64,000 nt of DNA from Dietzia alimentaria 72. GTDB taxonomy: Bacteria; Actinomycetota; Actinomycetes; Mycobacteriales; Mycobacteriaceae. The stretch's first letter is position 1; each line of letters starts with the position of its first letter. The stretch covers positions 186,001 to 250,000 of the forward strand of contig NZ_AGFF01000024.1 of assembly GCF_000226215.1 (NCBI RefSeq), in the 5' to 3' direction. Shown here piece by piece: positions 1 to 64,000 of this stretch. Below the pieces are notes generated by a model. It saw nothing but the letters and a program-made list of their open reading frames with translations. It had not been told where the DNA came from and did no database searches. The translations under genes were made by a program, and so were the position numbers.

Positions 1-2
1 GC

Positions 3-1034
3 GATGTCACCGCGAGTGCCTGGCTGATCTCCGACCTGGACACCGGCGAGGTCGTGGCCGCAAAGGATCCACACGGTCGATACCGCCCGGCCAGCATCAT
101 CAAGACGCTGCTCGCCTCCGTCGCATTGGATTCACTCGACCGCGAGCAGGTCATCGAGGTCTCCGATTCTGATCTCGAAGGCGCCGAGGGCAGCCTGGTG
201 GGAATCGGCCCGGGCGGAAAGTACAGCGTGCACCGGCTCATGTGCGGGCTTCTGATGTCATCGGGCAACGACGCCGCCGTGGTGCTGGCTCACCGGCTGG
301 GCGGGATCGAACAGACGCTCGGCGCGATGAACAACCACGCTGCTGAACTCGGTGCCAGCAGCACGTACATCGCGACCGTCAACGGACTCGACGGCCCCGG
401 CATGATGACCACCGCCTACGACATGTCGCTGATCTTCCGCGACGCGATGACCCGTCCGGAGTTCGCGGAAATCGTCGCCACGGAGTCGACCGGCTTCCCG
501 GGTTATCCCGCCGGCGAAGGCGCGGGGCCACCCGATCCTGAGGCCGCACCGGCGGACATCGCTCCGACTGTCCGCGCGGACGGCGTCACGGTGAACCCCG
601 GTTTCGTCCTGGGGAACGACAATCAACTGCTCTACAACTACCCCGGCGCGATCGGCGGGAAGACCGGTTTCACCGATGACGCCCGGCACACGTTCATCGG
701 CGCGGCCGAGCGCGACGGGCGACGGCTGGCGGTGGTGTTGCTCGACGGCACCCGCGTGCCCAGCGCACCGTGGCAGCAGGCGGCCGGGCTGTTGGATGCC
801 GGGTTCGCCGCCGGGGGTGCGGATCCGGTGGGCATGCTCGATTCGGGTCAGCACGACGCCCTCGACGACGCGACCGAGCACCTGGCTTCCGGCCCGCTCG
901 GTTCGTCCGGGAAATCCGACTCGACCAGTCACGACGGTTCGTTGCTCGGTCGCTACGGGCCGTGGCTGGCGCTGGGCGCGGCTGGGGTCGCGGTGCTGGC
1001 CGGTGCCGTTTTGACCCTGCGGTCGCGGAACTAG
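3..1034 (+). CDS. D-alanyl-D-alanine carboxypeptidase, C-terminal part (start outside window)
   Basis: Serine D,D-peptidase of the PBP5/DacB family that trims peptidoglycan stem peptides outside the membrane. The reading frame is open from base 3, so the N-terminus lies upstream. Visible in order: the SxxK nucleophile motif (ASIIK, Ser31 of the visible part), the SxN motif (SSGND), the KTG motif (GGKTGFTD), a low-complexity linker, and a C-terminal membrane helix (WLALGAAGVAVLAGAVL) followed by a short basic tail. All three catalytic motifs are intact. The protein is therefore an anchored extracytoplasmic enzyme. Its stop codon shares CTAG (1031-1034) with the stop of the convergent TetR gene. 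Mycobacterial DacB1 is the likely counterpart. Confidence 0.9.
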   Translation, partial: DVTASAWLISDLDTGEVVAAKDPHGRYRPASIIKTLLASVALDSLDREQVIEVSDSDLEGAEGSLVGIGPGGKYSVHRLMCGLLMSSGNDAAVVLAHRLGGIEQTLGAMNNHAAELGASSTYIATVNGLDGPGMMTTAYDMSLIFRDAMTRPEFAEIVATESTGFPGYPAGEGAGPPDPEAAPADIAPTVRADGVTVNPGFVLGNDNQLLYNYPGAIGGKTGFTDDARHTFIGAAERDGRRLAVVLLDGTRVPSAPWQQAAGLLDAGFAAGGADPVGMLDSGQHDALDDATEHLASGPLGSSGKSDSTSHDGSLLGRYGPWLALGAAGVAVLAGAVLTLRSRN

Positions 1035-1639
1035 GACTCTGCAGCGGCGCCTGCGAGAACGATCCGCATTCGCCCGGCGCACTCGTCGACCGCGGTGCGC
1101 TCGTCTTGCCCGACCGATACCTCCAGGAGCAGCCGAAGGAGAGCGACGACGACGAGGTCGGCCGCGATGTCCACGGACGTGTCGCCCGCCCCGGAGAGCG
1201 ACTCGAGCCGACCCAGGGTGATCCCCAGCCGACGGCGAGCGGAGTCCACGGCGTTCGCGAGAATCCGGTGATCCGGGTGGGCGACGTCGACCAGCCCGCG
1301 TGCGAGCATCCCCCAGGTCTGCGGCTCTTGGCCAGCGGCTGCCGAAGCCAGCCGGGGCCACTCGGCGGCGGGGTCGTCGATGGTGGTGGAGATGAGGTCG
1401 TCGATCAAGCTGCCGAGGCTGCCCGCCGCGCCCACCGCCAGTTCTGACGCCAGGGCGTCAACGGACTCGAAGTGCCGGTAGAAGGCGGTGGGAACGATCC
1501 CTGCCTCTCGGGCGAGTTCGCGAACGACAAGCCCGCCGAAGCCTCGGGCGGCCACCGCGTGACGTCCCGCATCAACAATGAGTGCACGGGTGTGCTGCTT
1601 CTGCTCAGCGCGAGTCCTGGGGCCTGTCACGGGTCTCAT
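1031..1639 (-). CDS. TetR-family transcriptional regulator
   Basis: The N-terminal TetR DNA-binding domain is clear: TRALIVDAG leads into a helix-turn-helix around ELAREAGIVPTAFYRHF. It is followed by an all-helical ligand-binding region with no assignable ligand, about 200 residues in all, the usual family size. I chose the ATG at 1639 because a GGAG sits about 10 nt upstream; an in-frame ATG at 1657 is the alternative. The gene is divergent from the ferredoxin reductase-desaturase operon, and an inverted repeat lies in the shared upstream region. In Pseudomonas the TetR protein DesT controls a desaturase/oxidoreductase pair, so control of the neighbouring operon by a lipid or acyl-CoA signal is a reasonable inference, not shown. 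Confidence 0.85.
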   Translation of the reverse strand: MRPVTGPRTRAEQKQHTRALIVDAGRHAVAARGFGGLVVRELAREAGIVPTAFYRHFESVDALASELAVGAAGSLGSLIDDLISTTIDDPAAEWPRLASAAAGQEPQTWGMLARGLVDVAHPDHRILANAVDSARRRLGITLGRLESLSGAGDTSVDIAADLVVVALLRLLLEVSVGQDERTAVDECAGRMRIVLAGAAAES

Positions 1640-1727
1640 CGTAGCTTCGCTCCGCATTAAGCGCTCGTAGCTCCCGCTCGGGGGGTGCGCCCCAGATCTT
1701 CAGCCCGCCCTCTTTCTATTTGGGAGA

Positions 1728-1749
1728 ACACGTGTACACTCAAACGTGT
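1728..1749. promoter_or_regulatory. Candidate TetR operator between regulator and desaturase operon
   Basis: Inverted repeat ACACGT-N10-ACGTGT. Within it lie two overlapping perfect 8-bp palindromes, ACACGTGT (1728-1735) and GTGTACAC (1732-1739). It sits between the divergent TetR gene and the operon starting at 1884, the usual place for an autoregulatory TetR operator. Binding is inferred from position and symmetry only. Confidence 0.4.
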
Positions 1750-1883
1750 CCGGTGGTCGACCCGGGTGGCTGCGCACCCCAGACGCGACGGCACCGACCC
1801 GGTGCGAGGCGCGAGGAACGCCAAGGGGTAGCCGCGTCCGACGGCGTACGACCACACCGACCCACATCCCAACGGAGGTCCAC

Positions 1884-2999
1884 ATGACCGCTCCGCCCAT
1901 CCGCCAACTCTTCTCCCGCCGGATCACCCGCACGCTGCTCACCCCACACCCAGTCGAGCACTACGCCCGCTCTCTGGGCGTGCAGTGGTCCGACGACCCG
2001 ACGGGAGTGACAGTCGTGGCCGTCGAACGTCCGGTCCCCGACGTCACCGTTCTCACCCTGCGCCTGCCTGCCGGGGTCGATCGCCCTGCCGCGGGCGCCG
2101 CACTCGAGATCGGAGTGGTTGTCAACGGCGTCGTCCATCGTCGGCACTACTCCCCCGTCGACCCCGCGACCCGCCGCGACAGGCTGGCGACCATCGCAGT
2201 CCGTCGACATCCCGGCGGCGTGGTGTCGAACTACCTCTGGGACCACGCCGTACCGGGGACGCGCCTACTCCTCGGCAACCCGGTCGGCGAGATGACACTG
2301 CCGGACACCGTCCCGTCTGACGTGCTGCTCGTCAGCGGCGGTAGCGGTATCACTCCGATGCTGTCGATAGCGTCGACGCTGGCCGCACGCGGCTACCTCG
2401 AGGCCGACGGCAGTGCGGGCGCGACGCCCATCCGGGTCGCGTGGCTGCACTACGCCCGTCGATTGTCGGACGTCCCCTTTCGCGATCAGCTCACTGCGCT
2501 GTCCCGGACCGGTGTGTCGATCCGCGTGGTCCCGACCGCAGAAGGAACGACCCCCGACGGACTCTCGGGGCACCTCACCACCGAGCACCTCTACGCCGCC
2601 GCGCCCTGGCACGGCGACGCCACCGTGTTCCTCTGCGGGCCCGAGGCCCTGGCGGGCGGCCTCGAGGAGATGCTCGGGGCTGAGCGGTTCTCCGGCGTCC
2701 GACGGGAGCGGTTCACCGGGTCGACCGGTCCTGTGCCGGACGGAGACGGCGGCACCGTCACCCACTTACGCAGCGGCATCACCGCTCGCAACGACGGGAC
2801 CAGCCTCCTCGAGGGGGCCGAAGCCGCCGGGCTGAGCCCCCAGCACGGGTGCCGGATGGGCATCTGCCACACATGCACCGCCGTACGCGTGTCCGGCGCC
2901 ACCCGTGACCTACGCACCGGCGAGGTCGACTCCACACCAGATTGCCACGTCCAGATCTGCGTCAACGCCCCCGTCGGCGACGTTGAGATCGAGCTCTAG
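1884..2999 (+). CDS. Ferredoxin-NAD(P)H reductase-like electron donor for desaturase
   Basis: A 371-residue flavin and iron-sulfur oxidoreductase. It has an FNR-type FAD domain with the RHYS motif, a nucleotide-binding motif (GGSGITPM), and a C-terminal plant-type [2Fe-2S] domain. The cluster motif is CRMGICHTC, with Cys323, Cys328 and Cys331 plus a fourth Cys near 354 or 359. Such proteins pass electrons from NAD(P)H to membrane acyl desaturases; M. tuberculosis Rv3230c with DesA3 is the known example. The start at 1884 follows a strong GGAGG; the reading frame is open further upstream but has no comparable site. The desaturase follows 44 nt downstream on the same strand, so the pair is very probably an operon. 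Confidence 0.9.
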   Translation: MTAPPIRQLFSRRITRTLLTPHPVEHYARSLGVQWSDDPTGVTVVAVERPVPDVTVLTLRLPAGVDRPAAGAALEIGVVVNGVVHRRHYSPVDPATRRDRLATIAVRRHPGGVVSNYLWDHAVPGTRLLLGNPVGEMTLPDTVPSDVLLVSGGSGITPMLSIASTLAARGYLEADGSAGATPIRVAWLHYARRLSDVPFRDQLTALSRTGVSIRVVPTAEGTTPDGLSGHLTTEHLYAAAPWHGDATVFLCGPEALAGGLEEMLGAERFSGVRRERFTGSTGPVPDGDGGTVTHLRSGITARNDGTSLLEGAEAAGLSPQHGCRMGICHTCTAVRVSGATRDLRTGEVDSTPDCHVQICVNAPVGDVEIEL

Positions 3000-3043
3000 A
3001 CCATTCATCTCACCCGCCCGGAACAACCCGGAAGGACACCATC

Positions 3044-4273
3044 ATGACTCTCCTGCAACTACCCACTCTCCGCCCGAAGAAGACAGCAAAGAAGACACCG
3101 AAGTCCACCTCGGCCGTCGACACGGACGCGGGCACCAGCTCCGGCTCCGGCTCCGGCTCCGGGCCGATCGTGCTGTCTGCCGAATCGGTCGAGATCATCG
3201 GGCGCGAGCTCGACGCCATTCGCGATCGCGTGGTGGCAGATCTCGGCACCGTCGATCGCGACTACATTCTGCGGGTCGTCCGCACCCAGCGCCGGCTCGA
3301 GTTGGCGGGGCGCGGCCTGATGTTCCTCGGCTTTCTCCCGCCGGCCTGGCTCGCGGGGGTCGCGGCACTGAGTGCCTCCAAGATCCTCGACAACATGGAG
3401 ATCGGCCATAACGTCATGCACGGTCAATACGACTGGATGCGCGACGACATGCTGCACTCCTCCAGCTTCGAGTGGGACATCGTGTGCCCGTCCGACCAGT
3501 GGCGGCACTCGCACAACTACATGCATCACACATACACCAACATTCTCGACCTGGACCGGGACATCGGTTACGGCCTGCTGCGCATGGAGTACGAGCAGCC
3601 GTGGAACCCGCTGCGCCTGGGCAACCCGGCGTACGCCTTCCTGCTCATGATGATGTTCGAGTGGGGCATCATGATGCATGACCTGGAGTACGAGAACGTG
3701 CTCAAGGGCAAGCGCAAGTGGTCGGACATCAAGACCCTCGCCGCCGGCTGGTGGCGCAAGGTTCGCGGCCAGGTGTCCAAGGACTACATCGTGCACCCGG
3801 CACTCACCGGACCGCTGTTCCCGTTGACCTTCGCCGGCAACCTCACCGCCAACGTGGTGCGCAACATCTGGACGTTCTCGGTGATCTTCTGCGGGCACTT
3901 CCCCTCCGGGGCGCAGGTGTTCACACAGGAGGAGACCGCCGACGAGACCCGCGGCGAGTGGTACGTGCGGCAGATGCTGGGATCGGCCAACATCTCCGGT
4001 GGTCCGTTCATGCACCTGGCCACCGGCAACCTCTCCCACCAGATCGAGCACCACCTGTTCCCGGATCTTCCCGCGCACCGCTATCCGGAGATCGCCGAGG
4101 AGGTGCGCCGCATCTGCACCGAGAACGGCCTGCCGTACAACACCGGTCCGTTGTGGAAGCAGATCGGCAGCGTGTGGGCCAAGATGTTCCGCCTGGCGCT
4201 GCCGCTGCCCCCGACGCGAGCGGACGCCCCGGCGGTGCTCATCGAGCGCAGGACGTCCGCACCGGTGGCCTGA
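3044..4273 (+). CDS. Membrane acyl-CoA (stearoyl-type) desaturase, DesA3-like
   Basis: A 409-residue fatty acid desaturase with the three histidine boxes that bind the di-iron centre: GHNVMH (His122, His126), HSHNYMHH (around 155-162) and SHQIEHH in the last third. Hydrophobic stretches between the boxes fit an integral membrane enzyme that introduces a double bond into saturated acyl-CoA. Reducing power should come from the oxidoreductase encoded just upstream. A GGAAGGA precedes the ATG. The N-terminus carries a lysine-rich segment and a (GS)n linker (residues 33-40) encoded by a perfect TCCGGC hexamer repeat. Length and motifs match mycobacterial DesA3 (Rv3229c). Exact chain-length specificity cannot be read from sequence. 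Confidence 0.92.
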   Translation: MTLLQLPTLRPKKTAKKTPKSTSAVDTDAGTSSGSGSGSGPIVLSAESVEIIGRELDAIRDRVVADLGTVDRDYILRVVRTQRRLELAGRGLMFLGFLPPAWLAGVAALSASKILDNMEIGHNVMHGQYDWMRDDMLHSSSFEWDIVCPSDQWRHSHNYMHHTYTNILDLDRDIGYGLLRMEYEQPWNPLRLGNPAYAFLLMMMFEWGIMMHDLEYENVLKGKRKWSDIKTLAAGWWRKVRGQVSKDYIVHPALTGPLFPLTFAGNLTANVVRNIWTFSVIFCGHFPSGAQVFTQEETADETRGEWYVRQMLGSANISGGPFMHLATGNLSHQIEHHLFPDLPAHRYPEIAEEVRRICTENGLPYNTGPLWKQIGSVWAKMFRLALPLPPTRADAPAVLIERRTSAPVA

Positions 4274-4365
4274 CGCGGGGTAACGTCAATCCCATGCCAG
4301 TGCGCGGTGGCGGCCTCGATACGGGGGTCGCCACCGCGGCACAGCCAGGGAGGGGGAGCGCTTTC

Positions 4366-4647
4366 ATGAGCGAGTTCGAACGCAACAAGGATCGGGTGCA
4401 GGCCGGGGTCCAGGCTGGCGCGTCGTTGGTCGGGCGGATCACCATGATCGTCACCGACGCGATCGGATCGATCGCGCGCGAGGTGGGCGACTTCGTCACC
4501 GACGGCATCGAGATGCGCGAAGCTGCCAGGGTCTCCCGCCACGCCGAGCAGAACGGCGCCTCCTCGATCGACCTCACCGGGAGCGACGGCACTGCGAGCG
4601 CCAGCGGCGAGGAGCACGACGACCACGGCGACGCCCTGAACCGCTAG
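4366..4647 (+). CDS. Small conserved-type hypothetical protein
   Basis: A 93-residue protein of unknown function. Its first half (residues 1-55) is predicted helical, alternating charged residues with hydrophobic ones (SLVGRITMIVTDAIGSIAREV). Its tail is acidic, rich in Ser, Asp and His. There is no signal peptide or clear membrane helix. I chose the ATG at 4366 because of the purine-rich Shine-Dalgarno site GGGAGGGGGAG just upstream. An in-frame ATG at 4294, preceded by TAACGT, could give a version 24 residues longer. It stands alone between the desaturase and the RNase H gene on the same strand. Confidence 0.65.
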   Translation: MSEFERNKDRVQAGVQAGASLVGRITMIVTDAIGSIAREVGDFVTDGIEMREAARVSRHAEQNGASSIDLTGSDGTASASGEEHDDHGDALNR

Positions 4648-4700
4648 CCGACCGTGGCCGGTGCGCACGGTCGCCGGCCGCGGTGGCAGGATCGCCTACC

Positions 4701-5741
4701 GTGACAATCATCGCCGCAGCGGACGGCTCCGCCCTCGGAAACCCCGGCCCCGCGGGCTGGGCCTGGTACATCGACGATTCCCGGTGGCGCTGCGGCGGCT
4801 GGAAGCGCGGCACCAACAACCAGGGCGAGCTGACTGCCGTGCTGGACCTGTTGCGTCAGACCGCGCACGTTCCGGAGCCGCTGCACATCCTGTGCGATTC
4901 GCAGTACGTCATCAATTCAGTCACCAAGTGGATGGCGGGCTGGAAGCGCAAGGGCTGGAAGAAGGCCGACGGCAAGCCGGTGCTCAACGTCGAGGTGATG
5001 AAGGCCCTCGACGCCGCGATGCAGGGCCGGCAGGTCACCTTCGAGTGGGTGAAGGGCCACGCCGGCCACGAGCTCAACGAGAAGGCCGACGTTCTGGCCA
5101 ACGGTGCCGCCAAGGCCCACGCGTCCAAGCAACTACCTAAAGCCGGCCCGGGATTTCCGGGCGCCACCGCGGTGGGCGCGGGCGAGGATCCTTCGGTGCC
5201 GCCGGCCGCCGATGGTGCGGGCGGGTCTGCTCCCGCAGCCGACGGCGCGCGACCCTCCCGAGCACGGTCATCGACCACAACGACGACAACGCCCGCATCC
5301 TCCGACCAGCCCGACCTGTTCTCGCTGGACGCGGACACCTCTGACCGGTACGCCAACGCTGACGATGGCGCCTCCCCGGCCAGCCCTGCTGTCCCGGCCA
5401 GCCAGGCCGACGAGGATCTCGTCGTCGACCTGGAACGCTCGCTTCTGACCGATGCGGTTCGCCGGGACCGTAAACAGCTCACGCGGCTGCTCGACGTGCG
5501 GTGGCGTCAGGTCGATGCCACGGGCCGCACGTGGACCCGCCGCGAGATTTCCGACACCGGCTCATCGCACGCGGGCGTGAAGCTCGAGGTGCTGGAGACG
5601 CGGAGACTGTCGAACGACGTGATCTTGCTGCTGTGGCGCGCGAGCGGCCCTGACGGGGTGTCGTCGCTGCGCAGCTCGATCTGGCAGCGCACAGGCGACG
5701 ACTGGAAGCAGACATTCCAGCAGGGCACCCGCGAACCCTGA
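4701..5741 (+). CDS. RNase HI fused to a C-terminal DUF4440-like domain
   Basis: Residues 1-140 form a complete ribonuclease HI domain, which degrades RNA in RNA:DNA hybrids. The catalytic acidic residues are visible as Asp8, Glu43, Asp66 and Asp130, with the loop histidine His120 (KGHAGHE). A basic protrusion (WKRKGWKKADGK) is present. A low-complexity linker of roughly 90 residues rich in Ala, Pro, Ser and Thr follows. The C-terminal 100 residues look like an NTF2-fold DUF4440 domain (from DAVRRDRKQLTRLL through SSIWQRTGDDW). I favour the GTG at 4701, with AGGA upstream, over the GTG at 4683. The partner domain's role is unknown. Confidence 0.82.
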   Translation: MTIIAAADGSALGNPGPAGWAWYIDDSRWRCGGWKRGTNNQGELTAVLDLLRQTAHVPEPLHILCDSQYVINSVTKWMAGWKRKGWKKADGKPVLNVEVMKALDAAMQGRQVTFEWVKGHAGHELNEKADVLANGAAKAHASKQLPKAGPGFPGATAVGAGEDPSVPPAADGAGGSAPAADGARPSRARSSTTTTTTPASSDQPDLFSLDADTSDRYANADDGASPASPAVPASQADEDLVVDLERSLLTDAVRRDRKQLTRLLDVRWRQVDATGRTWTRREISDTGSSHAGVKLEVLETRRLSNDVILLLWRASGPDGVSSLRSSIWQRTGDDWKQTFQQGTREP

Positions 5742-5845
5742 TCTGCCCCCGCCGCCGCTGCCCCCGTTACCGCCGCCGGTTGGCGGACACCCACTCGCAC
5801 CAGGCGGACATTCAGTGCGAAATCCAGCCCGCTATCGAACATCCT

Positions 5846-5910
5846 GTCCGCCAACCGGGGAGCCACGTCCGCCAACCGGGGGGAGCCACGTCCGCCAACC
5901 GGGGAGCCAC
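5846..5910. repeat. Three tandem copies of a 21-23 bp unit
   Basis: Units start at 5846, 5867 and 5890; each reads GTCCGCCAACCGGGG followed by AGCCAC, the middle copy having two extra G residues. A degenerate fourth copy starts at 5911. The 13-base core GTCCGCCAACCGG occurs in inverted orientation at 5776-5788, so any of the three copies could pair with it to form a stem. Confidence 0.85.
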
Positions 5911-5982
5911 GTCCGCCACGTGGGCACCCACGGCCAATCGCTGCGCTGACGGCCGCCCTGATGCGATCGCCCACGCCGCCGC

Positions 5983-6050
5983 CAGCCGCGCCGTCCAGAA
6001 TCATCCGGCCCTGAAAAATCGCGGGCGGGTGACTCTGGACGGCGCGGCTG
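5983..6050. repeat. Long hairpin, copy 1 of a dispersed structured repeat
   Basis: A perfect 17-bp stem (5983-5999 with 6034-6050) is extended inward by an imperfect stem (TCATCCG against CGGGTGA). The same architecture and much of the same sequence recur at 37833-37894. It lies 24 nt beyond the 3' end of trpS, so it may also act as a terminator for one or both convergent genes. Confidence 0.85.
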
Positions 6051-6072
6051 TGGGCGGAGAGGCGGGGCCGGG

Positions 6073-7212
<1,140 letters not shown>

Positions 7213-7237
7213 TCACTTCCCGCACCCCGCTCGTCGT

Positions 7238-7696
7238 CTAAGTCTGTTCGGGTGGGAACCCGCCCGTGGCGACCGGGCCCCAGTCGTCGATCGTCACGCG
7301 GATGAGGCACTTGCCCTGACGCACCATCGCCGAGCGGTACTCGTTCCAGTCGTCGTGCTCGCCGGCGACACTGCGGAAGTACTCGACCAGCGGCTCCACG
7401 GCCTCGGGCAGGTCCACGATCTCGGCGGTGCCGTCCAGGTGAACGTACGGGCCGTTGAAGTCGTCGGAGAGCACACACACGCTCACTGCAGGGTCACGGC
7501 GGATGTTGGCCACCTTCGCCCGCTGCGGGTAGGTCGCCACGACGAGCCTGCCCTCCGTGTCGACACCGCAGGTCACCGGTGAGGACTGCAGCTCTCCGGA
7601 GCTGCGGTGGGTGATGAGGACGGCGCGGTGCCGGGGTCGCAGGAAATCCTCGAGCCCGGCTCGGTCAGGACGGTCGGCTGTCGCGTACTTCGGCAT
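7238..7696 (-). CDS. PPOX-class (F420/FMN-dependent) oxidoreductase-fold protein
   Basis: A 152-residue split beta-barrel protein of the pyridoxamine 5'-phosphate oxidase superfamily. The pattern RHRAVLITHRSSGELQSSPV followed by RLVVATYPQRAKVANIRRDP and SVCVLSD is typical of actinobacterial members annotated as F420-dependent. The substrate is unknown; relatives reduce small heterocycles or biliverdin. I place the start at the ATG at 7696 because the homologous part begins there; upstream sequence in the same frame is low complexity. It stands alone between trpS and xthA on the minus strand. Confidence 0.8.
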   Translation of the reverse strand: MPKYATADRPDRAGLEDFLRPRHRAVLITHRSSGELQSSPVTCGVDTEGRLVVATYPQRAKVANIRRDPAVSVCVLSDDFNGPYVHLDGTAEIVDLPEAVEPLVEYFRSVAGEHDDWNEYRSAMVRQGKCLIRVTIDDWGPVATGGFPPEQT

Positions 7697-7791
7697 GGTG
7701 CCGAGGTTACGGCTCTGTACCCCGCGCGGCACCTGCGACCGCGGCCCGAACGCTGCGGCTGCCCTCGTCGTCGTCGTCGCTCTTCCCGCTC

Positions 7792-8637
7792 CTACTCGTA
7801 GACCACCGTCACGGGCGCGTGGTCGGACCACCGCATGTCGTAGGCGCTCGCGCGATCCACCCGGTCGCTCACCGCCCGATCGACCAGACCGTCGGTCACC
7901 ACGTGGTAGTCGATGCGCCAGCCGGCGTCGTTGTCGAAGGCCTTACCCCGCTGCGACCACCACGAATACGGTCCGACCTCGTCCGGGCGTCGGTGACGGA
8001 CGACGTCAGTCCAGCCGCTGCCGTCGGCGAACACGTCGGTCATCCACTCGCGCTCGTGCGGCAGGAAACCCGAGCTCTTGTGGTTGCCCTTGTGGTTCTT
8101 CAGGTCCTCTTCGCGGTGGGCGATATTCCAGTCGCCACAGATGATCATCTCGTGGCCGTCGCGGCCGGAGAGGTACTCGGCGCGCTCGGTGAGGAACTCC
8201 CGAAAGGTGCCCAGGAAGCGGTCCTTCTCGTCTTGCTTGGGGGTGTCCACCGAGCCCGACGGCAGGTACAGACTCGCGACCGTGACGGTCTCGCCGTCCT
8301 TGGCGCCCGGGTAGGTGGCCTCGATGTAGCGGCCCGAGTCGGCGAACTCTGGATCGCCATAGCCCACGCGGACGTCCGACGGCTCGTGACGGGACAGCAG
8401 CGCGACACCGGCCCGGCCCTTGAGCTCCGACGGCGCGCTCACGAGATGCCAGCCGGCCTCGAGCGCGGGCGCCAACGCCTTGTGTGCCTGGTCCTCGTCG
8501 GCGCGCACCTCCTGTAGCGCTACGACATCCGCGCCGCTGGCCTCCAGCCAGGGCAGGAACCCGAGGTTGGTCTCCGACCGATGCTTGACTGCGGCGCGGA
8601 TCCCGTTGACGTTGACGGTCGATACAGTGAGAGTCAC
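7792..8637 (-). CDS. xthA: Exodeoxyribonuclease III / AP endonuclease
   Basis: A Mg-dependent nuclease of the exonuclease-endonuclease-phosphatase fold that cleaves at abasic sites in base excision repair. Family residues are all present: Asn11 region (TVNVNGIRA), Glu43 (LQEVRA), Asp169/Asn171 (CGDWNIAH) and the C-terminal SDHAPV (Asp272, His273). The length of 281 residues is normal. The start is GTG at 8637. A TACCCT hexamer on the minus strand (8650-8645) lies exactly 7 nt upstream with no Shine-Dalgarno site between, suggesting a leaderless message. Confidence 0.93.
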   Translation of the reverse strand: MTLTVSTVNVNGIRAAVKHRSETNLGFLPWLEASGADVVALQEVRADEDQAHKALAPALEAGWHLVSAPSELKGRAGVALLSRHEPSDVRVGYGDPEFADSGRYIEATYPGAKDGETVTVASLYLPSGSVDTPKQDEKDRFLGTFREFLTERAEYLSGRDGHEMIICGDWNIAHREEDLKNHKGNHKSSGFLPHEREWMTDVFADGSGWTDVVRHRRPDEVGPYSWWSQRGKAFDNDAGWRIDYHVVTDGLVDRAVSDRVDRASAYDMRWSDHAPVTVVYE

Positions 8638-8644
8638 GCCGACC

Positions 8645-8650
8645 AGGGTA
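8645..8650 (-). promoter_or_regulatory. Candidate -10 box, leaderless xthA
   Basis: TACCCT on the minus strand, 7 nt before the GTG start of xthA. It fits the actinobacterial TANNNT -10 consensus, with transcription starting at or next to the initiation codon. Confidence 0.4.
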
Positions 8651-8742
8651 GCCGCAGCGATCCCCCGGGGATGATGAGCGCGAATCGGTCATCTAGCGGA
8701 TACGAGGGCAGCCGCATTGTCGGACTGCGGTGACCCGACCGG

Positions 8743-9723
8743 ATGAGGCGCGGACCGATGGACGACCAAGCCAATGGATGGTTCACTGCGATCATGAACT
8801 GGGTGAATAGGGTCGCTGTTTCTCTTCTCGCCTACTGCGCAGTGCTCGCGCTCATCGCGACGGGACTGGTTGCGGTCGCCCCTGGCGCGCGAGCTCAGTC
8901 GCTGGACGGGTCGATCGCCACCGTCGCCGGCTCCACGCCCTTCGCAGACTCGTCGTCTCCGCTGGCACCTCCGACCGGCCGTCTCGCCGAGCCACTCACG
9001 TACGTGGCGATGGGCGACTCGTTCACCTCGACCGGGTCGATTGTCGGGATGGACCCCATGACGTTCGGCTCGTTCGGCGGCGACACCTGCTTCCGCTCGG
9101 CTGACAACTACCCGAGTCGGATACGCGAGGCGACAAACTGGAATGTCATCGATGTCTCCTGCCGTGGGCTTAAGGTGCCGCTGACCTACACTAGCCGCGC
9201 CGAGTACGGACCGCCCCAGATCAACGCGCTGCACTCCGGTGTCGACCTCGTGTCACTGCAGGTCGGCGGGAACGACACCGACGTGCTGCGACTCGCGGAA
9301 CTGTGCGTCCTCAGCGCCGACTGCAGCCACCTCGAGCGCGAATGGGCGGCGAAGGTGCCGAGGGTGGCGCCCGGGCTACGCCAACTCCTTCGCGATATCC
9401 GTGCCCGGGCCCCGCGCGCTCGGATCGTGCTCGTCGGATACCTCCAGCCGTTCCACCCCGTCCCCTGCGTGAACATCGCGCCCTACAGTGCCGCCAACCA
9501 GAACTTCGGACGCCGACACATCGATCGCCTCAACGCGATGTTGCGCGAGGTGGCCCGTGCTGAAGGCGTGGAAATCGTTGCCGACCGCGCGCCGCCGGGG
9601 CACAGCGCCTGCGACCCCGACCGATGGACCTCGTTTCTCGGGGTCGACGCCGGCGCCGTTCCGCTACACCCCACCCATGCCGGGCACCTCGCGACCGCGC
9701 GCATGATCCTCGACCGCGTCTGA
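8743..9723 (+). CDS. Secreted SGNH/GDSL-family hydrolase (lipase/esterase)
   Basis: An exported serine esterase. Residues 22-50 form a signal peptide (RVAVSLLAYCAVLALIATG) with a likely cleavage site after ARA near residue 51. The mature part shows block I with the nucleophile (MGDSFTSTG, Ser93), block III (VGGNDTD) and block V with the catalytic His (HPTHAGH). Several cysteines in the mature region suggest disulfides, as in actinobacterial SGNH lipases. Alternative starts at 8758 and 8794 would shorten the N-region before the hydrophobic core; none has a strong ribosome site. Substrate could be a lipid or polysaccharide ester and cannot be deduced. Confidence 0.87.
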   Translation: MRRGPMDDQANGWFTAIMNWVNRVAVSLLAYCAVLALIATGLVAVAPGARAQSLDGSIATVAGSTPFADSSSPLAPPTGRLAEPLTYVAMGDSFTSTGSIVGMDPMTFGSFGGDTCFRSADNYPSRIREATNWNVIDVSCRGLKVPLTYTSRAEYGPPQINALHSGVDLVSLQVGGNDTDVLRLAELCVLSADCSHLEREWAAKVPRVAPGLRQLLRDIRARAPRARIVLVGYLQPFHPVPCVNIAPYSAANQNFGRRHIDRLNAMLREVARAEGVEIVADRAPPGHSACDPDRWTSFLGVDAGAVPLHPTHAGHLATARMILDRV

Positions 9724-10302
9724 ACGTACGGATGTGTGTCACTTGTGCGAGATTCCATGGAGTGGATCTTGCCTGCGCAAACGGACAATGCCAGCTGAAA
9801 AATATCCACTGGACCGGCATCTGTGGATAAGCGGGTGGTTGTGGATCGAAGCAGGCAGTTTCACGCCCATCCCCGAGCGGCAACGAATGGCCACGGCCGG
9901 TCCGGACGCCTGCGGAACACGGCGCGCCTGGATTTCAGCGGCAGGCGCTGCGTGGTTTACCGCTGTTCAGCGGAGTGTGTCGACCGGCAGCGTGAGCGTC
10001 GCCGGATGCGCTGCCTCCGTGACCTGTGCTGGCGGTCGGGTCCACACCGCCAGCGCAACCGGACCAAAGCCGGACACTCCGCCAGCGCGGGTCAGACAGG
10101 CAGCGTGAGTCGGGTCGGATGCGCTGGCGGAGTGCACGGAGTGGGCCGGCAGGCAGCGTGAGTCGGGTGGGATGCGCTGGGCGGGGTGCTCGAAGTGTGC
10201 GAGGAGACAGCGTAGGCGACGAGCGACTGCGGTGGGCGTCAGATGGGTGGGCGTCAGCTGGGGATGTCGCCGACCCCGCCCTACTTCCCCCTCGGCGCAG
10301 CG
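9724..10302. other. Gene-free stretch rich in inverted and direct repeats
   Basis: Between the SGNH hydrolase and the end of the MFS gene. Open frames here are short, arginine-rich and overlap repeats, so I call none. Contents: three DnaA-box-like 9-mers (9802-9848); a perfect 14-bp inverted repeat with arms 10075-10088 and 10121-10134; a 9-bp stem at 10028-10054; and a direct repeat beginning GGCAGCGTGAG at 9986, 10099 and 10152. The last two copies match over about 32 bp at a 53-bp spacing. The region may contain terminators for both convergent genes. Confidence 0.65.
10075..10134. repeat. Perfect 14-bp inverted repeat with 32-nt loop
   Basis: Left arm CACTCCGCCAGCGC (10075-10088) and right arm GCGCTGGCGGAGTG (10121-10134). 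The core CCGCCAGC / GCTGGCGG also occurs at 10028-10036 and 10046-10054 as a second hairpin, giving a cluster of alternative structures. Confidence 0.8.
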
Positions 10303-11577
10303 TTACCGCGCGGTACGGCCTTCACCCGCCGTGCGGCGTCCCCTGCGGTGCGGCGTCCCCTGCGGTGCGGCGTTCGCACGCCGCGCGGCCAACACCGCCG
10401 GGACCAGCACCGCGAGCCCCACCAGCGCCAACACTGCCCCCGCGAGCGCCGGCGAGGTGTAACCAAACCCGAACGCGATCACCACTCCCCCGATCCACGC
10501 CCCGAGCGCGTTGGCGGCGTTGAGTGCCGAGTGATTCAGCGCTGCGGCCAGGGTCTGCCCGCGCCCTGCGTGGCGCATGAGACGAGATTGCAGCCCGGGC
10601 ACGAGCGCAGACCCGGTGGTGCCGACGAGGAACAGCCCGATCACGGCGGAGACCGGGTGGTGCGCGGCGATGGCGAACAGGGCCAGGATCGCGGTCATCA
10701 CGGTCGTGATGATCACCAGGCCGCGGTCGAGATCCCGGTCGGCGACGATGCCACCCACCACGTTGCCCACGACCATCCCGAGCCCGTAGACGGCGAGCAC
10801 CCCGGGCATCCAGGAGCGGTCGATCCCGGCGACATCGACCATCGTCCACTGGATGTAGGTGTAGACGGCGAACATCCCGCCGAACCCGATCGCGGCGACC
10901 GCCAGTGTGGCGAGGACCTGCGGACGGGCGAGCGCGGCCAACTCCTCGCGCGCCCTGACCACCACCCCGCCGGTGGGTTCGGGGACGACGACGAGGATCG
11001 CCACCACGGTCGCCGCGCCGATCACCCCGACTGCGAGGAAGGCCGACGGCCAGCCCAATGACTCGCCGAGCCAGGTGGCCACCGGCACGCCGACCACATT
11101 GGCCACCGACAGACCGAGCAGCACCTGGGCCACTGCACGCGCCTGTCTGCCGGGTCCGGCGAGGGAGGCCGCCACCAGCGACGCGACCCCGAAGTAGGCA
11201 CCGTGTGGGATGCCGGCGACGAAGCGCGCAACAATCAACGCCTCGACCGTGGGGGCGAAGGCTGCCGCCGTGTTGCCGATGGTGAACAGCACCATGAGGA
11301 TCACGAGCAGGGTGCGTCGTCGCCAGCGAGAGGTCCACACGGTCAGCAGCGGAGCGCCCACCACCACGCCGAGGGCGTAGGCCGAGATGATGTGGCCGGC
11401 CTGCGGTTCGGTGATGTCGAAGCCGTCGGCGATCAGCCGCAACAGACCCATCGCCGCGAACTCGGTGACGCCGATGCCGAACCCGCCGAGCGACAATGCG
11501 AGGATCGCGAGGCGGACGCGAGCGGTCGACGGACGCGCCGTCGCACTGGTGGCCGGATTGGCGCTTGGCTGGGACAC
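10303..11577 (-). CDS. Major facilitator superfamily exporter (DHA1 type)
   Basis: A 12-helix proton-coupled transporter of 424 residues. The N-terminal helix pattern (SLGGFGIGVTEFAAMGLL), the cytoplasmic loop with WRRRT after helix 2, and GIPHGAYFGVASLVAAS match the AraJ/Cmx group of DHA1 exporters, which expel chloramphenicol, sugars or nucleosides. The substrate is not predictable. The C-terminal tail (about 30 residues, Arg/Ala/Gly rich) is encoded by a 17-bp tandem repeat and is probably not functional. The gene lies 38 nt downstream of the BASS transporter gene on the same strand and may be cotranscribed with it. Confidence 0.88.
   Translation of the reverse strand: MSQPSANPATSATARPSTARVRLAILALSLGGFGIGVTEFAAMGLLRLIADGFDITEPQAGHIISAYALGVVVGAPLLTVWTSRWRRRTLLVILMVLFTIGNTAAAFAPTVEALIVARFVAGIPHGAYFGVASLVAASLAGPGRQARAVAQVLLGLSVANVVGVPVATWLGESLGWPSAFLAVGVIGAATVVAILVVVPEPTGGVVVRAREELAALARPQVLATLAVAAIGFGGMFAVYTYIQWTMVDVAGIDRSWMPGVLAVYGLGMVVGNVVGGIVADRDLDRGLVIITTVMTAILALFAIAAHHPVSAVIGLFLVGTTGSALVPGLQSRLMRHAGRGQTLAAALNHSALNAANALGAWIGGVVIAFGFGYTSPALAGAVLALVGLAVLVPAVLAARRANAAPQGTPHRRGRRTAGEGRTAR
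10331..10373. repeat. 17-bp tandem repeat, 2.5 copies, inside the MFS 3' end
   Basis: Copies at 10331-10347 and 10348-10364 (GTGCGGCGTCCCCTGCG) and a partial copy to 10373. Because 17 is not a multiple of three, each copy is read in a different frame, so the encoded tail shows no peptide repeat. Confidence 0.85.
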
Positions 11578-11615
11578 CGCAGCAGGTTACGCCGAGTCGA
11601 GCGGCCGGGTGACGA

Positions 11616-12497
11616 TCAGCCCGGCCCGGGGGCCGTGCGCATCAACCGGCGGCCACCGTAGACCAGCACGAACGTGGTGATGTACATGACGATGCTGTAC
11701 ACGGCCGCGGCGAGGCCGACCTCTTCGCTACCGATGACGGTGAACGCGATGAGGAGCGAGAGCGTGGTGTTCTTGACCCCGAACTCCGCTGCGATCGCGA
11801 TCTGCTCGGCGCGCCCAAGCCTGCAGACCCAGGCCAACAGGCCGCCGACGATGATCACGGTCACGTTGAGGACGACCACCGCCGGGCCCACGGACACGAT
11901 GAGGTCGACGATGCGGTCCCGCTCCCCGAGCGCGACGCCAATAATCAGGAGCACCAGCACGACGAGTCCGACGACGCCGACGAATCGCTCGATGCGGTCC
12001 GACAGCGCCGGCTTCCGGGCTCGCAGGACCATGCCGACGACGACGGGGATCAGGATGACGCCGAGCAGGAGCCCGAAGGTTTGCGCGAGTGGCACCGACA
12101 CCTCAAAGGCGTCGGCACCGGGGATGATGCGGGCCCCGAGGTCGAACCACAGCGGCAGAGTGAAGATCACCGCGACCGAAGCGATGGCGGTGAGGATTAT
12201 CGACAGCGCGACGTTGCCGCGGGCCAGATAGGTGATGAGATTCGACGTCGCGCCGCCTGGCGAGGCAGCCACCAGGACCACACCGAGAGCCAAGAGTGGG
12301 GCGAGGTCGAACGCCACCGCCACGCCGACGCCCACCAGCGGTACCAGCACCAACTGGCCCACGAGCCCGACAACACTCGCCCGGGGAGATCTCGCCTGGA
12401 CCGCGAAGTCCTCCCTGGTCAGGCTCAACCCGATTCCGACCATGATGATCGCCAGCGCGACGGGCAGGCCGATATCGATCAGAGGACTCTGGTCCAC
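11616..12497 (-). CDS. Bile acid:sodium symporter (BASS) family transporter
   Basis: A 293-residue integral membrane protein with about nine to ten hydrophobic helices. It carries BASS family signatures: ASPGGATSNLITYLARGN in the first half and EFGVKNTTLSLL in the second, the crossing-over helices that bind sodium and substrate. Bacterial members move organic acids, pantoate or bile-acid-like molecules; the substrate here is unknown. An unusual 14-bp tandem repeat array begins about 25 nt upstream of the start codon. The downstream MFS gene follows on the same strand. Confidence 0.87.
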   Translation of the reverse strand: MDQSPLIDIGLPVALAIIMVGIGLSLTREDFAVQARSPRASVVGLVGQLVLVPLVGVGVAVAFDLAPLLALGVVLVAASPGGATSNLITYLARGNVALSIILTAIASVAVIFTLPLWFDLGARIIPGADAFEVSVPLAQTFGLLLGVILIPVVVGMVLRARKPALSDRIERFVGVVGLVVLVLLIIGVALGERDRIVDLIVSVGPAVVVLNVTVIIVGGLLAWVCRLGRAEQIAIAAEFGVKNTTLSLLIAFTVIGSEEVGLAAAVYSIVMYITTFVLVYGGRRLMRTAPGPG

Positions 12498-12521
12498 CTA
12501 GGGCTCCTGGGTTTCGTGGGG

Positions 12522-12620
12522 CGTCGTTCGTCGTTCGCTATTCGTCGTTCGCTATTCGTCGCCCGCTATTCGCCGTTGGCCCTTCGCCCTTCGCTATTCG
12601 CCGTTCGCTATTCACCGCTG
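12522..12620. repeat. 14-bp minisatellite upstream of the BASS gene
   Basis: CGCTATTC occurs at 12536, 12550, 12564, 12592 and 12606, all on a 14-bp register with one degenerate unit at 12578. The consensus unit is CGCTATTCGTCGTT. Immediately after come three copies of the heptamer GCTGGCC (about 12618-12638). The array is intergenic, between the 5' end of the BASS gene and the 3' end of icd. Confidence 0.85.
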
Positions 12621-12639
12621 GCCGCTGGCCGCTGGCCGA

Positions 12640-12694
12640 TTTGTCGTCACCACTGCGACGACACTCCGATGGCCACCGCAGTAGCGACGACAAA
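12640..12694. terminator. Hairpin downstream of icd
   Basis: A two-part stem: TTTGTCGTC (12640-12648) with GACGACAAA (12686-12694), and ACTGCG (12652-12657) with CGCAGT (12677-12682). It lies 80 nt beyond the icd stop on the minus strand. A terminator is the simplest reading, but there is no T-tract. Confidence 0.5.
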
Positions 12695-12773
12695 GTGGGG
12701 AGCGAGCGGCGTCGGGCCCGGTGTACGCGGCGGGTCGGGGCAGGCGCCCGGGCGCTCGATCCGGCTGGGGGGA

Positions 12774-13991
12774 TCAGGCGCGCGTCTTCTTGAGGTTCTC
12801 GTCCAGCGCTGCGAGAAACTCCTCGGTGGTGAGGTAGTCCTGATCTCCACCGACGAGCAGCGCGAGGTCCTTTGTCATCTGGCCACCTTCGACCGTTTCG
12901 ATGACGACGTCCTCAAGTCGATGGGCGAACTCGACGACCTCAGGCGTGTTGTCCAGGGTGCCCCGGTGCCCGAGCCCACGTGTCCAGGCGAAGATAGAGG
13001 CGATCGGATTGGTGGAGGTGGGCTTGCCCTCCTGATGCTGACGGAAATGTCGGGTCACGGTCCCGTGGGCGGCCTCCGCCTCACAGGTCTTACCGTCCGG
13101 GGTGAGCAGCACCGAAGTCATCAGGCCGAGCGAGCCGAAGCCCTGGGCGACGGTGTCGGACTGCACGTCGCCGTCGTAGTTCTTACACGCCCAGATGTAA
13201 CCGCCCTCCCACTTGATCGATGAGGCGACCATGTCGTCGATGAGCCGGTGCTCGTAGGTCAGGCCCGCCTTGTCGAAGTCCGCCTTGAACTCGCGGTCGA
13301 ACACGTCCTGGAAGATGTCCTTGAAGGCGCCGTCGTACGCTTGGAGGATGGTGTTCTTGGTGGACAGGTACACCGGATACTCGTGCTGGAGTCCGTAGTT
13401 GAAGGAAGCGCGCGCGAAGTCCTCGATGGACTTGGTGAAGTTGTACATCCCCATCACCACGCCCCCATCCTCGGGCATCTGAACGACCTCGTGCTCGATC
13501 GGCTCGGAGCCGTCGGCGGGCGTGTACGTGATGGTGACGCTGCCGGCGCCGGGGACCGCGAAGTCGGTGGCCCGGTATTGGTCGCCGAAGGCGTGGCGGC
13601 CGACGATGATCGGTTTGGTCCAGCCCGGAACCAATCGCGGCACGTTGGAGATGATGATCGGAGCCCTGAAGATCGTCCCGCCGAGAATGTTACGGATGGT
13701 GCCGTTCGGGGACTGGTACATGCGCTTGAGACCGAACTCCTCCACGCGGGCCTCGTCAGGGGTGATGGTGGCGCACTTGACGCCCACTCCATGCTTTTTG
13801 ATGGCCTCGGCGGCGTCGACGGTGATCTGGTCGTCGGTGGCGTCACGACTTTCGATTCCGAGGTCGTAGTACTCGAGATCCACATCCAGGTACGGATAGA
13901 TCAACTCGTCCTTGATGAACTTCCAGATGATCCGGGTCATCTCGTCGCCATCGAGCTCGACGACAGTCCCCTCCACCTTGATCTTCGACAT
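12774..13991 (-). CDS. icd: NADP-dependent isocitrate dehydrogenase (homodimeric, eukaryotic-like type)
   Basis: Oxidatively decarboxylates isocitrate to 2-oxoglutarate in the citric acid cycle, supplying NADPH. The 405-residue protein starts with [14 protein letters not shown], the hallmark of the NADP-IDH subfamily shared with eukaryotes. It has the substrate-binding [16 protein letters not shown], the [14 protein letters not shown] segment and the metal-binding YDGDVQSD region. This is the M. tuberculosis Icd1 type, not the monomeric Icd2 type. A GGAGGAAGAGGG stretch precedes the ATG. It is divergent from the riboswitch-controlled methionine operon, as in mycobacteria. Confidence 0.96.
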
Positions 13992-14147
13992 CCGGCCCTC
14001 TTCCTCCGACCGGCCATCCCGGGATCGGCACTATCGACGCAAATCGTGACGTGCGCCTCACATTACCGATGCGGAGCCCACAAGAAGTGAGGTTGTGCCC
14101 CATGACCCCTCATTGCAGGCGTCAGGCGACCTAGGCTAGCCTTCTCA

Positions 14148-14255
14148 CCAGGTCATGAGTGCCAGCGACAAGCCCCGGCTCGCTGGACGGCAACCCTCCT
14201 CCGCGGTGGGGTGCCCCGGGAGACGACCTGGCCGACACCCGACCGGGTGAGAGGC
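14148..14255 (+). promoter_or_regulatory. SAM-IV riboswitch
   Basis: Senses S-adenosylmethionine and represses methionine biosynthesis. The closing helix CCAGGTC (14148-14154) pairs with GACCTGG (14225-14231). Inside are the conserved TCATGAGTGCCAGCG, a hairpin CCAGCG/CGCTGG (14162-14167, 14181-14186), and the CGGCAACCCTCC and GCGGTGGGGTGCCCC segments diagnostic of SAM-IV aptamers. A further segment 3' of the closing helix (GACCGGGTGAGAGGCAAGC) fits the extra peripheral helix and pseudoknot of this class. It lies upstream of metY, as for the mycobacterial SAM-IV element. Confidence 0.93.
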
Positions 14256-14261
14256 AAGCGC

Positions 14262-14291
14262 GGGTCCGCTGACGTTGTAGCGGGCGGACCC
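14262..14291 (+). terminator. Hairpin between SAM-IV aptamer and metY
   Basis: GGGTCCGC (14262-14269) pairs with GCGGACCC (14284-14291), followed by TTCT. It may be the expression platform (a terminator) or a spacer helix. A second small hairpin directly over the ribosome site (14306-14318) competes as the expression platform. Confidence 0.5.
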
Positions 14292-14300
14292 TTCTGACGA

Positions 14301-14318
14301 GAGGAGGGGCACCGCCCC
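14301..14318 (+). promoter_or_regulatory. metY ribosome binding site within a small hairpin
   Basis: The Shine-Dalgarno GAGGAGGGG is followed by a 5-bp stem GGGGC-ACC-GCCCC (14306-14318) that ends just before the ATG at 14320. The stem overlaps the 3' part of the ribosome site, so it could lower translation when the riboswitch is occupied. This is an inference from base pairing. Confidence 0.5.
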
Positions 14319-14319
14319 C

Positions 14320-15654
14320 ATGACGTACGACAACAGCAATCCAGACTGGGCCTTCGAGACCCGCCAGATCCACGCCGGGCAGCCCGTCGATTCGGACACC
14401 GGCTCCCGCAACCTGCCGATCTACCAGACCACGTCGTTCGTGTTCGCCGATGCCGAGCAGGCCGCGAACCGCTTCGCGCTGTCCGAGATGGGCCCCATCT
14501 ACACCCGCATCACCAACCCGACCGTCGCCGCGGTGGAAGAGCGCATCGCGTCGCTCGAAGGCGGCGTCGCAGCGACGATGTTCGCCTCGGGAATGGCCGC
14601 GGAGACCGCTGCGATCCAGTCGATCATGCAGGCCGGTGGCCACGTGGTGGCCTCGCCCCGCGTCTACGGGGGCACCGACGCCCTGCTCCGGCACACACTG
14701 CCCAAGTACGGCATCGAGACCACCTTCGTCGAGAACCCGGACGACCCCGAGTCGTGGCAGGCCGCCGTCCGGCCGAACACCCGCGCGTTCTATGCGGAGA
14801 CGATCTCCAACCCGCTCAACGACGTCCTCGACATACCGGCCATCGCCGAGGTGGCGCACCACAATCAGGTCCCGCTCGTCGTGGACAACACCACGGCCAC
14901 GCCGTACCTGGTCCGCCCCCTGGAGCTGGGCGCCGACGTCGTCGTCATCTCCGCAACCAAGTACCTCGGCGGCCACGGCTCATCGCTCGCCGGCGTCCTG
15001 GTCGACGGCGGCTCCTTCGACTGGCGCGCGCAGCGTGACGGCGAGGACCTCTTCCCGTCGTTCACCACCCCAGACCCCGCGTACCACGGTGCCGTGTACG
15101 CCGACCTGGGCGCACCTGCGCTCGCCCTGAAGTCGCGCGTCACCCTGCTGCGGGACACGGGGGCCGCGCCCAGCCCGTTCAACGCGTGGGCCATCGCCCA
15201 GGGCATCGACACCCTGAGCCTGCGTGTCGAGAGGCACGTCGCCAACGCCCAGAAGATCGCTGAATGGCTCGAGGCCCGCGGCGACGTGGCCACCGTCAAC
15301 TACGCCGGACTGGCTTCTTCGCCCTGGAACGCGAATCAGAAGAAGATCTCCCCCAAGGGTGCGGGCGCCATCATCACGTTCGAGCTCGCGTCCCCGGACG
15401 GTGCGTCGGAGGACGATCTCAAGAAGCAGGCGTGGGCGTTCATCGACGCGCTCAAGCTGCACTCGTGCCTGGTCAACATCGGCGACGTGCGGTCGCTCGT
15501 GAGCCACCCGGCCACCACCACCCACTCGCAGGGCACCCCGGAGTCCAACGCCAAGGCAGGTGTCTCGATCTCGAGCATCCGCCTGTCGGTGGGTATCGAG
15601 GCCGTCGAGGACATCATCGGCGACCTCGAGCTCGGGTTCGCCGCGATCTCCTGA
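14320..15654 (+). CDS. metY: O-acetylhomoserine sulfhydrylase
   Basis: A PLP enzyme of the Cys/Met metabolism family (444 residues) that makes homocysteine from O-acetylhomoserine and sulfide. The PLP lysine is Lys214 in [12 protein letters not shown]. The N-terminal [10 protein letters not shown] and the C-terminal [11 protein letters not shown] are typical of MetY-type sulfhydrylases, longer than MetB/MetC. It is preceded by a SAM-IV riboswitch and followed 10 nt later by metX, which makes its substrate. The same order is known in M. tuberculosis, where this gene is named metC. Confidence 0.95.
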
Positions 15655-15664
15655 CCTCGCGCGC

Positions 15665-16834
15665 ATGATCCGCCCCACCGACCCCCTCGCGCTGCTGCCC
15701 CCGGGCGACGGCACCCTCGGCCACGTCGCGTTAGGTGACATCACCCTGGTCACAGGTGTCGTCCTGCCCGGGGTCACACTCGCGGTACAACGGTGGGGTC
15801 GGATCAACGCGGACCGGTCCAACGTTGTGTTGGTGGAGCACGCGCTGACCGGGGACTCCCACGTCGTGGGTCAGGTCGACTCCCTTCACCCCACCCCCGG
15901 TTGGTGGAACGGTCTCGTCGGCCCCGGTCTCTCCCTGGACGCCGACCGGTACTGCGTGCTCTCGGTCAACGTCCTCGGTGGCTGCCGGGGCTCGACCGGC
16001 CCGAGTTCTCTACACCCCGACGGGCATTACTGGGGCGCCCGGTTCCCCGCTGTATCAGTGCGGGACATGGTGGAATCCGAGCGGATCCTCGCCGACCTGC
16101 TGGGCATCGACCGCTGGGCCGCGGTGATCGGCGGTTCCATGGGCGGGGCCCGGACGCTGGAATGGATGATCACGTACCCGGATCGTGTCCGCGCAGCCTG
16201 CGTCCTCGCCGTGGGGGCGCGCGCCTCTGCCGACCAGATCGGGATCCAGACCGCCCAGATCATGGCAGTCACCTCCGACCCACACTGGCAGCAGGGCGGC
16301 TACCACGGCACCGGCCGCACGCCCGTGACCGGACTGGGCATCGCCCGGCGCATCGCCCACCTGTCTTACCGTGGCGAGGCGGAGCTGGATGAACGATTTG
16401 CCAACCGACCCCAGCCCGGCGAGGACCCGCGAGCCGAGGACCTGTCCATGTCAGGCCGCTTCGCCGTGCAGTCGTACCTCGATCATCAGGCCGGCAAGCT
16501 CGTCTCCCGCTTCGACGCGTGCACCTATGTTCTCCTCACCGATGCACTCAACCGGCACGACGTGGGTCTGGACCGGGGCGGCGTCGACGAGGCGCTGCGC
16601 TCGTGCCCGGTCGCCTGCGTGATCGGCGGCGTCACCACGGACCGGCTCTACCCGCTGCGCCAGCAGGAGGAACTCGCAGCCCTGCTTCCCGCCGCCGACC
16701 CGCTTGTAGTGATCAACAGCCCCTCTGGGCACGATGGATTTCTGACGGAGGACGACGTGGTAGGCCCGATGCTGGAACGCACCATGGAACTTGCCGAGCA
16801 CGGTTCCACCGAACGGGCCAGGCGGCTGGCATGA
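15665..16834 (+). CDS. metX: Homoserine O-acetyltransferase
   Basis: Acetylates homoserine with acetyl-CoA, the committed step into methionine. It is an alpha/beta-hydrolase-fold MetX with the nucleophile elbow GGSMGG (Ser158) and catalytic His356 (SGHDGF); the Asp lies in the TTDRLYP region. At 389 residues it has the usual length. I take the ATG at 15665, 10 nt after metY, because the conserved sequence begins there; upstream codons overlap metY in another frame. The stop overlaps the next gene by ATGA. Confidence 0.95.
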   Translation: MIRPTDPLALLPPGDGTLGHVALGDITLVTGVVLPGVTLAVQRWGRINADRSNVVLVEHALTGDSHVVGQVDSLHPTPGWWNGLVGPGLSLDADRYCVLSVNVLGGCRGSTGPSSLHPDGHYWGARFPAVSVRDMVESERILADLLGIDRWAAVIGGSMGGARTLEWMITYPDRVRAACVLAVGARASADQIGIQTAQIMAVTSDPHWQQGGYHGTGRTPVTGLGIARRIAHLSYRGEAELDERFANRPQPGEDPRAEDLSMSGRFAVQSYLDHQAGKLVSRFDACTYVLLTDALNRHDVGLDRGGVDEALRSCPVACVIGGVTTDRLYPLRQQEELAALLPAADPLVVINSPSGHDGFLTEDDVVGPMLERTMELAEHGSTERARRLA

Positions 16835-17268
16835 ATGGCCAAGAACATACGAACCGGCCCGCCGCTCTCGGCCTCGCCGGGCTTTCTGGCGGTTTCGGAA
16901 TCATCGGGATGTCCATCGGGTTTGCCACTGTTCTGGGCGTGACCGCCACCGCCTCCGGCGGCTTTGACACGTCCGGCTTCGGCCCGATGATCGTCTCCGC
17001 CGTGTCCTCGCTCGCGTTGGGTCTGATTCTCATCGTGGGTGCGGTGCTACTGTGGCGCGCCCACCGTGCGTCGCTGGTGGTAATCAGCGTCGGGGTGGCG
17101 CTGCTCGCACTGAGTTCGCTGGTCCGCATGGTCCTGGACAGTCTCACGTTCATTTCCGTGGTCGGGACCGTGTTCTCACTGCTCGCCCTGGTCGTGATGG
17201 GGTACCTGATCAACTCAGACGACGTCCGCGCGCACGTGCGCGACGGTATCCCGTTGCGGCTGCGCTGA
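16831..17268 (+). CDS. Small four-helix membrane protein in the met operon
   Basis: A 145-residue membrane protein with four predicted helices (around 15-35, 50-75, 80-100 and 105-125). The hydrophilic N-terminus contains Gln, Glu and His, and the C-terminal tail is charged. I do not recognise a named family. Its ATG overlaps the metX stop by ATGA, so translation is probably coupled and it should share riboswitch control. A role in transport or export linked to methionine metabolism is only suggested by position. Confidence 0.72.
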   Translation: MNGQEHTNRPAALGLAGLSGGFGIIGMSIGFATVLGVTATASGGFDTSGFGPMIVSAVSSLALGLILIVGAVLLWRAHRASLVVISVGVALLALSSLVRMVLDSLTFISVVGTVFSLLALVVMGYLINSDDVRAHVRDGIPLRLR

Positions 17269-17348
17269 GGCACGGTCGGGCGGACCCGCCGCCCCATTTT
17301 CCCTGGTTGAGGCGCTCTCGCGCGCCGCGGGGCACTTCGATTCGCTGG

Positions 17349-17354
17349 TACGGT
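17349..17354 (+). promoter_or_regulatory. Candidate -10 box, leaderless message
   Basis: TACGGT, followed 7 nt later by the ATG at 17362 (2 nt further upstream an in-frame GTG at 17359 also exists). No Shine-Dalgarno site is present. Confidence 0.4.
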
Positions 17355-17361
17355 CGGGGTG

Positions 17362-17919
17362 ATGAACTTCGACAATCCGATCGCCGCACTCTTCCCCGGT
17401 GCAGCGGGCCGTACGGTCTCAGAACTGACGCGTCGGCATCTACTCGGTGAGGAATCAGCACCCACTCCGGACGTGGCCGCAGGCGCCGCGGTGGCCCCAG
17501 AACAGTTCGTTAAGGTGGCCACCCGACTGGCGATGATGGGCCTAGTGCGCTTCCCCGTCAGGGACGAGGTGACGATGGTTCGCGAGAACGTCATGTGGGC
17601 CGCCCTCGCCGACCTGCTGTATCCGGACGCGCATCTCGACGTCCTCGTTCGGGAGGCGGTCTCGGACATCGCCGGGGTCGAATCCGTCGTGATCGGGGGC
17701 CCGGTCCCTGCCGGGACGGCGCAGTCCTTCCCGGAGGGAATCGCCGTCGCGCTGGTGGTCCCGCACGGTGATGTGCCGGAGGAGAGCCGCAGTGCGGCCT
17801 CCCAGAAGGTGTCGAACGGGCTCGGAAATGACTGCTCGATGGTCGTCGTACGCACGGTCGACGAGGCATCGGAGCACGTACCCGAGGCAGGTCGGCGAGT
17901 TCTTCACGCCGACGCGTGA
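17362..17919 (+). CDS. Winged-helix protein with degenerate nucleotidyltransferase-like domain
   Basis: A 185-residue protein of unknown function. Residues 1-85 read like the winged-helix part of regulators that carry a MNT-type nucleotidyltransferase domain (PIAALFPGAAGRTVSELT, then a helix, then MGLVRFPVRDEVTMVRENV). Residues about 95-140 align by eye with the MNT core, but the catalytic GSxARG is replaced by GGPVPAG and the acidic DSDID pair by PEGIAVA. If the match is right, enzymatic activity is lost and the protein is a regulator. This assignment is tentative. The start is ATG 17362, preceded by a TACGGT element. Confidence 0.6.
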   Translation: MNFDNPIAALFPGAAGRTVSELTRRHLLGEESAPTPDVAAGAAVAPEQFVKVATRLAMMGLVRFPVRDEVTMVRENVMWAALADLLYPDAHLDVLVREAVSDIAGVESVVIGGPVPAGTAQSFPEGIAVALVVPHGDVPEESRSAASQKVSNGLGNDCSMVVVRTVDEASEHVPEAGRRVLHADA

Positions 17920-17953
17920 CAAGCCGGCCTCTGCTCGGGGATCGAGCGAACGG

Positions 17954-18307
17954 TCAGCCGGTTCCCAGTGAGTCGATGGACGCGGCCAGCCACAGCACAA
18001 CGGCACCGACGCCCGTGAAGAACGCCACATCGAAGGACTTGCTCCGGACCCCCAGTAGACGGGCCCGTTCGTCGGGGACCACCGCTCTCAGGACCGCGGC
18101 CGCCAGCGCCACCAACCCGAGCAGGAATGCGCCGCGCCTCCACCTCTCGAGCACCACGAACCCCAGCGCCACGGCCACTCCGAGCAATACGAGGGCGAGC
18201 GGCCACTGTGCCCGGATCTGCGCCCACCTCAGTCGCGCCGGTCTGGTCCTGCGGGGCTGCGCGTCGGTCACGGGCCGGGTCGGCCGGTCGGGGGCGGGGT
18301 GCGTCAT
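17954..18307 (-). CDS. DUF3017 membrane protein
   Basis: A 117-residue protein with a basic, proline-rich cytoplasmic N-terminus (about 33 residues) and three predicted membrane helices (WPLALVLLGVAVALGFVVL, GAFLLGLVALAAAVLRAVV, FFTGVGAVVLWLAASI). It matches the DUF3017 family found next to folD in mycobacteria and relatives (Rv3355c in M. tuberculosis). It lies 24 nt downstream of folD on the same strand, so cotranscription is likely. The function is unknown. Confidence 0.8.
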   Translation of the reverse strand: MTHPAPDRPTRPVTDAQPRRTRPARLRWAQIRAQWPLALVLLGVAVALGFVVLERWRRGAFLLGLVALAAAVLRAVVPDERARLLGVRSKSFDVAFFTGVGAVVLWLAASIDSLGTG

Positions 18308-18331
18308 AGTCGAAGAGTCATCGTCGGATCG

Positions 18332-19189
18332 TCAGCCGTCGGCAGCGAGCCGCTCACAACGTTCGACAACGTTGCTCAGCAGGAAGGCACGGGTGAGAGG
18401 GCCGACGCCGCCGGGGTTGGGGGAGATCGCGCCCGCGACCTCCCACACGTCCGGGTGGACGTCGCCGGCGAGCTTGCCGTCGAGACGAGACACTCCCACA
18501 TCGAGTACCGCGGCCCCCGGCTTGACCATGTCGGCGGTGAGCATGTGCGGGACACCCGCTGCGGCAACGATCACGTCGGCCCGCCGGGTCTCCGCGGCCA
18601 GGTCGCGGGTGCCGGTGTGGCACAGGGTCACCGTGGAGTTCTCATTGCGCCGGGTCAGCATCAGCCCGATCGGCCGACCGACGGTGACGCCGCGACCGAT
18701 CACCACGACGTGCGCCCCGTTCAGCTCGATCCCGAAGCGGCGCAGCAGGTAAATAGACCCGTTCGGGGTGCACGGAAGCGGTGCGGGCTCGTTCAGCACG
18801 AGCTTGCCGAGGTTGACCGGGTGGAGGCCGTCGGCGTCCTTGGCCGGGTCGATCCGCTCGAGGATCGCGTTTTCATCGAGCTGCTCCGGCAGCGGCAACT
18901 GGACGATGTAACCGGTGCAGGCCGGATCGGCGTTGAGCTCATCGATCACGGCCTCGAGCTCGGACTGGGTCGTCTCGGCGGGCAGGTCGCGTCTGATCGA
19001 GCTGATGCCGACCTGCTCGCAGTCGCGGTGCTTCATCTTGACGTAGGAGCGGCTGCCCGGGTCATCCCCGACCAGAACTGTGGCCAGTCCCGGGGTGATG
19101 CCCTTGGCACGCAGCGCGGTTACGCGGGTGGTGAGGTCGGCGACGATCTCGTCGCGGGTGAGCTTGCCGTCCAGCTTGATCGCGGTCAC
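18332..19189 (-). CDS. folD: Bifunctional methylenetetrahydrofolate dehydrogenase / cyclohydrolase
   Basis: Interconverts 5,10-methylene-, methenyl- and 10-formyl-THF in one-carbon metabolism, with NADP. It has 285 residues, the normal length. Signatures include [14 protein letters not shown] with the catalytic Lys, [16 protein letters not shown], the Rossmann segment [11 protein letters not shown] and the C-terminal [10 protein letters not shown]. The start is the GTG at 19189; the frame stays open far upstream over the divergent trmL gene, but homology begins here. Confidence 0.95.
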
Positions 19190-19249
19190 GGGGACCAGTA
19201 TCCCACTCCGGGGCGGACTCGTCGGCACCGCGCTGCGAGAATATCCCCC

Positions 19250-19726
19250 ATGACTGGTGTGGGTGTGCGCGTGCTGTTCGACCGTCCGTGCATCCCGCCC
19301 AACACGGGCAACGCGATCCGGATGGCCGCGGGTGCGGGTTGCGAGCTGCATCTCGCGGGCCCGCTCGGCTTCGATCTGTCCGAGCCTCAGCTTCGACGCG
19401 CGGGACTGGACTACCACGACCTTGCACACGTGGAGGTCCACGAAGACCTGGAGGCGGCGTACGCGGAGCTCCTGCCCGCCCGGGTCTGGGCGTTCACCGC
19501 AGGAGCAGACCTGTCACTGCAACAGGTGAGCTTCTCCCCCGGCGACGTCCTGCTGTTCGGCCCCGAACCCACAGGACTGTCTGAGGACGTGCTGTCCGAC
19601 GCACGGGTCACAGCGAGGGTGCGAATCCCCATGTTGGCGGGCCGCCGTTCGATGAACTTGTCCAATGCGGCGGCGGTGGCCGTCTACGAGGCGTGGCGAC
19701 AACACGGCTTCACGGGGGCCCCGTAA
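19250..19726 (+). CDS. trmL: tRNA 2'-O-methyltransferase, TrmL/SpoU family
   Basis: A 158-residue SPOUT methyltransferase with the three family motifs: NTGNAIRMA (motif 1), [10 protein letters not shown] (motif 2) and [22 protein letters not shown] (motif 3, quoted in part), which form the knotted AdoMet site. The short length without an extra RNA-binding domain is typical of TrmL, which methylates the ribose of nucleotide 34 in some tRNAs. Position next to folD matches M. tuberculosis spoU (Rv3366). Specificity for tRNA position 34 is inferred from family only. Confidence 0.85.
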
Positions 19727-19772
19727 TTGGAATTACCGTAGAGCGCCGGTATATTTTTCGGTATGCCGAAAA
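19723..19772. promoter_or_regulatory. Two palindromes at the start of the manganese operon (candidate MntR sites)
   Basis: Site 1 is GTAATT-GG-AATTAC (19723-19736); it covers the trmL stop codon. Site 2 is TTTTCGG-N4-CCGAAAA (19755-19772); it spans the operon's own start codon at 19763. The spacing of centres is about 34 bp. The last gene of the operon encodes a DtxR-type regulator, so repression by metal-bound MntR at one or both sites is the obvious hypothesis. Confidence 0.5.
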
Positions 19773-20683
19773 TCGCCTTTCGCTCCCGGCGAATCCTCGC
19801 AGCCCTACTGGTCTTGCCTCTCGCCCTCTCTGCATGCGGTGTCGTCGACGCGAACTCGTCGGACGATGACCGCCCACTGGTGGCCACGACGTTCACGATC
19901 CTCGCGGACATCACCGAGCGAATCGCCGGAGACCGTGCGGCCGTCGAGTCCATCACCCAGGTGGGCGCCGACATTCACCAGTACGAACCCACCACAGGCG
20001 ACCTCAGGCGGGTCGCGGGCGCCGACCTTCTCATCTCCAATGGCCTCGGCGTCGACGACTGGCTCAGCCGCTTCTTCCAGTCCGGCGCCGCTCACGCGGT
20101 TGCCGCGGAGGGCGTGGAGCCACTGCCCATCGTGTCCGGTGAGTACGTGGGCAAGCCCAATCCCCACGCCTGGATCTCACCGCGTGAGGGTAAGACCTAC
20201 GTCCGCAACATCACCGCCGCACTGACCGAGATGGACCCGGAGGGCGCCGACGAGTTCGCCCGACGGGCAGCGGAATACGACGACGAACTCGACGCGATCC
20301 TCGAGCGGGCCGAAAGTTCCATCGCCTCATTGCCCGCCGATTTCCGCTCGCTGGTGACCTGCGAGGGAGCGTTCTCCTATCTCGCGCGCGACGTCGGACT
20401 CGAAGAACACTTCATGTGGGCCGTGAATACCGAGGCGCAGGGAACACCCCAACAGGTGGCTGCGCTCATCGACGCAGTTGGTGATCAGGAGATCCCGGCG
20501 GTGTTCTGCGAGTCGACAGTCTCCGACACTGCTATGCGACAGGTGGCGCGTACCACCGGCGCGGAGTTCGGAGGGACCCTCTACGTGGACTCGCTGTCGG
20601 ATGCCGGCGGCGACGTGCCCACCTACATCGCCTTGCTCGAGCACGACATCGATCTGATCACGAAGGGACTGACCCGATCATGA
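19763..20683 (+). CDS. Metal (Mn/Zn-type) ABC transporter substrate-binding lipoprotein
   Basis: A cluster 9 (ZnuA/PsaA-like) binding protein of 306 residues, anchored outside the membrane. The lipobox is LSAC with lipid-modified Cys25. Metal ligands expected for the family are visible: His in GADIHQYEP, His in PNPHAWISP, Glu in the ESTVSDTAM area and Asp in LYVDSLSD. There is no His-rich loop of the kind common in zinc-specific ZnuA, which favours manganese. It is the first gene of a four-gene operon; its stop overlaps the ATPase start by ATGA. Confidence 0.9.
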   Translation: MPKIAFRSRRILAALLVLPLALSACGVVDANSSDDDRPLVATTFTILADITERIAGDRAAVESITQVGADIHQYEPTTGDLRRVAGADLLISNGLGVDDWLSRFFQSGAAHAVAAEGVEPLPIVSGEYVGKPNPHAWISPREGKTYVRNITAALTEMDPEGADEFARRAAEYDDELDAILERAESSIASLPADFRSLVTCEGAFSYLARDVGLEEHFMWAVNTEAQGTPQQVAALIDAVGDQEIPAVFCESTVSDTAMRQVARTTGAEFGGTLYVDSLSDAGGDVPTYIALLEHDIDLITKGLTRS

Positions 20684-21480
20684 GCGACCGGAATAACTTC
20701 GCCGTCGACGTCTCCGACCTCACAGTCGACCGAGGGCAGGTCCGCGCCCTCGCCGACGTGTCGATACAGATACCTACCGGGACGGTGACGGTTCTCCTCG
20801 GCCCGAACGGCTCCGGTAAGTCGACCCTCCTTCTAGCTCTGCTCGGTTTGGTCAAACCGGTACGCGGACACATCCGAGTACTTGACCAGCCCATTCGCGA
20901 CGCTCTGCGCTCCGGCCGGGTCGCCACGGTGGGTCAGGCGGACGGCATCGACGAGGGCTTCCCGGTGACCGCGCGCGATGTGGTCATGCAGGGACGCAGG
21001 CCGTTCACTGGACTATGGCGGAGACCATCCCGCTCGGACCGCGAGGCAGTCGACGGGGCGCTCGACCGGGTGGGGCTGTCCGACCTGGCCCGGCGTCGAA
21101 TTGGTGAGCTCTCCGGCGGCCAACGTCGCCGGGTACTGCTGGCGCGGTGCCTTGCCCAGGAAGCCGACCTACTTCTGCTCGACGAGCCGTTCAGCGGCAT
21201 GGACGCCGGAAGTGAAGGCGTCTACCTGGACGTGCTCCGCGAATTGGCGGCCGAGGGCCGGACGGCGCTGGTCTCGACCCACCACCTCGACACTGTCGAC
21301 CGACTGGCTGATTCCGTCGCGCTCCTGGACGGCCGACTGGTCGCTCACGGGTCTGTTGCCGAAACCACCACTCCGGAGATGCTGGCCACGCTGCTCGGCG
21401 CGCGCCATCCTGACCCGGCGCCGTCTGACCCGACGACGTCACCGAACCGCATCGACCAGTCCCACGAGGTGTTCACATGA
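20680..21480 (+). CDS. Metal ABC transporter ATP-binding protein
   Basis: The energising subunit on the cytoplasmic side of the metal importer. It has 266 residues with Walker A (GPNGSGKST), Q-loop (VGQADGID), signature LSGGQRRR, Walker B (LLLLDEPFSGMD) and switch His (STHHLD). The C-terminal 30 residues are Pro/Thr rich and variable. It overlaps both neighbours by 4 nt (ATGA), so synthesis of the three transporter parts is probably coupled. Confidence 0.93.
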   Translation: MSDRNNFAVDVSDLTVDRGQVRALADVSIQIPTGTVTVLLGPNGSGKSTLLLALLGLVKPVRGHIRVLDQPIRDALRSGRVATVGQADGIDEGFPVTARDVVMQGRRPFTGLWRRPSRSDREAVDGALDRVGLSDLARRRIGELSGGQRRRVLLARCLAQEADLLLLDEPFSGMDAGSEGVYLDVLRELAAEGRTALVSTHHLDTVDRLADSVALLDGRLVAHGSVAETTTPEMLATLLGARHPDPAPSDPTTSPNRIDQSHEVFT

Positions 21481-22346
21481 TCGACTTCTTGCTCGAGCCG
21501 ATGGTGTACGACTTCATGCGGCGCGCGATGATCGTGGTGGTCGCCGCCAGCGTCGCCGGAGCATTGCTGAGTTGCTGGCTCGTCCACATGGGCTGGGCGC
21601 TCATGGGCGACGCGGTCTCCCATGCCGTCCTGCCGGGCGTCGCCATCGCCTCCATGGTGGGCATGCCGTTCGCCATCGGTGCCCTCCTGGCCGCGTTGAT
21701 CGCGGTCGGGCTGATCGGTGCCGTCCGCGCTGGCGGGACCGTTCGTGAGGACGCGGCAATGGGAATTGTGTTCACCGCGCTGTTCTCCATAGGACTCGTA
21801 CTCATCTCGCGCTTCCCCAGCCAGCAGGACCTACACACGATCTTGTTCGGCAGCCTGCTCGGCGTTGGCGATGAACAACTCGTCCAGGTCGTCATCGTCG
21901 CGACCTTCACCGTGGTGGTCTTGCTGACGTTCCGCCGGGACCTCGTCCTCCTGGCGTTCGACAAACTGCACGCCCATACCCTGGGGCTGCGGACGAAAGT
22001 GTTGACCGGTGTCCTGTTGGTCACGCTCGCAACCGCCACCGTCGCCGGCGTCCAGTCCGTGGGGGTGATCCTCGTGGTGGCGACTCTCATCATTCCGGGC
22101 GCCACCGCGCAGTTGCTCACCAACACCATGCGCTCGTTGATGGTCGTCGCAGTCGTGGTGGCCCTGATCGGCGGCATCACCGGCGTGTACGTCGCCTACT
22201 ACGCTGACCTGCCCCCCGGACCGATGGTGGTGATCGTTCAGGCGACCCTGTTCACGGTGGCTCAACTGTTCGCGCCTCAGCGGGGGATCGTGACGCGTGC
22301 CGTGACCGGCCGGCGGTCGCGGCGGGCTGGAACACTGGCGGCATGA
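21477..22346 (+). CDS. Metal ABC transporter permease (ABC-3 family)
   Basis: A 289-residue membrane subunit with eight or so hydrophobic helices. Family motifs are present: WALMGDAVSHAVLPGVAIA near the N-terminus and GVQSVGVILVVATLIIPGATA in the second half. It forms the translocation pore with the preceding ATPase and binding lipoprotein. It starts at an ATGA overlap with the ATPase gene and ends in an ATGA overlap with the regulator. Confidence 0.92.
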   Translation: MIDFLLEPMVYDFMRRAMIVVVAASVAGALLSCWLVHMGWALMGDAVSHAVLPGVAIASMVGMPFAIGALLAALIAVGLIGAVRAGGTVREDAAMGIVFTALFSIGLVLISRFPSQQDLHTILFGSLLGVGDEQLVQVVIVATFTVVVLLTFRRDLVLLAFDKLHAHTLGLRTKVLTGVLLVTLATATVAGVQSVGVILVVATLIIPGATAQLLTNTMRSLMVVAVVVALIGGITGVYVAYYADLPPGPMVVIVQATLFTVAQLFAPQRGIVTRAVTGRRSRRAGTLAA

Positions 22347-23053
22347 GCGATGTGGCCACTGTGCGACTAACCGATCTCACGCCGACCATGCAGGCCTATC
22401 TGATGGCGGTTCACTCCCTTGGCTCCGGTGGGGACCCGGTGACCTCCGGCGCCCTGGCAGAGCGGCTCGGGGCCTCGCCCTCAACCGTCACCGAGGGGGT
22501 CCGCAAGATGGTGGCCCTGGGGCTAGCGGATCATCGCCCGTACGCGCCGGTCACGCTCACCGACGTCGGTCGATCACTGGCGGTGGCCATGGTCCGCCGG
22601 CACCGGATCCTCGAGACGTTTCTGGCCAGGTGCCTGGACTACTCCTGGGACGAGGTACACGCCGAGGCCGACGCCCTCGAACATGTGGTCTCGGACCGGT
22701 TCGTTGACGCTCTCGACAGCTTTCTCGATCACCCTCGGCGTGACCCACACGGCGACCCCATCCCCACCCGTGACGGTCGTGTCGATCCTGTCGGCGACCT
22801 GCCTCTCGACGAGGCCCCTGAAGGCGCTACAGGTGTTGTGACACGGGTGTCGGACCGTGACAACACCGTCCTGCGTCACCTCGCCGAGATCGGTCTGCGG
22901 CCGGACTCTGAGGTGGCCGTCGTCTCGCGGCAGGTGGAGCTCGGCGTCATCTCCGTCGAGTTGCGGGGCCGCGAGGTGCAGGTGGGCACACCCGTAGCGG
23001 CAGCGGTGCGGATACGCGTACACGACGACGATCGCGCGAACGGCCGCGATTAA
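22343..23053 (+). CDS. mntR: DtxR-family manganese-dependent regulator, MntR-like
   Basis: A 236-residue metalloregulator. The N-terminal winged helix (TSGALAERLGASPSTVTEGVRKMVALGL) is followed by the dimerisation and metal-binding domain with His/Glu residues (RRHRILETFLA, EVHAEADALEHVVSD). A C-terminal FeoA/SH3-like domain (about 150-225) is present. In the metal-bound form such proteins repress metal uptake genes. Being the last gene of the importer operon implies feedback control of its own operon, probably through the palindromes at 19723-19772. Mn over Fe as effector is inferred from the operon. Confidence 0.85.
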   Translation: MSDVATVRLTDLTPTMQAYLMAVHSLGSGGDPVTSGALAERLGASPSTVTEGVRKMVALGLADHRPYAPVTLTDVGRSLAVAMVRRHRILETFLARCLDYSWDEVHAEADALEHVVSDRFVDALDSFLDHPRRDPHGDPIPTRDGRVDPVGDLPLDEAPEGATGVVTRVSDRDNTVLRHLAEIGLRPDSEVAVVSRQVELGVISVELRGREVQVGTPVAAAVRIRVHDDDRANGRD

Positions 23054-23113
23054 CGCAGCCACCTCCACCTTGTCATCGTGGCATGTATCGGCGTACCCGA
23101 CATCTTCGGCAGG

Positions 23114-26100
23114 TCATCGGAAGTCCCGGCTGCGGCCGATGGCCATACCCAGGTGGAGGCGTTCGATCTTGTCCGCCACCACGCTGACCGCGCCCGAGCG
23201 GTTCTCCACGGTCCCGCGAACGATGAGCGCCGGAGATGCGGAGACGATCGGCCGATAACGCGCCCATAGCCCCACCGAGCACACGACGTTGGTCATCCCC
23301 GTCTCGTCCTCGAGGCTGAGGAAGGTCACGCCCTCTGCGGTGGCGGGGCGCTGCCGGTGGGTGACGGCGCCGGCGACCTCGACGCGACTGCCGTCCGGGA
23401 CATGGGCGAGTCCGGCGGTCGTGCACACGCCGCGGGAGTCGAGCCACGGGCGGGCGTGAACGGTCGGGTAGTCCTCCGGGCTGATCCCGGTGGCGGCGAG
23501 GTCCGCGGAGGTGAGTTCGAGGATGCTCATCCCGGGCAGGGCCGGGGCGTCGACCTGGCTGAGCCCGGGCAGCATCCCGGGCTTCTCGCGCGCCGCGGTG
23601 GCCGCTGACCACAGCGCAGCCCGCCTGCCCCCCGTGCCGAGTGAGTCAAGAGCCCCGGCGGTAGCGAGTGCCTCCATCTGCCGGACGGACAGGCCGGTGC
23701 GCCCCGCGAGGTCGGCTGCGGAGGTGTAGGGGCCGTGGGTGTCACGTTCGTCGGCGATCGCGGTGGCCAGATCCGCGCCGATCGCCCGCACCGACTCCAG
23801 TCCGAGCCGCACTTCGCTGCCCTGGTTCTCGCAGTTCGCACCGCCGAGTGAGCGGTTCACGCACGGACGGTGCACCAGGACACCGTGCCGTCGGGCATCG
23901 GCCACCAGTGACTGCGGCGAATAGAACCCCATCGGCTGACTACGCAGCAGCGCCGCGCAGAAGATCGCCGGGTGGTGGCACTTGAACCATGCGGAGTAGT
24001 AGACGATCGCGGCAAAGGACTGGGAGTGGCTCTCGGGGAATCCGTAGTTGGCGAAGGCGCACATCTTCTCCCAGATCCGCTCCCCCACCTCCTGCCCGGT
24101 GACAGGCGTCCCGGGCGGGTCGGTGCCGATGCCGTGTAACTCGCGCATCCCGTCAAAGAACCGTTCCTGCAGTCGGGCCATCCGCTCGGGCGACCGCTTG
24201 GCCCCCATCGCGCGGCGCAACTGGTCGGCTTCCGCCCCGGTGAAGCCCGCGATGACGGTCGCGATCTGCATGAGCTGTTCCTGGAACAGCGGGATCCCCA
24301 GCGTCCGGCCCAGCACCGATTCGAGCGCGGGATGGTCGAATACCGCCTTCTCCCGCCCGTTGCGCCGACGGATGTAGGGGTGCACGGAGCCGCCCTGGAT
24401 GGGGCCGGGGCGGATGAGCGCCACCTCCACCACCAGGTCGTAGAACGTCCTCGGCCGGAGCCGGGGCAGCGTGGCCATCTGTGCTCGGGACTCCACCTGG
24501 AACACGCCCACCGAATCGCCGCGGCACAACATCTCGTAGACCTCGGGGTCCGCGAGGTCCAGCTGGGCCAAGTCCACCTCGAGATCCTTGTGTTCTGACG
24601 CGAGATCGATGGCGTGGTGCAGCGCGGTGAGCATGCCCAGTCCCAGCATGTCGAACTTGACCAGGCCGACCGCCGCGCAGTCGTCCTTGTCCCACTGCAG
24701 GACCGTCCGGCCCGGCATCCGCGCCCACTCGACGGGCACCACGTCAGCCACAGGGCGGTCGCAGATCACCATGCCACCCGAGTGGATCCCCAGGTGGCGG
24801 GGCAGTCCGACGAGCTGCCGCGCCAGTGCGAGAACATCGGGCGGGACGGTGTGCTCGGTGGATTCCCGCTCGTGGTTCTTCAGACCCGACCACCGGTCGA
24901 CGCTCTTGGACCACGCGTCCTGTTGCCCCGGCGAGTAGCCCAGGGCACGAGCCACGTCCCGCACCGCCGAGCGCCCGCGGTAGGTGATGACGTTGGCCAC
25001 CTGGGCGGCGTGGTCCCGCCCGTACCGGGTGTAGACGTACTGGATGGCCTCCTCGCGGCGACCGGACTCGATGTCCACGTCGATGTCGGGTGGACCGTCG
25101 CGTTCCGGTGCCAGGAATCGTTCGAACAGTAGCTGGGCGCGCACGGGGTCGACGTTGGTGATCCCCAGCGAATAGCAGACCGCCGAGTTGGCGGCGGAGC
25201 CACGACCCTGGCAGAGGATGCCCTCGCGGCGACAGAACTCGACGATGTCGTGGACGACGAGGAAGTACCCGGGAAAGCCCAGCTCGGCGATCACCTTCAG
25301 CTCGCGGTCGATCTGTGCGTACGCTTCCGGCGCCTTCTCGCGCGGCCCGTAGCGCCGGGCAGCGCCCGCATAGGCGAGCTCGGCGAGCATGGTGTCCTCG
25401 GTGTGCCCCTCCGGGACGTCGAATGGCGGCAGCTGGGGGGCGATGAGCCGGAGGTCGAACGCGCACTCCCTGCCGAGCCTGTCAGCCCCGGTGACGGCGC
25501 CGGGCCAGCGGTCGAACAGCTCTGACATCTCCTCACCGGAGCGCAGGTGCGCCCCGCCCGCCGCGGGTAGGTGCGCTGCATGGGTCTCCAGCGCGTCACG
25601 CGCCCCGAGCGCCGCCATGACCGAGGCCAGTCGCGCATCCTCGGGTCCCGCGCAGTGGGCGGCGGTGGTCGCTACGAGCGGCAGTCCCGTCTGTGCGGCG
25701 AGACCGGCCAGCGCGTCGCACCGTTCCGTGTCCTCGGGCACCCCGTGACAGGTGAGTTCCACAACCACTCTGTCCTGACCGAACAGCTCGACGAGCTCAT
25801 CCAGAGCCGTACGAGCGGCTGCGATGTCGAAATCGGCCGCCCCCGTACCGTCGCGCTCCAGGGCCCTACGGACCCGGCCACGGCGGCAACCGGTGAGCAC
25901 ATACCAGTGACCGCCAGCCGCCTCCGCGAGCTCGGCGATCTCATACCGGGGCTCGCCCTTGGCCCCGCCCCGCAGGTGAGCACGGGCGATCGCCCGCGAC
26001 AATCTTCGGTAGCCTTCCGCGCCCCGAGCCAGGACCAACAGGTGCTCGCCGCCCGGTAGCGAGAGTTCCGCCCCGAACACCGTGGCCAGGCCCAGCTCGG

Positions 26101-26437
26101 AGGCGGCCTCGGCGAAGCGCACGACTCCGTACAACCCGTCGTGGTCGGTGATCGCGAGCGCTGTGAGTCCTAATTCCGCCGCGGTCTCGGCCATGACCTC
26201 GGGAGAGGAGGCTCCGTCGAGGAAGCTGAAGGCGGTGTGGGCGTGCAGTTCCGCGTATGGCACGCGTCCCTGGGTACGCGGCAGCGGAGGGGGCGTGTAT
26301 TCGCCACGCTTACGCGACCAGGCGGGGGCGTCGCTGCCGTCGCCGGGGTGCTGGTCCTGCGACCCACGCGGATCGGGCCGTCCGGAGAGCACCCGTTCGA
26401 GTTCTGACCACGTCTTCGGTCCGTGGTACCAGTTCAC
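23114..26437 (-). CDS. dnaE2: Error-prone DNA polymerase III alpha-type subunit DnaE2 (ImuC)
   Basis: The C-family polymerase of the actinobacterial mutasome, which performs translesion synthesis after DNA damage. It has 1107 residues. An N-terminal PHP domain (YAELHAHTAFSFLDGAS) precedes the polymerase core; the catalytic aspartates lie in PPDIDVDIE, and the palm/fingers contain GRGSAANSAVCY and HPAIFCAALLRSQPMGFYS. Next come a helix-hairpin-helix region and a C-terminal OB fold (VEVAGAVTHRQRPATAEG). It starts with GTG and MNWYHGPKTWSELERVL, as in mycobacterial DnaE2. No LexA box is visible just upstream; it follows the sucrase/ferredoxin-like gene by 33 nt. Confidence 0.95.
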   Translation of the reverse strand: MNWYHGPKTWSELERVLSGRPDPRGSQDQHPGDGSDAPAWSRKRGEYTPPPLPRTQGRVPYAELHAHTAFSFLDGASSPEVMAETAAELGLTALAITDHDGLYGVVRFAEAASELGLATVFGAELSLPGGEHLLVLARGAEGYRRLSRAIARAHLRGGAKGEPRYEIAELAEAAGGHWYVLTGCRRGRVRRALERDGTGAADFDIAAARTALDELVELFGQDRVVVELTCHGVPEDTERCDALAGLAAQTGLPLVATTAAHCAGPEDARLASVMAALGARDALETHAAHLPAAGGAHLRSGEEMSELFDRWPGAVTGADRLGRECAFDLRLIAPQLPPFDVPEGHTEDTMLAELAYAGAARRYGPREKAPEAYAQIDRELKVIAELGFPGYFLVVHDIVEFCRREGILCQGRGSAANSAVCYSLGITNVDPVRAQLLFERFLAPERDGPPDIDVDIESGRREEAIQYVYTRYGRDHAAQVANVITYRGRSAVRDVARALGYSPGQQDAWSKSVDRWSGLKNHERESTEHTVPPDVLALARQLVGLPRHLGIHSGGMVICDRPVADVVPVEWARMPGRTVLQWDKDDCAAVGLVKFDMLGLGMLTALHHAIDLASEHKDLEVDLAQLDLADPEVYEMLCRGDSVGVFQVESRAQMATLPRLRPRTFYDLVVEVALIRPGPIQGGSVHPYIRRRNGREKAVFDHPALESVLGRTLGIPLFQEQLMQIATVIAGFTGAEADQLRRAMGAKRSPERMARLQERFFDGMRELHGIGTDPPGTPVTGQEVGERIWEKMCAFANYGFPESHSQSFAAIVYYSAWFKCHHPAIFCAALLRSQPMGFYSPQSLVADARRHGVLVHRPCVNRSLGGANCENQGSEVRLGLESVRAIGADLATAIADERDTHGPYTSAADLAGRTGLSVRQMEALATAGALDSLGTGGRRAALWSAATAAREKPGMLPGLSQVDAPALPGMSILELTSADLAATGISPEDYPTVHARPWLDSRGVCTTAGLAHVPDGSRVEVAGAVTHRQRPATAEGVTFLSLEDETGMTNVVCSVGLWARYRPIVSASPALIVRGTVENRSGAVSVVADKIERLHLGMAIGRSRDFR

Positions 26438-26470
26438 CGGTGCTCACCCGCCCGGTGCCCGCAGATCTGC

Positions 26471-27394
26471 TCAGAGCAGGGTGAGGGACTCCACGACCCA
26501 CGCCGAGGCCTCGCCGGCGGGCTTGCGGCAACTCTGCTTGCGTGGCGGTAGTGGTCGCTTACCCGCCTCGACACGCCAGGCGCGCCCGTCGGTGTGTCGG
26601 ACGACGGCCACGAGCGGGTCATCCGGGTCGATGTCGACCACGAGGTCGTCGATCCCCGCCTCCACGCCGGACTCACGGACGGCGACCTCCGCCACCTGAC
26701 CGGCCGGCGGCCATGTGCTGCGACCCCGCAGTCCCTCGGTGACGACCCGACCATCCAATTCGGCCTCGACAATGCGGGCCGCGAGGTCCGTATCCGCAGG
26801 CCCGTAGGTGTAACCGGTGCCGGGCAGCAGTAGAACCGGGGCGAAGCGGTGCCCGCCGGTGTGGGAGCACTCCCACACCGCGGCGTCCGGGTCGAGCGCG
26901 GACAAGCGAGCACCGACCAACTCGTCCAACCCGGCAGCGACAGGGCGCCCACGAAGCGCGCAGCACTGGTCCCGCTTGGCGTGGGTACACACCAGCGGGA
27001 CCGGCGCCGCGACCTCGCGGGTGCCTTCCACATGCGCACCGGGTGAAAGGTCCAATTCGAGCATGTCTGCAGGATGGTCGACGCGGCCGACGCGGATACT
27101 CCGTCGGCCGGGCCTGGTGTCGCACAGGTAGAAACGGTGACGGTCGATGCGTTGTCCCTCGCGTCCGGGGCGCCGAATGAAGAGCATCCGGGATCCGCTG
27201 GCCGCGACATGCTCCTTGAGTTGCCCGGATAGCTCTTCGCCCAGCGCTTCGCCGTCGAAGATGTCGCGTCCCCAGCGTGCGGGCAACTCCAGCAGGACCC
27301 ACGATTGCTCGTGAGCCGCGGTTCCGGCCGGTGGCTCGTCAGCCGACTGGAACGAACACCAGGAGGTAAGTGGGGTGGGATTGATGACTGACAC
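26471..27394 (-). CDS. Sucrase/ferredoxin-like family protein
   Basis: A protein of about 307 residues with the thioredoxin-like ferredoxin fold of the Suc_Fer-like family. Key pieces are CTHAKRDQCCALRG and WECSHTGGHRFAPVLLLPGTGYTYG; the cysteines in CTHAKRDQCC and the CSHTGGHRF motif are typical [2Fe-2S] ligands of the family. The biochemical role is unknown. I chose the GTG at 27394 (SVINPTPLTSW) because it leaves room for a promoter towards the divergent lipoprotein gene; the frame is open to 27460. It is upstream of dnaE2 on the same strand with a 33-nt gap. Confidence 0.78.
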   Translation of the reverse strand: MSVINPTPLTSWCSFQSADEPPAGTAAHEQSWVLLELPARWGRDIFDGEALGEELSGQLKEHVAASGSRMLFIRRPGREGQRIDRHRFYLCDTRPGRRSIRVGRVDHPADMLELDLSPGAHVEGTREVAAPVPLVCTHAKRDQCCALRGRPVAAGLDELVGARLSALDPDAAVWECSHTGGHRFAPVLLLPGTGYTYGPADTDLAARIVEAELDGRVVTEGLRGRSTWPPAGQVAEVAVRESGVEAGIDDLVVDIDPDDPLVAVVRHTDGRAWRVEAGKRPLPPRKQSCRKPAGEASAWVVESLTLL

Positions 27395-27474
27395 GCCCCC
27401 ATGGTGCCCCACCGCATGAAGTGCTGTAACTGTAGCCACCTTGTGGGACAAAAGTGACAAGAGAGACTTAAGCT

Positions 27475-28122
27475 GTGGGCATGCGTACCCGACATCGCCG
27501 CCTCATCGCGGCCGCCGCCCTGACCGCCACCGCGTCCCTGGCCATCACGGGTTGTGGGACCGGCACCTCGACTGACGACCCGACCACGAGTCAGGCGACT
27601 ACTGCGGAATCCTCGCCGGCAGCCCTGGCGCAGGCCCTGTCGCCGGAAGAGACCGAGGCCGCCGATCCCAGTGCCAGCCCGACGGACTCCGCCCCTAAGC
27701 GCGAGGAGCCGAGCCCCACCTCCGAGCGCGCCGAACTGGTCGTGTCCGAGATCCGCATGGGCGACTTCCGGGGCCGGGACCGCGTGGTCTTTGAGCTCGA
27801 CGGCCGCGGCACCCCGAGTTACTCCGTGGACTACGTGGACCCCCCCACCCAACAGGGCAGCGGCTTCCCTGTCGATGTGCCCGGCGACTCGTTCCTGCAG
27901 GTGATGATCGGCGGCCAGATCATTCCCCCCGAGACCGACATGAAGGAAGTGCCCGTGGGCACGGTGGCCGGGGACGGCGCGACCGGGGTGGCCGGGGTGG
28001 CGTTCAACGGGCAGTTCGAGGGCCAGGCTCAGTCCGTGATCGGACTCAAGGGCTCCGATCGCCCCTTCTCCGCTTTTCTGCTGCAGAACCCGACCCGCGT
28101 GGTGGTGGATATCGAGCGCTGA
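27475..28122 (+). CDS. Secreted lipoprotein with AMIN-like domain
   Basis: A 215-residue exported protein. The signal peptide RRLIAAAALTATASLAI ends in lipobox ITGC (Cys27). A long Ser/Thr/Pro/Glu-rich linker (28-85) precedes a compact domain (about 86-215, from ELVVSEIRMGDFRGRDRVVFEL) resembling the AMIN-like domains of actinobacterial lipoproteins, which are thought to bind envelope polymers. A GTG at 27475 has GAGAG at good distance; the ATG at 27481 is the alternative. The gene is divergent from the sucrase/ferredoxin-like gene and convergent with imuB, 11 nt away. Confidence 0.8.
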   Translation: MGMRTRHRRLIAAAALTATASLAITGCGTGTSTDDPTTSQATTAESSPAALAQALSPEETEAADPSASPTDSAPKREEPSPTSERAELVVSEIRMGDFRGRDRVVFELDGRGTPSYSVDYVDPPTQQGSGFPVDVPGDSFLQVMIGGQIIPPETDMKEVPVGTVAGDGATGVAGVAFNGQFEGQAQSVIGLKGSDRPFSAFLLQNPTRVVVDIER

Positions 28123-28133
28123 ACCCGCACGGC

Positions 28134-29786
28134 TCATTCGTAGACCCCTTCGACAGTCCAGCGCCCCGACTCGTCCCCGAGCGCACCGCAGAGCAACAAC
28201 GCCGCCGCACGCTCGGGGAGGACCTGCATGCGGGCCCGGGGCCTACGGGGTTCACCGCCGGGCGCGGGCTCCCACCAGGCCTCGTCGATCGGCCACGGAC
28301 GCGACCATCCGAGCAGCGCACACCTGCGCCCGCCCACCTCGATCGCGGCTGGCCGCCCACCGAGCAGGCCCCGCGGTGTGACCCCGACCGCCTCCCCGGT
28401 CGCGCTGCGCAGTAGGACCCCCCCGACGAGAGGCACCCGCGCCGCTACAGTGGCTCCCGGGTCGCCGCTCTCGCGGATCTCCAGCCGGTAGCCCGGGCCC
28501 GGCCAGACCACCGAGGGCGACGGCGCGGGCAGGGCTCCCGGCCACGGCCCCCGGGAAGCAGGCTCTGCTGGGGCGTCGCCGTACGGCAGAGACCGCACTC
28601 GCTCGGCCGGGCCGCGGCCGCCCACCTGCACCGGCACACGAACCGCCTCGGGTCCGAGCAGCCCCTGAACCCGCACCAGCGCGCGATGCACACGGGCCTC
28701 CGCGAGCCCGGCCTCTCCCCACAGCCCCTCCTGGACATGGCCGGCGGCGACGACCTCCACCGGTTCCAGGATCAGTGCGGTGACCGCTCCCCCGGCCCCG
28801 CCGGCGATCGCGGTGCCGGTGAGCCAACCCTCGAGTTGCCAGCGGAGCCGATCGGCCGTGCCCTCCGGAGTGAGCGGCGACGAGCATCGCCAAACCCGGT
28901 TGACCTCCGTACCGCCCTCGACCCGGGCGGTGATCGACAGCCGAAGGCACGAGACCCCGGCGGCGGCGAGCACAGCGTGCAACTTTCCAGCCAGTCGCCG
29001 GCCGAGGAAGGCTGCCTCATCGACCCGCTCCAGGGGCGGGTCACACTGGTGCTCGACCGCAGAGCCCGTGGGCACCGCGGATACCGAGGGCGGACGCCAC
29101 GGAACAGCGCAGGCGATGCGGTGAGCCACCGCACCGGCCTCCCCGAATCGGGTGGCCACATCACGTGGCGGGAGCGCGGCGAAGTCCCCAAGCGTCCGCA
29201 CCCCGAGCCGATGCAACAGCCCCACCAGTTCGGAGAGCACCTCGGGGTCTCCCAGAGCGGGCTCCATCACCAGAGCGCCCACTGGCAGCCGGGCCAGGTA
29301 ATCGGCGTCCCCACCCGGCTCCAGCAGGGCCGAGCCACGAGCGCCGAGCACCGCCGTGGGCAGCTCGTCCGCGAGCCCCACCTGACACTCCACACCGGCG
29401 GCAGCCACCGAGTCCACGACCCGGGTGACGACCTGCTCGACCCCTCCATGAAAGCGCAGGGCACCGGCCGCGGAGAACACGAACAGCCCCGGACGCAGAA
29501 CCTCGATGCCCGGGACCACGGCGTCGAGCGCCTGCACCACCGGTTCGAACCAGGCGGCATCGCGGGCCGAATCTGCCGCGACCACCACGAGCTCCGGGCA
29601 TCGAAACTGCGCTTCACGTCGGCGCAGTCCGCGCCGCACCCCGACCGCCCGGGCGACGGCGTTGCACGCGAGCACCCCGCGAGGACCCACGACGGCCAAC
29701 GGCAGGTGCAGTCCGTGCCCCTCAGCCCGAGCCGCCGCGACCGTCGGCCAGTCCGGGCACCACACCGCCATGACCCGAGAACTCAT
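28134..29786 (-). CDS. imuB: Mutasome protein ImuB (inactive Y-family polymerase)
   Basis: A 550-residue Y-family polymerase relative that bridges DnaE2, ImuA' and the sliding clamp during damage-induced mutagenesis. The fold is recognisable from MAVWCPDWPTVAAARA onward, with a helix-hairpin-helix part near LLHRLGVRTLGDFAALP. The catalytic Ser-Asp-Glu motif is replaced by FSAAGA, in line with ImuB being non-catalytic. The start at 29786 overlaps the imuA' stop by ATGA; the open frame upstream lies over imuA'. The C-terminal half is long and Pro/Gly rich. Confidence 0.9.
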   Translation of the reverse strand: MSSRVMAVWCPDWPTVAAARAEGHGLHLPLAVVGPRGVLACNAVARAVGVRRGLRRREAQFRCPELVVVAADSARDAAWFEPVVQALDAVVPGIEVLRPGLFVFSAAGALRFHGGVEQVVTRVVDSVAAAGVECQVGLADELPTAVLGARGSALLEPGGDADYLARLPVGALVMEPALGDPEVLSELVGLLHRLGVRTLGDFAALPPRDVATRFGEAGAVAHRIACAVPWRPPSVSAVPTGSAVEHQCDPPLERVDEAAFLGRRLAGKLHAVLAAAGVSCLRLSITARVEGGTEVNRVWRCSSPLTPEGTADRLRWQLEGWLTGTAIAGGAGGAVTALILEPVEVVAAGHVQEGLWGEAGLAEARVHRALVRVQGLLGPEAVRVPVQVGGRGPAERVRSLPYGDAPAEPASRGPWPGALPAPSPSVVWPGPGYRLEIRESGDPGATVAARVPLVGGVLLRSATGEAVGVTPRGLLGGRPAAIEVGGRRCALLGWSRPWPIDEAWWEPAPGGEPRRPRARMQVLPERAAALLLCGALGDESGRWTVEGVYE

Positions 29787-30604
29787 CCCGCCGCCACCCA
29801 TTCCGCGGTCCGGGTGGATGCAGCCCGGCCGGAGCTGCGCACCACGGTGGAAACCGAGGCGAGCCGGCCCGCGCCCGCGCCCAGCCCGCCGTAGCGGCAG
29901 TGCCGACCCGCCAGTGTCAGCTCCGCCCCGGGCCAACCAGCACCCACAAGCAGCACCGCCCCAGCAGCCCGCACCCGGCCGGCGAGCACGCGAGCCCGAG
30001 ACGGTGCTACGGCCGCGACACCGGGCCCGAGCAGGACCAGATCCAGCCCGTCGAGCAGCACGGACACCACCGCCGCAGGGTCCGGCCCGGGGTCCGGGAC
30101 CAGCGCTAGAAAATCCAACCGGCCACCCTGTTCGGCCACTGCCGCCACCCCGAGCTCCGGCCATCCGACCACCGCACACCTCGCACCGGCCGCCGTGGCC
30201 GCGGCGAGCAGACCGACACGGAGGGTCGCACTGCCGGACACCGCCGTGACATGACCTGCGGGCAGCACCCCGCCCGGCAGGAGGTGGGCCACGGAGCCGG
30301 GCACGGCCGCCCCGGGCACGACCGCCGCGGGTGCCGGCGCCGGGGCGGAGTCCGAGACCGGGGCCGGGACGCAGACAGACGTGGCGGGCACCGTAGCCTC
30401 AGCGGGCCCCACGGGCGCGGAGGCGAGGGGAACTTCCGACTCTGCACGAACACCCCGGGCGGCCACCGCTGGCGCTACCGAACGTTCGGCCGCGGGCGCG
30501 CCCCCACCCGGCATCGCGGCCAGGCGCCGCCGCAACTCCGCGACGCGCGCGTCCGTATCGAGACCAGACAGATCGGCGACAGAAGCAGCACCTTTTACCA
30601 TCAC
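29783..30604 (-). CDS. Mutasome accessory protein ImuA'
   Basis: A 273-residue protein at the usual place in front of imuB. The N-terminal half is an Ala/Pro/Val-rich low-complexity stretch; the C-terminal half (from AHLLPGGVLPAGHVTAVSG) looks like a RecA-type core. The Walker A equivalent reads GSATLRV, without the usual Lys-Thr, so ATP binding is doubtful, as known for ImuA'. A GGGAGG site precedes the ATG by 8 nt. Two LexA-type boxes lie 42-111 nt upstream. The identity rests strongly on the imuB neighbour, since the protein is poorly conserved. Confidence 0.8.
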   Translation of the reverse strand: MMVKGAASVADLSGLDTDARVAELRRRLAAMPGGGAPAAERSVAPAVAARGVRAESEVPLASAPVGPAEATVPATSVCVPAPVSDSAPAPAPAAVVPGAAVPGSVAHLLPGGVLPAGHVTAVSGSATLRVGLLAAATAAGARCAVVGWPELGVAAVAEQGGRLDFLALVPDPGPDPAAVVSVLLDGLDLVLLGPGVAAVAPSRARVLAGRVRAAGAVLLVGAGWPGAELTLAGRHCRYGGLGAGAGRLASVSTVVRSSGRAASTRTAEWVAAG

Positions 30605-30645
30605 CAGAACCTCCCGTCAGCGCGACACTCCGTCACATGCATTAA

Positions 30646-30661
30646 TCGAACTATTTTTCGA
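30646..30661. promoter_or_regulatory. LexA (SOS) box upstream of imuA'
   Basis: TCGAAC-TATT-TTTCGA matches the actinobacterial SOS consensus TCGAAC-N4-GTTCGA at 11 of 12 positions. It lies 42 nt upstream of the imuA' start, which fits repression of imuA'-imuB by LexA and induction after DNA damage. Confidence 0.75.
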
Positions 30662-30699
30662 CCACGGGAACAGTGAACACCACGGGTACGACACCGCGC

Positions 30700-30715
30700 A
30701 AGAACACCTGTTCGA
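30700..30715. promoter_or_regulatory. Second, weaker LexA-like box
   Basis: AAGAAC-ACCT-GTTCGA matches the SOS consensus at 10 of 12 positions. It lies 96 nt upstream of imuA' and 46 nt upstream of the candidate ldh -10 box, so it could act on either divergent gene. Confidence 0.5.
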
Positions 30716-30761
30716 GACGGGCGGTCCTCGTCGTCGTCACCCCTGGTCGGCCCGGACCGCC

Positions 30762-30767
30762 TACCCT
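30762..30767 (+). promoter_or_regulatory. Candidate -10 box, leaderless ldh
   Basis: TACCCT, 8 nt before the ATG of ldh, with no Shine-Dalgarno site. Confidence 0.4.
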
Positions 30768-30775
30768 CGGTGACC

Positions 30776-31723
30776 ATGAGAGCTTCCGTCGGGAACCGCA
30801 TCGTGCTCATCGGCGCCGGGGACGTGGGCGTCGCCTACGCCTATGCCCTCGTCAACCAGGGTCTGGCGGACCACCTGGCCATCATCGACACCGACCGCGA
30901 CAAACTCGTCGGCGAGGTCATGGACCTCAACCACGGAGTCGTGTGGGCGCCCTCCCCCACCCTCGTCACCGAGGGCACCTACGCCGACTGCACCGACGCC
31001 ACCATGGTGGTGATCTGCGCAGGCACCGCCCAGAAACCCGGCGAGACCCGACTCGAGCTGGTGGGGAAAAACATGGCACTGTTCGAGAAGATCGTCGGAG
31101 ACGTCATGGCCACCGACTTCGACGGCATCCTCCTGGTGGCCACCAACCCCGTCGATATCCTCACCCAGGCCTCATGGCGCTACTCAGGGCTGCCCGCCGC
31201 GCAGGTCATCGGCTCCGGCACCATCCTCGACTCGGCACGCTTCCGGTTCATGCTGGGCCAGCACTACGACGTCGCCCCGATGAGCGTGCACGCCCTGATC
31301 ATCGGCGAGCACGGCGACACCGAGCTGCCGGTCTTCTCCTCTGCCAACGTCTCCGGGGTCCCGCTACGTCGGGATCTGGACGGCGAGCCCGCCAAACGTG
31401 AGCGGCTCTCTCAGATCTTCGACGAGACCCGGGACGCCGCCTACCGGATCATCGACTCCAAGGGGTCCACCAGCTACGGCATCGGCATGGGACTGGCCAG
31501 AATTACCCGGGCGGTGCTGCGGAACGAGCAGGTCTCGTTGCCCGTGTCCACACTGCTGCGCGGCGAATACGGCGAGGACGGGATCTTCATCGGGGTGCCC
31601 GCGGTGATCGGGCGGACCGGGGTACAGAGGGTGGTGGAGCTCGAACTCGACACCACCGAGCGGGAACAGTTCGCCCGCAGCGCGAGTGCGCTGCGGGCGG
31701 TGGCCGAACAGTTCGGGATATAG
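30776..31723 (+). CDS. ldh: L-lactate dehydrogenase
   Basis: Interconverts pyruvate and L-lactate with NAD in the cytoplasm. The Rossmann motif is [16 protein letters not shown], with Asp of AIIDTD selecting NAD. The loop [15 protein letters not shown] carries the catalytic Arg region, and the active-site His is in [14 protein letters not shown]. About 315 residues, the usual length. I prefer the ATG at 30776; a GTG two codons earlier is possible. A TACCCT element 8 nt upstream suggests a leaderless message. Divergent from the imuA'B operon. Confidence 0.94.
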
Positions 31724-31731
31724 CGCGGAGG

Positions 31732-31875
31732 TCAGCGACTCGGCGGGTCGCTGGCGGGGAAGGACTCGACTCCCCACTCGTCCGCGATCTCATCCTCGTG
31801 GTCGTGACTGGCCTTGGCTGCGAGGTCTGCGGCCAACGGGTCGCCCTCGCGGTCAGAATTCTGCGGAATGGTCAT
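31732..31875 (-). CDS. Small acidic protein with a C-terminal SFPASDPPS motif
   Basis: A 47-residue protein, too short for many gene finders. It starts MTIPQNSDREGDPLAADL and ends in WGVESFPASDPPSR. The tail SFPASDPPS recurs at the C-terminus of many otherwise different small bacterial proteins of unknown function, which argues that this is real. An AAGGAG lies 11 nt upstream of the ATG at 31875. The body is strongly acidic (Asp/Glu/His). It is convergent with ldh, with 8 nt between the stops. Confidence 0.7.
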   Translation of the reverse strand: MTIPQNSDREGDPLAADLAAKASHDHEDEIADEWGVESFPASDPPSR

Positions 31876-31993
31876 CGTGCATCGATCTCCTTCCACCACA
31901 TGAGCGATGCGGCGCGACTAACATTACTCTCCCCCGCAACCCCTTCTACTGTCCTACACCCTCGCAATACCACTACAAATACAGAGGGATGCC

Positions 31994-32395
31994 ATGCACA
32001 CCACCCACTACGCCCACACCCTGATCCTGCCCGCACCCGACACCAGGGCAGAGTCCGCCCTCGCCCCTCCGGCGGGCAAGGGAACGGTCGCCGAACTGCA
32101 GTACGCGCGCCTGGCCGGCAACGACTACACGTGGACGAGCGACGACCTCCTCTTCGACGTGCACTGCCAACGTAAGGGCATACCAGACGCCGATCGCCCG
32201 GCGGCACGCGAGCGGTTCTTCTCGACCGGTCAGCCGTGCCTGCGCACCTCTCCGCTGGCCAAGACCTACGGCTGGGCGTTGCACTTCGACTCCGACGGGC
32301 GCATCGCGCTACTGCCCATGGGTTCCGAGCGCCTGTCCGAACTACAGCGCGACCCGGCCGTGACGGTCAGGCCCGCCATGAAGAGTTCCCGCTAG
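31994..32395 (+). CDS. DUF6157 family protein
   Basis: A 133-residue cytoplasmic protein of unknown function. It opens with HTTHYAHTLI and carries the family blocks LQYARLAGNDYTWTSDDLLF and FFSTGQPCLRTSPLAKTYGW. The cysteine in QPCLR and several His and Trp residues are conserved-looking, but no catalytic role is known. An AGAGGG lies a few bases upstream of the ATG. Its stop codon shares CTAG (32392-32395) with the stop of the convergent SGNH hydrolase gene. Confidence 0.82.
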   Translation: MHTTHYAHTLILPAPDTRAESALAPPAGKGTVAELQYARLAGNDYTWTSDDLLFDVHCQRKGIPDADRPAARERFFSTGQPCLRTSPLAKTYGWALHFDSDGRIALLPMGSERLSELQRDPAVTVRPAMKSSR

Positions 32396-33012
32396 TAATC
32401 CGGCTCGAGATCCGGCAGCAGGCGCAACCACTCGAGCACCGGGCTGGACACCACCCGCGCGAACTGTGCGTACCCGTCGGGCCCGGGGTGCGCTCCGTCT
32501 CCGGCGATGACCTCGCGTACCCAGGCCCCGCCTGCCATCAGCACGTCGAAGGTCGGCACGAACGGCACCCCGGACTCGGCGCACACCTGCGCCATCGCCT
32601 TTGAACGAACGGCGATCCGCTCATTGACCTCGTCCCACGCGACCGGCGGCGGCCCCACCACGAGGAACTGTCCCTGCGGTGTCCGTTCGATCATCCCGCG
32701 CAGTGCCCGGGCCGTGCCCGCCTCGTCGACGCGTATCTCGCCCTCGTGCTCTATGGCGTCGTTGACGCCGAACTGCGCGATCACCGCGGTGGTGGGGAAC
32801 GCGGCCCGTCGGCGGTCGACCTCGTCCCAGCGGTCCAGGATCATCTCCGAGGTGTCCCCGCCGACCCCGGCGACCGCGGCCTGGATCTGCAACCCGACCC
32901 CGAGCCCCGCCTCGACCAGATGGGCGGTCCACCCGCGACCTGTCTCGTCGCCGTAGCCGGCCACCAACGAGTCGCCGATGATGCAGACGGGCAGGTCGCG
33001 GGGTTCACTCAC
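32392..33012 (-). CDS. Cytoplasmic SGNH/GDSL hydrolase
   Basis: A 206-residue esterase-fold protein without a signal peptide, unlike the secreted SGNH protein at 8743. Block I is CIIGDSLVAGYGDE (nucleophile Ser), block III is QFGVNDAIE, block V is HPGPDGYAQFA with the catalytic His. It resembles the TesA-like lysophospholipase/thioesterase group. The start is the GTG at 33012 (SEPRDLPVCIIGDS). It follows the response regulator gene by 58 nt on the same strand, so it may be cotranscribed with the two-component system. Confidence 0.85.
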   Translation of the reverse strand: MSEPRDLPVCIIGDSLVAGYGDETGRGWTAHLVEAGLGVGLQIQAAVAGVGGDTSEMILDRWDEVDRRRAAFPTTAVIAQFGVNDAIEHEGEIRVDEAGTARALRGMIERTPQGQFLVVGPPPVAWDEVNERIAVRSKAMAQVCAESGVPFVPTFDVLMAGGAWVREVIAGDGAHPGPDGYAQFARVVSSPVLEWLRLLPDLEPDY

Positions 33013-33070
33013 GACCTCACCGTAGTTGCCTCGGGCCGAGCGTGAAGGCCGATCCCGACGAAGAGGCTGA

Positions 33071-33802
33071 TCAGTCCAGATGCCGGGACTGCGCCCAGCG
33101 GGTGAGCGCGTGGCGGTTGGACTGCTGAGTTTTGCGCAGGACGTTGGAGGCGTGGGTCTCCACGGTCTTGACCGAGATGAACAACTTCTCGGCGATTTCC
33201 TTATAGGTGTACCCGCGGGCCAGCAGTCGCAACACCTCCTTCTCGCGCGGGGTGAGCGAGTCGACCTCGGGGTCGTGGACGGGCTCGCCACGCTCCGCGG
33301 GGCCGGGGGCGGCACGCGCGAACGCGTCCAGCACGAATCCGGCCAGTCGCGGAGAGAACACGGCGTCCCCGTCGGCCACTCGGCGTACCGCGTCGGCCAG
33401 GTCCTCGCCGGTGATGGTCTTGGTGACGTAGCCGCGGGCACCGGCCCGGATCACCGCGATCACGTCCTCAGCCGCGTCGGACACACTCAGCGCGAGAAAG
33501 GTCGGCTCCGGGGCGCGGGCGGGATCCACGACACCGCCCGGGTCGGCCCTCAGCACCGAGCGCAGCACGGCCACGCCACCACCATCCGGCATGTGCACAT
33601 CGAGCAGCACCACGTCGGGACGCACCCGGCCGATGCCTGACACCGCATCCGCGACCGACCCCGCCTCGCCGACGATCTCGATCGCCGATTGTCCGGCGAG
33701 TTCAGCCCGGACCCCGCTGCGGAACACCGCGTGGTCGTCGACGAGGAAGACCCGGCACGTCCCGTCGTCCCCCTCCGGCCTGTCCTGCGGCCCGTTCGTC
33801 AT
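33071..33802 (-). CDS. LuxR/NarL-type response regulator (EsrR-like)
   Basis: A two-component regulator of 243 residues. The receiver domain has the acidic pocket Asp22/Asp23 (FLVDDHA), phospho-acceptor Asp68 (LLDVHMPDG) and the conserved Lys in GYVTKTITGEDL. The C-terminal LuxR helix-turn-helix (LTPREKEVLRLLARGYTYKEIAEKLFISVKTVETH, quoted in part) binds DNA. Its ATG overlaps the kinase stop by 4 nt, marking them as a cognate pair. With a PspC-domain kinase and a divergent PspC protein it resembles the C. glutamicum EsrISR envelope-stress system. The protein has a rather long insertion between receiver strands 4 and 5. Confidence 0.88.
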   Translation of the reverse strand: MTNGPQDRPEGDDGTCRVFLVDDHAVFRSGVRAELAGQSAIEIVGEAGSVADAVSGIGRVRPDVVLLDVHMPDGGGVAVLRSVLRADPGGVVDPARAPEPTFLALSVSDAAEDVIAVIRAGARGYVTKTITGEDLADAVRRVADGDAVFSPRLAGFVLDAFARAAPGPAERGEPVHDPEVDSLTPREKEVLRLLARGYTYKEIAEKLFISVKTVETHASNVLRKTQQSNRHALTRWAQSRHLD

Positions 33803-35085
33803 TCGCCCTCCAGCGGCATCTCGATCCCGATCTCCGTCCCGCGGCCGAGCGTACTGCGCACGCCCACCGTCCCACCTCGACTCTCCACACGGTGGCGGAT
33901 CGACCGCGCCAACCCGTGGCGGTCCTCGTCGACGGCGTCGAGATCGAAGCCGCAGCCGCGGTCGCGGACGAACGCGCTGAGCGTGCGTCCGTCGTTCTCC
34001 ACAAACACGTCGGCGGTCTCGACGCCAGCGTGTTTAGCGACGTTGACCAGGGCCTCCCTGACTGCACCCAGGACGGCCTCCTCGGCATCGCCCACCGGTC
34101 CGTCCCCGCCCACCACGACCTGGTCCACCCGCAGGCCGTAGTCATCCTCGACGTCGGCGACCATCACCTCGACAGCCCCTGCGACGGTCGCCGCGCCCGA
34201 GGACATCCGGGAGCCCGCGCCGAACAGCCACTGCCGCAACTCTCGCTCCTGCCGGCGGGCCAGACGCGACACCTGGCCCGGGTCCTCGGACCGCTTCTGG
34301 ATGAGTGCCAGCGTCTGCAGGACGGAATCGTGCAGGTGCGAGGCGATGTTGGAGCGTTCGGTCTCACGAACTCGAGCCGCGCGCTCCTCCTCGAGCGACC
34401 GCCACAGTCGCAACCCCACCGGCACGCTGAGCAGTCCCACGCCGACGAGGGTGGCCACAACCGCGAGGAGGGACGACCGTAGTGCGGCGAGCTCGACCTG
34501 ACCGAGCACGACGACCGCGAGACCGATGACGACGAGGGTGGCCCCCGCCGTAACCCTGGCCCAGCCGAAGACCGAACGCGGGGCGACTCGTCCCCCACCG
34601 TCGTACTGCTGCCAGACGAGCACGACACCGACCGCCACGACCAGGACCGGGACCAGGACGTGCAGGCCGGTGGCCGTCGCGGCCATGATCGACGTCATTG
34701 CCCCCACCACGGCCAGCGCCAGTAGCGCCAGCCCCCGCCGTCGCACACCCACGTCCGCGGTCGCGACACCCGACCGCGACGGCACGGCTGGGGACTGTGC
34801 AGCGGGCACCAAAGCCCACAGGATCGTATAGAGCACCACTCCGGCGCCGGAGAGTGAGGCCAGGACGACGAACGCGATGCGGACGAGGGTCACCCGCACC
34901 CCGAGGTGCTCCGCCACGCCTGCACACACGCCGCCGAGCACCGCCGCCCGTCCGGTACGGCGCGACAATTCCGGATACCACCCGAAGACCGGGGGCCTCG
35001 CTACCCCGGGAGGAGTCGACGACCACGTCGCCCCCACTGCGGGCACCGGGCCGGACGCAGCGTCAGCAGGAGGTTCGTCTGTCAT
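33799..35085 (-). CDS. PspC-domain sensor histidine kinase (EsrS-like)
   Basis: A 428-residue membrane kinase. A PspC domain (about 42-95, LGGVCAGVAEHLGVRVTLVRI) is followed by four more predicted membrane helices (about 115-225). Next is a HisKA_3 dimerisation domain with phospho-acceptor His252 (SHLHDSVLQTLALIQKRS) and an HATPase domain (EALVNVAKHAG, DRGCGFD, GTEIGIEMPL). PspC domains sense membrane or envelope damage. It overlaps the response regulator gene by ATGA. The architecture matches the corynebacterial EsrS/CgtS5 kinase. Confidence 0.9.
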   Translation of the reverse strand: MTDEPPADAASGPVPAVGATWSSTPPGVARPPVFGWYPELSRRTGRAAVLGGVCAGVAEHLGVRVTLVRIAFVVLASLSGAGVVLYTILWALVPAAQSPAVPSRSGVATADVGVRRRGLALLALAVVGAMTSIMAATATGLHVLVPVLVVAVGVVLVWQQYDGGGRVAPRSVFGWARVTAGATLVVIGLAVVVLGQVELAALRSSLLAVVATLVGVGLLSVPVGLRLWRSLEEERAARVRETERSNIASHLHDSVLQTLALIQKRSEDPGQVSRLARRQERELRQWLFGAGSRMSSGAATVAGAVEVMVADVEDDYGLRVDQVVVGGDGPVGDAEEAVLGAVREALVNVAKHAGVETADVFVENDGRTLSAFVRDRGCGFDLDAVDEDRHGLARSIRHRVESRGGTVGVRSTLGRGTEIGIEMPLEGE

Positions 35086-35153
35086 CCACTCAGACTCTCA
35101 GATCGCAGGACCGTCGGCATCGGGATGTTCCCGGGGAATCTCCGGGTGACCCC

Positions 35154-36164
35154 CTAGGGGCGATCTCGATGCCCGTCCGCCGACGAGCGGCCCGGGTCCG
35201 CGGAACCGTCGCCGATCGAGCGGATGTCGTAGACAACGCTCGCGGGAGCGATCCCCGCCTCCCGGAGTCCCGCCACTAGGTCCCGCGAGACCGCGTCCTT
35301 GACGGCCCGCCCACCGTGACTGCCGACGACGAACCGAACGGTCACCAGGATCCAATCCTCTTCAAGGGAGGCGAAGACCTGCGGTCCGAACTCGCGGACA
35401 TCGACCGCATACACGCGGCTCATCCTGCGCATGCTCACCATGGCCTGCTCGCTCAATTCCCGGGTGTGCCGATCGGCGCACGAGACGAACAACTCGTCGA
35501 CGAGACGCAGGTCCACCTCGAAGGGAAGGTTGACCGAGATCTCCTCCCACAGGAACGGGAACCCCCGGGTGTAGTTGTAGACCGCCTCGTCGAAGATGAC
35601 CGAGTTCGACACCGTCACCACCCGGCCGGTGAACTGCCGACTCGGAACCCAGTTACCGGCTTCGGACGCCGTCATCGACGCCGGGGCCCCCATCTCCATG
35701 ACCGTCGTCCGCAGGAACCCCAACGACATGACGTCACCACGAACCCCTCCGACGGCGATCCGGTCACCGACTGCGAAGACCCTCCCTCGGAGGATGACGA
35801 AGTAGCCCGCGAGGCTCGCGATGACTTTCTGCAGCGCGAAGGCCAGTCCTGCGGTCACCAGCCCGACCCCCACCGTGAGGTCGGTGCCCGGCGTCACCCA
35901 GATCGACAGCAGCCCCAACACTGCCACGATCGCGGTGAGCAACTGCACCCCCTGCCTGGCCCAGAACCTGGAGACGGACCCCGCGGGACCGGTGATGGCC
36001 CGCATCACCGCCCGGGACGTCGAGGCGAACAGCGAGAGCACCACGAACAGCACCACGCTGAGCAACACCTTGAGGACGGTCCGGCCGCTGACCCCGACCA
36101 ACGTCACCCCGAACAGACGCAGGGGCGAGTCCGAACTGAGGAATTCCACGACCGTGTCGACCAT
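35154..36164 (-). CDS. Mechanosensitive ion channel, MscS family
   Basis: A 336-residue membrane channel that opens under membrane tension to release solutes during hypo-osmotic shock. After two or three hydrophobic helices comes the pore-lining helix region with Gly/Ala packing (GVGLVTAGLAFALQKVIASLAGYFVI) and the beta domain (VGDRIAVGGVRGDV, VSNSVIFDEAVYNYTRG). It sits between the PspC kinase and the divergent PspC membrane protein, so all three may serve envelope stress. It lies 68 nt upstream of the kinase gene on the same strand. Confidence 0.9.
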   Translation of the reverse strand: MVDTVVEFLSSDSPLRLFGVTLVGVSGRTVLKVLLSVVLFVVLSLFASTSRAVMRAITGPAGSVSRFWARQGVQLLTAIVAVLGLLSIWVTPGTDLTVGVGLVTAGLAFALQKVIASLAGYFVILRGRVFAVGDRIAVGGVRGDVMSLGFLRTTVMEMGAPASMTASEAGNWVPSRQFTGRVVTVSNSVIFDEAVYNYTRGFPFLWEEISVNLPFEVDLRLVDELFVSCADRHTRELSEQAMVSMRRMSRVYAVDVREFGPQVFASLEEDWILVTVRFVVGSHGGRAVKDAVSRDLVAGLREAGIAPASVVYDIRSIGDGSADPGRSSADGHRDRP

Positions 36165-36190
36165 TCCGCCATCCTCCCTTCCCCGCGGCC

Positions 36191-36220
36191 TCAGGGGCGT
36201 AAATCAGGGTCGTCCCCTGA
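36191..36220. promoter_or_regulatory. Inverted and direct repeats between mscS and the PspC gene
   Basis: TCAGGGG (36191-36197) and CCCCTGA (36214-36220) form a perfect inverted repeat with a 16-nt spacer. TCAGGG also recurs directly at 36204. It lies in the divergent promoter region and is a candidate binding site for the linked LuxR-type regulator. No binding data are implied. Confidence 0.4.
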
Positions 36221-36233
36221 TGTGGAGACGACG

Positions 36234-37421
36234 ATGAGCGGCGACGATGAGTCCATGACCGAAACACAGCCCCACGGCATCCAGTCCAACCTCCGCGAGA
36301 TGTGGCGGACCCGTCCCGTCCGGACCCCGGACGATTCCAAGATCGCCGGCGTCTGCGGCGGGTTCGGCCGTCGCTACGGCGTCGACCCGGTCCTATTCCG
36401 CGTCGCGTTTGTCGTCACCGCGCTGTGGGGTGGGGCGGGAGTGTTCCTCTACGCCCTGATGTGGCTGCTCCTGCGTTCCGCCGGGGACGAGGCCTCCTCG
36501 GGAGAAGCGCTCATCGGGAAAGGCCGGGCGTCGGGCTCCAAGGTCACCGCGGTGATCCTCGTCGTCGTCGTCCTCCTGTCCGCCCCCACCATCGGCGGGT
36601 CGGGAGAGTCCCTCGTCGTGGGCGTGGGGTTCCTCCTGACCGCGGCGATGCTCGCCGGCTGGTACGGCCTGTACCGACGCACCCCGCAGCCACCCGCCGG
36701 ATGGATGGAGGTCTCGTCGGTGCCGCCCTCCTCTTCGTCCGGCGCCAACGCTCCCTTCAGTTCCCCGGTGCCACCCTCGTGGGACCCGCTCGGCGCCGCG
36801 CCGTTCGCGTGGGATCTGCCCGAACCCGGTGCCGCCCCCTCGCCGGTCGCACCCGCCCGGCCCCGGTCGAGATTGACCACAGTCACGCTCGGGCTGGCGC
36901 TCATCTCGGTCGCGGTCTCCATCGGTCTGTCCAGGCTGGGTGGCTTCACCTGGCTCGACGCCACGCGGATCGCCGCCCTCGCCCTCGCCGTGGTGGCCGG
37001 AGGCCTGCTCGTCGGCGCGATCACCCGCCGCGGCCACGGCCTCCTGGTGGTGGCCGGCCCCCTCGCCGGGTTCGTGCTGCTGGCCTCACTCATCCAGGTG
37101 CCCGCTGGCGGCTGGGAGAACATCGGCGAGAAGCGCGTGGAGATCACCGTCCCCGCCCAACTGGAGGCCCCGATCGTTCACGAGATCGGCACCGTGACCG
37201 TGGACATGAGCACACTCGAACTCGACCGTGACCGCACCTACCGCATCTCCAACGAGGTCGGTGACGTGCGCGTGACGCTGCCTGACGGGCTCGCCGTGGA
37301 CGCGACCTGCCGGACCGAAATAGGCGACGTCGACTGTCCCGACCCGGCTGACAACCCCGTCGGCCCGGTGCTGACCCTGGACATCGCCAACGAAATGGGA
37401 AGCGTGAAGGTGACCCGATGA
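36234..37421 (+). CDS. PspC-domain membrane protein with C-terminal LiaF-like domain (EsrI-like)
   Basis: A 395-residue membrane protein. It has a cytoplasmic N-terminus, a PspC domain (about 25-80, DDSKIAGVCGGFGRRYG then VFLYALMWLLL), two more hydrophobic segments, a Pro/Ser-rich loop, and further helices (about 205-290). The C-terminal 100 residues, VEITVPAQLEAPIVHEIGTV onward, resemble the beta-rich LiaF/DUF2154-type domain. It may hold the envelope-stress kinase inactive, as proposed for C. glutamicum EsrI. The ATG at 36234 has GGAG 7 nt upstream. It overlaps the next gene by ATGA. Confidence 0.82.
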   Translation: MSGDDESMTETQPHGIQSNLREMWRTRPVRTPDDSKIAGVCGGFGRRYGVDPVLFRVAFVVTALWGGAGVFLYALMWLLLRSAGDEASSGEALIGKGRASGSKVTAVILVVVVLLSAPTIGGSGESLVVGVGFLLTAAMLAGWYGLYRRTPQPPAGWMEVSSVPPSSSSGANAPFSSPVPPSWDPLGAAPFAWDLPEPGAAPSPVAPARPRSRLTTVTLGLALISVAVSIGLSRLGGFTWLDATRIAALALAVVAGGLLVGAITRRGHGLLVVAGPLAGFVLLASLIQVPAGGWENIGEKRVEITVPAQLEAPIVHEIGTVTVDMSTLELDRDRTYRISNEVGDVRVTLPDGLAVDATCRTEIGDVDCPDPADNPVGPVLTLDIANEMGSVKVTR

Positions 37422-37744
37422 CCACGAATATTCCGCCGACAGACGGCTACGACGACCCGCCCGCCCAGCCCGAACAGCGGCTCTACGCCCCGCTGCCGTA
37501 CGGCACCGGCTTCTCCACCACGGACTTCGGTGTGGTTCCAGAGACCGCGGTCCCAAGCGTCACGGTGGAGCCGCACGAACAGCGCAGGTCCGGATCCCCG
37601 GTCCTGGCCGTTGCCGGGCTCGCCTCCCTCGCAGTGGCCGTATGGGCCATCCTCGGCGCACCAGTCATCCCGCAGATGGCCCTGCTGGCCGCCGGGCTGG
37701 TCCTGACCGTCCTCGTGGGGCTGGTCATGGTGATCCGTCGCTGA
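37418..37744 (+). CDS. Small two-helix membrane protein in the PspC operon
   Basis: A 108-residue protein. The hydrophilic, Pro-rich N-terminal 58 residues are followed by two predicted membrane helices (PVLAVAGLASLAVAVWAILG and MALLAAGLVLTVLVGLVMVI) and a terminal Arg-Arg. No named family is recognised. It is translationally coupled to the PspC/LiaF-like gene by an ATGA overlap, so it probably belongs to the same envelope-stress module. Confidence 0.75.
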   Translation: MTTNIPPTDGYDDPPAQPEQRLYAPLPYGTGFSTTDFGVVPETAVPSVTVEPHEQRRSGSPVLAVAGLASLAVAVWAILGAPVIPQMALLAAGLVLTVLVGLVMVIRR

Positions 37745-37832
37745 CCGGGCCGTGCGCGACCAGCAAGACGCAGGTCGCCCCGGCGGCTCAGGGACCCAGT
37801 GGCTCAGGGACTCAGGGACTCAGAACAGACAC

Positions 37833-37894
37833 CCGCGCCGCTCAGAGTCATCCTCACCCGATATATCGCGGGCGGATGATTCTGAGCGGCGCGG
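37833..37894. repeat. Long hairpin, copy 2 of the dispersed structured repeat
   Basis: A perfect 14-bp stem (CCGCGCCGCTCAGA, 37833-37846, with 37881-37894) is extended, after one mismatch, by TCATCC/GGATGA. The loop side keeps ATCGCGGGCGG as in the copy at 5983-6050. It lies between convergent genes (the membrane protein ending at 37744 and guaA ending at 37951). Just before it are short CTCAGGGA repeats (37786-37821). Confidence 0.85.
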
Positions 37895-37950
37895 CTGTGG
37901 CCTGCGGCGTGCGGGCTGTGGCGTGTGGCCCCTGGCCTAGACGGGAGCCG

Positions 37951-39555
37951 TCACTCCCACTCGATGGTCCCCGGCGGCTTGCTGGTCACGTCCAGCACGA
38001 CGCGGTTGACGTCTGGCACCTCGTTGGTGATGCGGTTTGAGATCAGCGCGAGCGTCTCGAACGGCACGCGGGTCCAGTCGGCGGTCATAGCGTCCTCGGA
38101 ACTGACCGGACGCAACACGATCGGATGACCGTAGGTACGCCCGTCGCCCTGCACACCCACCGAACGCACGTCCGCCAGCAGCACCACCGGGCACTGCCAC
38201 ACGATCCCGTCAAGGCCCGCGGCCGTCATCTCCTCGCGCACGATCGCATCTGCCGCGCGCAGGGTGTCCAGCCGGTCCTTGGAAACGGCTCCGACGATGC
38301 GGATCGCCAGACCCGGACCCGGGAAAGGATGCCGGCCGACGATCTCCTCGGGCAGGCCGAGCTCGCGCCCCACTGCGCGGACCTCGTCCTTGAACAGCAG
38401 TCGCAGCGGTTCGACGAGAGAGAACTCGATGTCGTCCGGCAGTCCGCCCACGTTGTGGTGGCTCTTGATGTTGGCCGTACCGGCACCACCGCCGGACTCC
38501 ACGACGTCCGGGTACAGGGTGCCCTGCACCAGGAAGTCCACGGAGGCGGCATCATCGCCCTGCAGCTCGAGCGCCTGGGTGACGGCTCGCTCGAAAGAGC
38601 GGATGAACTCGCGACCGATGATCTTGCGCTTGGCCTCCGGATCCGTGACCCCGGCGAGGTGGCCGAGGTAGGTCTCCGAATCGTCCAGCGTGATGAGCCG
38701 TGCGCCGGTGGCGGCCACGAAGTCGTTCTCCACCTGCTCGCGCTCGCCGGCCCGGAGCAGACCGTGATCGACGAACACACAGGTGAGCCGGTCGCCGATA
38801 GCCTTCTGGACCAGCGCCGCAGCGACGGCCGAATCCACGCCGCCGGACAGTCCGCAGATCGCACGCCCCTCGCCGATCTGCTCGCGGACGGCGTCGATGA
38901 GCTGGTCGGCGATATTAGCGGCGGTCCACGTCGGCTCGAGTCCTGCGACCTCGGTGAGGAACCGGGTGAGCACCTGCTGTCCGTGCGGCGAGTGCAGGAC
39001 CTCGGGGTGGTACTGCACGCCGGCCATCCGACGCTCAACGCACTCAAAGGCCGCTACCGGCGCACCGGCGGAGGAGGCGGTGACCGCGAAGCCCTCAGGC
39101 GCGGAGGTGACGGCGTCGCCGTGACTCATCCACACCGGATGAGACCCGGGCAGCCCCGCATGCAACAAGCCACCGGACACGGTCATATCGGTGCGTCCGT
39201 ACTCGCGGTTACCGGTCTGTTCGACCGCGCCGCCCAGCGCACCCGCCATCGTCTGGAAGCCGTAACAGATGCCGAACACCGGCAGTCCGAGCTCGAGCAC
39301 CGCCGGATCGAAGACCGGCGCATCCTCGGCGTATACGCTGGCCGGCCCGCCGGACAGGATCAGAGCCACCGGGTCTTTGGCGCGGATCTCCTCCACCGTC
39401 GCGGTGTGCGGGATCACCTCCGAGTAGACCCGGGCCTCGCGCACCCGTCTCGCGATGAGCTGCGCGTACTGGGCACCGAAGTCGATGACGAGCACGGGGC
39501 GCGGTGCCGCCGCCTCAGCGGTGATCTGGGAGTCGTTCTGTGCGTTCTCGGCCAC
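37951..39555 (-). CDS. guaA: GMP synthase (glutamine-hydrolysing)
   Basis: Converts XMP to GMP. The 534-residue protein has an N-terminal class I glutamine amidotransferase ([10 protein letters not shown]; Cys in [11 protein letters not shown]; His/Glu in QYHPEVLHS), an ATP pyrophosphatase domain with the P-loop [12 protein letters not shown], and the C-terminal GMPS dimerisation domain ending in [10 protein letters not shown] take the GTG at 39555 (AENAQNDSQ); a TAGAAT hexamer on the minus strand lies exactly 7 nt upstream, so the message may be leaderless and the longer frame to 39633 is untranslated. Confidence 0.95.
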
Positions 39556-39562
39556 GGCCCCG

Positions 39563-39568
39563 ATTCTA
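39563..39568 (-). promoter_or_regulatory. Candidate -10 box, leaderless guaA
   Basis: TAGAAT on the minus strand, 7 nt upstream of the GTG start of guaA; a good TANNNT match. Confidence 0.45.
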
Positions 39569-39708
39569 GGCCCCACTGCCGGTACGCCCGCCCCCGCCAC
39601 CATGCGGACCGTGCGATTCTTCTCCAAGGACACTTCGGAGACCTGCCCCGTCCACGGTGCTCATGAGGGACACTTCATCGGTAGACACCCGCTGAAGAGA
39701 GGCACCCG

Positions 39709-41142
39709 ATGGAACGAATGACGGGTCTGGACGCGAGTTTCCTATACCTGGAAACTCCGGAACAGCAGATGGTGATCAACGGCATCGTGCACCTCGATGT
39801 CTCCACCATTACCGAGGGGTACTCATTCGCACGCATGCGCAGCGGGTTGGCCCGGCGGGTCAAAGAGATCCCCCCGTTCCGTCGGAAGATCTACGACTCG
39901 CGCCTCAACCTGGGGCACCCGGCGTGGGTCGAGGACTTCGACTTTGACATCTCCACCCACGTCAAGCTGATCGAGATGGAACCGGGCTCCGACGACGACG
40001 AGTTCCTCTCCCTCTGCGGAGAGCTCGCGTCGGTGCCGTTGGACCGGGCCCACCCGTTGTGGAAGGCCTGGTTCATCGAGCGCCGCGAACCGGGCGAGAA
40101 CGTCGCTGCGACCGTGTCCGTGTTCTACCGCGTACACCACTCGGTACTCGACGGCATGCTGGGCTCCGAACTGTTGTCCGCTCTCGCCGCCACTGACGCC
40201 TCGACCCCGGTGCAGGACCCGGCCCTGATCCGCACGCACGTCGGCAACCCGAACCCCGTGCAGCTCATCCTCGGCGGCGTGCGCGATCTGATCGGCCGCC
40301 CGGCCGCGTTCTTCCGGTTGCTTCCGGAGACGCTGGGAATCCCCCGGGAGATGAAGCGCGTCCGGGACCAGGTCGGGACCACTGAGTCGATGCCCGCGCC
40401 GTTCACCGCGCCCCGGACGGTGTTCAACCATGCCCTGACACCGCACCGCGCGCTCGCGACCGCGACCGTCGACCTTGCGCAGGTCAAAGAGGTGAAGACT
40501 CTCCTGGGTGGGACGGTCAACGACGTCCTGCTCACCGTGATCGGCGGGGCCGTGCGTTCCTACCTGGACATCTATGACACCGCACCGGAGAGCCCGATGG
40601 TGGCCGTCGTCCCCATGTCCATCCGAGCGGACACCCCACCGACCGGCGCCAACCAGGTCTCGGCGATGTTCGCCGCGCTGGCCACCGACGAGCTAGACCC
40701 TGTCAAGCGGTACACCAAGATCGCCGCGTTATCGCAGGTCTCCAAGAAGCAGGCCGGCAGCATCCGGCCCGCACTGCTCGAGAACTGGGGGCGGATGAGC
40801 CCGCGTTCGATACTCGATGCAGGGATGCGTGTCTACGAGTTCCTGCGTCTGGCGGACGTGCACCCGGTGATCTACAACTTCATCATCTCGAACGTGCCCG
40901 GCCCCAAGCAGCCGATCTATTTTCTGGGCGCCCAGATCACCCACATTCACCCGTTCGGTCCGCTGCTGCACGGTTCCGGTCTGTCGGTGACGAGCCTGTC
41001 CTTCGACGACCACCTCGATCTGGGAGTGATCACGTGCGAGCATCTGCTGCCCGACCCCACGGCGGTAGCCGAGCTGATCGAGGAGGAGTTCGCCGAACTC
41101 CTCTCCCGGGCCCGCGGCGCGGCACCTGCCGGCGCGGCGTGA
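39709..41142 (+). CDS. Wax ester synthase / diacylglycerol acyltransferase (WS/DGAT), first copy
   Basis: Joins acyl-CoA to diacylglycerol or fatty alcohol, making storage triacylglycerol or wax esters on the membrane. A 477-residue member of the bacterial WS/DGAT family with the catalytic HHxxxDG motif intact (HHSVLDG, His143, His144, Asp148). The family opening MERMTGLDASFLYLET is present, as are NDVLLTVIGGAVRSYL and the C-terminal NVPGPKQPIYFLGA. A GAGAGG precedes the ATG. The second paralog follows after 37 nt. Confidence 0.94.
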   Translation: MERMTGLDASFLYLETPEQQMVINGIVHLDVSTITEGYSFARMRSGLARRVKEIPPFRRKIYDSRLNLGHPAWVEDFDFDISTHVKLIEMEPGSDDDEFLSLCGELASVPLDRAHPLWKAWFIERREPGENVAATVSVFYRVHHSVLDGMLGSELLSALAATDASTPVQDPALIRTHVGNPNPVQLILGGVRDLIGRPAAFFRLLPETLGIPREMKRVRDQVGTTESMPAPFTAPRTVFNHALTPHRALATATVDLAQVKEVKTLLGGTVNDVLLTVIGGAVRSYLDIYDTAPESPMVAVVPMSIRADTPPTGANQVSAMFAALATDELDPVKRYTKIAALSQVSKKQAGSIRPALLENWGRMSPRSILDAGMRVYEFLRLADVHPVIYNFIISNVPGPKQPIYFLGAQITHIHPFGPLLHGSGLSVTSLSFDDHLDLGVITCEHLLPDPTAVAELIEEEFAELLSRARGAAPAGAA

Positions 41143-41179
41143 ACCCACAGATCGCACGAACCGACCAGAAGGGTCTCTG

Positions 41180-42652
41180 ATGGAGAGAATGACCGGCTTC
41201 GATTCCAGCCTGCTGCACCTGGAGACCGAACAGCAACCACTCGTCGTGGGCGCGACCATCAACCTCGACGTTTCCGGGCTCCGCGGTGGCTACACTTTCG
41301 AGCGGTTCCGGACGGAGCTCGCACGGCGCGTCAAGCAGATCCCTGAGTTGCGCCGAAAGATCTATGACTCCCCCCTCAACCTCGGTCGACCCGCATGGGT
41401 CGAGGAATACCACCTCGATGTGACCGATCATGTCCGACGCGTGGTGGTGGACGAGCCGGGTGACGAACGCGCCGTCTTCGAGGCGTGCGGCGCATTGGGA
41501 AGTCGCCCGCTCGACCGAGCCCGGCCGCTCTGGGAGATCTGGGTGTTGGAGGGATTGGCGGAACCAGACACGGTGGCCGTCTATTTTCGGGCCCACCACG
41601 CGATCCTCGACGGGGCAACCAGCGCCGAGATCCTGCGCACGTTCGGTACTGCAGGAAGCGACCCCTCCGCCGGAGATCTCGAGCCGGTCCGTGTCCAGGC
41701 CGGCGGAACCAATATTCTCCAGCTGGTAGCGGGCGGTCTGTGGGACTTCTCGGTGCGCCGCCCGATCACGTTGACCCGGCTCGTCCCGGAGGCTCTCACG
41801 CTGCCATTCACGTTGCGCAGGGCTACGGCCAGCGCGAAGTCGCCCGACGCCGCGCCGACGGAGAAGGGCCAGGGCCCGGAAAAACCGCCGAGCAGCAAGC
41901 CTTTCACCGCTCCCAGAACCCGGTTCAACGCCACCATCACACCCCGCCGATCGGTTTGGGGGGCCTCATTAGACCTGGAGGCGATGAAGGAGATCAAGGA
42001 CGTACACGGGGTGACGGTGAATGATGTGTTCCTCACCGTGGTGGGAGGCGGGCTCCGCAGGTATCTGCGCAAGCACCGCGACTTGCCGGAGGATCCACTG
42101 ATCGCGGTCGTCCCGGTCTCGACCCGGGGTGATGGCGAGACCCAGGGCCACAACCGGGTGACGGTGCTGTTCGCTTCGCTGAGAACCGACATCGAGGATC
42201 CACTCACCCGGCTGCGGTCGGTGGCGTCGCGCACCAGCCGGGGTAAGAAGCAGACCAAGAGCGGGATGCGCCCCGGATTTATCCAGGACCTCGCCACGTT
42301 GACACCGGCCACCACGGTGTCGCTGTTCATGCGGCTATACGGCGATTTCCATCTCGCCGACATGCACCCGGTGATCCACAACCTGATCGTCTCGAACATC
42401 CCGGGTCCTCGGGAACGAGTGGAGTTCCTGGGCGCCCGGGTCACCCACATCTATCCGATGGGGCCGCTGATGCACGGTTCCGGCCTGTCCGTCACCGCCA
42501 TGTCCCTGAACGGTTCGCTCGACGTGGGGATCAACGCCTGTGAGCATCTGGTCCCCGACGTCGAGGTGTTCGCCGAAGGGGTGCGTGACTCCATGGACAG
42601 GCTCCTGGAACTCACCCGCGGTCTCGCCGGCGGGGAGGACGACGACCAGTAG
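41180..42652 (+). CDS. Wax ester synthase / diacylglycerol acyltransferase (WS/DGAT), second copy
   Basis: A 490-residue paralog of the preceding protein. The catalytic motif is HHAILDG (His139, His140, Asp144). NDVFLTVVGGGLRRYL and NIPGPRERVEFLGARVTHIY match the C-terminal half of the family. An extra charged segment, KSPDAAPTEKGQGPEKPPS, sits in the linker between the two halves and is absent from the first copy. AAGGG precedes the ATG. Tandem arrangement implies duplication, but the two proteins are clearly diverged, so different acyl or acceptor preference is likely. Confidence 0.94.
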   Translation: MERMTGFDSSLLHLETEQQPLVVGATINLDVSGLRGGYTFERFRTELARRVKQIPELRRKIYDSPLNLGRPAWVEEYHLDVTDHVRRVVVDEPGDERAVFEACGALGSRPLDRARPLWEIWVLEGLAEPDTVAVYFRAHHAILDGATSAEILRTFGTAGSDPSAGDLEPVRVQAGGTNILQLVAGGLWDFSVRRPITLTRLVPEALTLPFTLRRATASAKSPDAAPTEKGQGPEKPPSSKPFTAPRTRFNATITPRRSVWGASLDLEAMKEIKDVHGVTVNDVFLTVVGGGLRRYLRKHRDLPEDPLIAVVPVSTRGDGETQGHNRVTVLFASLRTDIEDPLTRLRSVASRTSRGKKQTKSGMRPGFIQDLATLTPATTVSLFMRLYGDFHLADMHPVIHNLIVSNIPGPRERVEFLGARVTHIYPMGPLMHGSGLSVTAMSLNGSLDVGINACEHLVPDVEVFAEGVRDSMDRLLELTRGLAGGEDDDQ

Positions 42653-42695
42653 CGTTGCCGTCGTCTCTGACCGGTAGCGGCGCCTCGGCCCAGGC

Positions 42696-44459
42696 TCAGC
42701 TAACCCCGACGATCGGCAGCCGCAGCGCGCCGGGCGCCGCCTCGGGAACGACTGGCGAGGTAGGCGCCACGGGGGCGATCCGCTGATAGGTCTGCCCTTG
42801 ACCCGGTCGGGTGTCTGCCTCGCCCTTGTTCGGCCACATCGACATCGCCCGCTCTGCCTGCGCTGTGATGCTCAGTGCCGGGTTGACTCCGAGGTTCGCG
42901 GATATCGCCGAGCCGTCCACGATGTGCAAAGTCGGGTAGTTCCACACGCGGTGGTACGGGTCCACGACGCCGTTGTCCGGCGAGTCGGAGATCGCGCACC
43001 CGCCGAGGAAGTGCGCGGTGAGCGGGATGTCAGCGATCTCGCCCCAGGTGCCGCCGGCCAGGCCACCGATCTTGTCGGCGGCGCGTCTCGTGGCCTCGTT
43101 GCCTGCCGGGATCCACGAGGGGTTGGGTTCACCGTGACCCTGTTTGCTGGACACGAAACGGAAGGGACCCAATCGCTTAACAAAGGTCTGCAGCGAGTTG
43201 TCGAGGTTCTGCATGACCAGCAGGATGACCGACCGCTGGCTCCAGCGCCGCAGGTAGAGCAACTGGAACAGGGCGAACGGGTTCTTGCGCACCTCCGCCA
43301 GCAGCTTGCGCCAGCGGGGGGTGTCCCCGCCGCCGTCGGTGAGCAACGTCTGCAGCACGGCGATGGCGTTGGAGCCCTTTCCGTAGCGGACGGGCTCGAT
43401 GTGGGTATCGGAGCGGGGATGGAACGACGACGTGATGGCCACGCCCTCGGAGAAATCCTGCTCCGGCTTGTACTCCGAGCGCATCGCCCCGAGGATCGAC
43501 TCCGAGTTGGTGCGCGTGAGCTTGCCCAGCGCACCCGAGATCCGGGGCAGCGATCCGTCGTCCTTGGCGTAATGCAGCAGATGCTGGGTGCCCCACGTCC
43601 CGGCTGCCACGACCACCTGTCCAGCCGTGATGGTGGTGGTGCGCTTGCCGCGGCGTGTCCAGGCTCCGGTGCGCTCGAGGGTGACCTCCCAGCTCCCGTC
43701 GCCGCGCTCCCGTAGCCCGCTGACGGTGGTCCTGTCCAGGACGCGCGCTCCCGCGCGCTCGGCGAGTCCGAGGTAATTCTTCAGCAGTGTGTTCTTGGCG
43801 CCGTGGCGGCATCCGGTCATGCATTCGCCGCACTCGATGCACGCGGTGCGGTCCGGGCCCACGCCCCCGAAGTACGGGTCGGACACGGTTTCACCGGGCT
43901 GTCCCTCGCCGCCGGTCTTCGCCCCGAAGAACACGCCGACCGGCGTGTAGACGAAGGTGTCTTCAGCCCCCATATCCGCCGCGATGTCGCGGATGACGTC
44001 GTCCGAGTTGGTGTGGGTGGGATTAGTGACCACGCCGAGCATGCGGCGGCCCTGATCGTAGAAAGGGGATAGTTCGTCATCCCAGTCCGTGATGTGCGCC
44101 CACTGCGTGTCATTGAAGAACGGCGCCGGCGGCTTGTACAGGGTGTTGGCGTAGTTGAGCGATCCGCCGCCCACGCCCGCACCAGCGAGGATCATCACGT
44201 CGCGCAGCATGTGTACCCGCTGGAGCCCGAAGAGCTTGAGCTTCGGCGCCCATACGTAGCGGTTGAGCCGCCAGGAGGTTTTGGGGAAGTCGTCGTCCTC
44301 GAAGCGGCGGCCGGCTTCGGCCACCGTGACGCGGTACCCCTTCTCCGTCAACCGGAGAGCGGTGACGCTGCCACCGAAACCGGAACCGACGACCAGCACG
44401 TCGGTATCGGTGCGCGAACTGGTCGCGATTTCGGGATGCAGCTGGTGGGATGACGTCAT
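42696..44459 (-). CDS. GMC-family oxidoreductase, ChoD-like
   Basis: A 587-residue FAD enzyme. The dinucleotide-binding motif VLVVGSGFGGSVTALRL is at the N-terminus, and GMC C-terminal blocks (TAHFLGGCAISDSP, NLGVNPALSITAQAER) are present. A ferredoxin-like cysteine run CIECGECMTGC sits mid-protein; this subgroup is often annotated as cholesterol oxidase, and M. tuberculosis choD (Rv3409c) lies at the same place beside guaB3. Cholesterol itself need not be the substrate. The ATG at 44459 has GGAG 8 nt upstream. Confidence 0.88.
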   Translation of the reverse strand: MTSSHQLHPEIATSSRTDTDVLVVGSGFGGSVTALRLTEKGYRVTVAEAGRRFEDDDFPKTSWRLNRYVWAPKLKLFGLQRVHMLRDVMILAGAGVGGGSLNYANTLYKPPAPFFNDTQWAHITDWDDELSPFYDQGRRMLGVVTNPTHTNSDDVIRDIAADMGAEDTFVYTPVGVFFGAKTGGEGQPGETVSDPYFGGVGPDRTACIECGECMTGCRHGAKNTLLKNYLGLAERAGARVLDRTTVSGLRERGDGSWEVTLERTGAWTRRGKRTTTITAGQVVVAAGTWGTQHLLHYAKDDGSLPRISGALGKLTRTNSESILGAMRSEYKPEQDFSEGVAITSSFHPRSDTHIEPVRYGKGSNAIAVLQTLLTDGGGDTPRWRKLLAEVRKNPFALFQLLYLRRWSQRSVILLVMQNLDNSLQTFVKRLGPFRFVSSKQGHGEPNPSWIPAGNEATRRAADKIGGLAGGTWGEIADIPLTAHFLGGCAISDSPDNGVVDPYHRVWNYPTLHIVDGSAISANLGVNPALSITAQAERAMSMWPNKGEADTRPGQGQTYQRIAPVAPTSPVVPEAAPGALRLPIVGVS

Positions 44460-44533
44460 TGGGCAACTCCAGTGGACGGTCGATGTTGTGCGCCACAGTA
44501 CCTGAGCCATATCGGACCTACCCGACAGTAGAT

Positions 44534-44543
44534 ACAAATTTGT
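44534..44543. promoter_or_regulatory. AT-rich palindrome upstream of the choD-like gene
   Basis: ACAAATTTGT, a perfect 10-bp palindrome about 75 nt upstream of the GMC oxidase start in an otherwise GC-rich gap. It is a possible operator; no regulator is linked. Confidence 0.3.
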
Positions 44544-44636
44544 CCACCGCCGGTAGCCGGATGGTCATTGTCCGGTCAGACCTCGCCACGCACTGGTTCT
44601 GCGTCAACTATGTGGTGTGCGCCGAACCCGTGAGGC

Positions 44637-45776
44637 TTATGGCCGGACAGACAGGTCGACCTTCTGGAAGCCCTTGACGTCGGAGTAACCACACTTGGCC
44701 ATCGCGCGTCGGAGACCGCCCATGAGGTTGCGGGTCCCATCCGGGACGCTGGTCGGCCCCCTGAGAACTTCAGCCAGCGGGGCGAGCGCGGTTTCGTCAT
44801 CGATCTCGGCGACGTGCCCGCGCGGGACGTTGGGGTGAGCGGATACGGAGTCCCAGTACACGCCCCGTCCCGGGGACTCGAGAGCGCCCGCGAGCAGCGG
44901 CCCCAAGACCACGGCGTCCGCTCCGCAGGCCACAGCCCGGGCAATGTCACCGGAGGTGTAGATATCGCCGTCGGCCAGAACGTGGACGTAGCGTCCGCCC
45001 GTCTCGTCCAGGTAGTCGCGGCGAGCGGCGGCCGCGTCGGCGATCGCGGTGGCCATGTGGACCTCCATGCCGAGCACCGACCCGGTGGTGGTGACCCCTC
45101 CGACGCCGCCGTAACCGACGATCACGCCGGCGGCGCCGGTACGCATGAGATGCAGGGCGGTCTTATAGTCCACTACTCCCCCGGCGATCACCGGAACGTC
45201 CAACCCACCGATGAAATCCTTGAGATTCAGCGGGGCGTCCTCGCCACTGACGTGCTCGGCCGAGATGATCGTGCCCTGGACCACCAGCATGTCGATTCCG
45301 GCGGCAACGAGGGTCGGGGTGAGATCCCGCGCGTGCTGCGGAGAAACCCGCACGGCCACAGTAGCGCCGGATTCGCGAATTCGGCCGACAGCGGCGGTGA
45401 GGAGTTCACGGTCGATCGGGGTGCGATGAAGCTCTTGTAGGCGTGCCACCGCCCGATGTCCGGTCACGTCCTCCAATGCGATATCTCGCAACTCGGCGAT
45501 GGCCGCCGCGGGGTCGGCGTGCCGCGCCCACAGTCCCTCGCCGTTGAGGACTGCCAAACCGCCGAGTTCTGAGAACTCCACGGCCGAGTCCGGGGAGACG
45601 ACCGCGTCGGTCGGGTGCGTCATGACCGGGATATCCATCTGGTAAGCATCGATCTGCCAGGAGGTCGACACCTCCGTGGAACTACGCGTACGCCGAGAGG
45701 GGACGATGTCCACCTCTTCCAACCCGTACATCCGACGGGCTTCGCGCCCCAGTCCGATCTCCACGACATCACGCAC
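44637..45776 (-). CDS. guaB3: IMP dehydrogenase-related protein GuaB3
   Basis: A 379-residue TIM-barrel protein of the IMPDH/GMP reductase family without CBS domains. The actinobacterial GuaB3 pattern is clear (MRDVVEIGLGREARRMYGLEEVD). In true IMPDH the catalytic loop reads GPGSICTTR; here the aligned stretch GGVGGVTTTG contains no cysteine. The reported M. tuberculosis GuaB3 was not active as IMPDH, so a regulatory or different reductase role is possible. It follows guaB2 after 7 nt on the minus strand. Confidence 0.92.
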   Translation of the reverse strand: MRDVVEIGLGREARRMYGLEEVDIVPSRRTRSSTEVSTSWQIDAYQMDIPVMTHPTDAVVSPDSAVEFSELGGLAVLNGEGLWARHADPAAAIAELRDIALEDVTGHRAVARLQELHRTPIDRELLTAAVGRIRESGATVAVRVSPQHARDLTPTLVAAGIDMLVVQGTIISAEHVSGEDAPLNLKDFIGGLDVPVIAGGVVDYKTALHLMRTGAAGVIVGYGGVGGVTTTGSVLGMEVHMATAIADAAAARRDYLDETGGRYVHVLADGDIYTSGDIARAVACGADAVVLGPLLAGALESPGRGVYWDSVSAHPNVPRGHVAEIDDETALAPLAEVLRGPTSVPDGTRNLMGGLRRAMAKCGYSDVKGFQKVDLSVRP

Positions 45777-45783
45777 GATTACT

Positions 45784-47319
<1,536 letters not shown>

Positions 47320-47421
47320 TTAGCGTCCTCCTGGTGGGTCGTCTTGATGCTGAGTCCGAGGATAGTGCGTCGGGACGCCCTGACTCGAACCGTCGACCCC
47401 GCGAGCGGCCCGCGTCACGGG

Positions 47422-47427
47422 TACGGT
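47422..47427 (+). promoter_or_regulatory. Candidate -10 box, leaderless DUF5319 gene
   Basis: TACGGT, 6 nt before the GTG at 47434, with no ribosome site. Confidence 0.4.
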
Positions 47428-47433
47428 GGTGCC

Positions 47434-47859
47434 GTGAACGATCCCCTTCGGCACGGAATGCCGCCCGACCCGTTCGCTGGTGACCCAAACGACCCGGCCG
47501 CGGAGCTGGCCGGGCTCGACCCCATCGATGACGATATGCAGTCCGCCCCGCTCGATGCGGACGAGCGCCGCGCCATCGAGGAGGACCTGGCGGACCTCGC
47601 GGAATTTCGTCAACTCCTGGCCCCGATCGGGGTCAAGGGCGTCGCTGTTCAGTGCGAGGACTGCTCGGACGAGCATTACCACGAGTGGGACATGCTTCGG
47701 GCAAACCTAATGCAGCTGCTCCAGGACGGCGCACTCTTGCCGCACGAGCCAGCGTTCGATCCAATCCCGGAGGACTACGTGACGTGGGAATACTGCCGGG
47801 GCTACGCCGACGCGGTCCGCGCAATGCGTCCTCCGCGCAAACTGAACTGGCGGCGCTGA
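47434..47859 (+). CDS. DUF5319 family protein
   Basis: A 141-residue cytoplasmic, acidic protein found between guaB2 and rsdA-sigD in many actinobacteria (Rv3412 in M. tuberculosis). The central motif VQCEDCSDEHYHEWDML has two cysteines and a His cluster that could bind metal; the C-terminal DYVTWEYCRGYADAVR is typical. The function is unknown. I take the GTG at 47434; TACGGT 6 nt upstream supports a leaderless start. Confidence 0.85.
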   Translation: MNDPLRHGMPPDPFAGDPNDPAAELAGLDPIDDDMQSAPLDADERRAIEEDLADLAEFRQLLAPIGVKGVAVQCEDCSDEHYHEWDMLRANLMQLLQDGALLPHEPAFDPIPEDYVTWEYCRGYADAVRAMRPPRKLNWRR

Positions 47860-47906
47860 CGGCGGATCCGTCTTCCAACGGACTGTCCCCGCACCCACGA
47901 GCTACA

Positions 47907-47947
47907 GAACCGACCCCCGACCTCGACAAGAGGACGGGGGTCGGTTC
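47907..47947. terminator. Bidirectional terminator hairpin
   Basis: A perfect 13-bp stem: GAACCGACCCCCG (47907-47919) with CGGGGGTCGGTTC (47935-47947), loop 15 nt. It lies between the convergent DUF5319 gene and rsdA and can serve both. No T-tract, as is common in high-GC actinobacteria. Confidence 0.8.
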
Positions 47948-48002
47948 CCTGTGAGCGACATCAGCGTGATCGCCCGGTCGTAACGACCGGGCTCACCGGC
48001 GC

Positions 48003-49040
48003 TCAATTGGTCGGCGTCACCGACCGTGATGGCGGCTGCGGGTTGCTCTTGGACTCCTGCGTCTGCGTGGGCACCTGCGTCACTGTGGTGCGGGTCGGCG
48101 CGGGCGACTGCTGCTGGACGGGGGTGTCATCGTCGATGTCCTGGCTCGGCCGGCCAGTCGTCGGCGCCAGGAAGTCCTGCAGTCGTTTCGTGTCGATCGG
48201 GATCTGGAGTGTCGTGGAAATTCGCAATCCGTCGAGTGGCAGCGGCACCACCGGCATGCCAGGTCGAGGGGGTGGCATCAGGTTGGAGGGCACGGGGACC
48301 GGCGCCCCCGGCACGAGAGTCGCCGCGCCTGGAAGTGGCTGCGGTTTGGGGGCAGGCTCCGGGGCCGGTGCCGGCGCCGGCGACGGCACCGAGCTCGGGG
48401 TTACGCGACTCAGATCCCGTTTGATGGCGTCCCTGCGCTTCATCAACTCGACACGCTCCGAGGCGTCGGAGACCTCGTCGAGCCGGTCGGAGACCTCTCC
48501 CAGCAGCTTCTCCGCCTTGTCCCTGTCGCCCTCGCGGGCTGCCAGATCCGCCGCGGTCAGATGTTCGCTGAGGTCGCTGACCAGCTCTACGTCGCCTGCG
48601 CGATCAGAGAAAATCGTTTTGGACACGCCCCACAGTGGGTCTCCCGGCATGGCACTGTGCGCCGCGACCGAGAGCCCGCCCACGAGGACAACCGCCACTG
48701 CTGCGGCCCCCGTCACTGCCTGCCACAGCGCGGGGCGTTGCCCGTGGTGGTGTTCGCCCGCCTTGGCCCAGCCGCGACGCGGCCACAACCGTGAGACATT
48801 CGGGGCGAGGGCGACTTCGACTTCCTCGTCGCTCGGCAGAGCGGGAAGATCCCCTGCATCGACCTCGGCACGCCATCCGGCGAGCAGTGCGACCAGTGGA
48901 TCGTCGTCGAGAGGGTGCTCGCCGCGACCCAGCGCGTTGAGGAGCTCGTCGTCACGGTCGACCTCTACGGGGTCCACATCGTGCTCATCGAGCGAGGCGG
49001 CATCGTCCCCTGTGCCGGGTTCGACATCGTCGTCGTTCAT
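48003..49040 (-). CDS. rsdA: Anti-sigma-D factor RsdA
   Basis: A single-pass membrane protein of 345 residues that holds SigD inactive. The acidic N-terminus (about 1-80, PVEVDRDDELLNALGRGEHP) is the sigma-binding part. A membrane helix (VTGAAAVAVVLVGGLSVAA) follows near residue 115-135. The outer part has a short helical domain (AREGDRDKAEKLLGEVSDRLD) and a long Pro/Thr/Gln-rich tail. The ATG at 49040 overlaps the sigD stop by ATGA, better than the ATG two codons earlier. Matches Rv3413c in position and layout. Confidence 0.88.
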   Translation of the reverse strand: MNDDDVEPGTGDDAASLDEHDVDPVEVDRDDELLNALGRGEHPLDDDPLVALLAGWRAEVDAGDLPALPSDEEVEVALAPNVSRLWPRRGWAKAGEHHHGQRPALWQAVTGAAAVAVVLVGGLSVAAHSAMPGDPLWGVSKTIFSDRAGDVELVSDLSEHLTAADLAAREGDRDKAEKLLGEVSDRLDEVSDASERVELMKRRDAIKRDLSRVTPSSVPSPAPAPAPEPAPKPQPLPGAATLVPGAPVPVPSNLMPPPRPGMPVVPLPLDGLRISTTLQIPIDTKRLQDFLAPTTGRPSQDIDDDTPVQQQSPAPTRTTVTQVPTQTQESKSNPQPPSRSVTPTN

Positions 49041-49618
49041 CGCCATCGCTCCTCTCCGTCATTCTCGATCTTTGCCCGGAGTTGCTTCATCGCCCGGTGC
49101 TGCGCGACGCGCACGGCTCCGGCCGTGCTGTCGACGATCTCCGCGGTCTCCTCGGCTGACAGACCCACCACGACCCGAAGTCGGATGATCTCGCGCTGCT
49201 TCTCCGGCAGGGTTGCCAGGAGTTGAGTCATCGCTTTGGTCACCTCGCCGTCGAGTATGTGGTCTTCGGGCCCTGTGTCCGTCGAGAGCACCTCGGGGAG
49301 GTACTCCACGGGATCGGACTTGTTCCGTGCGGCGCCCCTGTGGGCGTCCGCGACCTTGTGGGCCGCGATCCCGTACACGAAGGCCATGAAGGGTCTTCCC
49401 TGGTCCCGATACCCCGGCAGAGCCGAGAGCACCGCGATCAGAATCTCCTGGGTTACATCGTCAACAGACAGGTTGGCTCTCTCCGCGCCTCCGACCCGGG
49501 AGCGGCAATACCGCACCACTCCGGGCCGCACGAGTTCCAGCACGCGCGCGGCCGCGGTGCGGTCGCCCTTGACCGCGGCTGTCACGGCGAGTTCTAACTC
49601 GTCTGCTGTACCTGTCAT
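49037..49618 (-). CDS. sigD: ECF RNA polymerase sigma factor SigD
   Basis: An extracytoplasmic-function sigma factor of 193 residues as annotated from the ATG at 49618. Region 2 (SVDDVTQEILIAVLSALPGYRDQGRPFMAFVYGIAAHKVAD, quoted in part) melts the -10, and region 4 (LPEKQREIIRLRVVVGLSAEETAEIVD) reads the -35. It is followed by its anti-sigma gene. A SigD-type promoter (GTAACG-N16-CGAT) ends on the start codon itself, which suggests autoregulation but also that a downstream GTG at 49585 could be the start of messages from this promoter. Confidence 0.92.
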   Translation of the reverse strand: MTGTADELELAVTAAVKGDRTAAARVLELVRPGVVRYCRSRVGGAERANLSVDDVTQEILIAVLSALPGYRDQGRPFMAFVYGIAAHKVADAHRGAARNKSDPVEYLPEVLSTDTGPEDHILDGEVTKAMTQLLATLPEKQREIIRLRVVVGLSAEETAEIVDSTAGAVRVAQHRAMKQLRAKIENDGEERWR

Positions 49619-49642
49619 CGAATTAGGGAGCCCACTCGTTAC
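49617..49642 (-). promoter_or_regulatory. Candidate SigD-dependent promoter of sigD
   Basis: On the minus strand, GTAACG (49642-49637), 16 nt, then CGAT (49620-49617). This matches the SigD consensus reported for M. tuberculosis and corynebacteria. The -10 overlaps the annotated ATG at 49618 by two bases. Confidence 0.6.
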
Positions 49643-49786
49643 ACGGGTGTGGTACGGGGGCGCGGCCTTTCTCTCGGGGATGCGACGGTGGTCGCGGCGG
49701 ATCTCACGCCGGGTCCGCGGACGGACCTCGAGGTGGCGTTCGTTCAGATTAGGCGCGTTACTCCTGGGACTGAGCGGTACTCATGA

Positions 49787-49812
49787 GGGGCCCAGCGTAA
49801 CCGCTGGGCCCC
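49787..49812. terminator. Hairpin between sigD and groEL
   Basis: A perfect 11-bp stem GGGGCCCAGCG / CGCTGGGCCCC with loop TAAC. It lies 85 nt beyond the groEL stop on the minus strand, possibly a back-up terminator. Confidence 0.65.
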
Positions 49813-49846
49813 GTCCGGGACCACACCACAGCCCGGGTACGGCGTC

Positions 49847-49881
49847 GGGCCCTGTCCTCCACCGCGCGGAGGACAGGGCCC
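49847..49881. terminator. groEL terminator hairpin
   Basis: A perfect 14-bp stem GGGCCCTGTCCTCC (49847-49860) with GGAGGACAGGGCCC (49868-49881), loop 7 nt, 15 nt beyond the groEL stop codon. Confidence 0.8.
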
Positions 49882-49896
49882 AGAGTTCACGATCGG

Positions 49897-51636
<1,740 letters not shown>

Positions 51637-51641
51637 TCACG

Positions 51642-51929
51642 TCAGTCGATGACCGCGAGAACGTCGCGCGAGGAAAGGATCAGGTAGTCCTTGCCCTCGT
51701 ACTTGATCTCGGTGCCGCCGTACTTGGAGTAGATGACCTTGTCACCCTCCTCGATGTCCATGGGAATGCGGTCGCCGTCCTCGTCGAAGCGGCCCTTGCC
51801 GACCGCGACGACGGTGCCCTCCTGGGGCTTCTCCTTGGCGGTGTCCGGAATGACGAGGCCGGATGCCGTAGTGGTCTCGGCAGCAGTGGCCTCGACGAGA
51901 ATCTTGTCCTCAAGCGGCTTGATCGCCAC
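51642..51929 (-). CDS. groES: Co-chaperonin GroES (10 kDa)
   Basis: A 95-residue co-chaperonin that caps the GroEL ring. The sequence is typical: [20 protein letters not shown] at the N-terminus, the mobile loop [14 protein letters not shown] that contacts GroEL, and [15 protein letters not shown] near the end. It is the first gene of the heat-shock operon, preceded by a CIRCE operator about 94 nt upstream. Confidence 0.97.
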
Positions 51930-52022
51930 GATGGATCCTCCGTGTGTAGATGACTGGTGTGTTCTGAGGGGCCGGGCGCCGGAGGGCGTCGTCGCGGGTG
52001 ACGCGGCCGGTGTCCATGCCTA

Positions 52023-52049
52023 TTGGCACTCTATATGCGCGAGTGCCAG
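52023..52049. promoter_or_regulatory. CIRCE operator (HrcA binding site)
   Basis: TTGGCACTC-N9-GAGTGCCAG closely matches the CIRCE consensus TTAGCACTC-N9-GAGTGCTAA. The inverted repeat is intact: the CTC/GAG and TGGCACTC/GAGTGCCA arms pair perfectly. It is located upstream of groES on the minus strand, so HrcA repression relieved by heat is expected. Confidence 0.9.
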
Positions 52050-52127
52050 CACTCAAGTGTCTCGGGTGCCCGATCGGCCGGATTTCGCCGGTGGCGAGCA
52101 CGCGACATCGCCCTTGCGGCAATGGGT

Positions 52128-53165
52128 TCACCTGACCTGGGTCACCCCGACCGGCAGTCCCGGATCGGCGGCCACCGTCAGCGCACTGGGCGCGGCACCT
52201 ACTGCGAGCAGCGCGGAGGCCACCCCCACCACCATCGCCCCATTGTCTGTGCACAGCCGCGGACGCGGGACCCGCAAGGTGATACCGGCGTTGGCGCAGC
52301 GCTCCGCCGCCAGTTCCCGCAGGCGGGAGTTCGCCGCAACCCCTCCCCCGATGAGCAGGGTCTCCACACCCAGATCGGTGCAGGCGCGGACCGCCTTCAT
52401 GGTCAGCACGTCGACCACGGCCTCCTGGAACGACGCGGCCACGTCGGCCACCTCGATCTGCTCGGAGTCACGTTCAGCCGCCTCGATCCTTCGGGCCACC
52501 GAGGTCTTGAGCCCCGAGAAAGAGAAGTCGTGTCGCGCATCCCGCGGTCCCGTCATCCCGCGCGGGAAGACGATCGCGCGCGGATCGCCGGTGGCCGCGA
52601 GCCTGTCGATGACAGGCCCGCCCGGGTAGCCGAGGCCCAGAAGCCGCGCGACCTTGTCGTAGGCTTCGCCGGCCGCGTCGTCGACGGTGGAGCCGAGTTC
52701 CTCCACCTGGTCGGTCAGCGAGCGCACGTGCAAGAGCTGAGTGTGGCCGCCAGAGACGAGCAGCGCCACGCATTCGCGCAGAGGCCCGCCGTCGAAACCG
52801 GCCACGGCCACGTGCCCCACCAGGTGGTTGACCGCATAGAAGGGCGCGCCCCACGCCGCCGCGTACGCCTTTGCAGCCGAAGAACCGACCAGTAGCGCCC
52901 CCGAGAGGCCTGGACCGATCGTGGCGGCCACTGCGTCAGGGCGTTCCACCCCCGCCTCGGCAAGCGCGGCGCGGACCGTGGGCACCAGTGCCTCGAGATG
53001 CGCTCGGGATGCGATCTCCGGCACCACCCCGCCGAACCGTGCGTGCTCGGACATGGACGAGGCGACCACGTCGGACAGCAGTTCCGCGCTCCCGTCGTCG
53101 TGCACACGGGCCACGGCCACGCCGGTCTCGTCGCACGAACTCTCGATCCCCATGACGGTTCTCAT
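52128..53165 (-). CDS. tsaD: tRNA threonylcarbamoyladenosine transferase TsaD
   Basis: Transfers the threonylcarbamoyl group to A37 of ANN-decoding tRNAs. It is a 345-residue Kae1/Gcp-type ASKHA ATPase. [13 protein letters not shown] opens the fold; [18 protein letters not shown] is the family block; metal-binding His114 and His118 (NHLVGHVA) are present. It works with TsaB and TsaE, encoded upstream in the same operon. Start ATG overlaps the rimI stop by 4 nt. Confidence 0.95.
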
Positions 53166-53764
53166 GAGCCGAACCCCTCTCGTCTGTCGGGTGGTCCAGC
53201 GCTGGTTCCGGATCGGGAGGCGCCCCCACCGCTGCCAGCCACCTCACCGCGGTCCCCGGTGACTCCGCGCCGCCCTGTTCTGTCGCGCGAACGCGCGGGA
53301 CGCGTCATAAGGTAGGCGTCGGCCATGCTGGGCCGGTAATAACGGGGGCGCACGCCCACGATCTCGAAGCCGTGGGCCTCATACAGGGTGCGTGCGGGGA
53401 TGTTGTCGGTGCGGACGTCCAGCACCACGGGCGCGCCCTCGGCGTCGGCCACGTCGATCATCCGCAGCAGTAACGTTCGCCCGATTCCGAGCCCCTGGTG
53501 GTCCGGGTCCACGCCGATGGTGTGCACCTCGAACTCCTGGTCGCCCGCTCGCCCGAGGGCGGCCAGGACCGCGTAGCCGATCAGCTGTCCGTGGAGTCGG
53601 GCCGCGAAGCACGTGGTGTGCCGCGATCCGATCTCCGAGAGGAATGCCGCGGCGGACCAGGGTCCGTCACCGGCGAACAGCACCGTCTCGAGTTGGGCGC
53701 AGTGCACAGCGTCGTCGGCTACCAGATGGTCGTAGACGACAGAGGTCGGGCCGACGCCGATCAC
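53162..53764 (-). CDS. rimI: Ribosomal-protein-alanine-type N-acetyltransferase RimI
   Basis: A GNAT acetyltransferase of 200 residues that acetylates N-terminal residues of proteins. The acetyl-CoA site is [14 protein letters not shown], and the C-terminal strand [17 protein letters not shown] is typical of RimI. About 45 extra C-terminal residues, rich in Arg, Gly and Ser, extend beyond the fold. It overlaps tsaB and tsaD by 4 nt on each side, the conserved actinobacterial order tsaE-tsaB-rimI-tsaD. Confidence 0.92.
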
Positions 53765-54501
53765 CGGTCGAGTCCTTGCAGCGCGGAGGACGGTTCGCTC
53801 CGTCGGGGCGGCACCGCGTCGGGACGGCGTAGATAGAGCGGTTCGAGCGGGGCGGGGGTCACGCCGGCGAGCAGGTCGGGTGCGGCAACCGTGACCAGCC
53901 CCGCGGGGTCGGGCGCGGTCACCGCTTCTAGCCCCGGGGCGACGGTGACCACGGCGGTCTCGCCACCCGGGCCGGTGCGGCTCCTGACCTCACGCAGTCG
54001 AACGGGGTCGCCGACGCCCTGCACCCCCTGACCGAACTCGATGTCCGCGGCCGGCCCCACCGTGGGGCCGGAGATCCGCCCGCCCTCCGGGGAGTAGTGC
54101 GCGTGGTAGGCCTCGCGCCGACGGGCATCGGTGACGACGACGAGGTCGCCGGTCGCTCCGGCGGCGCGCGCGCGGGCGGCCAGCCCATCGAGCGAACAGA
54201 TCCCGTGGACCGGCTTTCCGATGGCATCGGCGAACGCCGCGGCGGTGACCATCCCGACCCGCAGTCCGGTGAACGGGCCCGGCCCGATTCCCACCACCAC
54301 GGCGTCGAGCTCGTCCGGCGTGACGCCCACCTCGGTTAGGCACTCCAGGATGTGAGGGGTCAACAATTCGGCGTGGGCCCGGGCGTCCTCGGTCACGCGC
54401 ATGGCGAGGGTCTCGACCGCGGGGCCGGCGTCGCCGGAGGTGAGCCTGCAGACTCCCGCGGTCACGAAGGGGGTGGAGGTGTCTACGGCTAGGACGAGCA
54501 C
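53761..54501 (-). CDS. tsaB: tRNA threonylcarbamoyladenosine biosynthesis protein TsaB
   Basis: The scaffold partner of TsaD in t6A synthesis, 246 residues, an inactive ASKHA-fold relative. The N-terminal LVLAVDTSTPFVTAGV and the block VVVGIGPGPFTGLRVGMVTA are diagnostic. It lacks the metal-binding histidines of TsaD, as expected. It starts 4 nt after tsaE ends and overlaps rimI by ATGA. Confidence 0.92.
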   Translation of the reverse strand: MLVLAVDTSTPFVTAGVCRLTSGDAGPAVETLAMRVTEDARAHAELLTPHILECLTEVGVTPDELDAVVVGIGPGPFTGLRVGMVTAAAFADAIGKPVHGICSLDGLAARARAAGATGDLVVVTDARRREAYHAHYSPEGGRISGPTVGPAADIEFGQGVQGVGDPVRLREVRSRTGPGGETAVVTVAPGLEAVTAPDPAGLVTVAAPDLLAGVTPAPLEPLYLRRPDAVPPRRSEPSSALQGLDR

Positions 54502-54505
54502 GAGG

Positions 54506-55018
54506 TCAGGTTACCGCCGGGGCGGCCCCCGGGCCGCCCCGGTGCCAGGTCGCGGAACGGACCTCGGTGTCCGGACGGCGTTGCAGGGTGACCACCAGCG
54601 GATCCTCGACGAGGGAGTCCACAAACCCGGCACCCCACTCCACCACCACCACGTCGCCGTCGAGTGCGGAATCCAGGTCCAGGGACTCGAGCTGGTCGGC
54701 CAGATCCCCCGCACCCGGCTGCTGCCCGTCCGGGTCGTGCACTCCGAGGAGTCGGTACGCGTCCACGTGGACGAGTCCCGGCCCGTCGGGGTCCACAGGA
54801 GCGTGCCGACGCGCGATGACGAAAGTCGGAGAAGTGACCCGACCGCGGACCCCGAGTCCGGTGGCTATGCCGGTCGTCAGCGCGGTCTTCCCCGCGCCCA
54901 GGGGGCCGTCGAGCACCACCACGTCTCCGGCCCGCAACAGGCCTGCCAGTTCGACGCCGAGCGAGTGGGTGTCCTCGACTGTCGGCAGGTCGCGCCGTCC
55001 CTGTTCGTCGATCGTCAC
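54506..55018 (-). CDS. tsaE: tRNA threonylcarbamoyladenosine biosynthesis ATPase TsaE
   Basis: A P-loop ATPase that regulates the TsaB-TsaD complex, 170 residues. The Walker A is DGPLGAGKTALT (38-45 core), followed by GRVTSPTFVIARRH. The Asp-rich segment HVDAYRLLGVHDPD is the family switch region. It starts with GTG at 55018, overlapping the stop of the alpha/beta hydrolase gene by GTGA. Confidence 0.92.
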   Translation of the reverse strand: MTIDEQGRRDLPTVEDTHSLGVELAGLLRAGDVVVLDGPLGAGKTALTTGIATGLGVRGRVTSPTFVIARRHAPVDPDGPGLVHVDAYRLLGVHDPDGQQPGAGDLADQLESLDLDSALDGDVVVVEWGAGFVDSLVEDPLVVTLQRRPDTEVRSATWHRGGPGAAPAVT

Positions 55019-56247
55019 GCCCGGCCGTCCGCGACGGTCTCGCCTCTGCGCTCTCGCTCACGCCAACCGATGATCGCGTCAGCCACCAGGTCGCCAAGCA
55101 CCTCGGAGACGTGTGCGGGCTCCTCCAACATCACCATGTGCCCCGTGCCCGGGACCACAACGAACTCGGCGTCAGGGAGTTCCTCGACGATGTCCACCGA
55201 CCGGTCCAGCGGGGTCAACAGGTCACGGTCGCCGCACAGCACCGTGGTGCGCACGTCACGGAGGACGTGCATGGACGCCGACTCGTCGTGCTGGGTGAGG
55301 GTCTCGAAGAAGTTGGCGATGGTCAGTACGTCGGTGGACGCGATGAGCCGGTCCACGAACCGCGCCACCGTCGGACTCGTCCTGGCGGGGTCACCGAACG
55401 AGCCCCCGTAGATGAAGGGCGAGATGATCGCGCCGAGAGCCCTTCGCCCGCCGGTGAACACGCCAGGGGTACGGGACGCGAGTCTGGCGACTCGTGCCAT
55501 CGCCTTGCTGTCGAGAACCGCGCCCAGGCCGGCCTCGGAGAGTTCGGCCATCGCCGTGGCCACCAGCCCCACTCCCATGATCCGGTCGTGGACGATCTGC
55601 GGGTGCCGGGAGGCAAAGCCCATCACCGACATCCCGCCCATCGAATGACCGATCGCCACGACCGGGCCCGTCGGCGCCGTCGCGTTGATCACCGTGGAGA
55701 GGTCGGACGCGAGCTGGGCGATCGTCGAGTTCTCACGTGTGCTCTTCCCGCTGAGACCGTGGCCTCGCTGGTCGTAGAAGACCATCCGGATCTCGGAACC
55801 GAACCGGTCTTGCAGGTGCCGACGCTGGAAGTGCCAGGTATCCATGGACAGGGTGTAGCCGTGCGCAAAGACGACGGTCATGGGCGCATCGGTCGGTCCG
55901 GCCTCCCGCACCGCCAACGGGACTCCGTCGCTGGCGGCGACCATCGAGCCGCGATCCACGCCGAGCTCCGTCATATCCTCGGCCGCCCATGGGTCCGAGG
56001 CCCGACGGCCCGGCAGCAGGGTGCCGACGGAGCCGATGGTCGCGGCACCGAGTGCGCTGAGTCCGGCCGCCAGTCCCCCCGGCGTGCGGATCTGGTCAGC
56101 GACCGCCTCGGCGTCATCCGGCCCGGCCCCGACGAGTTCAGGCGACCGGACCTCGACCGGATCTTCACCCGTCGACCGGGTGGGCTGGCGGGGCAACCGC
56201 ATCCGGGGTCTGCCCCGGCGGCCCGTGGTGTCGTCGTCCTGGCTCAT
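55015..56247 (-). CDS. Alpha/beta-fold hydrolase
   Basis: A 410-residue serine hydrolase, probably an esterase or lipase. After about 110 N-terminal residues without a fold match, the catalytic domain starts at VVFAHGYTLSMDTW (oxyanion region). The nucleophile elbow is GHSMGGMSVMG, the acid is in LCGDRDLLTP and the His in VPGTGHMVMLEEP. All three catalytic positions are intact. The ATG at 56247 overlaps the alr stop by ATGA, and its stop overlaps tsaE, so it is fully embedded in the alr-tsa operon. Substrate unknown. Confidence 0.88.
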   Translation of the reverse strand: MSQDDDTTGRRGRPRMRLPRQPTRSTGEDPVEVRSPELVGAGPDDAEAVADQIRTPGGLAAGLSALGAATIGSVGTLLPGRRASDPWAAEDMTELGVDRGSMVAASDGVPLAVREAGPTDAPMTVVFAHGYTLSMDTWHFQRRHLQDRFGSEIRMVFYDQRGHGLSGKSTRENSTIAQLASDLSTVINATAPTGPVVAIGHSMGGMSVMGFASRHPQIVHDRIMGVGLVATAMAELSEAGLGAVLDSKAMARVARLASRTPGVFTGGRRALGAIISPFIYGGSFGDPARTSPTVARFVDRLIASTDVLTIANFFETLTQHDESASMHVLRDVRTTVLCGDRDLLTPLDRSVDIVEELPDAEFVVVPGTGHMVMLEEPAHVSEVLGDLVADAIIGWRERERRGETVADGRA

Positions 56248-57464
56248 GCCGTGCTCCCCGACTGTCCGCCCGGGGCGTGACGGCCCCGCATGACGTGCTG
56301 TCGCGCCGCGCGGCCGCGCACAGCGGTGACCACCTCGTAGTGAATGGTCCCCAGCGTGCGCGCCCATTCCGCGGCCGTGGGGCCCCCGTCCTCCCCCGTC
56401 CCGAACAGCACGGCGGTGTCCCCTGCCCGCAGCGTTTCCGGCGGCTCGGGACCGAGGTCGACCACGAACTGATCCATGCAGACGCGTCCGACGTTCGGGT
56501 ACCGGCGTCCGCCGATGGACACGTCGAGACGGCCCGAGAGCAGGCGCCAGACCCCGTCGGCATAGCCCGCGGCCACGAGCGCAACCGTGGTGTCCTCCGG
56601 CGCGTACCAGGTGTGCCCGTAGCTCACGCCCTGACCGGCGGACAGCCGCTTGATCATGAGCACCTCGGCGGCGAACGTCATGGCCGGGATCAGGTCGGTC
56701 TCGAGTCCCTCGACCGGGTTGAGTCCGTAAAGGGCGATACCCGGGCGGACCATCTCGAAGCCGTCCCCGGGCCGGGTCAACGTGGCGGCCGTGTTGGCAT
56801 GGTGGTTGACAGGGCATTCGAGACCCCGGGCACGCGCCTGCGCCACGCATTCGTGCAGTCGTCGCACCTGCGCGTCGATCACCGGATTGCCGGGGTCGTC
56901 CGCGTGCGCGAAGTGCGCCATCAACCCTGTGACCTCGATCAGGCCGCCCGCGGTAGCGGTGACCAGCCGATCGAGAACCGCCGGCCACGCGTCGAGAGTG
57001 ATCCCCGAACGGGCGAGGCCGGTGTCGATCTTCGGTGTTACGCGCGCCCGGCGACCTGTGCGGCGAGCCGCTTCGATGACGGTGTCCAGGTGGGCTGGAC
57101 TGGGGATCGCCAGGTCTACGTCGTTCTCGAGCGCGGCTCGCACGTCATCCGAGACCGAGTACAGCCAAGCCAGTATCTCCGCATCGATCCCCGCCGAGCG
57201 GAGTTCGAGCGCTTCGCCGATCGTGGTGACGCCCAACGCGTCAACGCCACCGCGCACGGCCGCGAGAGAAACCGGAACGGCCCCGTGACCATACGCGTCG
57301 GCCTTCACCACGGCCATGACCCGCGCCCCCTGGGCAGCACGGACAAGGACGCGACTGTTGTGTTCAATCGCGTCCAGATCTATCTCTGCGCGACACGGTG
57401 CCGGGGGGACGACTGGACCCATTTGGTCCATACTGCCAAAGAGGAACCGCCGGGGACGATTCAC
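56244..57464 (-). CDS. alr: Alanine racemase
   Basis: Makes D-alanine for peptidoglycan. A PLP enzyme of 406 residues by the GTG start at 57464. The PLP lysine is Lys54 (VMAVVKADAYGHGA), and the catalytic Tyr is in GVSYGHTWYAPEDTTVALV. The C-terminal PNVGRVCMDQFVVDLG block is typical. The GTG overlaps the nnrD stop by GTGA; an ATG eleven codons later is the alternative start. Confidence 0.95.
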   Translation of the reverse strand: MNRPRRFLFGSMDQMGPVVPPAPCRAEIDLDAIEHNSRVLVRAAQGARVMAVVKADAYGHGAVPVSLAAVRGGVDALGVTTIGEALELRSAGIDAEILAWLYSVSDDVRAALENDVDLAIPSPAHLDTVIEAARRTGRRARVTPKIDTGLARSGITLDAWPAVLDRLVTATAGGLIEVTGLMAHFAHADDPGNPVIDAQVRRLHECVAQARARGLECPVNHHANTAATLTRPGDGFEMVRPGIALYGLNPVEGLETDLIPAMTFAAEVLMIKRLSAGQGVSYGHTWYAPEDTTVALVAAGYADGVWRLLSGRLDVSIGGRRYPNVGRVCMDQFVVDLGPEPPETLRAGDTAVLFGTGEDGGPTAAEWARTLGTIHYEVVTAVRGRAARQHVMRGRHAPGGQSGSTA

Positions 57465-58960
57465 GCCGCTCGCAGGGCCGAGATCGCCCTCGGTAAGGCT
57501 GCCAGCAGGTCAGAGGCGCCGACCGGGGCGCCCGCGCCACCGGCCCGGAGCGAAGCCGCGCGTGCCGCCTCCGCGTGGGCCAGGACCGCCGCGGCCGCCG
57601 GCCATGCGATCGACTCTCCGGCGGCGGTGCCGCTGGCGAGCAACGCGCCGGCCACCCCGGACAGGACGTCCCCGGAGCCCGCGGTCGAGGCCCACGAGGA
57701 ACCTGCGTCTACGGCGAATGTCGTCTCGCCGTCGTCGACAAGGGTCACACGGCCCTTGAGCAGCACCGTCGCGGTGATCCCACGCTCGCGCAATCCACCC
57801 ACAAAGCGTCGTAGAGCGCCTGCTCGATCTTCTCGCTCCCACCCCCCGGTGAGGCGATCGAACTCGCCGGCGTGCGGGGTGAGCAACACCGGTGCGCTGG
57901 CCGAGCGCAACAGCACCGGGTGCGTCGCGACACACGTCAACGCGTCGGCGTCGAGCAGGGTGGGCCGCCCGTGGGCGAGAACCGCGTCGATGTCCGCGAT
58001 CGCCTCGGTGCCGGTACCGGCGCCCGGCCCCACCACCCAGGCCTGAGCCCTGCCCGCCTCAGCCACGGTGGGATGGCATACGACCTCAGGCCTGGCCGCG
58101 AGTACCGCGTCCGCACCCGAACCGACGTAGCGGACCATCCCCGAGGTCGCGGCCACGGCGGCACCTGTACACAGGACGGCCGCGCCCGGATACTGATCCG
58201 ACCCGGCGCGGATCGCCACCACGCCCTGGGAGTATTTGTCGTCCGTCGGACCTGGCACTGGCCACATCCGCCCCACGTCCTTGGACGTCGGGCACGCGAT
58301 GCTTCCGCTTTTATTCGACAGCTCCGGGAGCCCGATGTCCACCACCTCGACCAGCCCACAGGCCGGGGACGCCAAGAGATGCGCGCGGCGCAGAGCACCG
58401 AAGGTCACGGTGACCGTCGCCGGGACGTGCGCGTCATGGACGGTGCCGGTGTCGGCGTCGACACCGCTGGGGAGATCAACGGACACCCACGGCACACCAG
58501 CCGCGGCCAGGTCCCGGACGATCCGGGCCGCCGGAGCGCGCAGGGGGCCGCTACCGCCCAGTCCAACCACGCCGTCGATGGCGACATCCGGCACCAGCAC
58601 GCGGGAACCCACGGCCCCCGCCCCGTGAATCCGCCCCCCGGAGCGTCGCAGAGCCGCCAGCGCCCGTGGGTGCGCACGGTCGGAGTCGAGAAGGATCGCG
58701 TCGACCCGGCAGCCCCGGTTCCGCAGGAACATGCCGGCGTAGAGGGCGTCGCCACCGTTGTCGCCGGCACCGACGAGCAACTGCACGGCGCGCCCGTAGA
58801 CACCACCGGTGCGCTCGCGCAGCAACGCGGCTACATGGTGAGCGACCCCGGCAGCAGCCCGACGCATCACCGCGTCGGGGTCACCGCCCGCCGCGGCCGC
58901 CCGGATGAGCGGGAGTTCGGCGGCGCGGATCGCCTCCACCGGGTGGGCGCGCCTCGTCAC
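57461..58960 (-). CDS. nnrD: Bifunctional NAD(P)H-hydrate epimerase / ADP-dependent dehydratase
   Basis: Repairs hydrated NADH and NADPH. The N-terminal YjeF domain (about 1-205) has LLVGAGDNGGDALYAG; the C-terminal ribokinase-like domain (about 225-499) has VVGPGAGTG, LLTPHAGEFDRL and STAGSGDVLSGVAGALLASG. Both domains look complete. The start is GTG 58960 with GGAG 8 nt upstream; it begins 13 nt after glmS ends. Equivalent to Rv3433c. Confidence 0.93.
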   Translation of the reverse strand: MTRRAHPVEAIRAAELPLIRAAAAGGDPDAVMRRAAAGVAHHVAALLRERTGGVYGRAVQLLVGAGDNGGDALYAGMFLRNRGCRVDAILLDSDRAHPRALAALRRSGGRIHGAGAVGSRVLVPDVAIDGVVGLGGSGPLRAPAARIVRDLAAAGVPWVSVDLPSGVDADTGTVHDAHVPATVTVTFGALRRAHLLASPACGLVEVVDIGLPELSNKSGSIACPTSKDVGRMWPVPGPTDDKYSQGVVAIRAGSDQYPGAAVLCTGAAVAATSGMVRYVGSGADAVLAARPEVVCHPTVAEAGRAQAWVVGPGAGTGTEAIADIDAVLAHGRPTLLDADALTCVATHPVLLRSASAPVLLTPHAGEFDRLTGGWEREDRAGALRRFVGGLRERGITATVLLKGRVTLVDDGETTFAVDAGSSWASTAGSGDVLSGVAGALLASGTAAGESIAWPAAAAVLAHAEAARAASLRAGGAGAPVGASDLLAALPRAISALRAA

Positions 58961-58973
58961 TGCCGACTCCGGC

Positions 58974-60830
58974 TCACTCCACCGTGACGGACTTGGCGAG
59001 GTTACGCGGCTTGTCCACGTCATACCCCCGCGCGGCCGCGACCTCGGCGGCGAACGCCTGGTAGGGGATCGTTGCCAGCAACGGCTGCAGCAGCGTGGTG
59101 GAGGCAGGGATGGGGATGAAGTAGTCCGAGAGCGGCTTGACCACCTCGTCGCCTTCTTCCGCGATCACGATGGTGCGAGCACCGCGCGCGCGGATCTCCT
59201 GAATGTTGCTCACGAGCTTCGAGTGCAGGACACCTCGCCCCTCGACCGGCGGCATCACGATGAAGACCGGCAGGCCGTCCTCGATGAGTGCGATCGGGCC
59301 GTGCTTCAGCTCGCCCGCAGGGAAGCCCTCCGCGTGCATGTAGGCGAGCTCCTTGAGCTTGAGCGCGCCCTCCAGTGCGGTCGGGTAGCCAACGTGGCGG
59401 CCCAGGAACAGTACCGACTTGGAATCGGCCAGCTCGCGCGCGATCTCACGGACCGGCTCGAGTGAGTCCACGACCTTCTGGATCTCCGCGGGCATCTTCT
59501 CGAGCTGACGGAACTCGGCCGCCACCTCGTCCGGGTATTTGGTCCCGCGGGCCTGCGCCAGCGCCAGGCCGACGAGGTAGTTGGCCGTGATCTGGGCGAG
59601 ATAGGCCTTGGTCGAGGCCACACCGACCTCGGGGCCGGCATGCGTGTAGAGCACGGCGTCGGCCTCACGGGGGATCTGCGAACCGTTGGTGTTGCACACC
59701 GCCAGGACTCGCGCCTTCTGCGACTTGGCGTGCCGAACCGCCTCGAGCGTGTCGGCGGTCTCGCCGGACTGCGAGATGGCCACGACCAGCGTGGAGCGGT
59801 CCAGCACCGGGTCGCGGTAGCGGAACTCGGACGCGATCTCGACCTCGCATGGCAGGCGCGTCCAGTGCTCGATAGCGTATTTGGCGACCATGCCCGAGTG
59901 GTAGGCGCTGCCACACGCGACGATGAACACCTTGTCGACATCGCGCAGTTCCTGGTCGGAGATCCGCTGCTCGTCCAGGACGATCCGGCCGTCACGGAAG
60001 TGTCCCAACAGGGTGTCGGCGACAGCCTGGGGCTGCTCGGCGATCTCCTTGAGCATGAAGTAGTCGTAACCGCCCTTCTCTGCGGCCGCAAGGTCCCAGT
60101 CGATGCGGAACGGGCGGCCCTCGGCGGGCTCACCGGCGAAGTCGGTGACCTCGTAGCCGTCGGCGCGCAACACCACGACGTTGTCCTGACCGAGCTCCAC
60201 CGCATCTCGGGTGTGCTCGATGAACGCGGCCACATCCGAGCCGAGGAACATCTCGCCGTCGCCGACCCCCAACACCAGCGGAGTGGAACGGCGCGCGGCC
60301 ACCAACACGTCCGGATGCTTGGCGTGGCTGAACACCAGCGTGAAGGCACCCTCGAGACGGGCGAGCACCGCACGACACGACGCCACGAAGTCACCCTCGT
60401 TGGCACGGGATTCCATCTCACGAGCGAGCAGGTGCGCGGCGACCTCGGAGTCGGTATCCGAGACCAGGTCGACGCCGGCGGTCTCGAGCTCGGCTCGCAG
60501 TGCTGCGAAGTTCTCGATGATGCCGTTGTGCACGATCGCCACATCGCCCGACACGTGCGGGTGCGCGTTGCGGTCGTTCGGACGGCCGTGCGTGGCCCAG
60601 CGCGTGTGGCCGATGCCGGTCGCGCCCGGGAACCCGCCCTCGCCGCGAGCGGTGAGCGCGTCCTCGAGGTTTGCCAGCTTGCCTTCCTTCTTCTCCACCC
60701 GCGAGCTTCCAGCGCCGTCGAGAATGGCTACGCCCGCCGAGTCATAGCCGCGGTATTCCATTCGTCGCAGGGCTTCGACGACAATAGGGAGGGCAGCCCG
60801 ATGGCCGACATATCCAACGATTCCGCACAT
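58974..60830 (-). CDS. glmS: Glutamine--fructose-6-phosphate aminotransferase (isomerizing)
   Basis: Makes glucosamine-6-phosphate, the first step to UDP-GlcNAc for peptidoglycan. A 618-residue enzyme with N-terminal Cys (MCGIVGYVG) glutaminase domain (1-230), two SIS domains (about 290-430 and 460-600) and the ending PRNLAKSVTVE. It heads the minus-strand series running down to tsaD. TACACT on the minus strand lies 8 nt before the ATG, again a leaderless-type arrangement. GlmM, the next enzyme of the pathway, is encoded nearby. Confidence 0.96.
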   Translation of the reverse strand: MCGIVGYVGHRAALPIVVEALRRMEYRGYDSAGVAILDGAGSSRVEKKEGKLANLEDALTARGEGGFPGATGIGHTRWATHGRPNDRNAHPHVSGDVAIVHNGIIENFAALRAELETAGVDLVSDTDSEVAAHLLAREMESRANEGDFVASCRAVLARLEGAFTLVFSHAKHPDVLVAARRSTPLVLGVGDGEMFLGSDVAAFIEHTRDAVELGQDNVVVLRADGYEVTDFAGEPAEGRPFRIDWDLAAAEKGGYDYFMLKEIAEQPQAVADTLLGHFRDGRIVLDEQRISDQELRDVDKVFIVACGSAYHSGMVAKYAIEHWTRLPCEVEIASEFRYRDPVLDRSTLVVAISQSGETADTLEAVRHAKSQKARVLAVCNTNGSQIPREADAVLYTHAGPEVGVASTKAYLAQITANYLVGLALAQARGTKYPDEVAAEFRQLEKMPAEIQKVVDSLEPVREIARELADSKSVLFLGRHVGYPTALEGALKLKELAYMHAEGFPAGELKHGPIALIEDGLPVFIVMPPVEGRGVLHSKLVSNIQEIRARGARTIVIAEEGDEVVKPLSDYFIPIPASTTLLQPLLATIPYQAFAAEVAAARGYDVDKPRNLAKSVTVE

Positions 60831-60838
60831 GGGGGCTA

Positions 60839-60844
60839 AGTGTA
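60839..60844 (-). promoter_or_regulatory. Candidate -10 box, leaderless glmS
   Basis: TACACT on the minus strand, 8 nt upstream of the glmS ATG. Confidence 0.4.
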
Positions 60845-60890
60845 GCCACGGGTTGACCGATCCCTAGCCCCCTACTCGCCCCCGAGGCGA

Positions 60891-60896
60891 TACTGT
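60891..60896 (+). promoter_or_regulatory. Candidate -10 box, leaderless message at 60904
   Basis: TACTGT, 7 nt before the GTG at 60904; no ribosome site. Confidence 0.4.
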
Positions 60897-60903
60897 TGCC
60901 ACC

Positions 60904-61776
60904 GTGGCCATCAAGACCAAGGAATTGCACGCACAGCTGAGTAGGCGCGGTCCGTACGGGATCGACACCGGTGACCTCGGCTTCACAGGGACGCCGGGCG
61001 CGGTATTCGTCCCCCGCGACGCCCCCTCGCCCGCACCGCTGGTCGGGTGGGCGCACGACTGGACCAAGGGTCCCCGTCACTACGTGGACACCCTCAAACA
61101 CCTGGCGTCGTGGGGCTTCGTCGTGGTGGCGCCCGGTACCGATGCGTCCGCACGTCCACATCACCAGCACTTCGCCGACAATGTGTCCGCAGCGATCGAG
61201 GACGTTCTGCAGGCCACCCTCGGCAGGGGAACCGTCCGGGCCGACCCCCGACGTATCGCACTGGCCGGTCACGGGCTCGGAGGCGGAATCGCAGCGCTAC
61301 TGGCATCACAGCGCACGGATATCGACGCCGTAGCGATGGTCTTCCCCACAGAGACCGTGCCGTCTGCCGCCGACCGCGCCAATATGATCGACTCCCCCGC
61401 GCTGCTGCTCTCCGCCTCCGGCGGAGTCCACGGAGAGGACGCCCGCACCCTCCACGAGTCCTGGCGCGGCGAGCTGGTGCACCGCCGCTTGGAGAAGGCC
61501 ATCGAGAAGGGGCTGGTGGAACGCAACCCGCTACTGGAGAACATCGGCCTGGCGGACCCGGATCGCCGCACGCACCGCACGGTTCGACCACTCCTGGCCG
61601 GCTACCTCCTGGCCACGCTCGCTGGCGACAAGAAATACTCGGCGTTCGCGGATCCCGACGAGAAGATCAAGGGCACCGTGACTGTGACCGATGAGCTGCT
61701 GGACGAGGAGGCCGACGACCTGATCGCCAGCACTCCCCCGCTGCTCAAGCTGGTCAAGGGCCTCACCGGCGGCTGA
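60904..61776 (+). CDS. Alpha/beta-hydrolase-fold protein lacking the catalytic serine
   Basis: A 290-residue protein whose first 200 residues follow the hydrolase fold (PLVGWAHDW, then LASWGFVVVAPGTDASARPH, then RRIALAGHGLGGGIAALLAS). The nucleophile elbow reads GHGLGG, so the serine of GxSxG is a glycine. The rest is helical and charged, with no obvious catalytic His. It is probably a binding or structural protein derived from a hydrolase. A protein at this place (Rv3438) is known in M. tuberculosis. It is divergent from glmS with 73 nt between, with a leaderless-type GTG start. Confidence 0.75.
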   Translation: MAIKTKELHAQLSRRGPYGIDTGDLGFTGTPGAVFVPRDAPSPAPLVGWAHDWTKGPRHYVDTLKHLASWGFVVVAPGTDASARPHHQHFADNVSAAIEDVLQATLGRGTVRADPRRIALAGHGLGGGIAALLASQRTDIDAVAMVFPTETVPSAADRANMIDSPALLLSASGGVHGEDARTLHESWRGELVHRRLEKAIEKGLVERNPLLENIGLADPDRRTHRTVRPLLAGYLLATLAGDKKYSAFADPDEKIKGTVTVTDELLDEEADDLIASTPPLLKLVKGLTGG

Positions 61777-61798
61777 GTGGTCGTCGTTACCGCTGGCT

Positions 61799-63160
61799 TC
61801 ACACCGCGGCGACGACATCCGCCAGCCGCTCGGCGATCTCCCGCGCCAGGTCCACGTCCTCGGCCTCGACCATCACCCGCACGAGCTGCTCGGTTCCGGA
61901 GGGGCGCAACAGCACCCGCCCGGTCGCACCGAGCTTGACCTCTTCGTGGGCGACTGCGTCTTCGACCGCGGTCGACGCCGCAACGGCGGCCTTGTCGTCG
62001 ACAGACACGTTGATCAGGATCTGCGGGAGCACGGTCATCACGTCGGCGAGGTCGGCGAGCGATCGCCCGGTCTCCGCCATACGCGCCATGATCCGCAGGC
62101 CAGTCAGCACTCCGTCACCGGTCGTGGCGTGCGCGGGGAGCACGAGGTGCCCCGACTGTTCACCGCCGAGACTGTATCCGCCCTCGCGGAGCCGTTCGAG
62201 GACGTAGCGGTCCCCGACCTTGGTCTCGGTCACCTTGATGCCGGCGCTCTCCATGGCAACTTTGAGCCCCAGGTTGCTCATGATGGTGGCGACGAGGGTG
62301 TCGGCGGCGAGCTCGCCGGAATCCCGCATAGCCAGGGCGAGGATCGCCATGATCTGGTCGCCGTCGACCACCTCACCGGAAGCGTCGACCGCCAGACAGC
62401 GGTCAGCGTCACCGTCGTGCGCCAGTCCCAGATCGGCGCCGTGCTCGCGAACCGCTGAGCGGACATCACCGAGGTGGGTGGAGCCGCAGCCGTCGTTGAT
62501 GTTGTACCCGTCCGGACTGGAGTGGATCTCGATGACAGTCGCGCCGGCCTCACGGTAGGCGCGCGGACCAACGACGCTGGCCGCGCCGTTGGCGCAATCG
62601 ACGACGACGACGATGCCATCCAGCTTTCCGGGCGTGGCTCCGAGCAGGTGGGTCACATAGCCGTCGAACGAGTCTTCCGATGTCGCGTGTGAAATCCGGC
62701 CAATCGCCGCTCCTGTCGGACCACTCACCGGACCGCTTCCCAGCGCGGCCTCGATGCGGTCCTCGACGTCGTCACCAAGCTTGTGCCCTCCCGCGGAGAA
62801 GAACTTGATGCCATTGTCCGGCATGGCGTTGTGGGAGGCCGAGATCACCGCCCCGAGAGCTGCATTGTGCTGGGAGGTCAGGTGAGCGATCGCGGGCGTG
62901 GGCAGCTCACCGACCAGCAGTACGTCCACCCCCTGGCTAGCCAACCCCGCTGCGAGCGCGGCTTCGAGCATCTCCCCCGATACCCGGGGGTCCCTTCCGA
63001 CCACGGCCAGCGGGCGTCCCGATTCGGTGCGGACGTGCTGGGCGTCGCTCTCCGCGGCCAGGACAGCCGCGGCCGCCGCGCCCAGGCGGAGGGCCAGGTC
63101 CGCGGTCAGCGTCCGGTTGGCGAGACCGCGAACCCCGTCGGTGCCGAACAGTCGGGTCAT
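61799..63160 (-). CDS. glmM: Phosphoglucosamine mutase
   Basis: Converts glucosamine-6-phosphate to glucosamine-1-phosphate in UDP-GlcNAc synthesis. A 453-residue alpha-phosphohexomutase with active-site Ser109 ([12 protein letters not shown]), the metal-binding loop DGDADRC, the sugar-binding GGEQSGH and the phosphate-binding RPSGTE near the C-terminus. GGAGG precedes the ATG. Its position between glmS and rpsI matches M. tuberculosis. Confidence 0.96.
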
Positions 63161-63265
63161 GTCGTGTGATCCTCCGGAGTCGTGATTCTGTCACCGCGCC
63201 GCGGACGACGGGCGGGTACGACCGGGACAGGATAACCCCGGCCGCTCATGCGCTTGCCAAATGAG

Positions 63266-63303
63266 CCAGAGCAGGCTCCCGCGGGTGCGGAAACCTGCTC
63301 TGG
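63266..63303. terminator. Terminator hairpin of the rplM-rpsI operon
   Basis: A perfect 10-bp stem CCAGAGCAGG (63266-63275) with CCTGCTCTGG (63294-63303), 17 nt beyond the rpsI stop on the minus strand. Confidence 0.75.
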
Positions 63304-63320
63304 TAAAGCCGATCCGTGGA

Positions 63321-63878
63321 TCAGCGCTTCGAGTACTGCGGGGCCTTACGGGCCTTCTTGAGACCGGCCTTCTTACGCTCGACTGCGCGGGCATCCCGAG
63401 TGAGGAAGCCTGCCGCCTTGAGCGCCGGACGGTCGTCCGGCGCGTACTGCGTGAGGGCACGGGCGATGGCCAGGCGCATGGCACCGGCCTGACCGGAGGG
63501 GCCGCCACCGTGGAGCAGCGCCACGATGTCGAACTGCTCCTCGCGCTCGACGGTCACCAGCGGCGACTTGACGAGCTGCTGGTGCACCTTGTTCGGGAAG
63601 TACTCCTCGAGGGTGCGACCGTTGAGCGTGAACTGGCCGGAGCCGGGCAGCAGGCGGATGCGAGCGACGGCCTCCTTGCGACGGCCGACGGCCTGGGCCT
63701 GGCCGGAGGTGACCGCGGACCCGAGCTGGGTGTCGGCGTCAGCGACGAGGTCGGTGCCACCGGCGTAATCGGCCTCGCTGTAGTCCTCGGCGATTTCGGC
63801 GGCGAGATCGGCTACCGTCTCGTCAACCTCATCGGCGATGGGGGCCTCGGCCTCGGGGGTGATGTTCTCTTCGGTCAC
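63321..63878 (-). CDS. rpsI: 30S ribosomal protein S9
   Basis: Small-subunit protein whose C-terminal tail reaches the P-site tRNA. The conserved S9 body begins at [14 protein letters not shown] (about residue 61) and ends [12 protein letters not shown], the universal tail with final Lys-Arg. Before it is a 60-residue acidic, Ala-rich N-terminal extension ([20 protein letters not shown]) typical of some Actinobacteria but long here. The GTG start overlaps the rplM stop by GTGA. Confidence 0.95.
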
Positions 63879-64000
63879 TGGGCCACCTGCTTGATCTCGT
63901 AGGGCACGGGCTGCTGGGCGGCGTGCGGGTGATCGGGGCCCGCGTACACCTTGAGCTTGGAGGCGACGGCACGACCGAGTTTGTTGCTCGGGAGCATGCC
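63875..64000 (-). CDS. rplM: 50S ribosomal protein L13, C-terminal part (start outside window)
   Basis: The last 41 residues of L13, a large-subunit assembly protein. The visible part begins [20 protein letters not shown], the conserved L13 block GMLPxNxLGR, followed by [16 protein letters not shown]. The N-terminal two thirds lie beyond the right edge. Its stop overlaps the rpsI start by 4 nt; rplM-rpsI is a conserved operon. Confidence 0.95.

Follow-up and report, generated by a model that had tools for sequence, protein, structure and literature searches.

In the accessible text of earlier work, REP sequences are defined as palindromes of 20-40 bp, one end of which bears an unpaired tag, GTAG or CGTC (PMC3733652). 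In REPIN-RAYT systems, as described in the available parts of two reports, REP doublets occur together with a Y1 HUH transposase, and this partner is flanked by its own repeat (PMC3116915; PMC3733652). According to the same parts, REPtrons are repeat-specific and the phylogeny of the RAYT gene is largely congruent with that of the species (PMC3116915; PMC3733652). No linked transposase is reported for CGTC-tagged REPs in the accessible part of PMC3733652. High-GC Gram-positives are represented in the tables of two stem-loop surveys, in the portions at hand, only by Corynebacterium diphtheriae, Mycobacterium leprae and M. tuberculosis (PMC2267715, PMC1590033). Here we describe a dispersed palindromic repeat of Dietzia and a gene that it flanks. 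The two probably form a REPIN/RAYT-like pair, in which a PD-(D/E)xK-type predicted nuclease takes the place of the HUH transposase.

The window, that is the whole 64-kb stretch of DNA that was analysed, lies on contig C16 of a 3.35-Mb Dietzia genome (G000). A preliminary description of the window had claimed a structured repeat between two convergent genes and a second copy about 32 kb away, again between convergent genes. Both are present; the first is larger than had been described, and the second extends over 37830-37897. The features concerned are as follows.

4683..5741, plus strand: left-hand neighbour of copy 1, pointing towards it, called an RNase H fusion gene in the preliminary description (ORF and neighbour call)
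5983..6050, plus strand: first palindrome copy (copy 1; 68 bp, type A), made of two inverted half-units of 34 bp each (alignment, arm pairing, covariance model, RNA fold)
6073..7167, minus strand: right-hand neighbour of copy 1, likewise pointing towards it, which we take by its sequence to be trpS (ORF; orthologs in relatives)
37418..37744, plus strand: small predicted gene to the left of copy 2, pointing towards it (home-made gene caller)
37830..37897, plus strand: palindrome copy 2, type A, 68 bp (alignment, arm pairing, covariance model, RNA fold)
37951..39633, minus strand: right-hand neighbour of copy 2, likewise pointing towards it, presumably guaA by its sequence (orthologs in relatives)

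Copy 1 occupies exactly 5983-6050, and 27 of the 34 positions of its 34-bp arms are complementary; the corresponding figure for copy 2 is 29 of 34. The layout of the palindrome is CAGCCGCGCC...GATATATC...GGCGCGGCTG, and nine copies from the genome, including these two, were aligned without gaps. Copies 1 and 2 are the strongest two palindromes of the window (scores 20 and 20; the next reach 15 and 13), and three Markov controls for the window contained 1, 0 and 0 palindromes with a score of at least 13. The RNA fold of copy 1 had −56.9 kcal/mol (z −10.9), and that of the opposite strand −57.3; across the folds the values on either strand were −51 to −57 kcal/mol and z from −8.5 to −11.7. Inspection of the sequence revealed no T-run or U-tract on the 3' side of either window copy. 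The short box ATCGCGGGCGG is by itself uninformative (9 matches with one mismatch allowed vs 7.7 expected). At Rfam gathering thresholds the only match in the window was an ordinary SAM-IV riboswitch at 14151-14266. Another repeat, GGTTGGCGGACA...TGTCCGCCAACC with tandem GTCCGCCAACCGGGGAGCCAC units, was observed beside copy 1 at about 5775-5925.

A covariance model built from nine copies located 11 copies in G000 at E ≤ 1e-4. Nine of the 11 match by construction, and these copies had already been recovered with copy 2 alone as query; a twelfth place (C28:15412, E 1.07) was left out. E-values of the model are rough; values near 1e-14 were obtained. The genome-wide palindromic family surmised from two copies is thus borne out by 11, and no existing name for it was found. 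The type A model matched seven of 61 genomes at E ≤ 0.01, with 11 places in G000 itself, 7 in G017, 4 in G001, one each in G013, G016 and G018, and 2 in G035, which belongs to another genus. With a pattern built on the termini, CAGCCGCRC/GYGCGGCTG, further palindromes that differ in their interiors were found in Dietzia, G035 and G036; the termini are conserved and the interiors are lineage-specific. Four types were distinguished: A (68 bp, GATATATC centre), A2 (68 bp, CTGCAGCCGC), B (70 bp, GGCGTCTCGC) and C (70 bp, GATGAACTC).

In one search the pattern of the termini gave 7 matches in G000 vs 2 for the backward control, and the control was equal or higher in many genomes; in another the backward control exceeded the raw count in all 23 Dietzia genomes. 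Raw pattern counts are therefore no evidence, and palindromy marks the true copies. The pattern matched in 69 of 301 genomes, and among the matches listed, those outside Dietzia, G035 and G036 were non-palindromic by eye. The distribution of the family is patchy. Type A and B patterns had no match in viral contigs, and copy 2 had none in the plasmid collection at E ≤ 0.01. Further dispersed near-perfect palindromes, for example around TCCAGAATGACCCGTGACGTGCG, were noticed in several contigs of G035 (L231-L238). In G015, a unit of about 6.3 kb is tandemly repeated many times (C1:361145-389627, C3 and C4), with one boundary near a type B palindrome.

The arms are nearly interchangeable among the copies of a genome, so that a full element is in the main two inverted half-units taken from a single genome-wide pool. 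In four genomes a left arm was about as similar to the right arm of another copy as to its own. Arm similarity within vs between copies was 0.778 vs 0.764 in G000 (P 0.21), 0.883 vs 0.857 in G001 (P 0.08), 0.799 vs 0.795 in G017 (P 0.47) and 0.898 vs 0.854 in G013 (P 0.09). The test stratified over the four genomes, without L071, L191 and L192 (one per genome), gave P 0.038, a slight excess of matched arms. Across species, covariation of paired positions was strong (28 copies; score 0.350 vs 0.130, reached by 0 of 500 shuffles). Within a genome, the covariation score was reached by 323 of 500 shuffles for the 21 type B copies of G011 and by 51 of 500 for nine type A copies of G000. Selection for the own pairing of each copy was considered and rejected, since within genomes type B shows no covariation and type A only weak covariation; for the same reason, a common pool that supplies both half-units is the better explanation for the covariation across species. 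Set A4 was used without L165 (69 bp), and set A5 consisted of the 28 copies minus L056, L057, L069, L072 and L073 (other length or weak), plus five from G002, G005 and G013. Some copies have tandem half-units alongside. At the end of C21 and the start of C20 in G000 (L010, L025), 22-bp tandem units bear the right end of the element, and the assembly breaks there.

The convergent setting of both window copies prevails in the family: 19 of 25 copies lie between convergent genes, 4 between co-directional and 2 between divergent ones, as compared with 12 convergent pairs among the 58 adjacent gene pairs of the window. For this count 28 copies were examined, and the weak L057 and two copies with one predicted neighbour were omitted; gene calls and orientations are approximate, as they come from a home-made gene caller trained on 1843 codons.

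Several copies occupy orthologous sites across species, each species having its own interior there. Both flanks of the guaA copy are common to G000 and G018, and L056 has both flanks in common with G016. L054 and L063 have the rplA side and the partner gene described below in common. L049 has one flank in common with G017 and G013, and G013 carries at this site a quite different yet self-complementary stem. L051 and L068, with one flank in common and a 1.2-kb offset, are a weaker case of orthology. At the 3' end of trpS an A2-like copy was found in G013 and other hairpins or none in the remaining species. The 3' end of guaA likewise has different hairpins or none; by eye, ordinary-looking terminator hairpins replace the palindrome in some relatives (G005, G010), and nothing hairpin-like is seen in G003, G017 and G021. 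At the locus G005:2917199 the element is present in G002, G005 and G014 and missing in G003 and G020, which looks like loss, and no insertion event was observed. No target-site duplication was detected at the one locus where occupied and lacking sites were compared, in five genomes.

Two other observations concern the trpS 3' end. G016 and G001 have GTTGCAAGAC- boxes with TGTCTTGCAACC there, perhaps a further lineage-specific hairpin family. In G002, G003, G005, G007, G014, G015, G017 and G019 (L106, L111, L113, L115, L109, L119, L120 and L105) the region contains a conserved ORF of about 22 codons, MGLVAGLIGIVGDLLHLLLGGL and variants as translated by eye, with a terminator-like hairpin after it.

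In G000 and G017, two copies of the palindrome flank one gene beside what we take to be rplA. In G000 this partner gene lies outside the window, at C21:53696-54628, and encodes a protein of 311 aa. The protein combines an AbiEi-like module with a C-terminal region resembling DUF559/Vsr-like PD-(D/E)xK nucleases. PADLOC AbiEi models matched five of the six proteins scanned, at about residues 12-190, with the best E of 1e-15 in G000. In Pfam, AbiEi_4 matched 14 of 16 family members at E ≤ 0.1, and DUF559 matched 2. The best E in the family was 0.002 for DUF559 and 1.2e-6 for REase_MTES_1575, both below the Pfam cut-offs; the Arthrobacter protein had E 1.2e-6 for REase_MTES_1575 and 0.003 for DUF559, also below the cut-offs. 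Three of L269-L274 are annotated as DUF559 proteins. E201, D235, E245, D247 and K251 are invariant in 16 proteins and look like a PD-(D/E)xK site, which suggests a nuclease fold. The Collinsella protein matched no PADLOC AbiEi model, and neither it nor the Arthrobacter StoSoilB13 protein had an AbiEi match in Pfam; the AbiEi half is therefore established for Dietzia and, weakly, for Tsukamurella. An NCBIfam search with the partner protein gave nothing, and a PDB search gave no useful relative. An AbiEii gene was absent from the feature tables of the stretches inspected at 8 annotated test loci. The protein profile had no relative in viral contigs, the type B protein had none in phages, and no partner gene was seen around the G035 and G036 palindromes in the stretches examined, a small part of those genomes.

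A RAYT-type transposase had been proposed as mobiliser of the repeat. The Y1 domain (PF01797) was found in 0 of 23 Dietzia genomes at E ≤ 0.001, with 5 of 14 control genomes positive, and that proposal is not upheld, nor is membership of the REPtrons in the RAYT sense. The expectation of a linked mobilising gene may nevertheless be right in kind, the linked gene being the AbiEi/DUF559-type predicted nuclease outside the window and not a Y1 transposase. An IS200/IS605 tnpA gene was found in the same Collinsella stretch as the partner gene.

At E ≤ 1e-40, a protein search of 23 Dietzia genomes detected 13 loci, spread over 11 of them. G011 has no match at this cut-off and yet has a partner gene, beside a type B copy, which indicates that the cut-off hides genes; G001, G002 and G014 carry copies of the repeat and no gene at E ≤ 1e-40. 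Relatives of the protein came from Dietzia, Tsukamurella, Arthrobacter, Collinsella and Nonomuraea, and the loci outside the search comprised eight matches in the plasmid collection and six found via an Arthrobacter relative. The PLSDB 'plasmid' records L239-L241, L246, L271, L273 and L274 (Tsukamurella NCTC13231, Collinsella) contain housekeeping genes and look like chromosomal pieces.

Palindromes with a score of at least 12 were present on both sides at six of the 13 Dietzia loci vs 2 of 104 background genes and 0 of 45 trpS/guaA loci, and at three more of the 13 type A or B units were found on both sides by model or core match. Left and right flanks of 500 bp were then compared at E ≤ 1e-4, a threshold set after the first results had been seen. 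Similar flanks were found at 22 of 25 partner-gene loci (L251 barely), and L239, L249 and L272 failed. L054, L063 and L249 had been known beforehand from their repeats; 20 of the 22 loci found by protein alone passed. Some of the 25 loci are orthologous, leaving about 16 independent ones, of which 14 pass. Among the controls, such flanks were seen at none of the 51 genes of the window, at 1 of 104 genes from the surroundings of Dietzia elements (a background without L054 and L063) and at 1 of 45 trpS/guaA loci. In the Collinsella stretch, 29 of the 40 annotated genes were used, 11 being left out, and the one that passes is the test gene itself. Three of the eight plasmid-collection matches were canonical AbiEi genes, set aside as controls by their AbiEii neighbour; 0 of these 3 were flanked, and counting them as tests gives 22 of 28. 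The association of gene and repeat extends over four genera.

The protein tree contains a type A clade (G000, G017a), an A2 clade (G005a, G004, G017b) and a B clade (five proteins), each at 100/99; the G013 gene, which has an in-frame stop, was left out of A6 and of the tree. Palindrome type mostly follows protein clade, and G005 and G017 each have two paralogs with different palindrome types. There are two exceptions. G004 belongs to the A2 clade and its flanking palindromes have another interior, and the G018 gene, at the type A (rplA) locus, joins the A2 clade at 88/82 with a flank match of only 30 bp (E 6e-5). With a partner flanked by its own repeat type at 22 of 25 loci, and type following clade except in G004 and G018, the architecture is REPtron-like. 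The A2 and B clades have one common locus each, and G000, G017a and G018 share the rplA locus. The fact that gene loci are shared between the species of a clade makes the partner gene look inherited rather than mobile. The stop-containing gene of G013 (C1:1469211-1470134, L219) is accompanied by flanking palindromes, and dispersed copies also persist in that genome.

The flanking palindromes tested in four non-Dietzia genomes recur in those genomes, in counts that may include a palindrome once per strand. The Collinsella palindrome matched 30 places at E ≤ 10 in its own record and no other of 72,556 records, and a longer query matched 8 places at 1e-3; 13 stretches lie in one 50-kb piece and none in another. 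The flanking palindromes of Arthrobacter StoSoilB13 matched 22 and 20 places and that of Arthrobacter ERGS1:01 matched 13. In Tsukamurella one palindrome matched 20 places in 8 records of one strain, and a weaker case had 4. In Dietzia, the dispersed copies of G005 match the flanks of its A2 gene.

As far as the accessible text on REPIN-RAYT systems allows comparison, the likeness lies in the dispersed extragenic pairs of inverted half-units, a partner gene flanked by its own repeat type, a gene phylogeny that largely follows the species, genomes with several systems that each have their own repeat, and repeats that can stay where the gene is missing. The differences, judged on the same text, are that the Dietzia half-units were not seen to be palindromes themselves, that there is no GTAG tag, that the units are longer, at about 50-79 bp, and that the partner gene codes for a predicted nuclease of AbiEi plus DUF559/Vsr-like make-up, no Y1 gene having been found in the 23 Dietzia genomes. 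The preliminary description had called the repeat REP/BIME-like. This holds for the dispersed extragenic inverted-pair unit, with its 11 copies and nearly interchangeable arms; the repeat stands outside the GTAG and CGTC REP superfamilies, its 68-bp units (vs 20-40 bp) being paired to both ends with CAGCCGC/GCGGCTG termini. CGTC-tagged REPs, in the part of their description at hand, are also palindromic, intergenic and mostly between convergent or co-directional genes (PMC3733652), whereas the Dietzia repeats lack the unpaired CGTC tag, are longer and have a partner gene.

MITEs of DDE insertion sequences are similar in being non-coding and multicopy with terminal inverted repeats; unlike them, the Dietzia repeats are palindromic throughout, and neither a target-site duplication nor a parent IS was seen. 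Integron attC sites are likewise palindromes with variable interiors and conserved termini, and their core differs from the Dietzia termini. The AbiEi/AbiEii system shares the AbiEi-model match in the N-terminal half of the Dietzia proteins, but the partner protein has a C-terminal nuclease-like region, is repeat-flanked and has no AbiEii gene in the feature tables at 8 annotated loci. No report of an AbiEi-DUF559 gene linked to dispersed palindromes was found in the open-access literature, judged by title and start of abstract, and nothing on the subject came up there, in the parts of the texts accessible, for DUF559 together with AbiEi, inverted repeats or palindromes. The linkage points to a type of partner that is new for repeat families.

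We infer that the nuclease may mobilise the palindromes or drive their gene conversion. The partner protein would recognise the palindrome, whether as DNA or in the form of an extruded hairpin, and would cut or nick it. Repair of the break from another copy would spread the repeat and homogenise the copies, by gene conversion of half-elements and occasionally at new sites. Gene conversion fits both the species-specific interiors at old orthologous sites and the interchangeable arms. Copies would mostly survive where genes converge, the setting in which they are least harmful, and the long hairpin in the transcript may double as a two-way 3'-end or terminator element. A primary role in the transcript, as bidirectional terminators or stabilisers of 3' ends whose usefulness led to their being copied, with the nuclease gene merely lying between two of them, is an unlikely alternative to such a nuclease-linked pair. 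The convergent bias (19 of 25 copies vs 12 of 58 window pairs), the very stable hairpins on both strands and the ordinary-looking terminators seen by eye at the guaA 3' end in G005 and G010 agree with it. However, it does not account for the flanking of a single gene family across four genera when the control genes lack such flanks. If each copy's own pairing were maintained, covariation within a genome would be expected, but pairs did not clearly covary beyond shuffles (323 and 51 of 500); nothing hairpin-like was seen by eye at the guaA 3' end in G003, G017 and G021, and no T-run follows either window copy.

It is rather improbable that the repeats are MITE-like elements moved by an unrelated transposase with the AbiEi-DUF559 gene as cargo or neighbour: the patchy distribution and the conserved CAGCCGCRC/GYGCGGCTG termini around lineage-specific interiors would suit such elements, but the one locus compared had no target-site duplication, palindrome type mostly tracks protein clade, even where a genome has two paralogs, and the Y1 transposase was not found in 23 Dietzia genomes. 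The promoters of AbiEi antitoxin genes contain inverted repeats to which the antitoxins themselves bind, and AbiEi models match the N-terminal half of the Dietzia proteins, so the palindromes might be binding sites of an AbiEi-like regulator, as autoregulatory operators and a regulon. This is very unlikely, given that repeats also lie downstream of the gene, that only 2 of 25 dispersed copies are between divergent genes, that the three AbiEi genes with AbiEii nearby are not flanked, and that the nuclease-like region would have no role. A build-up of unrelated hairpins in long intergenic regions, by chance or at hot spots, would account for the other hairpins at the same 3' ends in relatives and for raw terminal-box counts no higher than the backward control; the model E near 1e-14, the gap-free alignment and the flank controls already contradict it, and it is scarcely credible. 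The pair of dispersed palindrome and predicted nuclease thus remains the reading we favour. More tentatively, and with some doubt, it could represent a widespread actinobacterial REPtron-like class, in which an AbiEi-PD-(D/E)xK nuclease drives its cognate long palindrome by cutting and subsequent copying through break repair, a gene-conversion drive on non-coding DNA without HUH or DDE transposases.

The only labels that DUF559 and orphan AbiEi-like genes have so far received are those of unknown-function domains or antitoxins. Should dispersed palindromes prove to be their partners, the DUF559/AbiEi-like family would gain a substrate. The REPIN/RAYT arrangement would then have arisen with another enzyme too, and high-GC bacteria would offer a testable system for the spread and concerted evolution of palindromic repeats.
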